From a virus, in IMG/VR virus record IMGVR_UViG_3300025594_000048, positions 1 to 28,105 of that record: a stretch of DNA of 28,105 bases; one strand, written 5' to 3'. The notes beneath the pieces were generated by a model, which did no database searches, was not told the DNA's origin, and worked only from the letters and a program-made list of their open reading frames with translations. How positions within the stretch are numbered: position 1 is the stretch's first letter; every line of letters starts with the position of its first letter. A program made the position numbers and the translations under genes. Shown piece by piece: positions 1 through 28,105 of the stretch.

Positions 1-127
1 CGGGTAATGGTCCACGCTCCGCGATCTCCGCTTTGCAATACACGCAGAGTCGATCGTCACCCGAGTACAGAGACTCAGGGTGAGACGCTTTACAGCGTAT
101 GCATTCGATCCTCGTGATCTCAGTCAT
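1..127 (-). CDS. Zinc-ribbon protein, N-terminal 42 residues only (cut by window edge)
   Basis: The gene starts with ATG at 127 and runs off the left edge. The visible part has two CxxC knuckles (CIRC near residue 9 and CVYC near residue 28), the spacing of a small zinc ribbon. The ATG abuts the stop of the lysine-rich gene upstream, so the two are probably co-translated. It lies downstream of the small terminase gene, so it could be the front of the large terminase or of another packaging or head protein, but nothing visible decides this. Confidence 0.6.
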   Translation of the reverse strand, partial: MTEITRIECIRCKASHPESLYSGDDRLCVYCKAEIAERGPLP

Positions 128-463
128 TTACATTCTTTTCTTTACAGGGTTGTACGCTTTGTTTCTTACTGACCCGAGCTTCTGGACAGCTGTTTTTTTA
201 GGCTTAGCTTTAGCTTTAGCTTTAGCTTTAGGTTTTACCTTAGAGCCGCCTCGCTTCTTTCGTTCTTTACTCTCATGGTTTTGTCTTTGCTTTGCTGCGC
301 GAAATACAGCTATCTCCGCTTTCGTAAGTGCGATACCTTCTATGGTGTTGCGCGCTTCTGTCTTAACCTTCTTTTTGAGCTTGCTGCTAGCAGCTCTTTT
401 TATACCGTGCTTAACTGCCTCACGCGCTGCTATACCGAGAACTCCTACTATAGGCGCGGGCAT
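128..463 (-). CDS. Lysine/alanine-rich basic protein, 111 aa
   Basis: Function not recognised. Residues 1-25 are mildly hydrophobic. Residues 25-75 are basic with helix-forming stretches. Residues 72-95 are a KPKAKAKAK-type tail encoded by a hexanucleotide tandem repeat. The composition resembles histone H1-like or internal virion DNA-binding proteins, which is an inference from composition only. The ATG overlaps the stop of the gene before it (TAATG), so the two are probably translationally coupled. It is the third of three consecutive lysine-rich genes behind the small terminase. A rightward frame on the opposite strand (99-488) is judged a shadow because this frame fits the leftward gene string. 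Confidence 0.7.
   Translation of the reverse strand: MPAPIVGVLGIAAREAVKHGIKRAASSKLKKKVKTEARNTIEGIALTKAEIAVFRAAKQRQNHESKERKKRGGSKVKPKAKAKAKAKPKKTAVQKLGSVRNKAYNPVKKRM
204..231. repeat. TTAGCT hexanucleotide tandem repeat, about 4.5 units
   Basis: Four full copies of TTAGCT plus TTAG lie inside the 111-aa gene and encode its Lys-Ala repeats. Six-base units keep the reading frame, so copy-number change by slippage would lengthen or shorten the basic tail without breaking the gene. Confidence 0.85.
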
Positions 464-588
464 TAGTAGGGCTTCTTCTTTGGTTTAGCTTTGGGCTTAG
501 CTTTCTTCTTAGCAGCGGCAGCAGCTTTCAACTTAGCAACCTGCGCGGCAGCTTGTTTTTTACTATGCGGGAATTCAGTACTGGCCAT
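463..588 (-). CDS. Lysine/alanine-rich mini-protein, 41 aa
   Basis: A short gene opened by ATG at 588 with an AGGAAG ribosome site about six bases upstream. The product is polar for ten residues and then almost only Ala and Lys, ending in KPKAKPKKKPY. The stop overlaps the start of the next gene (TAATG) and its own start is two bases after the previous stop. Function is unknown. The composition suggests nucleic-acid binding or a packaged internal protein, inferred from composition and from its place next to the terminase. Confidence 0.65.
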   Translation of the reverse strand: MASTEFPHSKKQAAAQVAKLKAAAAAKKKAKPKAKPKKKPY

Positions 589-590
589 CG

Positions 591-719
591 TTACTTCCTT
601 TTTCTTTTAACAGGCATACCTGTAATTTTAGTTTTGGAGATCTTCTTGCCACCAGGTTTGCCTGTTACTGCGGCGTTTCTCGCGATTGCTTTTGTCTGCT
701 TATAAACAGTCTTAGCCAT
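591..719 (-). CDS. Lysine-rich basic mini-protein, 42 aa
   Basis: ATG at 719, stop at 591-593. The product is strongly basic (about 13 Lys/Arg) and ends in KRKRK. The AGGAAG at its end doubles as the ribosome site of the next gene. It starts two bases after the small terminase gene ends, so it belongs to the packaging operon. No family is recognised. Confidence 0.6.
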   Translation of the reverse strand: MAKTVYKQTKAIARNAAVTGKPGGKKISKTKITGMPVKRKRK

Positions 720-721
720 AA

Positions 722-1249
722 TTAGTCACTCTTGGGTTCTAAGTAGTCGATGTCTTTACCCGCAATCTTCAGCAGGTCTTCGTCACTCATGCGCTCGAGC
801 TGCTTAGTGCCGTTGATGTTGATATTTACTTGGGTAGCGTTCTCAGGTGCAGCCAAACCGTGCAGCTTGACCAACGAATCGGTGGTGTTCTTCATTTCAG
901 TGGCGTTTGCCGAGGAGTTATAGGCTTCCATATACATCATGTGAGCGTGCTGATTGCTAAATCGCACCTCTTCACGCATCTCCTGGCGGAAATACTCAAT
1001 CGCTTTTTGTACTTCGGGGACTTTTGCAGCAGCGTAAGCCGCCTGGGGGCAGGAGTAACCAGCACCACGTCCAGCAGCTGCAGTCGTCATCCCTGAAGAG
1101 ATGAGCGAGACCAGCTTTTCTTGCTGCATGGTTAATGATCCACGGCTTATGCCCATGTACGGCATATGCGATTGGAATTCGGTGTGGTCACTGACTATGT
1201 CAGTGGATGGTTGTTCCGTCTGAAGCTGTTGATCCATAGAACTCGTCAT
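722..1249 (-). CDS. terS: Small terminase subunit (TerS-like)
   Basis: The product is 175 aa. Residues 38-75 read as a helix-turn-helix of the kind that opens phage small terminases (LTMQQEKLVSLIS, then GMTTAAAGRGAGYS). A long helical stretch at 76-130 suits the oligomerisation core. The tail at 140-175 is acidic and could dock the ATPase. TerS rings recognise the packaging site and load the large subunit. The length is normal for the family. The start is uncertain: 1249 or 1237 both give weak ribosome sites, and the 5' end overlaps the upstream gene by 50 bases in another frame. The basic mini-proteins follow at once. The assignment rests on pattern and context and was not tested by a search. 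Confidence 0.65.
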   Translation of the reverse strand: MTSSMDQQLQTEQPSTDIVSDHTEFQSHMPYMGISRGSLTMQQEKLVSLISSGMTTAAAGRGAGYSCPQAAYAAAKVPEVQKAIEYFRQEMREEVRFSNQHAHMMYMEAYNSSANATEMKNTTDSLVKLHGLAAPENATQVNININGTKQLERMSDEDLLKIAGKDIDYLEPKSD

Positions 1250-1466
1250 CGTTATCTATATATACAAATACAGGCGCGCCTTCGGCTTTTTGATCGGCCA
1301 ACTCTGATAAATAGTCATGGGCGTACTCTTCGGTATGCCCTACCGCCAAGATAATGCCTATGGCTTTGTCGAAGTCGTAAGCAAGCACTTCTTGCCCGTT
1401 AACAACTGCTGATCCGAGGATTGCGTCGTCTAGACCAGTGATAGCTAAAACTTCTATTTTACTCAT
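1200..1466 (-). CDS. Conserved-looking phage protein of unknown function, 88 aa
   Basis: An acidic protein with alternating strand-like segments (IEVLAI, AVVNGQEVLAYDFD, PVFVYIDNDDEF), which suggests a small alpha/beta fold. No family is recognised. The start ATG at 1466 lies seven bases from the 17-bp palindrome at 1473-1489, with no ribosome site between. If the promoter inside that palindrome is used, the mRNA would be leaderless or nearly so. Its 3' end overlaps the small terminase gene. Confidence 0.65.
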   Translation of the reverse strand: MSKIEVLAITGLDDAILGSAVVNGQEVLAYDFDKAIGIILAVGHTEEYAHDYLSELADQKAEGAPVFVYIDNDDEFYGSTASDGTTIH

Positions 1467-1472
1467 GGCGTA

Positions 1473-1489
1473 TATTAGCTGAGCTAATA
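1473..1489 (-). promoter_or_regulatory. Operator palindrome with embedded leftward promoter (perfect copy)
   Basis: TATTAG-CTCAG-CTAATA read leftward. On the minus strand TTGTGA (1500-1495) and TAATAT (1477-1472) form a -35/-10 pair with a 17-bp spacer that holds the palindrome. It serves the 88-aa gene. It is one of nine exact copies in the window. Confidence 0.7.
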
Positions 1490-1490
1490 A

Positions 1491-1961
1491 TTAATCACAA
1501 GAAGAATCGTTAATAGTCTTCACCCACCAGTAGAACATGTCCTCAGACAGGGTGTGTTTCATAATATTGATCCGATAACAGACCAGCTGCGTGTTGTCGA
1601 CGGTATACCCTTTCTCGCCACTGATGCGATCTATTGACGCGTTGTAGTCCTTCGTCCCAGAGCCGTCTTTGTGGTGAGTCAGGAACACCCCTGAAATTGC
1701 GCACCTCCCCTTCTGCTTCTCCCACAGGGCTATAAAGTCTTCAGGCGCGAGTTCCCACTTGTAGTCAGAGCCGCGCTTTCCAGGTCTAGCGTTTGATTTA
1801 GCCTGGGAGTAAAGATTACGTAGGTAGTTCTCATAAGAGGCAGATATGCGGATCTGCGCTTTCTTTATTTTACAGGGTTGGCATCTCTTCCTGCCTGTTT
1901 GGCTGGAGTCTTGAGGTATTGGGCGGTCGCATGATGTGCAATTTGTGCTGGGTAGAGCCAT
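1491..1961 (-). CDS. HNH endonuclease with N-terminal zinc knuckle, 156 aa
   Basis: Residues 8-35 carry CxxC pairs (CTSC near 8, CQPC near 29). The C-terminal half has the free-standing phage HNH pattern: KGRCAISG, LTHH, then SIDRISGEKGY, the Asn of DNTQLVC and the closing NIMK. Such enzymes are homing endonucleases or assist packaging-linked DNA cutting. The start at 1961 is chosen over the longer frame from 2075 because the zinc knuckle begins just after it and the extra 38 residues would read through the operator and an AT-rich gap. It has no ribosome site. The TAATAT -10 box of the operator ends about six bases before this ATG, so a leaderless message is possible. It lies next to a terminase gene, where HNH proteins often sit. 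Confidence 0.75.
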   Translation of the reverse strand: MALPSTNCTSCDRPIPQDSSQTGRKRCQPCKIKKAQIRISASYENYLRNLYSQAKSNARPGKRGSDYKWELAPEDFIALWEKQKGRCAISGVFLTHHKDGSGTKDYNASIDRISGEKGYTVDNTQLVCYRINIMKHTLSEDMFYWWVKTINDSSCD

Positions 1962-1965
1962 ACTA

Positions 1966-1986
1966 CATATTAGCACAACTAATATG
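1966..1986 (-). promoter_or_regulatory. Operator palindrome upstream of HNH gene (perfect copy)
   Basis: CATATTAG and CTAATATG are perfect 8-bp arms around CACAA. The core at 1968-1984 matches TATTAG-N5-CTAATA. TAATAT on the minus strand (1972-1967) is a possible -10; the matching -35 position (TTCTCC) is poor. Confidence 0.65.
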
Positions 1987-2183
1987 TATGGAGAATTTTT
2001 CAGAAAAAAAATATGAAAAGTACGTTTATATCTCGCATGGACTATCTCCCCCCCGCGGATATTCAGGCACCCCAACCCCGAATCGTAGTCATGGAACCTT
2101 GATCTCGATTCACGCTCAGGGACCCCCCACGTTTTCTCCTACGTCGAAACCGGTCGGATTCAATGTTGAAACTAGCTCATAAG

Positions 2184-2200
2184 AGTTAGTACTACTAAGA
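2184..2200 (+). promoter_or_regulatory. Degenerate operator copy before first rightward gene
   Basis: The inner core TTAG-TACTA-CTAA (2186-2198) is intact but the outer bases differ. It ends ten bases before the ATG at 2210. TTGAAA (2166-2171) is a possible -35. The 248-bp gap 1962-2209 also holds the leftward operator and one CGGTCGG element (2151). I see nothing else in it. Confidence 0.45.
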
Positions 2201-2209
2201 GAGATCATC

Positions 2210-2425
2210 ATGAACTTCAAACCTAAAGCACTACTCGCAGCCAGCATGTACCTCAACAAGACTAACCTGACTCAGGCAGTCGCATTCGCTAAGGATAACT
2301 GGAGAGAGATTGCCATAGTCGTTGCAGGCGCATACGTAATGGAAGACCTAGACACTGCAGCCGAGATGGCTGAAACAAGTGCCGTTGTCGACGTACTCAC
2401 CGCTGCTTCAGAAGGTGTCATCTAA
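2210..2425 (+). CDS. Small early protein of unknown function, 71 aa
   Basis: First gene of the rightward early operon. Residues 30-43 (REIAIVVAGAYVM) are hydrophobic but short for a membrane helix; the rest is helical and acidic towards the C terminus. A purine-rich GAGAG stretch lies just upstream. The stop overlaps the next ATG (TAATG), so translation is probably coupled. No family recognised. Confidence 0.6.
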   Translation: MNFKPKALLAASMYLNKTNLTQAVAFAKDNWREIAIVVAGAYVMEDLDTAAEMAETSAVVDVLTAASEGVI

Positions 2426-2610
2426 TGAGATATCTAGCCGCTTACGACGAATATACCCGTGAACCACGGTCCACGAAGTTTAACCGCGCTCCACGGCGCA
2501 CGAACCGCGCTCAAGAGCTTGCGGACCGCTACTCGGAGTACACGCGCATGGGCTTCTCTGCTGACGAATCACGTCGCATGGCCTATCACCACCACTCAAA
2601 CAAGCTATAA
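2425..2610 (+). CDS. Small basic protein, 61 aa
   Basis: Rich in Arg, Tyr and Glu (for example RAPRRTNRAQELADRYSEY), probably helical in its second half. It overlaps the upstream stop by one base and is followed at once by an AAGGAG site for the next gene. Function unknown. The block CGCGCTCCACGG inside it (from 2485) recurs at 2769. Confidence 0.55.
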   Translation: MRYLAAYDEYTREPRSTKFNRAPRRTNRAQELADRYSEYTRMGFSADESRRMAYHHHSNKL

Positions 2611-2620
2611 GGAGTACATC

Positions 2621-2755
2621 ATGTTTATAGGATCTTTATTGATACTCACCATCTTCGTCATTCTTGGCGGAGGTGTGAGCCTTGCCCACCTATTAGACAC
2701 GTCAGGCATCATGGATCGTGAACAACGTTCGGAGAAAACCCATGAAAAAGACTGA
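2621..2755 (+). CDS. Small single-span membrane protein, 44 aa
   Basis: ATG at 2621 is preceded by AAGGAG six bases upstream, which is why it is preferred to the longer frame starting at 2459. Residues 2-24 form a clear transmembrane helix (IGSLLILTIFVILGGG), followed by a charged tail. Phage early operons often carry such membrane peptides, but no function is shown here. Confidence 0.6.
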   Translation: MFIGSLLILTIFVILGGGVSLAHLLDTSGIMDREQRSEKTHEKD

Positions 2756-2891
2756 ACGGATCATGCATCGCGCTCCACGGTCCGCGGCTCGTGCCTCGCG
2801 CGCCCGCACAGCAATGTGTAGCAGGAACGAAAAATGTGTAGCAGGTAGAAACCTCGTATCTGCTACACACAATAGTGTTATATATCAATAA
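2742..2891 (+). CDS. Possible 49-aa basic ORF running into the repeat field
   Basis: ATG at 2742 has a GGAG site seven bases upstream, and the frame overlaps the end of the membrane-protein gene. The first 25 residues are Arg/Ala-rich. The second half is encoded by the TGTGTAGCAGG repeats, which argues for DNA function over coding function. It may be translated, or it may be chance. Confidence 0.35.
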   Translation: MKKTERIMHRAPRSAARASRARTAMCSRNEKCVAGRNLVSATHNSVIYQ

Positions 2892-3118
2892 CTTAACCCA
2901 ATGTGTAGCAGATGTAGCAGATGTAGCACCTTTTTCTGAGTTCATATTAGGACTTCTTTAAAACACTGTTTTATTTTCTAAAAAGAACTTCAACTTGAAA
3001 ACACCTGCTACACATGCTACACAGCTTGAAACCCCTATGTTTACTCACTTCTTGCCTGTTTTTACCTGCTACACATCTTGGTACAAGCTGCTACAAACAC
3101 CCTCGTACCTGCTACACA
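2815..3118. repeat. Iteron-like repeat field, candidate replication origin
   Basis: About eleven copies of a 9-12 bp unit, consensus TGTGTAGCAGGT, lie in 304 bp. Forward copies start at 2815, 2835, 2902, 2911 and 2920 (the last three overlap in a 9-bp rhythm). Reverse copies (ACCTGCTACACA) start near 2859, 3003, 3015, 3064, 3088 and 3107. A stretch at 2929-3002 of about 27% G+C lies between the forward and reverse clusters. Repeats flanking an easily melted segment are typical of iteron origins, and the phage has an SF3-type helicase, a class that commonly binds such repeats. A regulator-binding or partition site is the alternative. The gene-free stretch 2892-3325 is explained by this field and the promoter DNA after it. 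Confidence 0.6.
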
Positions 3119-3208
3119 CCCAGAATATAGAACTAATCGTGGACCGTATTTCACGAATATCGAGCACTATGTCCACTAACCGTGGAAATCGACTCACGCT
3201 ACGCGTTC

Positions 3209-3230
3209 ATCGGTCGGTTTCCTCTATAAG
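3209..3230 (+). promoter_or_regulatory. Repeated promoter-like element ATCGGTCGGTT plus TATAAG
   Basis: ATCGGTCGGTT (3209-3219) is followed by TATAAG (3225-3230). The same word lies at 3657-3667 with a TATA at the same distance, and a CCGGTCGGATT variant at 2150-2160. All three precede rightward genes. Confidence 0.45.
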
Positions 3231-3233
3231 CAC

Positions 3234-3281
3234 GCAATAAAGTGTGCTGTAAGTACATAACTAAGTGCAATAAAGTGTGCT
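3234..3281 (+). repeat. 15-bp direct repeat inside an inverted repeat
   Basis: GCAATAAAGTGTGCT occurs at 3234-3248 and 3267-3281, a 33-bp period or about three helical turns. The second copy lies within TAACTAAG (3258-3265) and CTTAGTTA (3280-3287), a perfect 8-bp inverted repeat. This is probably regulator binding upstream of 3326. Confidence 0.55.
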
Positions 3282-3288
3282 TAGTTAT

Positions 3289-3305
3289 TATTAGCTGTAG
3301 TACTA
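3289..3305 (+). promoter_or_regulatory. Degenerate operator before 3326
   Basis: TATTAG-CTGTA-GTACTA keeps one perfect half. TACTAT (3301-3306) falls where the -10 box lies in the better copies. Confidence 0.4.
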
Positions 3306-3325
3306 TTCCGTAGGAGGAATTAGCC

Positions 3326-3523
3326 ATGAACAATTTACAATCTGTAAATCTGAACGTAGATCACTGGGACATGTTAGCGCCCGAGCGTCACGTAACAGCA
3401 TTGGATTACACGAACTACGATCTTGTATCGTTGTGTGATGATATTAGTAAAACTAATAGTGATGACGGTATGCCGTGGAACTACAACGAGCTAGCATCAT
3501 CTGGCAAGTGGGGTGTGTCATGA
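3326..3523 (+). CDS. Small acidic early protein, 65 aa
   Basis: Opened by TAGGAGGA about seven bases before the ATG, the strongest ribosome site in this part. The product is acidic and Asn/Asp-rich with several Trp and Tyr; no family recognised. It carries a perfect operator copy within its coding sequence (3442-3458). Its stop overlaps the next start (ATGA). Confidence 0.65.
   Translation: MNNLQSVNLNVDHWDMLAPERHVTALDYTNYDLVSLCDDISKTNSDDGMPWNYNELASSGKWGVS
3442..3458 (+). promoter_or_regulatory. Perfect operator palindrome inside a coding gene
   Basis: TATTAG-TAAAA-CTAATA. TTGTGT (3431-3436) and TAATAG (3454-3459) fit the same -35/17/-10 layout, which would place a promoter about 60 bp before the 34-aa membrane gene. 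Confidence 0.55.
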
Positions 3524-3624
3524 GCAATGTACTCGAAGCAATAGCAGTTGCAGCCTTAACAATACTGTTAGTACCAGCAGCTGCAGTTCTTTTAACAATT
3601 CTCACTGTGTTAGTAGCGCAGTGA
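3520..3624 (+). CDS. Hydrophobic micro-protein, 34 aa
   Basis: ATG at 3520 overlaps the previous stop (ATGA). Residues 6-33 are almost all Ala, Leu, Val, Ile and Thr, a single membrane helix filling nearly the whole product. Function unknown; holin-like or regulatory membrane peptides are possible but unsupported. Confidence 0.55.
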   Translation: MSNVLEAIAVAALTILLVPAAAVLLTILTVLVAQ

Positions 3625-3637
3625 GACAAAACACCAT

Positions 3638-3660
3638 CGATATACCTTACAGGTATATCG
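3638..3660. promoter_or_regulatory. Second class of operator-like inverted repeat
   Basis: CGATATACC and GGTATATCG are perfect 9-bp arms around TTACA. No T-run follows, so it is not a terminator. It merges with the ATCGGTCGGTT element (3657-3667) ahead of the 231-aa gene. The arms differ from the TATTAG family but the 5-bp spacer is the same. Confidence 0.55.
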
Positions 3661-3676
3661 GTCGGTTACTTTTATA
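3657..3676 (+). promoter_or_regulatory. Repeated promoter-like element before the 231-aa gene
   Basis: ATCGGTCGGTT with TATAGA 14 bases after the CGG start. CGGTCGG begins exactly 59 bases before the ATG at 3718, the same distance as the copy at 2151 from the ATG at 2210. Confidence 0.45.
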
Positions 3677-3717
3677 GATTAAGCATTTAGTTTAATCACT
3701 ATGTCCTGGAGGACGCT

Positions 3718-4413
3718 ATGAACAAGAACGAATCTTTTATCGACCAAATCATCACTAACATGGCCGAGAAGTCTAACCGAAACGGCACTATTGCCAAACT
3801 TGTAGAAGCAGCAGATCACGAGGTTGTAGCCAACCGCATCGCAATCGTCTGGGATGACCTAGGCAGAGCACGACGTGTAGCAAAGACCCAAGCAGTACGC
3901 AACGGCCAGCAAATGCCAGAGCTTACAGAGAAGCCTGAGCACATGTTGTCACTCATCCAGCAAGCTATGAACAACTGCTGTTGGGCAGCACGAACCGTGA
4001 TCAATGCAGGTAAATCAAAAGACCTAGCCAATGGTCTCGACTTCTCGCAGTCCATTGCCGACCAAGCAGGTAACATTGCTTCTTCGCGAATCGTAGACGT
4101 CGAATCAGCACTCATGAACGACTTCAGCGTGCTCAACGAACTGCACAGTTGGTTGTGTAGCGAGATGAACTACATGGCAGACCTCGACCCATTGTTCTTG
4201 TATGCAGAGAAACAAGAGATCGAAGAAGGCATCTGGGAGCACACTCACATGTGCATGGACATCAACGATGTTCTACCCATCCTCGATGAGAAAGTAATCG
4301 AGTTAGCAGAGCAAGGTGATACTAACATCACTAAGTTCGCGTCAACTCACGTCTTTGGAGCTAAGCAAGAAGCTAAGCCCAGCAAAAAAGCAGCTAAGAA
4401 GAAAGCTGCTTAA
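3718..4413 (+). CDS. Early protein of unknown function with lysine-rich tail, 231 aa
   Basis: Preceded by GGAGG and followed by a strong terminator, so it forms its own transcription unit. Residues 1-215 look helical, with several Trp and Cys (NNCCWAARTV near 96). Residues 216-231 are Lys/Ala-rich (KPSKKAAKKKAA), like bacterial histone H1-like tails. No family recognised. A dedicated promoter region, a good ribosome site and a terminator suggest strong early expression. The tail may bind DNA or RNA, or act as a general charge anchor; this is inference. Confidence 0.7.
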   Translation: MNKNESFIDQIITNMAEKSNRNGTIAKLVEAADHEVVANRIAIVWDDLGRARRVAKTQAVRNGQQMPELTEKPEHMLSLIQQAMNNCCWAARTVINAGKSKDLANGLDFSQSIADQAGNIASSRIVDVESALMNDFSVLNELHSWLCSEMNYMADLDPLFLYAEKQEIEEGIWEHTHMCMDINDVLPILDEKVIELAEQGDTNITKFASTHVFGAKQEAKPSKKAAKKKAA

Positions 4414-4432
4414 CACGTAGGATTCCCCCTAC

Positions 4433-4468
4433 ACCCATCCGATCCTTGTGGTCGGGTGGGTTTTTTTC
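4433..4468 (+). terminator. Rho-independent terminator
   Basis: A GC-rich stem of about 12 bp with two G-T pairs (ACCCATCCGATCC against GGTCGGGTGGGT) and a short loop is followed by seven T. It ends the 231-aa gene unit. Confidence 0.9.
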
Positions 4469-4480
4469 TGTCCGCCAAGG

Positions 4481-4566
4481 ACAGAAAATTGACTATATTT
4501 TATCGGCCATAAACCTTTTTATCGGCCACAAACTAAACACAGACGTCCTTACAGAAATTTGACTAT
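4481..4566 (+). repeat. Duplicated -35 region and ATCGGCC repeats
   Basis: ACAGAAAATTGACTAT (4481-4496) recurs as ACAGAAATTTGACTAT (4551-4566), 15 of 16 bases equal. Between them a 16-bp word TTTATCGGCCAYAAAC is repeated at 4499 and 4518, 19 bp apart. Only the second TTGACT has a good -10 partner. The first may be a decayed promoter or a binding site. Confidence 0.6.
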
Positions 4567-4601
4567 TGATATTAGCGTGACTATTATTAGCCGCAGTATT
4601 A
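4559..4601 (+). promoter_or_regulatory. Sigma70-like promoter with two overlapping operator copies
   Basis: TTGACT (4559-4564), a 17-bp spacer and TATTAT (4582-4587). TATTAG-CGTGA-CTATTA (4570-4586) fills the spacer and runs into the -10; TATTAG-CCGCA-GTATTA (4585-4601) follows 15 bp later. It drives the small-gene operon starting at 4664. A TTG-started frame from 4559 is rejected as this promoter. Confidence 0.75.
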
Positions 4602-4663
4602 ATCAAGACCCTTCAACACAGACCACCACGACGGAGGTCACCCACTCACGAGGAGCGTGGACC

Positions 4664-4882
4664 ATGAGTCGCGATCAACTACACACGTACGTCATAACAT
4701 GCACAGAGATACATGAGGTTGAACACCGCATCCGTGCTAGGTCAAAACTCGACGCTGTGAATCGTATGGCTAACAACGATAACCCTAGCCCTATTTCACG
4801 CAAAAAGATGCTAGATCGATCTATGTCAATCCGACAAGAAATAAAGACCTTCGATAAAACAACTACTCATTACATCCTATAA
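4664..4882 (+). CDS. Small early protein, 72 aa
   Basis: The start at 4664 is set by GAGGAG eight bases upstream; the longer frame would cover the promoter. The front (YVITCTEIHEVEHRIRARSKLDAVNRM) has the same layout as the 54-aa protein at 5302 (strand, strand, then A-S-x-x-x-A helix), so the two may be distant paralogues. Function unknown. Its ribosome-site cassette is repeated before the next gene. Confidence 0.65.
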   Translation: MSRDQLHTYVITCTEIHEVEHRIRARSKLDAVNRMANNDNPSPISRKKMLDRSMSIRQEIKTFDKTTTHYIL

Positions 4883-4898
4883 ACGAGGAGCGTGAACC

Positions 4899-5078
4899 AT
4901 GAACACAGAGCAACTAACCATTATGCGTTGCGCATTAGCCGACTTGATCGGCGTGTGGGAAGCGTACACACACCTGGACATTCACAGCCACGACTGGCGA
5001 GCCCATGTAGAAACAATAACTGAGTTAGCTGACTTGATTGGGGAAGAGCTGCCTCTTGCACTTACAGGAGACGAATAA
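4899..5078 (+). CDS. Small acidic protein, 59 aa
   Basis: Opened by the repeated cassette ACGAGGAGCGTGAACCATGA at 4883. The product is helical with Leu, Ile, Glu and His (ALADLIGVWEAYTHL, ELADLIGEELPLAL), including a repeated A/LADLIG motif. The stop overlaps the next ATG (TAATG). No family recognised. Confidence 0.65.
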   Translation: MNTEQLTIMRCALADLIGVWEAYTHLDIHSHDWRAHVETITELADLIGEELPLALTGDE

Positions 5079-5305
5079 TGACTATGCCAAACGAACGCCG
5101 GTGGGCGGTGGACAATACGCGACAGTTCCTAGTCGATCTAATGGATCCTAAGAAGACTCCTCGTGTACCAAGTTCAGTACGCAAGGAAGCGTATCGTTGT
5201 TTGAAGCATTATCCAGGCGAGTACTACATGGAACAAGCCGCTGATCAGGCCCCCGAAATATTTGGTGGTTGGGACATCGTCAAAATCGAGGAATACAAAC
5301 CATGA
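5078..5305 (+). CDS. BPSL0761-like small phage protein, 75 aa
   Basis: Residues 1-50 match what I remember of the BPSL0761 family (ERRWAVDNTRQFLVDL, then PRVPSSVRKEAYRCLKHYP), short proteins common in phages and prophages and of unknown function. The last eleven residues (WDIVKIEEYKP) are a near-copy of the end of the following gene and include that gene's ribosome site. Overlaps on both sides indicate coupled translation. Confidence 0.65.
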   Translation: MTMPNERRWAVDNTRQFLVDLMDPKKTPRVPSSVRKEAYRCLKHYPGEYYMEQAADQAPEIFGGWDIVKIEEYKP

Positions 5306-5466
5306 ACATCTATCGCATAACCGTGCGCGAAATATCATCAATTGAGTACGAAATAGAAGCTGACTCCGAAGAAGAAGCCTGCGACCTTATTGGTATGGGT
5401 GATCAACGAATTGCTGATGAACATATCGTTGATTGGGACATCATCGAAATCGAGGAATACAAATAA
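5302..5466 (+). CDS. Small acidic protein, 54 aa
   Basis: ATG at 5302 overlaps the previous stop (ATGA), with GAGGAA about ten bases upstream. The layout is a strand pair, then EADSEEEACDLI helix, then the duplicated WDIIEIEEYK end. Many phage proteins of this shape, with a beta hairpin and an Ala-Asp-Ser helix, are known without function. Confidence 0.65.
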   Translation: MNIYRITVREISSIEYEIEADSEEEACDLIGMGDQRIADEHIVDWDIIEIEEYK

Positions 5467-5639
5467 TGAAACTTAGCAAAGAGCAACAGACCTCCCTCAA
5501 ACGTGTCTGGACCAGAAACAACCAAAGCAAGAGCTACTTAGCATTCCGCAGAACAGTATGCGTGGGCTCTAACTGCGCAATGGTTCACTGGTCTGGCATG
5601 TGGCTAGGCATCGAACCTGATGGATACACACACTCATGA
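5466..5639 (+). CDS. Conserved small phage protein, 57 aa
   Basis: ATG at 5466 shares one base with the previous stop. The sequence MKLSKEQQTSLKRVW then SYLAFRRTV and MWLGIEPDGYTHS resembles a widespread small phage protein that I recognise by pattern; its role is unknown. The end overlaps the next ATG (ATGA). Confidence 0.65.
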   Translation: MKLSKEQQTSLKRVWTRNNQSKSYLAFRRTVCVGSNCAMVHWSGMWLGIEPDGYTHS

Positions 5640-5980
5640 ATAAATACAACGAATCCCCCTGGCCCTGCGTGTACTGCGAACAACCAACTTTTTTCGGTTC
5701 AGGAAATTTCATAAACCGCATACCCGCAGACCACCACCACGAGTTGCAAGACGGTACAACTGAGTACCGTGACGGATACGCGTGCGCTAAATGCATGGAA
5801 ATGGAATGCGACAGGTGCCCTGAACCTATCGGATTAGACGAAGACGTCGGCGTAGAACAAGTCTACGGCGAAGGCACCCACCGTCACGAGTTCGATGACG
5901 GGGCTTGGACAGTACACCTAGAGTGTTTAACGCCCACTGAACAACTATTTTACGCAGAAAACAACGAGGAGATTGAATAA
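5636..5980 (+). CDS. Zinc-finger-like protein, 114 aa
   Basis: Cysteine pairs at CVYC (residues 11-14), CAKC (about 50-53) and CDRC (about 58-61) plus several His suggest one or two zinc sites. The rest is acidic. It ends in an acidic NNEEIE whose codons form the next gene's GAGGAG ribosome site. Function unknown; a nucleic-acid or host-protein adaptor is possible. Confidence 0.6.
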   Translation: MNKYNESPWPCVYCEQPTFFGSGNFINRIPADHHHELQDGTTEYRDGYACAKCMEMECDRCPEPIGLDEDVGVEQVYGEGTHRHEFDDGAWTVHLECLTPTEQLFYAENNEEIE

Positions 5981-6216
5981 TGACAACACTTATAGATAGC
6001 AAAGAACTTTTAACTAGCGAAAACCTACTAGCTGCAGGAATCACTGAAAGCCGCATCCCCGCCCTACTACTGGCGGCCAGCGCATTACATGACGCAGTCT
6101 GCCAAATCGACCGTGACCGTATGCCTGGACTTAGAACACATTTCCCCGAAGTTATCACCGTTGCTCAAATGTATGGGCAAGCTGATGAAATCTTACACGG
6201 ACTGGAGGACTCATAA
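5980..6216 (+). CDS. Small helical protein, 78 aa
   Basis: Overlaps neighbours by one base at each end (TAATG), so it is part of the coupled string. The product is mostly amphipathic helix (RIPALLLAASALHDAVCQI). No family recognised. Confidence 0.6.
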   Translation: MTTLIDSKELLTSENLLAAGITESRIPALLLAASALHDAVCQIDRDRMPGLRTHFPEVITVAQMYGQADEILHGLEDS

Positions 6217-6407
6217 TGAGCAGATCATGGATCGTAGTCTGGACAGACTTCATGAAACATCAATCATCTAAAGATTACTGGGAAGTATTTGAAAGCGAAG
6301 AGCAAGCTAAAAGCTGCTACGAACTTGTCTTACAAGACCACGATGTAGCTGCAATTACAGCAGTTATAGCCTCATCAGATTACGAACCCCACGCTAAATT
6401 CAACTAA
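6216..6407 (+). CDS. Small protein, 63 aa
   Basis: Follows directly on the previous stop with GGAGGA inside that gene's end. Sequence like RSWIVVWTDFMKHQSSKDYWEVFESEEQAKSCYE has the strand-helix layout of small phage accessory proteins. No family recognised. Confidence 0.6.
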   Translation: MSRSWIVVWTDFMKHQSSKDYWEVFESEEQAKSCYELVLQDHDVAAITAVIASSDYEPHAKFN

Positions 6408-6422
6408 GCAGGAAGACGAATC

Positions 6423-6632
6423 ATGAACCATATGCCATGCAGCATCACTGACGACCCGTACAACGATGCCAGCGATTACTTCGAGGGCAAACATGTGTAC
6501 AAAAGTGAACAGTCGGACGACGAAACGTTCATAAGTGAACATTCAGACAGTAAAAATGACACGCAAATAGAAATGTATGACAAACAATTTGCACTAAACA
6601 TCGGCTTAGGCCCACTTATAAAGGATAAATAA
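6423..6632 (+). CDS. Acidic small protein, 69 aa
   Basis: AGGAAG site about nine bases before ATG. Very acidic and polar (Asp, Ser, Glu, His), likely disordered in the middle. No family recognised. Acidic phage proteins sometimes mimic DNA, but nothing else supports that here. Confidence 0.55.
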   Translation: MNHMPCSITDDPYNDASDYFEGKHVYKSEQSDDETFISEHSDSKNDTQIEMYDKQFALNIGLGPLIKDK

Positions 6633-6633
6633 C

Positions 6634-6825
6634 ATGAACAAGTATCTACTAATAGCAGCACTACTGACCGTTTCAGGAACAGCTTCGAGTAATGGCTGGT
6701 GGACTAAAATCGCTGAGCAAAAATACGCGTCTGGTGACGTTATCTGTCAATGGAAACGCGGATGGGGCAGCAGCGTTGAATACACAACTACAGTAGGCCA
6801 AGGCTATTGCCCAAGACCCAACTAA
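6634..6825 (+). CDS. Small exported protein with signal peptide, 63 aa
   Basis: Residues 1-20 are a signal peptide (MNKYLLIAALLTVSGTASS) with likely cleavage after TAS or SS. The mature part is about 43 aa, Trp-rich, with two Cys (ICQW, GYCP) that could form a disulphide in the periplasm. AAGGA lies upstream. Exported phage mini-proteins can act in superinfection exclusion or envelope change; this is only a suggestion. Confidence 0.65.
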   Translation: MNKYLLIAALLTVSGTASSNGWWTKIAEQKYASGDVICQWKRGWGSSVEYTTTVGQGYCPRPN

Positions 6826-6843
6826 TTTAACTGGAGCACTGAC

Positions 6844-7710
6844 ATGCCAGATTTAATCTATTCAAGAAACGGTAACAACGACTTCTTAACAAGCGATCAA
6901 GTACGCGCTAGAGCACCAGCTGTATTCGCCCATGACTATGCAGAAGACCTGTCAAACAAATATGGCAACTTCAACTCAGCCCAGGCTATTGAGGTCATGA
7001 ATGACTATGGCTACGGCGTTACGCAAGCAGCCCAAGTGCAGGGGCGAACAGAAACTGCAAATATACACGGTCAGCATCTTATGGCCTTCGCTAAGCGCCA
7101 CGAAGTGAGTGCATTCACCCAAGAGCAACCAGAAATCATCTTCTACAACTCACATGACGGTAAGTCATCGATGAAGTTGTTTGCTGGTGTATACCGATTT
7201 ATCTGCAGTAACGGCATCATTGCAGGCGACGGCTTCGACCAACGAATGGTTCACTATAAAAGTAACCTAGATAGCTTCGAAGACCTACTTAAATACACAG
7301 CTAACAGCTTAGAAGACATCGCACAGCTAACCAACAACATGAAAAACATCACGCCTGATCAGGACCAAAGCCACGAGTTTGCAAAACGTGCAATCAGTAC
7401 TCGCTATAAGTACTACGACGATCTCATCGGCGACGGTATTGACCTTGGCGGCGGGAAATTCAACGTACGCGCAATTACCCAAGCGCTAAGCCCTACGCGC
7501 GAAGCAGATGTCGCGGACAACGCCTGGACAATCTTTAACCGCGTCCAAGAATCAGTTATACGTGGCGGTTTCGACTACCTCGGAGAACGCAAACGTTACG
7601 GACGCAAGTACATCGGTTACAAAGAAGCTAAAGCGATTTCTTCAATCAAACAAAACGTAACCATCAACCGCAAATTATGGGACATAGCGCAGGAGACTTT
7701 AGCCGCATGA
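6844..7710 (+). CDS. DUF932 family protein, 288 aa
   Basis: The hallmark FAGVYRFICSNGIIAGD (residues about 113-129) is the DUF932 signature, a family common in phages and plasmids whose function is unknown. Length is normal. GGAG lies about nine bases upstream of ATG. It is the largest gene of the small-gene operon, and its stop overlaps the following start at 7707. Confidence 0.8.
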   Translation: MPDLIYSRNGNNDFLTSDQVRARAPAVFAHDYAEDLSNKYGNFNSAQAIEVMNDYGYGVTQAAQVQGRTETANIHGQHLMAFAKRHEVSAFTQEQPEIIFYNSHDGKSSMKLFAGVYRFICSNGIIAGDGFDQRMVHYKSNLDSFEDLLKYTANSLEDIAQLTNNMKNITPDQDQSHEFAKRAISTRYKYYDDLIGDGIDLGGGKFNVRAITQALSPTREADVADNAWTIFNRVQESVIRGGFDYLGERKRYGRKYIGYKEAKAISSIKQNVTINRKLWDIAQETLAA

Positions 7711-7961
7711 ACAAAGAAACCCATAAAACCATCCGCGTCCACGCCACTATGCATACCGAGCTATATTTAGACATCAACGTCCCCATCGACACAGACAAAG
7801 ATGACATATGGCAATTCATCCGCGATGGAAACATCGATGGTGGAGATATGTTGGAATACGACGGAATATTCGGTGGCGGTTGGACATGGGAAGAGCCCAT
7901 CTATGACTACGAATTCGACCCCGAAGCATATGACGTATCAAAGGAGATTTTAGAATCATGA
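7707..7961 (+). CDS. Small acidic protein, 84 aa
   Basis: Start at 7707 chosen because it overlaps the DUF932 stop (ATGA) and has AGGAG 11 bases upstream; the longer frame from 7677 lies wholly in the DUF932 gene. Begins KTIRVHATMHTELYLDINV (strands), then acidic with many Trp, Tyr and Gly. Function unknown. Confidence 0.6.
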   Translation: MNKETHKTIRVHATMHTELYLDINVPIDTDKDDIWQFIRDGNIDGGDMLEYDGIFGGGWTWEEPIYDYEFDPEAYDVSKEILES

Positions 7962-8149
7962 CAAATCCAACCGTTCTACTGCAACCCGTGGGCATCGTCC
8001 ACACGCCTCAAAACCTAGAAGAACTTGAAGCATATATCGGTAAGTTCCACGGTGGAGAAGCAATAGCTGCCTTCACCTGTGCCTGGATGGCATGGAACTT
8101 ATGCGCAAAACTAACCAACCCAGATGGGAGAAAAGCTGATGAGTGTTGA
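7958..8149 (+). CDS. Small protein, 63 aa
   Basis: Coupled start (ATGA) with AAGGAG upstream. Contains AIAAFTCAWMAWNLCAKL, a hydrophobic helix with two Cys and two Trp, perhaps buried and not spanning a membrane. No family recognised. Confidence 0.55.
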   Translation: MTNPTVLLQPVGIVHTPQNLEELEAYIGKFHGGEAIAAFTCAWMAWNLCAKLTNPDGRKADEC

Positions 8150-8600
8150 ACGAGCATTTAATGAATTAGCAGTTGATGAATATATGCACCACTTCACCCA
8201 ATTCCTCGATCGCCACGTCGACGGTCGCTTAAAAGCTACGCTGACCGAAGACAACCAAATCGAGAAGCTCGAATCAAAAATCGAAAAGCTTGAAGTGCAG
8301 GTCTATGACCTCGAATCACAAGCCTCAGATTACGAGGACCGCTTAGATACTATCGAAAATTATGGTGACATGGATGACCGCTTCGATGTGCTCGAAGAAA
8401 AAATAAATAATCGCTTCAATGACCTTGAAAAGAACGTACAAAACTCCGACCACTCTCAAATACTTAAAGACATATCCGCGATGGTAAACCAACAAATTAC
8501 CGCACTCATCACCGCAGGCAGACTTAGCCTACACTTAAAACCACCAATCGAAATAGTCGATACAAGTGAAGAACCCTATAAAGTGCAGCGAACCTATTGA
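8139..8600 (+). CDS. Coiled-coil protein, 153 aa
   Basis: Start at 8139 with GGGAG seven bases upstream. Residues 45-112 are a long heptad-patterned coiled coil (IEKLESKIEKLEVQVYDLESQ and onward), which implies an oligomer. The C-terminal 40 residues are mixed. It is the last gene before the next promoter at 8597. Partner and role unknown. Confidence 0.7.
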   Translation: MSVERAFNELAVDEYMHHFTQFLDRHVDGRLKATLTEDNQIEKLESKIEKLEVQVYDLESQASDYEDRLDTIENYGDMDDRFDVLEEKINNRFNDLEKNVQNSDHSQILKDISAMVNQQITALITAGRLSLHLKPPIEIVDTSEEPYKVQRTY

Positions 8601-8625
8601 GCAATTATATTAGCTCTGCTATTAT
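8597..8625 (+). promoter_or_regulatory. Sigma70-like promoter with operator in spacer
   Basis: TTGAGC (8597-8602), 17-bp spacer, TATTAT (8620-8625). TATTAG-CTCTG-CTATTA (8608-8624) starts 11 bases after the -35 start, the same offset as in the 4559 promoter. It drives 8651 and probably the run into the polymerase gene. Confidence 0.75.
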
Positions 8626-8650
8626 TCTTGATAATCACTAGGAGAGTAAA

Positions 8651-8962
8651 ATGAGTATAAATAACGCAACAGTGGCTGAGTGGGACAGACTGCGAAACAA
8701 GTACCCCGCTGTACCGACTAGCGAAAGCTCCACCGCAACAGACCCTTCAATATCAGACGGTTCAACAGCACGCTATTACGAACTGCCCAAAACAGCAGCA
8801 CAACTACAAGATCTTATCTCTGAAAAAGATATGAACGCACAGATCGGCGAGATCTTTCGCAGCTGCTATCGGTATGGAGAAGTTTCTCACAGTGACAAAC
8901 TGCGTGACGCTAAGAAAATAAAGTTCTATGCAGAAGCAGAAATCAAACGACTCGAACAATAA
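8651..8962 (+). CDS. Small protein, 103 aa
   Basis: GGAG before the ATG, first gene after the promoter. A Ser/Thr-rich linker (residues 18-38) separates a short front from a helical rear (KTAAQLQDLISEKDMNAQIGEIFRSCYRYGE). No family recognised. Confidence 0.65.
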   Translation: MSINNATVAEWDRLRNKYPAVPTSESSTATDPSISDGSTARYYELPKTAAQLQDLISEKDMNAQIGEIFRSCYRYGEVSHSDKLRDAKKIKFYAEAEIKRLEQ

Positions 8963-8986
8963 ACATCAGGGAGTCTACAAGCAAAC

Positions 8987-9175
8987 ATGACTACACACTT
9001 CACAGATGTGTATGCCGCTATTGAAGAGGCAGACTACATCGTAGAAACCCTAAGAAAAAAAGTGTACTTGGTCACTGACAAATATGATCTGTTATATGCA
9101 GTTACAGCTGACCAGTACAACCAGAAAAAATGGAGATACCACAGAGTACTAGAAACATTCAAGGTTCAGTACTAA
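8987..9175 (+). CDS. Small protein, 62 aa
   Basis: ATG at 8987 with GGGAG a little far upstream (13 bases). Rich in Tyr and Lys, helical at the front. No family recognised. Confidence 0.55.
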   Translation: MTTHFTDVYAAIEEADYIVETLRKKVYLVTDKYDLLYAVTADQYNQKKWRYHRVLETFKVQY

Positions 9176-9202
9176 CGATTTCAATCTACCCAGGAGGGTA
9201 CC

Positions 9203-9394
9203 ATGAAAACAAAAGAGTATTTTGCAGAGCTAGAAGGTCTAGAACTAGACAACTTCCACCCTGAATTCCACAGCTACGTCGCCACATATATCAGAGCGCG
9301 ATCACCACAGCTGTATACCGAAGTAGCTTCTCACTTCAAAAACGTTGAGGGTGAAATCTACGCCCACCTGCAAGCTAACAGCGATCAGTTCTGA
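9203..9394 (+). CDS. Small protein before the polymerase, 63 aa
   Basis: AGGAGG seven bases before ATG. Acidic and aromatic; no family recognised. Its stop TGA overlaps the polymerase ATG, so it may set polymerase translation by coupling, since the polymerase has no strong ribosome site of its own. Confidence 0.65.
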   Translation: MKTKEYFAELEGLELDNFHPEFHSYVATYIRARSPQLYTEVASHFKNVEGEIYAHLQANSDQF

Positions 9395-11196
9395 TGCTCG
9401 TTACTCTCGACTTCGAGACATACTACGCACCAAAGTACAGTCTAACCACACTTACAACGATGGACTACGTCAGGCACGAGAACTTCAAAGTGCAAGGCGT
9501 AGGCATCAAAATCGATGATGGCGAGACTGAGTACTACGATGAGCACGAAGCGGAATCCGCGATACGTGAGCTTGATTGGAGTGACGTGACCCTTATCTGT
9601 CACAACACCCCGTTTGATGGCTATATATTAACCCGCTATTACGAAGTTATACCTCAGTATTACATAGATACAGCTGCAATGGCTCGCGCGCTTGCCCCTG
9701 GGCAATCAGCGTCTCTTAAAGACACAGCTATTCGCACCTTCCCAGACGACGAGTCAATGCGCAAAGGTGACGAGCTCGCTAGCACCAAAGGTATCTACGA
9801 CCTAGATCCAGAGCTCTCCAAGATCCTGGGTACATACTGCATACAAGACGTAGACCTTACATACGCTCTGTATATGCAGATGCATACCCAAATGCCTAAA
9901 AGCGAAATGGATCTCATCGACATGACCTGTCGAATGTTCTGCGAACCAAAGTTGATCGTGGACCTCGAACTTCTATACAAGTTTCGCGATGAAACGATCG
10001 CTGCTTCATTAGCAATAGTAGAAGCAAGCGGCGTTGACCCCAAGGTACTCAGCTCTAACCAACAGTTTGCAGCACACATAGAAAGCATGGGTCTAATACC
10101 ACCAACTAAGATTAGCCCTACGACAGGCAAGGCCATCCCTGCCCTCGGTAAAAGCGACAAGGCATTTACCCAGATGCAGAAGATGTACCCTGAGCATCAG
10201 CACATATGGGACGCGCGCTTAGCAGTAAAAAGCCGCATCAACCAGACAAAAGCGCAACGCTTCATCGACGCGACACATACAGACGGGACAATATCTGCAC
10301 CCTTGCGTTACTACGCAGCACACACTGGCCGCTTTGGCGGTACAGAAAAGCTCAACATGCAGAACATGCCACGTAACTCACCGCTACGTTTAGCGCTAAC
10401 CGCACCTGCAGAGCACCTCATATTCGTAGCGGATCTATCCGCAATCGAAGCCCGCGTCTTAGCATGGTTAGCAGACGAAACAGAATTGTTACAGCTGTTT
10501 AGAGACGGCAAAGACGTATACAGCGATCTAGCTGGCTCGATATATAAGCGGGTAATCAATAAGAAAGACGACCCCGACGAACGCTTCGTCGGCAAAGTTG
10601 CGCAGCTCGGCCTAGGTTTCGGCATGGGCGCAAACCGCTTTCAGGACACACTTGAAACTGGCGCAATGGGCCCACCCATGAAGTTCGCTATCGACAAAGC
10701 GTACAACGTTATTAATACATACCGCTCTACTTATCCCGGCATCCCGATGCTTTGGAAAAAGCTAGAGCTTAAATTAGCAAACACCATAAACCCTAACTAC
10801 ATAGAAGAGTGGCATGGCCTTACATTCAAAGATAAAAAGATCTACTTACCTAACGGGTTGGCTCTGCATTACAGCAACCTTCGGTACGAACAAGGGCAGT
10901 TAGTTTATGACCAGCGCAACACTATCAAAACCTGGGGCGGTAGCCTCGCAGAGAACGTAGTTCAAGCGCTAGCAAGACTAATTGTTACCGACGCAATGCT
11001 CCGCATACAAGCGGACCAAACACTAGATGCCGATGTCGTACTGACTGTACATGATGAAATAATTTTAATTAGTAAGGCTAATAACCCAGATGCTACAATG
11101 TCTAAGTTAATCGCACATATGTGCGTACCTCCAGCCTGGGCTCCTGACATTCCGTTAGACGCCGAAGGCGGATACGATACGAGCTATAGCAAGTAA
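9394..11196 (+). CDS. polA: Family A DNA polymerase with 3'-5' exonuclease, 600 aa
   Basis: Replicative phage polymerase. The exonuclease domain (1-190) keeps its metal residues: D6 and E8 in LDFETYY, CHNTPFD near 71, and YCIQDVDLTYALY near 149. The polymerase domain has motif A (VADLSAIEARV, D347), motif B (GKVAQLGLGFGMG near 401) and motif C (TVHDE, D554). There is no 5'-3' nuclease domain, as is usual for phage family A enzymes. The Tyr/Phe position of motif B appears as Gly-Phe-Gly. The ATG overlaps the previous stop. csrA follows after three bases. All catalytic sites are present, so the enzyme should be active. Confidence 0.95.
   Translation: MLVTLDFETYYAPKYSLTTLTTMDYVRHENFKVQGVGIKIDDGETEYYDEHEAESAIRELDWSDVTLICHNTPFDGYILTRYYEVIPQYYIDTAAMARALAPGQSASLKDTAIRTFPDDESMRKGDELASTKGIYDLDPELSKILGTYCIQDVDLTYALYMQMHTQMPKSEMDLIDMTCRMFCEPKLIVDLELLYKFRDETIAASLAIVEASGVDPKVLSSNQQFAAHIESMGLIPPTKISPTTGKAIPALGKSDKAFTQMQKMYPEHQHIWDARLAVKSRINQTKAQRFIDATHTDGTISAPLRYYAAHTGRFGGTEKLNMQNMPRNSPLRLALTAPAEHLIFVADLSAIEARVLAWLADETELLQLFRDGKDVYSDLAGSIYKRVINKKDDPDERFVGKVAQLGLGFGMGANRFQDTLETGAMGPPMKFAIDKAYNVINTYRSTYPGIPMLWKKLELKLANTINPNYIEEWHGLTFKDKKIYLPNGLALHYSNLRYEQGQLVYDQRNTIKTWGGSLAENVVQALARLIVTDAMLRIQADQTLDADVVLTVHDEIILISKANNPDATMSKLIAHMCVPPAWAPDIPLDAEGGYDTSYSK
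11067..11083 (+). promoter_or_regulatory. Near-perfect operator copy inside polA, upstream of csrA
   Basis: AATTAG-TAAGG-CTAATA, one mismatch to the consensus, 117 bases before the csrA start. The spacer TAAGG is the same as in the 16377 copy. No convincing -35. It could be a roadblock or internal site, or chance within coding DNA. Confidence 0.4.
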
Positions 11197-11199
11197 CTT

Positions 11200-11385
11200 A
11201 TGCCACGACTAGTACTTACAAGAAAAGTAGACGAACAAGTTGTCATCCACGATGACAACGGCGTTATCGCGAGAGTTAAAATCTCCAAGGTTGACAGGAA
11301 TCAAGTCCGAATTACATTCGAGGCAGAAAATACGATCAGGATTGATCGACAGGAAGTATACGAGAGAAACGCTCCTACTAAATAG
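11200..11385 (+). CDS. csrA: CsrA/RsmA-type RNA-binding regulator, phage-encoded, 61 aa
   Basis: Aligns over its length to CsrA: LVLTRKVDEQVVI at the front (LTR(K/R)V motif), NQVRI in the middle and DRQEVYERN at the end, where the Arg matches the RNA-contact Arg44 of Escherichia coli CsrA. CsrA dimers bind GGA in mRNA leaders and change translation or stability. Differences include one extra N-terminal residue, VDE in place of VGE, and DRNQVR in place of GNQVR. It lies three bases behind the polymerase and before the primase, in the replication operon. Likely targets are host mRNAs or phage leaders; the primase leader just downstream has tandem GGA (11418-11423). Confidence 0.9.
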   Translation: MPRLVLTRKVDEQVVIHDDNGVIARVKISKVDRNQVRITFEAENTIRIDRQEVYERNAPTK

Positions 11386-11405
11386 ATATTAGCTATGCTA
11401 ATATC
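11385..11405 (+). promoter_or_regulatory. Perfect operator palindrome before primase-helicase
   Basis: GATATTAG and CTAATATC are perfect 8-bp arms around CTATG; core 11387-11403. TAATAT (11399-11404) is at the -10 position, but the -35 position (TACTAA) is poor. Confidence 0.65.
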
Positions 11406-11435
11406 ACTCGCTCTGTAGGAGGAGCCAACATAAGC

Positions 11436-13934
11436 ATGCAAACTACTTTTTTAGAAGCCGCTAACGGACAGCGACTCAGTAAGCGCCACTGTCCCACAAA
11501 CGGTTTTACCCCATACCCACACGTTAAGAGCGTGACATCGCACGAACACCAAGTGCCGCTCGACGAGACTGGTTTAGCCATGCTCGAGCGATTGATCCGT
11601 GACCACGCCGACTTAGGGCATTGCTTATTAAAAGGTAACTTAAAGCGCCCTATCGAGAACGAATCTCGAGCAGGTAAAACTGACAGAATTGGTTACTCAA
11701 ACCTACTTGTATTAGATATAGACGGCATCACACTGCCAGGGCACACAAACCCTAAGAGTTACGATGCAAAAATTGTCGCTACTCTAGCTAAGACAGTCAT
11801 GCGTGAGTTACCTCCCGCAGTACAAGACTGTGCATTTATTGCACAAGCATCAGCAAGCCTAGGACTTAAAGGCGACAAAGTATCCTTACATATATTTATA
11901 TTGTTAGCTCAAGCAATGCCTGCTAAAGCAGTCAAGCTGTGGCTACAAGCCAGTAATTTTGAGTCAGAGCTGTTCTCATCCCAGCTCGAGCTGTCATCTA
12001 ACGGCCACTCACTCAAGTACCCACTTGATATAAGTGTCGCTGACAACTCAAAACTTATCTTCATTGCTCCTCCTACCTTTGAAGACGGAACCCACAATCC
12101 GTTCAGTACACCCGCTGAGCGGATTGTGGGTGTTTCCGGTATATCGGAGACTCTTGACCTCGCTAAATTGATGAACGACATCAGCCCCGAGGTAGTCCAC
12201 CAAAAGAGTAATGAGCATAAAAACAAGCTACGAGTCTTACGCGGTTTTAATGCCAAGAAAGAACGACTCACTATTGCTAATATAAACAACAAGTCAGAAG
12301 AGATACTGACTAACCCCGACAGAATGTCCATCACAGTACATGACGATTCCCACGGACAGTTTATACATTGCAACGTTAACGGCGGCGACAGCAACGCTTA
12401 CTACTTCAAGCTCGAAGACCCGACGTACATGTTCAACTTTAAAGGTGAACCAATCTGGTCTATCGAGCAAGCTGACCCCGACTTCTATAAGACGCTCTTC
12501 GATGTCTATCAAGAAGAGATGGCAAAAGAAGGTCGAGCTAGCTTTCCAGTAGTCCTCCGCGACTACTACACAGATACATATTACAACGGTGTATTCGACC
12601 CGAACCTTAACCAGTTCAGCGGAGAATTCCCGTTAACGCCTTGTGCAGCTGCTAGCATAGAAGGCTTTATGCGATCACATGGTCGTAGCAAGCCTGACTT
12701 CATACCTGACGCAAAGGTTATCTTCGACCCTGTGTCTAATGCTGATGCAGTTAACCTAAGCAATGTGCCCTACCACATCAACATGTTCCGTAAGACCGAG
12801 TACATGCTGTCGAGCATTGAGCACGAACCACTAAGCATGGGCGACGCAAAGCGAATCGCGGACTCTTGCCCGCTAATCTACAAGCTAATGTCGCATATCC
12901 TCGGCGGTAAGAACCTCGAGCTCGAGTACTTCACCAACTGGTTAGCGTACATCTTCCAGACTAAGCGTAAAGCAGGAACCGCGTGGGTACTGCAAGGTGT
13001 CCCTGGCACAGGGAAAGGTATCTTCTACTCTAAAGTACTCAGACCGCTGTTTGGCACGGAGCATGTACCTATGCGCGCGCTTCAAAACATCGAAGAGCAG
13101 TTCAACCTCTACATGAGACAAGCATTGTTCCTCGTTGTTGACGAGTTCCACATGGCGTCAGCGAACTCAGGCACAGTCAAAGTAGCTGATAAGCTCAAAA
13201 ACCAAATATCAGAAAACACGATGACCATTCGTGCGATGCGCAGTAACCAAGCAGAAGTGCCGAACTACACAAACTTCATCTTTCTCACCAACAGAATGGA
13301 TGCCGTAAAAATCGAGGAGGGAGACAGGCGATATAATATCGCTCCGAGACAAGAGCAAAAGCTCGAGCACGTATACCCAGAAGTTGTAGATGGCATTGAT
13401 GACATCGAAAAAGAACTGCATAAGTTCGCTGCGTTACTTAAGAGTTTCAAAGTCAACAAGCAGCTAGTTCGCACACCAATATCAAACAGTGCCAAAGCGC
13501 AGATGGAACAAGTCACCATGTCTGTAATGGAAGAATTCTTCGCTGCTGTACGACACGGTAACCTTAGCTTCTTCATGGACATACTCGACATCGAGCTAAC
13601 CAACGTACTTCAGGGCGCAGAGATTACCACCGCACAACGCCTCGTAAAGCAGTGGATCGTAGAATCTCAGTGGCCGCATTCCGTAATACCGTTAGAGCAC
13701 TTGCGCACTGTGTACGGAGTCTTAACCGACGACCGTGTATCACAGCGTGAGTTTCAAAAGAAAGCAGAACGCTGTGGAATTACTAAACAACAAAAACGCG
13801 AACACAATGCAACGCGCGGATCAGCACCGTTGCGAGGCGTAGTAACAACGTGGAAGTTAGACAAAGAACAGCTTAACGAAGTTACTGAAAAATACTTCGA
13901 CGACAAGGACCGCAAGTTACTTGCTGTGGCATAG
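11436..13934 (+). CDS. AEP primase / SF3 helicase fusion, 832 aa
   Basis: Primer synthesis and unwinding at the fork in one chain. The front third has primase-polymerase (AEP) motifs: LVLDIDG with D94 and D96, then a Ser-x-His motif (S150, H152 in VSLHIFIL). The helicase lies at about 450-680: Walker A GVPGTGKG (from residue 521), Walker B LFLVVDEFH (near 568), the sensor Asn in FIFLTN (near 612) and EEGDRRYNI as the likely arginine finger. SF3 proteins often bind origin repeats, which fits the field at 2815-3118. ATG 11436 has AGGAGGAG 11 bases upstream, slightly long. A regulated promoter (11385) lies in front. Confidence 0.85.
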   Translation: MQTTFLEAANGQRLSKRHCPTNGFTPYPHVKSVTSHEHQVPLDETGLAMLERLIRDHADLGHCLLKGNLKRPIENESRAGKTDRIGYSNLLVLDIDGITLPGHTNPKSYDAKIVATLAKTVMRELPPAVQDCAFIAQASASLGLKGDKVSLHIFILLAQAMPAKAVKLWLQASNFESELFSSQLELSSNGHSLKYPLDISVADNSKLIFIAPPTFEDGTHNPFSTPAERIVGVSGISETLDLAKLMNDISPEVVHQKSNEHKNKLRVLRGFNAKKERLTIANINNKSEEILTNPDRMSITVHDDSHGQFIHCNVNGGDSNAYYFKLEDPTYMFNFKGEPIWSIEQADPDFYKTLFDVYQEEMAKEGRASFPVVLRDYYTDTYYNGVFDPNLNQFSGEFPLTPCAAASIEGFMRSHGRSKPDFIPDAKVIFDPVSNADAVNLSNVPYHINMFRKTEYMLSSIEHEPLSMGDAKRIADSCPLIYKLMSHILGGKNLELEYFTNWLAYIFQTKRKAGTAWVLQGVPGTGKGIFYSKVLRPLFGTEHVPMRALQNIEEQFNLYMRQALFLVVDEFHMASANSGTVKVADKLKNQISENTMTIRAMRSNQAEVPNYTNFIFLTNRMDAVKIEEGDRRYNIAPRQEQKLEHVYPEVVDGIDDIEKELHKFAALLKSFKVNKQLVRTPISNSAKAQMEQVTMSVMEEFFAAVRHGNLSFFMDILDIELTNVLQGAEITTAQRLVKQWIVESQWPHSVIPLEHLRTVYGVLTDDRVSQREFQKKAERCGITKQQKREHNATRGSAPLRGVVTTWKLDKEQLNEVTEKYFDDKDRKLLAVA
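12090..12131. repeat. Perfect 12-bp inverted repeat inside primase gene
   Basis: ACCCACAATCCG (12090-12101) and CGGATTGTGGGT (12120-12131) around an 18-base loop. It falls in the linker between the primase and helicase parts. The mRNA would form a stable hairpin. Confidence 0.8.
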
Positions 13935-13936
13935 CT

Positions 13937-13955
13937 ATATTAGTTATACTAATAT
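13937..13955 (+). promoter_or_regulatory. Perfect operator palindrome before Cas4-like gene
   Basis: ATATTAG-TTATA-CTAATAT; core 13938-13954, TAATAT at the -10 position (13950-13955). It lies 4 bases after the primase stop and 19 before the next ATG. Confidence 0.65.
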
Positions 13956-13973
13956 CTTTTCATAGGAAATGAC

Positions 13974-14723
13974 ATGATTAAACTTACCCAAGATACAAGA
14001 GCCGACGATGCTGTCGATTTCGAAAAACCAAAGGAGCTAGGCGATGTCAGAGCTTGGAGTTATTCAGCGCTTAAAGTCTACGAAGAATGCGCTTACCGCA
14101 CGTATGTCAGTCGCGTTAAAGGCGTTAAAGAGCCTAGCGGCCCAGCCGCTGATCGCGGCACGCAAATACACCAATACGCTGAAGACTATGTTAACGGCAC
14201 AATGGGAGAGATGGCTGACGAGCTATTCAAGTTTAAAGATGAATTTGAAGCGTTACGCCAAGACTTCATCGACGCGAAAGTAGAACTTGAAGGCGACTGG
14301 GGCTTCGACATCGATTGGGGCGTAGTAGGCTGGATGGAAAAAGCCACCTGGGCACGTATCAAACTAGATGCACTAGTACAGGAAGACGATACATCCGCAC
14401 GCGTTATCGATTACAAGACTGGCAAAAAGTGGGGCAATGAAATCACCCACGGGCAGCAAGGTCTGCTCTACGCCATCGGCACATTCTTCCGCTACCCTCA
14501 CCTACAGTTCGTACAGACAGAGTTCTGGTATCTCGACAAAGGTGAAACCACTAAAAAACAATATACGCGCGAGCAAGCCATGCTATTCGCACCAGGCTTC
14601 CATCGCCGCGCAGTAAAAATGACTACTGAAAAAGATTTTGCTCCAACACCCAGCAAAGATGCATGTCGATGGTGCTCGTTCCGTAAAGGTGACGACCCAG
14701 AATGTACATGGGGTGTGAGCTAA
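13974..14723 (+). CDS. Cas4/RecB-like PD-(D/E)XK nuclease with iron-sulphur cysteines, 249 aa
   Basis: The active site shows as KLDALV followed by VIDYKTGK (D146, K148), the PD-(D/E)XK core. Cysteines C39, C231, C234 and C244 (CRWC...C at the end) match the 4Fe-4S pattern of Cas4/AddB-type exonucleases. Phages use such enzymes for recombination or end processing with a helicase and a single-strand binding protein. There is no Cas1 or CRISPR array, so this is not a CRISPR locus. A terminator follows, so the gene closes a transcription unit started at 13937. Confidence 0.85.
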   Translation: MIKLTQDTRADDAVDFEKPKELGDVRAWSYSALKVYEECAYRTYVSRVKGVKEPSGPAADRGTQIHQYAEDYVNGTMGEMADELFKFKDEFEALRQDFIDAKVELEGDWGFDIDWGVVGWMEKATWARIKLDALVQEDDTSARVIDYKTGKKWGNEITHGQQGLLYAIGTFFRYPHLQFVQTEFWYLDKGETTKKQYTREQAMLFAPGFHRRAVKMTTEKDFAPTPSKDACRWCSFRKGDDPECTWGVS

Positions 14724-14756
14724 CCTACTTACCACGCCTCCCCCGTAGTGAGCCTT

Positions 14757-14790
14757 GCCCTGTTGATCACACATGACAGGGCTTTTTATT
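14757..14790 (+). terminator. Rho-independent terminator after nuclease gene
   Basis: GCCCTGT (14757-14763) pairs with ACAGGGC (14776-14782) and is followed by TTTTTATT. Confidence 0.85.
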
Positions 14791-14839
14791 CCCGATCGGA
14801 ATCCAAATGATCCTCATGAACCATGTAGAGAGAACCCCA

Positions 14840-14992
14840 ATGAAAAAGCTATTAACAAAATTCTACTACGCAATCGCCGTAGTAGCCCTATTAACTGTCT
14901 TCGCTAACATGATTGCTCTTAGCCTTTACGTTTTTGCGCTCATCGCAATCGTAAGCGGTGTTGCGTATTTCCACTTGAGGACTAAACCATGA
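14840..14992 (+). CDS. Two-span membrane protein, 50 aa
   Basis: Start at 14840 (MKKLLTKFYY) is preferred over 14807 because a purine-rich GAGAGA lies upstream and the product begins with a typical charged end. Two hydrophobic helices (about 9-25 and 26-44). Stop overlaps the next start (ATGA). Role unknown. Confidence 0.6.
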   Translation: MKKLLTKFYYAIAVVALLTVFANMIALSLYVFALIAIVSGVAYFHLRTKP

Positions 14993-15279
14993 TAACAGCT
15001 GGATTAATATCTGCTGCAGGACTGCTATTCCTGTTGTTCAAGTTCGGTGTACGACGCGTCATAGCGTATGACATACCCCTAGATATTCTAACCACAAGCC
15101 TCCTCATGTTTATATTCGCCGGTACGTTCGGCGGCATGATGGCAGCTATGGTTGGGGGACTGGCTGTGTCTATAACGCTCTATGTCATGAAGTCTACGAT
15201 GACTCGTGAAGAGCTAAAGTTCGTTAAAACAAAAAACTTTCCGTACAGAAAGCTACTCTGGATTGAGGTAGAACCATGA
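14989..15279 (+). CDS. Membrane protein, 96 aa
   Basis: Hydrophobic segments at 2-18, 33-50 and 51-68 are followed by a charged tail (TREELKFVKTKNFPYRK). Coupled to both neighbours by ATGA overlaps. It forms a small membrane-protein pair with the 50-aa gene, perhaps altering the host envelope. No family recognised. Confidence 0.6.
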   Translation: MITAGLISAAGLLFLLFKFGVRRVIAYDIPLDILTTSLLMFIFAGTFGGMMAAMVGGLAVSITLYVMKSTMTREELKFVKTKNFPYRKLLWIEVEP

Positions 15280-15470
15280 ACGACATAATAGAAACACACA
15301 AAGATTACCCAAAGACAGTAGGCAAACAGATTGCTTTCAACATCGAGTTAATGATGTCAATGCTTCATGCCGATCGGATGCCCGCAGCAACTGCCGCGCT
15401 CAATAGAGCATTAGATCTGTGCGACGAAGCGCACTTTATGGAGCTTGGGAGAGACACTAATGGCAAATGA
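15276..15470 (+). CDS. Small helical protein, 64 aa
   Basis: ATGA overlap at the start. Two amphipathic helices (KTVGKQIAFNIELMMSMLHADRM and ATAALNRALDLCDEAHFM). No family recognised. Its end overlaps the next gene by 11 bases, with the next ribosome site (GGGAGAG) inside it. Confidence 0.6.
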   Translation: MNDIIETHKDYPKTVGKQIAFNIELMMSMLHADRMPAATAALNRALDLCDEAHFMELGRDTNGK

Positions 15471-15666
15471 CGCATTAAAAGACCTATTGTTCGGTCACGT
15501 TAAGGATTCAATCGATGCAAATGTTTTATACACAAAGTGGGAACGTAGTCGAGTACAGGCTCGCAACAGATCCTATCGAAGCGAATGTGTGGACTACACA
15601 CCGTTTGAAGAAATCGGAAATCAAAATCGTATCCAAAGCAGCGCGCGCAACCGCCGCACTACTTAG
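15460..15666 (+). CDS. Small ORF, 68 aa, possibly frameshifted
   Basis: ATG at 15460 has GGGAGAG at a good distance. The first 25 residues (MANDALKDLLFGHVKDSIDA) look like a normal protein. The rest is Arg, Ser and Asn-rich and looks out of frame. In the +1 frame from 15515 the same DNA reads as a more protein-like chain (VVEYRLATDPIEANVW, then IKIVSKAARATAALLREE), which runs 146 bases into the next gene. A programmed shift, a sequence error or true overlap are all possible. Confidence 0.4.
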   Translation: MANDALKDLLFGHVKDSIDANVLYTKWERSRVQARNRSYRSECVDYTPFEEIGNQNRIQSSARNRRTT

Positions 15667-15680
15667 AGAGGAGATACTAC

Positions 15681-16376
15681 ATGACATCATTAGCCGTGAA
15701 CCTAATCCCAGTAAAAAATCTGCGCCCCCCGACGACGAGGTATCGCAAAGGCGTAAAGCCCCCAAACAACAACATGTTGAAGCGGGGCAAGCAAAACAAA
15801 AAACTCGGCGACAAAGTAAGCGTTAAGATGTGGAAAGGCATGACCATGTACTCTCTCACACTAGAAGAGCGTGCGACCTGCCCTACCGACTGTCAGCAAT
15901 GGGACAACTGTTATGGCGACAACATGCCGTTTGCCCACCGCTTTGACCATACCGCTCCAGATTTTATATCCAGGTTAGACGCACACCTAGGTCAGCTTAA
16001 TCATAAACATCCTGAAGGGTTCGTAGTGCGCCTGCATGTACTTGGTGATTTCTATGACGGCATCTACATCGCTCAGTGGCAGATCTGGTTAGCCTTGTAT
16101 GAGAACCTTAATGTGTTCGGCTATACTCACCACACAGTAGACTCTCAACTCGGCAGCATGATTAAAACAGTTAATAAAATGCACCCCGATAAGTTTCGGG
16201 TGCGGTTTTCAGATGATATGAGCACGCAGTTTAGTGCCCACGTTACAACGTCAGAAGATATCAATACAGTTACCAACAGTATTGTTTGCCCAGAACAACA
16301 AGGTAGAACAGACAGCTGCGCAACCTGCGGGTATTGCTGGAGCAGCGATCAACCTGTAATATTTCACGAACATTAA
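15681..16376 (+). CDS. Phage gp88-like (GP88/DUF7227-type) protein, 231 aa
   Basis: Resembles the mycobacteriophage gene-product-88 family: MYSLTLEERATCPTDCQQWDNCYG (residues 53-76, three spaced Cys), VVRLHVLGDFYD, GYTHH, and a C-terminal CATCGYCW. The Cys pattern suggests a metal or iron-sulphur site. Function is not established. AGAGGAG lies seven bases before ATG. The N-terminal 50 residues are basic (NNNMLKRGKQNKKL). The 3' side leads straight into an operator palindrome. Confidence 0.7.
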   Translation: MTSLAVNLIPVKNLRPPTTRYRKGVKPPNNNMLKRGKQNKKLGDKVSVKMWKGMTMYSLTLEERATCPTDCQQWDNCYGDNMPFAHRFDHTAPDFISRLDAHLGQLNHKHPEGFVVRLHVLGDFYDGIYIAQWQIWLALYENLNVFGYTHHTVDSQLGSMIKTVNKMHPDKFRVRFSDDMSTQFSAHVTTSEDINTVTNSIVCPEQQGRTDSCATCGYCWSSDQPVIFHEH

Positions 16377-16393
16377 TATTAGTAAGGCTAATA
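16377..16393 (+). promoter_or_regulatory. Perfect operator palindrome touching a start codon
   Basis: TATTAG-TAAGG-CTAATA, immediately followed by ATG (16394). If TAATAA (16389-16394) were a -10, transcription would begin after this ATG, so here the site may block rather than host a promoter, or the gene is read from upstream. Confidence 0.6.
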
Positions 16394-16576
16394 ATGATCC
16401 TCACCGTTTACGATAAGAAATACATTAAAACCAAACCTGGCAAACTAAAAACCAGCGGCAAATATGACGTAGAAGAAAAACACAGCTGCGATGGTTGGTG
16501 CCGCTGCACGCCACAGTACCGCATAGGTGAGTGGCCTAACAACTGTTTAAGCTGTGGATCTCGCATCCGCGTTTGA
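16394..16576 (+). CDS. Small zinc-knuckle protein, 60 aa
   Basis: Begins directly after the palindrome. Five Cys in the second half (HSCDGWCRCTP, then CLSC) suggest a zinc ribbon. Basic front. No ribosome site is visible. Its stop overlaps the -35 box of the next promoter. Function unknown. Confidence 0.6.
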   Translation: MILTVYDKKYIKTKPGKLKTSGKYDVEEKHSCDGWCRCTPQYRIGEWPNNCLSCGSRIRV

Positions 16577-16601
16577 ACCATAATATTAGCTATGCTAATA
16601 T
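16573..16601 (+). promoter_or_regulatory. Sigma70-like promoter with perfect operator, before SNF2 gene
   Basis: TTGAAC (16573-16578), 17-bp spacer, TAATAT (16596-16601); TATTAG-CTATG-CTAATA at 16584-16600. Same offset between -35 and palindrome (11 bases) as at 4559 and 8597. Confidence 0.75.
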
Positions 16602-16620
16602 ACTAAACCATCAAAGAGTG

Positions 16621-17964
16621 ATGAATATGTATCCACCATTCAAACATCAAAAAGTTACAACCGACTTCATCAAAGCTAACCCACGATGCCTGATCACCTC
16701 TGATCCTGGCACAGGTAAGACACGCTCTGTCCTAGACGCGATCGTGGACCGTAAGTCACGAACCTTGGTCCTTGCACCGCTGTCCATCCTCGAAGCATCG
16801 TGGGGCGATGACATACTCAAGTTCACACCTGATCTCACGTACGCTGTTGCGTACGCCAAGAACCGTGAGAAAGCATTCGCCAGTGACGCAAAAGTAGTTA
16901 TCACCAATCACGACGCAGTCAAATGGATACTTAAAAATCTAAAAGTATTACGCGACTTTGACACGCTAGTTATTGACGAATTCACAGCGTTCAAAAATGC
17001 CAACAGTCAACGCAGTAAAGCCTGCCGCAAACTATCAGAGTTGTTTACCAACCGTATCGCAATGTCAGGTACACCAAACTCTAACGGCATCCTCGACCTC
17101 TGGCATCCAGCGTTAATCGTAGACGACGGTGAGCGGTTAGGACGTAGGTTCTACAGCTTCCGCGGTTCGGTGTGTACGCCTAGATTCAATGGCTTCGCTA
17201 ATGAGTGGGTCCAAAAAGACAACGCAGAAGAAACTGTTGCAGCTGCACTAAGTGATATCAACGTTCGGTACATGCTCGAAGAGTGTCTCGACATGCCTGC
17301 GCAAACAGTCAGCACGATGTACGTCACATTACCTAAGAAGATCATGGAGCAATACAAGACGCTCAGTGACGATTCAGTGTTATACACAGGTGAAACTACC
17401 ATCAACGCCCTGCACGCAGGTAGCAAAGTTAAGAAGTTGCTTCAGCTATGTACCGGCGCTGTGTATGACTCAGAAGGTACTGCTCAAAACATACACAAAG
17501 AACGTTACGAAGTTGTTATGCAGCTTGTAGCAGAACGCGCTCAATCACTCGTTGCGTTTAACTGGAAGCATGAGCAGCGATGCCTCGTTGAGCTAGCAGA
17601 CAAGATGGGTATCAAGCACGCCACCATCGATGGATCAGTTGCTGCACACAAGCGCAAAGAAATTGTCGATCGCTTACAAGCAGGTGAGCTTCAAGTTGTG
17701 TTCTGTCACCCGCAGTCAGCAGGTCATGGTCTCACGATGACCACTGCCAAGACTGTTATATGGGCGTCACCAACCTACAACGCAGAACATTACCAACAGT
17801 TCAACCGACGCATTTATAGAGCAGGCCAGACTGAAAAGACTGAGGTCATCCAGATAGCCGCGCGAGACACCTGGGAAACAGATGTCTACGAGAAGTTGCA
17901 AGGCAAAGTAGAACGAATGGATGAGCTTTTAGGAATACTAAATCAACTTAGACACGCAGCATAA
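16621..17964 (+). CDS. SNF2-family DNA helicase/translocase, 447 aa
   Basis: Superfamily 2 ATPase: Walker A DPGTGKT (K33), DEAx-type VIDEFTAF (D119, E120), motif III MSGTPNS, and motif VI QFNRRIYRAGQ near the end, the SNF2 signature. Full length for phage members of this group. It probably remodels or unwinds DNA in replication or recombination together with the Cas4-like and VRR nucleases. The start is 16621 or 16627; an in-frame ATG at 16573 would lie in the promoter. AAAGAG is upstream. Eleven bases separate it from the next gene. Confidence 0.88.
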   Translation: MNMYPPFKHQKVTTDFIKANPRCLITSDPGTGKTRSVLDAIVDRKSRTLVLAPLSILEASWGDDILKFTPDLTYAVAYAKNREKAFASDAKVVITNHDAVKWILKNLKVLRDFDTLVIDEFTAFKNANSQRSKACRKLSELFTNRIAMSGTPNSNGILDLWHPALIVDDGERLGRRFYSFRGSVCTPRFNGFANEWVQKDNAEETVAAALSDINVRYMLEECLDMPAQTVSTMYVTLPKKIMEQYKTLSDDSVLYTGETTINALHAGSKVKKLLQLCTGAVYDSEGTAQNIHKERYEVVMQLVAERAQSLVAFNWKHEQRCLVELADKMGIKHATIDGSVAAHKRKEIVDRLQAGELQVVFCHPQSAGHGLTMTTAKTVIWASPTYNAEHYQQFNRRIYRAGQTEKTEVIQIAARDTWETDVYEKLQGKVERMDELLGILNQLRHAA

Positions 17965-17975
17965 GGAGTACGCAA

Positions 17976-18341
17976 ATGAATATTAACGAACTAATCGAAT
18001 CAAGAGCCAAGGTCAAAGACGCTATCGAGGGTCTTAACCGTGAGCTTAAAGAGTTAAATAAATCCAAAGACGATCTGGATTATCAGCTCTTGACCCAATT
18101 GGATGAGCAGGGTTTGTCGCGCACCGCGAATGACAAAGCCAGTGTATCCATTAACCAAACCATTGTACCTGATGTACAGGACTGGGACGCGCTCTATGCG
18201 CACATCACAAAAACCCAGGACTTTGCACTGTTACAACGGCGGGTATCGTCGACTGCATACAAGGAGATTCTGAAACTAGACGAAGCAGTTCCTGGTGTGG
18301 AGACCCGTGAAATTCGACGCATTAACTTTAGATCATTATAA
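17976..18341 (+). CDS. Coiled-coil replication-module protein, 121 aa
   Basis: AAGGAG upstream. Residues 5-45 form a coiled coil (VKDAIEGLNRELKELNKSKDDL); the rest (KASVSINQTIVPDVQDWDALYAHI) is strand and helix. Similar proteins sit beside phage single-strand binding proteins in my experience, but no function is assigned. Confidence 0.65.
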   Translation: MNINELIESRAKVKDAIEGLNRELKELNKSKDDLDYQLLTQLDEQGLSRTANDKASVSINQTIVPDVQDWDALYAHITKTQDFALLQRRVSSTAYKEILKLDEAVPGVETREIRRINFRSL

Positions 18342-18354
18342 CTTTAAGTATGAA

Positions 18355-18371
18355 TATTAGCCTGGCTAATA
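18355..18371 (+). promoter_or_regulatory. Perfect operator palindrome before 229-aa gene
   Basis: TATTAG-CCTGG-CTAATA. TTAAGT (18344-18349) and TAATAA (18367-18372) keep the 17-bp spacing. Confidence 0.6.
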
Positions 18372-18422
18372 ATACAACTGTACGAAACTAAACCAATCAT
18401 GAATCATGAAGAGAATAAAATT

Positions 18423-19112
18423 ATGAGTAAATCAGCCGTAGCAACAGTATCAAAACTAGTAGCCTCAACCGACGAATTACCCGCACACCTCAAACTTGTT
18501 GAAGGTGCAGGTCGCGGCAACGAGAATGTAGGCCAAAACGTCCAGATCCCACGCATCAAGCTCCTCCAGAAGATGTCCAACGAAGTCGACAAGCATCATG
18601 GATCGTACGTCGAAGGCTGTGAGCCTGGGCACATGGTCAACACACTTACCAACCAAAATTACGGTAACGACATCTATGTTCTGTCGCTCACCTTTAAGAC
18701 CGAGTTTGTAGTGTGGCGTCATTTAGATGCTGGCGGTGGTTACCTCGGTGCATTCCCGTCGATCGCGGAAGCAGAAGCACAGGTCAACCAGCAGGACAAG
18801 CCAAGCGAGTACGACATCAACGAGACACATGCTCACGTCATCCTAATAAAAGATCCTGAGACTGGCGAGCTAGAGCGCTCACCTGCCATCATGGATTTCG
18901 CCAGCTCCAAGCTACGCGTGTCCAAAGCATGGAACTCGCAAATCGCGATGAAAGGTGGTGATCGTTTTGCAGCATTGTGGAAAGTATCCGGTGTACCTAC
19001 TGAGAACAAGATGGGCAAAGCATTTATGAATTGCGAAGTTTCGTTTGTCGGCTGGGCGCAGGAATCAGACTACAAGACTGCCGAAGGTTTGTACGAGCAG
19101 TACTCTAAGTAA
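18423..19112 (+). CDS. Conserved phage replication/recombination-module protein, 229 aa
   Basis: Unrecognised by name. Begins MSKSAVATVSKLV; then QIPRIKLLQKMSNEV and a strand-rich middle (IYVLSLTFKTEFVVWRHL), acidic linkers, and MKGGDRFAALWKVSGV. Its size, strand content and place between a helicase and a nuclease suit a single-strand DNA-binding protein, which is only an inference. Start at 18423 is preferred to 18399 because GAAGAG lies nine to ten bases upstream of it. It has its own operator in front and a terminator behind, so it may be expressed strongly. Confidence 0.7.
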   Translation: MSKSAVATVSKLVASTDELPAHLKLVEGAGRGNENVGQNVQIPRIKLLQKMSNEVDKHHGSYVEGCEPGHMVNTLTNQNYGNDIYVLSLTFKTEFVVWRHLDAGGGYLGAFPSIAEAEAQVNQQDKPSEYDINETHAHVILIKDPETGELERSPAIMDFASSKLRVSKAWNSQIAMKGGDRFAALWKVSGVPTENKMGKAFMNCEVSFVGWAQESDYKTAEGLYEQYSK

Positions 19113-19119
19113 TACCGTT

Positions 19120-19143
19120 GGGGGTCTAACGGCCCCCTTCTTT
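19120..19143 (+). terminator. Probable rho-independent terminator
   Basis: GGGGGTC and GGCCCCC form a 7-bp stem with a TAAC loop, followed by TTCTTTC, a mediocre T-run. Confidence 0.65.
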
Positions 19144-19150
19144 CACATAT

Positions 19151-19540
19151 ATGAACGAACACAGCTTCATCAAATCCATACATAGACACCTGCATCCAGA
19201 CGTACACTCGTGGAAAATTCACGATACGTACACAGGAGGCGTGCCCGACGCTATGTATTCTGGGCCTAAAGGGCTTCTGTTCGTCGAGTATAAGTACGTA
19301 AAAAGTTTACCAAAAAGAGACAACACAAGCATAAAGCATTCGCTGTCTGCGCTTCAACTTCAATGGCTAGAACGTATGAAAGGGTCAGCAAATGCCGCTC
19401 TGATTGTAGGGGTAGGAGACACTTGCATTATATTAGTAGATGACTTTGCAGCTAATATATGTAAAACTAAGTATATAGAGGAATCTATAAGTCGCAAAGC
19501 TGCGGCTACCTTCATATATGAGTCTACTCATAGCCAATAA
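19151..19540 (+). CDS. VRR-NUC domain nuclease, 129 aa
   Basis: PD-(D/E)XK nuclease of the VRR-NUC type: GGVPDAM (D33), FVEYK (E46, K48) and a later Gln in LQLQWLERM, the full active site. Such stand-alone enzymes cut DNA junctions or ends during phage replication and recombination. The whole 129 aa is the usual length. No ribosome site is seen, and the gene begins right after a terminator, so its expression needs read-through or a leaderless start. It contains a wide-spaced operator pair (19429-19459). Confidence 0.82.
   Translation: MNEHSFIKSIHRHLHPDVHSWKIHDTYTGGVPDAMYSGPKGLLFVEYKYVKSLPKRDNTSIKHSLSALQLQWLERMKGSANAALIVGVGDTCIILVDDFAANICKTKYIEESISRKAAATFIYESTHSQ
19429..19459 (+). promoter_or_regulatory. 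Wide-spaced operator half-sites within VRR-NUC gene
   Basis: TATATTAG and CTAATATA, perfect 8-bp arms 15 bases apart, i.e. the usual 5-base spacing plus one helical turn. It lies about 100 bp before the repressor gene. Confidence 0.45.
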
Positions 19541-19560
19541 ACAGTGTAAAAGAGTTCATC

Positions 19561-20133
19561 ATGAAAAAGGAAGACGTATTACCTTTGTCCGTTCGCAACC
19601 TGCGTAGGATTTGGGAAGCGAAGAAGCTAGAAATGCAATTCACCCAGACCGGAGCTGCAAAAGAGCTGGACTGGTCCCAAGGCGCTATATCGCACTACCT
19701 GAACAATATTACCGAAATGGGTCCGTCGGCAATTGTAAAGCTGGCTAATTTTCTAGATGTCGACCCGACTGAGATTGACCCCTCAATAGTTTCAAAGCTC
19801 CCCCATGTACGAAAGATCAAAGTCACAAAAAAAGCTAGCGATCTAACATCGCCTACTAAGTCGCACATATATGACCGCGACGACATCGCCCACATATACG
19901 TAGCTATAGACAAAGAGATACTTATCCAAGGCACGGACCGCGTAATACCTTCGCAGCACGACGGGTTTAAAGGTGTGCTAAAACTCTGTAAGCAATCTAA
20001 ATATACACATAACCATCTAGTAGCAGTGCGCCTAAAGACAGAAACTCATCTACGCGTCTACTTAAAAACAGACTCTCCCCCAGCCGCAAAAGTCCACACA
20101 TTGTGGGCGGTCATGTCAATCACTTATTTGTAG
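19561..20133 (+). CDS. Cro/CI-type repressor, 190 aa
   Basis: Residues 8-65 are an XRE-type helix-turn-helix (LRRIWEAKKLEMQFTQ, GAAKELDWSQGAISHYLNN), the DNA-binding fold of phage repressors. A linker with KVTKKAS follows. The C-terminal 90 residues are strand-rich and end LWAVMSITYL, similar in outline to S24 repressors, but I cannot find the catalytic Ser and Lys, so it may not self-cleave in the SOS response. It is the only CI-like protein in the window and the best candidate to bind the TATTAG-N5-CTAATA sites. It shares the operon end with the excisionase-like gene. Confidence 0.82.
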   Translation: MKKEDVLPLSVRNLRRIWEAKKLEMQFTQTGAAKELDWSQGAISHYLNNITEMGPSAIVKLANFLDVDPTEIDPSIVSKLPHVRKIKVTKKASDLTSPTKSHIYDRDDIAHIYVAIDKEILIQGTDRVIPSQHDGFKGVLKLCKQSKYTHNHLVAVRLKTETHLRVYLKTDSPPAAKVHTLWAVMSITYL

Positions 20134-20234
20134 TTGACACCACGCACGGCAAGGGGTACAGCCCTACCTATGCAGTACAGAATATAGAGATAACTAAACG
20201 TATATTATCCTTAAATGAATAGCTATAATCGATG

Positions 20235-20273
20235 TTATTAGGAGCAGTACTAATAATATTAGTGCCGGTATTA
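20235..20273 (+). promoter_or_regulatory. Two adjoining degenerate operator sites before the excisionase-like gene
   Basis: TTATTAG-N8-CTAATAA (20235-20256) abuts TATTAG-TGCCG-GTATTA (20257-20273). The 180-bp gap 20134-20313 also holds a consensus TTGACA at 20134-20139 with a poor -10. Confidence 0.5.
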
Positions 20274-20313
20274 ATACGTATTACAAACATAACAAGAGGC
20301 ACTTGCACTAAGA

Positions 20314-20526
20314 ATGATGAACTCAATCCTTTGTACCCAATACGGCCCTTTCATGGATCTTGAAGAACTAGCCACACTTTTCAGGATCAAAAAAGAATCA
20401 GTGTATCAGCAGATTTATAATGGCAAACTAGATATACCGCACGTAAAGCGCGGCAAGAAGTACCTGTTCCCTACCCACGAAGTTGCAATTTATCTTGACG
20501 GTAAGCTAGATGAGACTCGGGTCTAA
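20314..20526 (+). CDS. Excisionase-like HTH protein, 70 aa
   Basis: MerR/excisionase-type winged helix: FMDLEELATLFRIKKESVYQQIYNGKLDIPHVKRGKKYLFPTHEVAIYL is the HTH_17 pattern, with the recognition helix at about 26-40. Such proteins direct the integrase to excise or act as regulators. It converges on the integrase gene, overlapping by four bases. ATG at 20314 or 20317; weak ribosome site. Confidence 0.72.
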   Translation: MMNSILCTQYGPFMDLEELATLFRIKKESVYQQIYNGKLDIPHVKRGKKYLFPTHEVAIYLDGKLDETRV

Positions 20527-21530
20527 TAACCTCCAAAGTCTTCAGCTCTAAGATTCACGTAACGAGATAACTGGTCAAGGCTGCTATGTCCGCTTATTAA
20601 GCGAACCTGCGCAACACTCATACCGCTCTCGAACAACCGTGAAATTGCTTCATGGCGCAAGTCATGGAAATGCATGTCGTATATTCCAACTTTTTTACGT
20701 AGCTTAGCGAATGCGTCAGAAATGGACGCTGCTCGTTTCACCTCAAACAGTACGTCAGCCTTGCCAAGTACATTCTGATGGCGTACGAGCGCCTCTCTCA
20801 CGCCCTTTAATAGGGGTATTATAGCCTTCTTCTTACCCCCTTCAGCATGCTTGTTTTTACGCCATAGGGTAATAAGCCCTTTGTCAAAGTCGATCATGCT
20901 CCATTTAAGAGCGTGTATTTCGCCCTGGCGCATGCCTGACTCAATAGCAATGTCTATCGCAGCAGCAAGATAACGAGAACGTTGCGGCCCTACTGCACCC
21001 ATGAGCAATTCATACTCCCCTTTCTCCAGGCGACGGTCGCGTTCTTCACTACCCATTATGATTTTTTTCTTTTTAAGCTCAGTAATTGCTATATCGATAG
21101 CATCAACTTCAGTGCGAATACGACTGTGCGTTAGGGCTTGCTTAAAATAGTAGATCTGATACTGCAACGTAGACGCTGCAACTTCTTTGCGCCGGTCTGC
21201 TGCGAAGTTAAGAATATCATCAGCGGTTAGGTCATGAATCGACTGCCCCTGAAAATGTCGTTTGAGCATATTGAGCTGCCCAAGTTTAGGGCCGCACACT
21301 TCAAGCCCAAACCTTGTGTAAGAATATATAAGCTGATCGATAATGTGGTCAATGATATGTGAGTCTTGAGCGCGGGTATCGATCCACGAACCGTTGTTCA
21401 TGCTCGCCTCTATGCCGACCGCCCAGGCTGCTGCTGAAGCTTTAGAAGTAAAGGATTTTGTTTGGGTTGGAAATTTTTTACGCCTGATCTGGACGTGATA
21501 CTGCCCCCCTCTTTTTCGTATCGTTGCCAT
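20523..21530 (-). CDS. int: Tyrosine integrase, 335 aa
   Basis: Site-specific recombinase that inserts the phage at attP. The N terminus (MATIRKRGGQYHVQIRRKKFPTQTKSF) is an arm-binding domain, followed by a core-binding helical domain and the catalytic domain with R201 (SGMRQGEIH), a Lys near the KHAEGGKKK loop, H289 and R292 (HDLRH), H315 (GHSS) and Y324. All catalytic residues are present. The start at 21530 has AGGAGG upstream; an extended TTG-start frame from 21581 is rejected since it would include the terminator tail. attP lies 93 bases upstream. Confidence 0.93.
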   Translation of the reverse strand: MATIRKRGGQYHVQIRRKKFPTQTKSFTSKASAAAWAVGIEASMNNGSWIDTRAQDSHIIDHIIDQLIYSYTRFGLEVCGPKLGQLNMLKRHFQGQSIHDLTADDILNFAADRRKEVAASTLQYQIYYFKQALTHSRIRTEVDAIDIAITELKKKKIIMGSEERDRRLEKGEYELLMGAVGPQRSRYLAAAIDIAIESGMRQGEIHALKWSMIDFDKGLITLWRKNKHAEGGKKKAIIPLLKGVREALVRHQNVLGKADVLFEVKRAASISDAFAKLRKKVGIYDMHFHDLRHEAISRLFESGMSVAQVRLISGHSSLDQLSRYVNLRAEDFGGY

Positions 21531-21579
21531 AACTCCCTCCTGGGTGTGCCAAAATTGTGCCTGAGAGTCGCAATGTATC

Positions 21580-21613
21580 AAAAAAGCCCCTACAGCTCAA
21601 TGGCTGTAGGGGC
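21580..21613 (-). terminator. Rho-independent terminator between late genes and int
   Basis: An 11-bp perfect stem, GCCCCTACAGC and GCTGTAGGGGC, with a 6-base loop is followed on the minus strand by six T. It would stop leftward late transcription before int, both in the free and integrated state. Confidence 0.88.
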
Positions 21614-21622
21614 CCTAATGAT

Positions 21623-21642
21623 TGGCGGAGAAAGAGGGATTT
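21623..21642. other. attP: attP core: identity with the 3' end of tRNA-Ser
   Basis: On the minus strand the DNA reads AATCCCTCTTTCTCCGCCA, the form of the last 19 bases of a bacterial tRNA-Ser gene (T-arm, acceptor TTTCTCC, discriminator G, CCA). The full tRNA is absent. Beside a tyrosine integrase this is the expected attP core, predicting integration into a host tRNA-Ser gene that the phage restores. Confidence 0.82.
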
Positions 21643-21693
21643 TCTACCGTGTAATGGATAAAGTTGTTCTATTTCAGGGGGTTACCTTCTATA

Positions 21694-21710
21694 TAATACT
21701 ATTACTAATA
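21694..21710 (-). promoter_or_regulatory. Degenerate operator near attP
   Basis: On the minus strand TATTAG-TAATA-GTATTA, the same form as at 4585 and 20257. TATTAT (21698-21693) is at the usual -10 place; no good -35. It faces int through the terminator. Apart from this site, the palindromes and two micro-genes I see nothing in 21646-21982. Confidence 0.45.
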
Positions 21711-21772
21711 TTATCTTGGCGTTGGCTAACCTATTGATAACTCTATATATTTTAGTTTAGGTTATTTCTTAT

Positions 21773-21787
21773 TGTGCCATTGGCACA
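21773..21787. repeat. 15-bp palindrome after micro-gene
   Basis: TGTGCCA-T-TGGCACA, perfect arms of seven. It lies one base past the stop of the 21-aa gene; no T-run follows. Possibly a regulator site or RNA 3' hairpin. Confidence 0.6.
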
Positions 21788-21788
21788 C

Positions 21789-21854
21789 TTACAGGTCTTG
21801 CTTGGCTATCGCGCCTAGTGCTACAAGTATAAATCCTATTACGTACAGTATCAT
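21789..21854 (-). CDS. 21-aa membrane micro-protein
   Basis: ATG at 21854 has AGAGGT five bases upstream. The product is one hydrophobic helix (MILYVIGFILVALGAI) with a short KQDL tail. The ribosome site and composition support translation, but such a short frame can be chance. It is the last leftward gene before attP. Confidence 0.45.
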   Translation of the reverse strand: MILYVIGFILVALGAIAKQDL

Positions 21855-21953
21855 AACTACCTCTGGTTGATTGAGGTGCAATTATAAATACTATCGTAGA
21901 TGATTGATAATGCTTACTTTTAATGCATTCCATACCTTATATGATATGGCTTT

Positions 21954-21979
21954 TGGTACCGTAATCGATTACGGTACCA
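21954..21979. repeat. 26-bp perfect uninterrupted palindrome
   Basis: TGGTACCGTAATC and its exact reverse complement meet with no spacer, three bases past the stop of the 26-aa gene. No T-run follows in the leftward direction. It could be an mRNA 3' hairpin or a dimer-protein binding site. Confidence 0.8.
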
Positions 21980-21982
21980 TCA

Positions 21983-22063
21983 CTACTTGACCTTCTTCTT
22001 AGGCTTCTTCTTAGGCTTGTCTTTCTGATTCAGATAACACTGCTTACCTTTTTCTACGTGCAT
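21983..22063 (-). CDS. 26-aa lysine-rich micro-protein
   Basis: ATG at 22063 has AGGAG seven bases upstream and follows the membrane-protein gene closely. The tail is KPKKKPKKKVK, similar to the lysine-rich proteins beside the small terminase. Function unknown. Confidence 0.6.
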   Translation of the reverse strand: MHVEKGKQCYLNQKDKPKKKPKKKVK

Positions 22064-22072
22064 AATTTTCTC

Positions 22073-22561
22073 CTAAGCCACGTTGGCTTGTTGAATAGTT
22101 ACGGCCAAGAACATGTATATTTTGTATAGAGCGCCACACATCACAAGAATCAGCGCACTCTGCACGGTTGCCCAGAAGGCGTTCTTACGTTTGCGCGCCT
22201 GCTGATAAATTGTTTTCTCGCGCTGCGCCTTAATCCTTCGGCGGAGGTCTACCAATTCTTGGTATCCAGTAGGTCCATACGCATACAAAAGCAACGTGCG
22301 AAGCTCTTTTTCTTGCACCAGCGCTTTCTTTTTGGCCGAATAAATATTAAGTGCTTCTTCTTCTACCGACCTACCTGCAACGATCCGTTTAAACAACGGA
22401 GGGTTGTTAGCCTCACGCTCGGCCTCTTGCAGGTCTGACATAGCCCCATACCACTTGCCAATTTGACCTAGTGTTTCTTCGACGTCACGTCCCATCGACA
22501 CCATTTTTTTAACGGTGTTGAACGCAGCGGTCGCTGTCGCAATAGCAGTGATCGGGTCCAT
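22073..22561 (-). CDS. Tail-module membrane protein, 162 aa
   Basis: Start at 22561 is set by GGAGG six bases upstream; the longer frame from 22597 would invade the previous gene. Begins MDPITAIATATAAFNTVKKMV. The middle is helical and charged (EEEALNIYSAKKKALVQEKEL), and residues 128-150 form a C-terminal membrane helix. Proteins of this layout recur in aquatic phage tail modules without assigned function. A lysis role (holin or spanin) is conceivable; no endolysin is seen in the window. Confidence 0.65.
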   Translation of the reverse strand: MDPITAIATATAAFNTVKKMVSMGRDVEETLGQIGKWYGAMSDLQEAEREANNPPLFKRIVAGRSVEEEALNIYSAKKKALVQEKELRTLLLYAYGPTGYQELVDLRRRIKAQREKTIYQQARKRKNAFWATVQSALILVMCGALYKIYMFLAVTIQQANVA

Positions 22562-22562
22562 C

Positions 22563-23009
22563 TTAGCCTCCAGGAACAGTCGGCCATGACACCTCATCTA
22601 GTGAATTGATTTCAGAGTAGTTTGCGGGAACGTCTCGCAATGCCTGTCTATAGGTCACCCATGCTGCTTGAACTTCGTCAGTCAGAGGGCTGTCTGGGAA
22701 CTGTGTCCAGTCCGAACGAAACAGCTTCCTGTCGCGGAGATCACGCAGCTCAGCCGCTAGATCTACAGCGTCTAGGTTCCATTGGTAGTTTTCCCAATAG
22801 TGGTAGATTGAGGGGCGTTCAGGTTTGGTTTTGACCCAGACGTCGCGCCAGTACCAATTAGTCGCCACGTTAATATCATCTTCTGTATAGGCAAACCCAT
22901 GCACCGTTTCTTCGCCGACCTGTTCACCCTCAGTAAACGCTGTGTCTTCCGAAGGGTGAACGATAGATTTGATCTCACCATGTGTGTTCACAAACGCAAA
23001 CTTCATCAT
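22563..23009 (-). CDS. Phage tail assembly chaperone-like protein, 148 aa
   Basis: The C-terminal segment LRDLRDRKLFRSDWTQFPDSPLTDEVQAAWVTYRQALRD (about residues 87-125) is the pattern of Phage_tail_APC, found beside tail-fibre genes and thought to help fibre assembly. The front half is strand-rich. Start is 23009 or 23006. It sits directly behind the small tail proteins, as expected. Confidence 0.75.
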   Translation of the reverse strand: MMKFAFVNTHGEIKSIVHPSEDTAFTEGEQVGEETVHGFAYTEDDINVATNWYWRDVWVKTKPERPSIYHYWENYQWNLDAVDLAAELRDLRDRKLFRSDWTQFPDSPLTDEVQAAWVTYRQALRDVPANYSEINSLDEVSWPTVPGG

Positions 23010-23767
23010 ACGATATACCCAACCATTTCTGTCCTATGCCCTTTCCATACCCGTGTGTATTCAGTTTGTTCATTCGTACCACCGCCTGCACTTTGAACAT
23101 GTGTGCTAAAAGTCGGAGGAGTTGTGTTGTAGTTCCAAGCTCCTAGCCGTGATTTAGTAACATACTCCCTATCTGCGGAAGGCCCAAAAGTTCTGCGGTA
23201 CAACCCGCCGTAATTCATTGCTAACGCGTAGGTGTTCAGTAAGTCAGTAACGCTGGTCGCTGTGTGCCAGACCCCAGCACCGAAATCGGTTTCTGTAACT
23301 TCATGATGTCGCGCTGAACGAACACGGAACGTGGGCTTCTCTGTCGTAAAACTAAGTGTGCCATCCGTGCGGTATACATTTAGCCCGTAGTTCGCAGGAC
23401 TTTGCCCGCTGATTAAAGAGTCATCAAACAAGCTGCAGCGCTGAATAATTGCGTAGTCGCAAGCCGCCATTGCTAAGATTACCGTACCGTAAGCACAGTT
23501 CATGTACGCTCTGCGAATCCTGGTCCCGCCTGGAGTAGTAGTGTCCATGTAATTCGCGAATATCCGATACTGTAAAGTCGTGTTGGGGTCATGCGGTTTC
23601 GCGATGACCAATATGTCGTCTGGATAACTAGAAGGTATTGTCACGTAATTAACTGAGTAAGCATCACTAGCTGGTACAATGCCGGTCGATAAAACTTGGA
23701 ACCCTTGAGTAGTCTCATCGATTTGAGTAAACCCAGAGTTATTATATGCACGGAATCCGTAAGCCAT
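23006..23767 (-). CDS. Small tail protein, DUF6453-like, 253 aa
   Basis: Begins MAYGFRAYNNSGFTQIDETTQGFQV, the same N-terminal layout as the 106-aa protein upstream, and similar to short tail-tip proteins of lambda-like phages. The rest is beta-rich with many Tyr, Thr and Asn. TAATG overlap with the gene before. Probably a virion or fibre-associated protein; exact place unknown. Confidence 0.6.
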   Translation of the reverse strand: MAYGFRAYNNSGFTQIDETTQGFQVLSTGIVPASDAYSVNYVTIPSSYPDDILVIAKPHDPNTTLQYRIFANYMDTTTPGGTRIRRAYMNCAYGTVILAMAACDYAIIQRCSLFDDSLISGQSPANYGLNVYRTDGTLSFTTEKPTFRVRSARHHEVTETDFGAGVWHTATSVTDLLNTYALAMNYGGLYRRTFGPSADREYVTKSRLGAWNYNTTPPTFSTHVQSAGGGTNEQTEYTRVWKGHRTEMVGYIV

Positions 23768-24087
23768 TATTGATTCAACTTAAATACGCTTACACGGTAC
23801 TGGATCGAGCCATACCCAGAAGTATTGTATGCGGGGTTTTTATTACGAACGGTAATGGTGTTCGTAGTTGACTCCGCCTCGAGAAAGTAATTAACGGGTA
23901 TAACATTCATGCCCCAATCACCACTACTAATATCATACCCGCCGCCAACAGTAATTGTAGCCGTAGCGCTACCGCCGCCTAATAAAGTCCCAGAATAATA
24001 TGCATAATGCATGACTTGTTTGTCACCTGGATCTAGGCGCAGTTTCGGCGGATTATCATTAGTCCAAACGCGAATGCCATGAGCCAT
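23767..24087 (-). CDS. Small tail protein, 106 aa, related to its neighbour
   Basis: Begins MAHGIRVWTNDNPPKLRL, parallel to MAYGFRAYNNSG in the next gene. Gly/Ser-rich loop (GTLLGGGSATATITVGGG) then beta strands. Coupled by TAATG on both sides. Likely a paralogue of the 253-aa protein in its front part. Confidence 0.6.
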   Translation of the reverse strand: MAHGIRVWTNDNPPKLRLDPGDKQVMHYAYYSGTLLGGGSATATITVGGGYDISSGDWGMNVIPVNYFLEAESTTNTITVRNKNPAYNTSGYGSIQYRVSVFKLNQ

Positions 24088-25907
24088 TACAGAGCCCCCA
24101 ACTTGACACGGAGCGCGCCCGTCGAATCGAAGACCTGGATGTTGCTCCCTTGAATAACCATTCGTGCTCCGGTGTTCGCGCTCTTCAAATTAATCGTCGC
24201 ACCTGTACCAACAAGCTCTAGTTTATTGACGTTAATACTGCCTGAATCAATTCGATCTGAACTAATAAAGCCCGACGTTATTTTATCTGCGCCCAGAGTT
24301 CCAATCTTTGCGTCAGTGATACTTGCATCGAGGATCGCGGCTGCTTTGATGTAGGTAGTACCGCCTTGAATAAAAAACGGGATGTTCGCTGCGGTGGGAC
24401 TAGTAGTACCAAGACCGTCAGCTACTGAAGCGGGGTCAATGACCGCGAACTTATCAGCGCGGACAATGAATGCAGAGCTTGGCCCCGCGGTCGTGAGCGT
24501 GTTACTTAAACCGAAACCGGCTACGTGTCCGTTCGCGTCAATCTTTACAGAGTACTGCCCTTCTAAGTCACCGATGTCACTGGCGTTAGCTGAGTATGCT
24601 TGCTCTACGGTTACACCTGTCCCACCAGTATTATTTAATCTAGCAGTCAAGCCATTGACTGTAGACGACGCCGCTGTTGCAGAGCCATCAGCAGCCGTTG
24701 CACTAGAAGCAGCATTAGTCGAATAAGTACCGGCGCTCGAGGCACTAGAAGCAGCATTAGTCGCAGATGTGTTAGCAGCGCTGGCAGACGTACCAGCAGC
24801 CGACTCACTTGCAGACGCATTACTTGCGCTAGTTGATGCAGCACTAGCCGAGTTAGCCGAATTTGACTCAGCAGTCTCTGCATTAGTTTTAGCAGTTGTA
24901 GCGGTGACACTCGCATTCTGTGATGCGGTAGAGGCCGTCCCAGCAGCAGTTGCATAAGTGTTGGCATTTGACGCGCTGGTCGAGGCTGCGGTTGCTGAAG
25001 AGCCTGCGTTATTTTCGCTAGATGCCGCATTGGTAGCAGATGTCGATGCAGAGGAAGCAGAACCCGCAGCGCCAGTTGCAGAATTCGACGCGGCATTTGC
25101 AGAAGTGCTCGCCGCAGATTGTGCAGTCTCTGCATTTGTCTCAGCGATCTCTGCATTATCTTCAGCAGTTTCGGCACCAGCTTGCGCTAATAAAGCTGCT
25201 GTCTTCGCTGCTGTTGCCTCCGCCGCATCAGACGCAGCCGCCGCCGCATTAGTGGCAACACCAGTGATACTCGAACTAAGACTAACAGCCAACTGGCTAT
25301 CAGTTATCGCGCCCGCTAACACTTCTAGCTGGTGAGCAACATCAGTGGCTGTTGTGCCTACGGTGCCTGCCGCAGAGTTAAACGGCCCATAGATATTAGA
25401 TGTAGAGACGGCCCGAACCCAATAGTAGCGAGTAGCATCTCCGCCAACAGGATCTGAGAAAGTAAAGGTAGGTGTAATCCCAGTTAAAGTAGCGTCGCCA
25501 AGAGAGTCGGAAGTGTGGGACCAAACTTCAGTCTGACTAAAGTTCCCGTCGATTGGAGCTGTCCATGACATATTTATAACTGAGTAGGCCCCAGTGACTG
25601 TTAGGTTAGTAATAACTGACGGAGGCGTCAAATCAGTTACTAGGCTTATATCAATCGGCCCCATATCTATGTTGCTAGAGTTGAAGTACCGCTCGTTAAA
25701 ATTAGCACCGTCAAGATTCGCAGCTAACCCGCCAGCGACAAGTTCACGCAGGGTTATCGCCCGATCAATCGGATCACCCCTACGACCCAGCCGTATTTCT
25801 ACGGCTTCAGCTAAGGCTTCTAAGTAACGCCTGGTTTCTGCATCTACAGAAGCTGGCGGTTTCGGTATGCCTGGGACTTTAGTAGGCTCAACAGTGCGTA
25901 CTGTCAC
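24087..25907 (-). CDS. Tail fibre protein with FN3 and lambda J/Stf-like repeats, 606 aa
   Basis: Start GTG at 25907 is chosen: it overlaps the previous stop (GTGA) and has GAGGTG eight bases upstream; the alternative TTG at 25943 would overlap by 40 bases. Domains: helical front with PKPPASVDAETRRYLEALAEAV (about 15-40), an FN3 domain (about 93-185), 200 residues of Ala/Ser/Thr/Asn repeats like the lambda side-fibre shaft (about 218-416), then a J-like C-terminal region (SVKIDANGHVAGFGLSN, AFIVRADKFAVIDP, ITSGFISSDRID). This is the likely host-contact fibre. Confidence 0.8.
   Translation of the reverse strand: MTVRTVEPTKVPGIPKPPASVDAETRRYLEALAEAVEIRLGRRGDPIDRAITLRELVAGGLAANLDGANFNERYFNSSNIDMGPIDISLVTDLTPPSVITNLTVTGAYSVINMSWTAPIDGNFSQTEVWSHTSDSLGDATLTGITPTFTFSDPVGGDATRYYWVRAVSTSNIYGPFNSAAGTVGTTATDVAHQLEVLAGAITDSQLAVSLSSSITGVATNAAAAASDAAEATAAKTAALLAQAGAETAEDNAEIAETNAETAQSAASTSANAASNSATGAAGSASSASTSATNAASSENNAGSSATAASTSASNANTYATAAGTASTASQNASVTATTAKTNAETAESNSANSASAASTSASNASASESAAGTSASAANTSATNAASSASSAGTYSTNAASSATAADGSATAASSTVNGLTARLNNTGGTGVTVEQAYSANASDIGDLEGQYSVKIDANGHVAGFGLSNTLTTAGPSSAFIVRADKFAVIDPASVADGLGTTSPTAANIPFFIQGGTTYIKAAAILDASITDAKIGTLGADKITSGFISSDRIDSGSINVNKLELVGTGATINLKSANTGARMVIQGSNIQVFDSTGALRVKLGAL
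24660..25256 (-). repeat. Ala/Ser/Thr/Asn repeat region in the tail fibre gene
   Basis: About 200 codons of imperfect short repeats such as AASTSASNA and SATNAASS. It produces long spurious frames on the opposite strand and other minus frames. Such shafts change length by recombination. Confidence 0.75.
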
Positions 25908-27604
25908 GATTGACGCACCTCGTCCATGCTCTGCGCTAAACAAAACTCATTAATGTCAGTACCCTCGACTTGGATCTCCCACTGTTGAGCGACCACAGCT
26001 GGCATACGCATTATCGGTTCGCGCAAAGTACCGTCACTGATGTTGCTTGGTACAGTGGTAGCCTGCGTATATGTTGCTCCTGGTTTACTTAGTACATAAT
26101 GAGCAACAAGTACCCCGTCCCCCCAGACTTTTACAGTAACTGGGTAGACATCTGCGTCTACAGAGACCCAACCCATAGAAATAGGTGAGGTGCTTATAAA
26201 CTTTTTACTCTTAAACTTCAGTGTGTTTTTACCGCTAGCACCCTGATACTTTTTAATCTTGTTACCGACGATGACATATAGCTGGCCATCTTTAGGGTTA
26301 CGGTAGCCGCCTCGAATATCGGCTGCCACGGTCAGTGTAGAGAGTGCGGCCTCACCGCCTCGCGGATCATAGACCCAACCCCCACCCGCGTGAAATGCAA
26401 CGTATGTACCTTCGTGACGAAAAGCGCGAATCGTTGTAGGATTGAAGTCCGCGTTCCATTGCTTAACCGAAACCTGTGACTTAGTTACTACTTGTCCCTG
26501 CGAGCTTTGCAAAGAACATAAACCGTCTGGCCCTGCATAGAGTACATAATCACCCATGTCTACTACACTGCGTGCGTTCACACACGCTTGCGCTAGATCA
26601 ACGCGGATCGCGGTCATGGCTGACGGTTCGGTGCCCGTGATAAAATAAGGCTGTCCATCGGTCAACGCTGCAACACCATTAGCCGTTGAAGCAATAGCAA
26701 CGATGTCTTCTTCAGTCGTGATCCTGTATTGGATTGGCCAGGCGTGTGGTAAAAATGGTTCAGATAAGCAGAACCGTTTGCCTGTAAAACCTGCCATCGT
26801 GCCTTGAGATAAAGGTATTAAACCTTTCAAAGGGCCATCGGGATACAAGCTACTATCGTCTGGCGGACCAATCCACGTAGCGCTGGGTATAATCTCCCCC
26901 AAGTTAGCAGAAGACGTAGTGTCTGTGTACGTCGTCGAGTTGTAGGAGATCTGTGTGAGGAACTGAAACTGCGTATTCGTAGAACCAGTATTGCTGCGGT
27001 AGATCCGCTTTAACGAGCCAGCACCGAAGTTATAGTTGCCTGAAGGATTGTTGGACGTAGGTAGTGTTAGCGCAACAGTTTCCGTAGTAGTGATGTCTAG
27101 AATTCCAGACGCCGCACTCGGGGGGCCTTCTTCGCCCATAGCTGTAACCAAAGTATAAACGTACGAAACGCTATTCGGGGTCTCACCTTCCGCAACATCG
27201 CCGGACTTCTCAGCAGTAAGACCTGCCGATGGAGCGGGAACACCGAGCCGGTAAGAGTTAACCGGATACCCTGAACTACCACTCACGAGCGTAGCCACTG
27301 TACCGACGCGAGGGTAATCATCACCCGTAAAGTATAGACGGTCAGTAGTATCGCCAGGGATCGGACCAGGGACTACGGATACATCTTCATTAGACCACTC
27401 TAGCCATGAAGTATCGCGATAGTAGTATATTGACCGACGCCCAGTATTTTGCAGGGTGTACGCGTCTACGTCTGCGTTAGTCGCGGCCAGTCGACCAGAT
27501 TCGAAGTCTATGTTCTCCGCTATCTGGCCAAACTTTTCGTTAAGCAGACGAGCGGTGACCGCTGGAGCGATACCGCTGAACCTGTCCCTCTTAAAATAAA
27601 CCAT
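25904..27604 (-). CDS. Large virion protein, tail-associated, 566 aa
   Basis: GAGGT four bases before ATG 27604. The front (MVYFKRDRFSGIAPAVTARLLNEKFGQIAENIDFESGRLAATN) is a pattern common in podovirus-type virion proteins. The body is beta-rich, with Tyr/Gly repeats such as KRIYRSNTGSTNTQFQFLT and DGLCSLQSSQGQVV that suggest a beta-propeller or multi-blade fold. It lies just before the fibre gene, so it probably anchors or caps the tail. No enzyme motif seen. Confidence 0.65.
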   Translation of the reverse strand: MVYFKRDRFSGIAPAVTARLLNEKFGQIAENIDFESGRLAATNADVDAYTLQNTGRRSIYYYRDTSWLEWSNEDVSVVPGPIPGDTTDRLYFTGDDYPRVGTVATLVSGSSGYPVNSYRLGVPAPSAGLTAEKSGDVAEGETPNSVSYVYTLVTAMGEEGPPSAASGILDITTTETVALTLPTSNNPSGNYNFGAGSLKRIYRSNTGSTNTQFQFLTQISYNSTTYTDTTSSANLGEIIPSATWIGPPDDSSLYPDGPLKGLIPLSQGTMAGFTGKRFCLSEPFLPHAWPIQYRITTEEDIVAIASTANGVAALTDGQPYFITGTEPSAMTAIRVDLAQACVNARSVVDMGDYVLYAGPDGLCSLQSSQGQVVTKSQVSVKQWNADFNPTTIRAFRHEGTYVAFHAGGGWVYDPRGGEAALSTLTVAADIRGGYRNPKDGQLYVIVGNKIKKYQGASGKNTLKFKSKKFISTSPISMGWVSVDADVYPVTVKVWGDGVLVAHYVLSKPGATYTQATTVPSNISDGTLREPIMRMPAVVAQQWEIQVEGTDINEFCLAQSMDEVRQS

Positions 27605-27611
27605 TTATACC

Positions 27612-27836
27612 TCATTCGTCGGCGTCAGTTACAGCCTTCTCGATCATTGCAGCCAAGTTCTGGACAGCAAGATCGTGGATAGCGGCTTGACGCTTCGCGC
27701 CCATCGCCATTTCGCTTGCTTGCTGATGCAGCGAAAGCATTTCTTTGACTTGATCGCTCAGCCCAGCGACTGGGTAAGTTTTTTCGCCAATCGTAATTGT
27801 TTGTTCTGCTTCGGTTTTATCTGCTAATTCAGTCAT
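27612..27836 (-). CDS. Small DUF6447-like protein, 74 aa
   Basis: AAGGAA upstream of ATG 27836. The middle ITIGEKTYPVAGLSDQVKEMLSLHQQ resembles a small phage family (DUF6447-type) of unknown function, often next to virion genes. Helical second half. It stands first after the strong palindrome at 27861 and is followed at eight bases by the 566-aa gene. Confidence 0.6.
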   Translation of the reverse strand: MTELADKTEAEQTITIGEKTYPVAGLSDQVKEMLSLHQQASEMAMGAKRQAAIHDLAVQNLAAMIEKAVTDADE

Positions 27837-27860
27837 CGTAGATTCCTTCAGGGTGTATGG

Positions 27861-27897
27861 ACTACCATTATATTAGCTAGACTAATATAATGGTAGT
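27861..27897 (-). promoter_or_regulatory. Longest operator: perfect 16-bp arms around the TATTAG core
   Basis: ACTACCATTATATTAG (27861-27876) and its exact complement (27882-27897) around CTAGA. On the minus strand the arm contains TATAAT (27872-27867), a perfect -10, ahead of the tail operon; no good -35 is found. This is the strongest copy of the family. Confidence 0.75.
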
Positions 27898-27944
27898 TAA
27901 AAAAGTTTGTTTTGTTGTTTGGCGTTATTGCCATCTATCTTTAA

Positions 27945-28105
27945 TTATTGATTGTATCGAGCGTAGGCTTTAACAGCCCCATACTCCAATGTGTCTTTAT
28001 GAAATACAAAACCCCAACACCAGACTACATCACACTCAGTGTGTGTGTTGTCAAAGAGAGGGTAATCTAGCCCCTGAGCTGCACAGAAATCCTTGATACG
28101 CCTTG
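27945..28105 (-). CDS. C-terminal 52 residues of a virion-module protein (cut by window edge)
   Basis: One open minus-strand frame enters from the right edge and stops at 27945-27947. It reads as coding (CAAQGLDYPLFDNTHTECDVV, then EYGAVKAYARYNQ), Cys and Trp-rich in the middle. The start is outside the window. No family recognised. The gap 27898-27944 to the operator shows no clear terminator. Confidence 0.55.
   Translation of the reverse strand, partial: RRIKDFCAAQGLDYPLFDNTHTECDVVWCWGFVFHKDTLEYGAVKAYARYNQ

Follow-up and report, generated by a model that had tools for sequence, protein, structure and literature searches.

In SaPIs, the C-terminal domain of Rep acts on iterons, apparently as two hexamers (PMC7581432), and the origins of PICIs always contain an AT-rich region with one set of iterons on either side (PMC6092414). 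In P4, the C-terminal winged helix of the alpha protein binds the origin repeats (PMC4234260). For phages with DUF5906/NrS-1-type primase-helicases, no report of a mapped origin was found in the open-licence literature. The DNA analyzed here is a linear IMG/VR contig of 28,105 bases (this whole stretch is called the window) with a field of repeats at 2815-3118, which an earlier note had proposed as a candidate origin. Our results support this proposal by comparison, since the field is linked with a primase-helicase in at least 37 contigs and its geometry is near-constant. With a probability of roughly 0.8, the field is where DNA replication of this temperate phage starts.

Similar to the SaPI and PICI origins, the field has two iteron sets flanking an AT-rich region. 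However, the SaPI origin lies 3' of the initiator gene, whereas the gene for the proposed initiator here starts 8.3 kb downstream of the field (Table 1). SaPIs and PICIs are satellites, while the window derives from a full temperate phage, with tail genes in the window and terminase, portal, and capsid-like genes in relatives. In addition, the 9-bp tandem steps, phased arms, and IHF consensus sites of the field were not found reported for SaPI origins. The likeness to P4 is in the single primase-helicase, for which a C-terminal winged helix like that of P4 alpha is predicted here, but P4 alpha has a Toprim primase and the protein of the window is AEP-like; moreover, one cluster and no second crr-like element was found here, and the repeats differ. 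The field would work like the SaPI/PICI and P4 origins but is a member of neither class, because it is not beside its proposed initiator gene and involves no satellite, no Toprim primase, and no second cluster.

Table 1. Features of the repeat field and of the genes discussed, with positions in the window.
Feature	Position	Strand	Remark
TerS-like small terminase	722-1249	-	
Outer left iteron TGTGTAGCAGGA	2815-2826	+	one mismatch to TGTGTAGCAGGT
Left iteron TGTGTAGCAGGT	2835-2846	+	exact
Reversed left-arm iteron TGTGTAGCAGAT	2858-2869	-	one mismatch
Exact IHF consensus site TATCAATAACTTA (WATCAANNNNTTR)	2883-2895	+	lies between the inner and the distal left iterons
Inner left tandem array site 1, TGTGTAGCAGAT	2902-2913	+	one mismatch
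Inner left tandem array site 2, TGTAGCAGA	2913-2921	+	9-bp step
Inner left tandem array site 3, TGTAGCACC	2922-2930	+	9-bp step
AT-rich core, presumed unwinding element	2931-3002		76% AT
Inner right tandem array site 1	3003-3014	-	exact 12-mer
Inner right tandem array site 2, TGTGTAGCATGT	3012-3023	-	9-bp step; one mismatch
Distal right iteron	3064-3075	-	exact; ~6 helical turns from inner right site
Weak, degenerate distal right site TGTACCAAG	3077-3085	-	
Distal right iteron TGTAGCAGC	3087-3095	-	
Outermost right iteron	3107-3118	-	exact; ~10 helical turns from inner right site
PolA	9394-11196		
832-aa primase-helicase, DUF5906/VapE-like SF3 helicase	11436-13934	+	proposed initiator
C-terminal winged helix codons (residues 727-805)	13614-13850	+	predicted
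CI-like HTH_3 repressor	19561-20133		
Integrase	20523-21581		

The window carries the gene set of a temperate tailed phage, including an integrase, an HTH_3 repressor, PolA, the primase-helicase, a RecB-like nuclease, an SNF2 helicase, and tail genes. Left of the field, the minus strand carries the TerS-like gene and a gene for an endonuclease VII-like protein; still further left, relatives have their terminase, portal, and capsid-like genes. The leftward and rightward genes meet at 2076-2209, 0.6 kb from the field, and the rightward early genes start at 2210, so the field lies just right of this divergent junction; its closeness to the junction had been pointed out before. It had also been described as gene-poor, and this agrees with our result that the relatives contain no convincing homologue of any ORF in 2756-3325; the ORF at 2995-3240 matches only L131 and L132, both with the same repeats as the window. 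The GC-skew profile, proposed earlier as a check, gave no support, as the skew is monotonic across the field with no turn there, and the AT skew follows gene direction only. A host search in 84,980 genomes returned one MAG contig with a 47% relative, which is probably viral. Additionally, an exact 15-bp direct repeat, GCAATAAAGTGTGCT, was observed in two copies spaced by 33 bp at 3234-3281 upstream of the small gene at 3326 and is a possible operator, and a CsrA-like regulator is encoded at 11200-11385 between PolA and the primase-helicase, as in most relatives.

The repeat unit of the field is a 9-bp core, TGTAGCAGG. In a record-wide pattern search, the 12-mer TGTGTAGCAGGT was found in four exact copies and in four copies with one mismatch (Table 1); beyond these eight, there was no match with at most one mismatch anywhere in the 28,105-base record, and the control pattern, TGTGTAGCAGGT read backwards, had zero matches in it. 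The TGTAGCA core occurs 11 times in 2817-3116, with four stray copies elsewhere in the record. This count, which matches the approximately eleven copies claimed in the earlier note, is the highest for any 7-mer (both strands) per 310 bp and falls in the field, while in 60 dinucleotide shuffles of the window the highest 7-mer count per 310 bp averaged 3.8 and did not rise above 5. The order of the cores, ++-+++-----, is mostly forward on the left and reverse on the right, as had been stated, with one left-arm site reversed (2858-2869). The sites next to the core are spaced exactly 9 bp apart, at 2904, 2913, and 2922 on the left and at two sites on the right. The segment between the arms is AT-rich as claimed, but its length is 72 bp and not 74 bp; it contains TTTATTTTCTAAAAAGAACTTCAACT, which recurs in close relatives. 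DNA similarity searches of the field gave only chance matches against phages and zero matches against E. coli genomes.

Such repeats might instead form an operator field, at which the CI-like repressor or another transcription regulator would bind cooperatively and silence the early operon. The phage is temperate, with an integrase and an HTH_3 repressor, and the field precedes the rightward early genes, both of which would fit this explanation. However, the 12-mer matches lie at one locus and at no other promoter of the window, unlike the sites of a regulator with several target promoters, and a search of 2000-3720 found no sigma-70-like promoter. An operator also needs no fixed 81-bp inner gap, AT-rich core, or 9-bp tandem steps.

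Helicase relatives were fetched from viral contigs and their whole records were read. Nearly all relatives with enough DNA upstream of the gene have a repeat cluster, and the same SF3-type primase-helicase and such a cluster occur together in 37 contigs, some of them near-identical. Each record has one such cluster of direct and inverted repeats in the inward layout, usually 7.5-14 kb upstream of the helicase gene, with leftward terminase genes on one side and rightward early genes on the other. The layout is alike between phages, while the repeat differs in all copies of the cluster. The repeat of the window is shared by G003, G010, and G011; the others include TGTGACGGG (G001), TGTGCCAGC (G004), TGTACCA (G005, G025), TGTGCCAC (G006), TGTGCAGG (G007 and the L194 group), TGTGTCAG (G008, G012, G035), TGTACACGG (G015), TGTGTAC (L129, L137), TGTGACA (L214, G040), TGAGACAG (G034), TGTTCCA (G022), and TGTGCACC (G026). 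The search for the same repeats in phages with a related helicase, suggested by the earlier note, recovered the layout, but mostly with another repeat sequence. In G010 the cluster is at the opposite contig end, which fits only a circularly permuted genome. No cluster was found in G021 or in G014 (a 47% relative), two records that extend far upstream of the helicase gene.

Several variants were observed among these records. In L170 (G016), at 1680-2000, and also in L134, the left arm of a hybrid origin carries TGTGTCAG and the right arm TGTGTGCAGGG; the switch in G016 falls in the AT-rich core, and the record is an assembly chimera or a natural recombinant. In G011, the helicase gene (30890-33387) is broken by stops and frame changes in a phage that is otherwise similar and has an intact-looking repeat cluster. 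In one subgroup, the right arm has a DnaA-box-like TGTGGATAA at its outer end (L194 at ~565-580, also L215 and L202). A second recurrent right-arm block, CTACAACCCGCATnnTTrCTnACTTTTT, lies between the inner and distal sites (L010 at ~1422-1455, L023 at ~150-180, and inverted in L084 at ~476-500).

The geometry of the clusters is near-constant. The start-to-start distance between the inner left and inner right sites has a median of 81 bp (range 77-94), with 19 of the 25 records falling within 80-82 bp. Tandem steps of 9 bp occur in the left arm of 20 of these records and in the right arm of 22. Distal sites recur at ~63, 74, 85, 95, and 105 bp in both arms, and many relatives have a reversed site ~63-67 bp from the inner-left site. 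The resultant length for the phasing of the distal sites is 0.58 at a period of 10.5 bp and ~0.62 at 10.75-11 bp, and outside the range of 9-12.75 bp it drops to 0.1-0.2; because the records are related, the Rayleigh p for this phasing is not a true probability. The exact IHF consensus WATCAANNNNTTR was found 22 times in 30 clusters, against 0.6 expected from base shuffles, mostly at fixed places, either to the left of the inner-left site at a distance of 39 or 52-53 bp or to the right of the inner-right site at 37-39 bp. In the window, it occurs only in the field and at 21727. This other site (21727-21739) is beside the integrase gene and may mark attP.

Iteron-like arrays can also serve partition or incompatibility, and the field might accordingly be a partition centromere or a nucleoid-type cis element with no role in replication start. 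However, the layout goes together with the helicase gene, the window encodes an integrase, and no ParA/ParB-like gene was recognized among its annotated proteins, so that we regard a partition site as highly improbable.

Comparable clusters were also found in cultured phages. The helicase of KPP25 (AB910393, L264) is 31% identical to that of the window over most of its length, and all eight exact TGTTACGA copies in the first 50 kb of this phage sit in a 676-bp gap at 26219-26894. The cluster at 26394-26826, in an early-gene gap, has tandem inward TGTTACGA pairs around a 108-bp core with 70% AT. In phiR18 (LC102729, L274), the gap at 14590-15266 contains TGTTACGA repeats and an AT-rich core in the same layout; its count of 7 is close to the shuffle maximum of 6, and the cluster is supported because the layout matches that of KPP25. 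These two Kochitakasuvirus phages resemble the window in their tandem inward repeats around an AT-rich core, but differ in a longer core (~108 bp), more mixed right-arm orientations, and the lack of an exact IHF consensus. Three near-identical GCAAACCCGCGTGGCACTAAGGCTCCAG units are present in their right arm. The Nitratiruptor phage NrS-1 (AB746912, L275) has 13 ACACTTT copies at 17065-17440, compared with a shuffle maximum of 6, and 9-bp tandem sites left of an 83-bp core with 77% AT. It shares the tandem inward repeats around an AT-rich core; however, the cluster is directly 3' of the polymerase gene, inside the annotated hypothetical ORF NRS1_29, whereas the field of the window is upstream of the helicase gene; among the phages compared, only NrS-1 has this SaPI-like position. 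Judged from its sequence, 17065-17440 is probably the origin of this phage, the polymerase structure of which is known. An origin suggestion for NrS-1 in the literature concerns two 8-nt priming sites, and no mention of the iterons was found in that paper (PMC7102993). Additionally, phiA008 has an exact IHF site in a gap with no clear iterons, and no repeat cluster was found in M6.

The 832-aa protein had been described as an SF3-type primase-helicase, and this is consistent with its DUF5906 and VapE-like matches, its match to the NrS-1 CTR (5e-26), and its poxvirus D5/E5 folds. In the alignment, the AEP-like motifs D94xD96 and S150xH152 are invariant or nearly so, and no match to a Toprim primase was found in the protein. 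NrS-1 provides the closest solved structure, both by sequence (6k9e, E 5e-26) and by fold (6k9c, E 6e-24), and the full-length model also matches PriRep1 (7pds, E 4e-9) and SaPI5 (7ola, E 6e-7). AlphaFold2 predicted a helix-strand-helix-helix-strand-wing-strand order for residues 727-804, which is that of a winged helix, with a pLDDT of 90. Foldseek gave only weak matches for this C-terminal domain (best E 0.09).

The proteins that track the repeats were analyzed by a sliding-window partial Mantel test in 21 dereplicated phages, comparing repeat distance with local helicase distance while controlling for whole-protein distance. The peak (partial r 0.47, max-T p 0.001) was at helicase residues 781-816 and covers the wing, as AlphaFold2 places the wing within 727-804. 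When the clade of the window was left out, the maximum shifted to residues 451-480; this clade alone (n = 7) gave no signal, a size at which the test has no power. Among 23 gene families, each present in at least 11 typed phages, the primase-helicase C-terminal wing was the best (partial r 0.48). A 96-aa probable membrane protein encoded ~1 kb downstream of the helicase came near (r 0.41), suggesting that linkage may contribute to the wing correlation. At equal overall identity, wing similarity was 0.69 for same-repeat pairs and 0.59 for different-repeat pairs. Q786 is common to the window, G003, G011, and G010, all with TGTGTAGCAGG, and R is nearly invariant elsewhere. A one-to-one residue code was considered and is not readable, as G017 (GGTGTAGCAGG) has R. 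The wing of the helicase is likely the reader of the repeats, but the partial Mantel test does not fully guard against an effect of common descent.

It might also be that the field is the origin but that another phage or host protein binds the iterons and recruits the helicase. The covariation, which is not conclusive, would leave room for such a protein, and so would the many small early genes that vary between the phages. However, none of the 23 families equals the helicase wing, and the related SaPI Rep and P4 alpha bind iterons themselves (PMC7581432, PMC4234260). A separate iteron binder seems unlikely to us.

Other candidate proteins did not follow the repeats. As trans factors, PolA (partial r -0.07), the integrase (-0.23), and the endonuclease showed no signal or could be set aside. 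Immunity repressors and their operators diversify together, a point that would favor an operator, but the recognition segment of the repressor, WSQGAISHYLN, is nearly unchanged across phages with quite different repeats, and its partial r is -0.07. Together with the single locus and the layout, this makes an operator decidedly unlikely. Packaging was considered as well, since the TerS-like and endonuclease VII-like genes adjoin the field and cos sites can contain repeated terminase sites; the field would then be a cos or pac site recognized by the small terminase encoded just to its left. TerS is, however, 86-92% identical among close relatives with wholly different repeats (88% with G001), and symmetric phased arms about an AT-rich core better match the assembly of an initiator, so a packaging site is very unlikely. 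As the recognition segment of the repressor is near-constant across repeat types and the terminase is similar in close relatives with different repeats, neither protein explains the repeat change.

Taking the field as an origin, we infer a mechanism modeled on SaPI Rep, the PICI origins, and P4 alpha. The primase-helicase would bind each 9-bp iteron via its C-terminal winged helix, and at the tandem 9-bp sites flanking the core its subunits would assemble into two head-to-head hexameric rings. The outer sites are phased by whole turns of the helix, and an IHF bend in the arm may fold the subunits bound there back onto the core. The rings would then melt the AT-rich core, and bidirectional, self-primed replication could start together with the phage PolA. 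The computation shows the repeats with their order, spacing, and phasing, the IHF consensus sites, the linkage with the helicase gene in relatives, and the statistical covariation with the wing, while binding, melting, bending by IHF, and firing of the field are inferred.

The kept spacing, together with a new sequence in every copy of the repeat, hints at the way in which such origins may alter their recognition code. We tentatively propose, as a possibility at somewhat less than even odds, that one near-fixed origin scaffold has had all of its 10-14 iterons rewritten in concert many times inside a single phage group, even among phages with 85-90% identical helicases, with a few wing residues setting the code and natural origin-incompatibility groups as the outcome. 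If so, the G016 hybrid could represent a true intermediate that works with two initiators or with a relaxed one. What is new here is the near-fixed scaffold with the proposed concerted rewriting of its repeats, the position-fixed IHF sites, the phasing, and the predicted origins of NrS-1, KPP25, and phiR18. Origins are thereby predicted for a large environmental group and for these three cultured phages, and the NrS-1 polymerase has already been purified and crystallized. The position-fixed IHF sites and the helical phasing lead to a concrete assembly model. The phages also provide a natural set in which iterons and initiators form some dozen matched types while the geometry stays near-constant, and thus a joint change in the specificity of an initiator and its sites would be directly testable by domain swaps.
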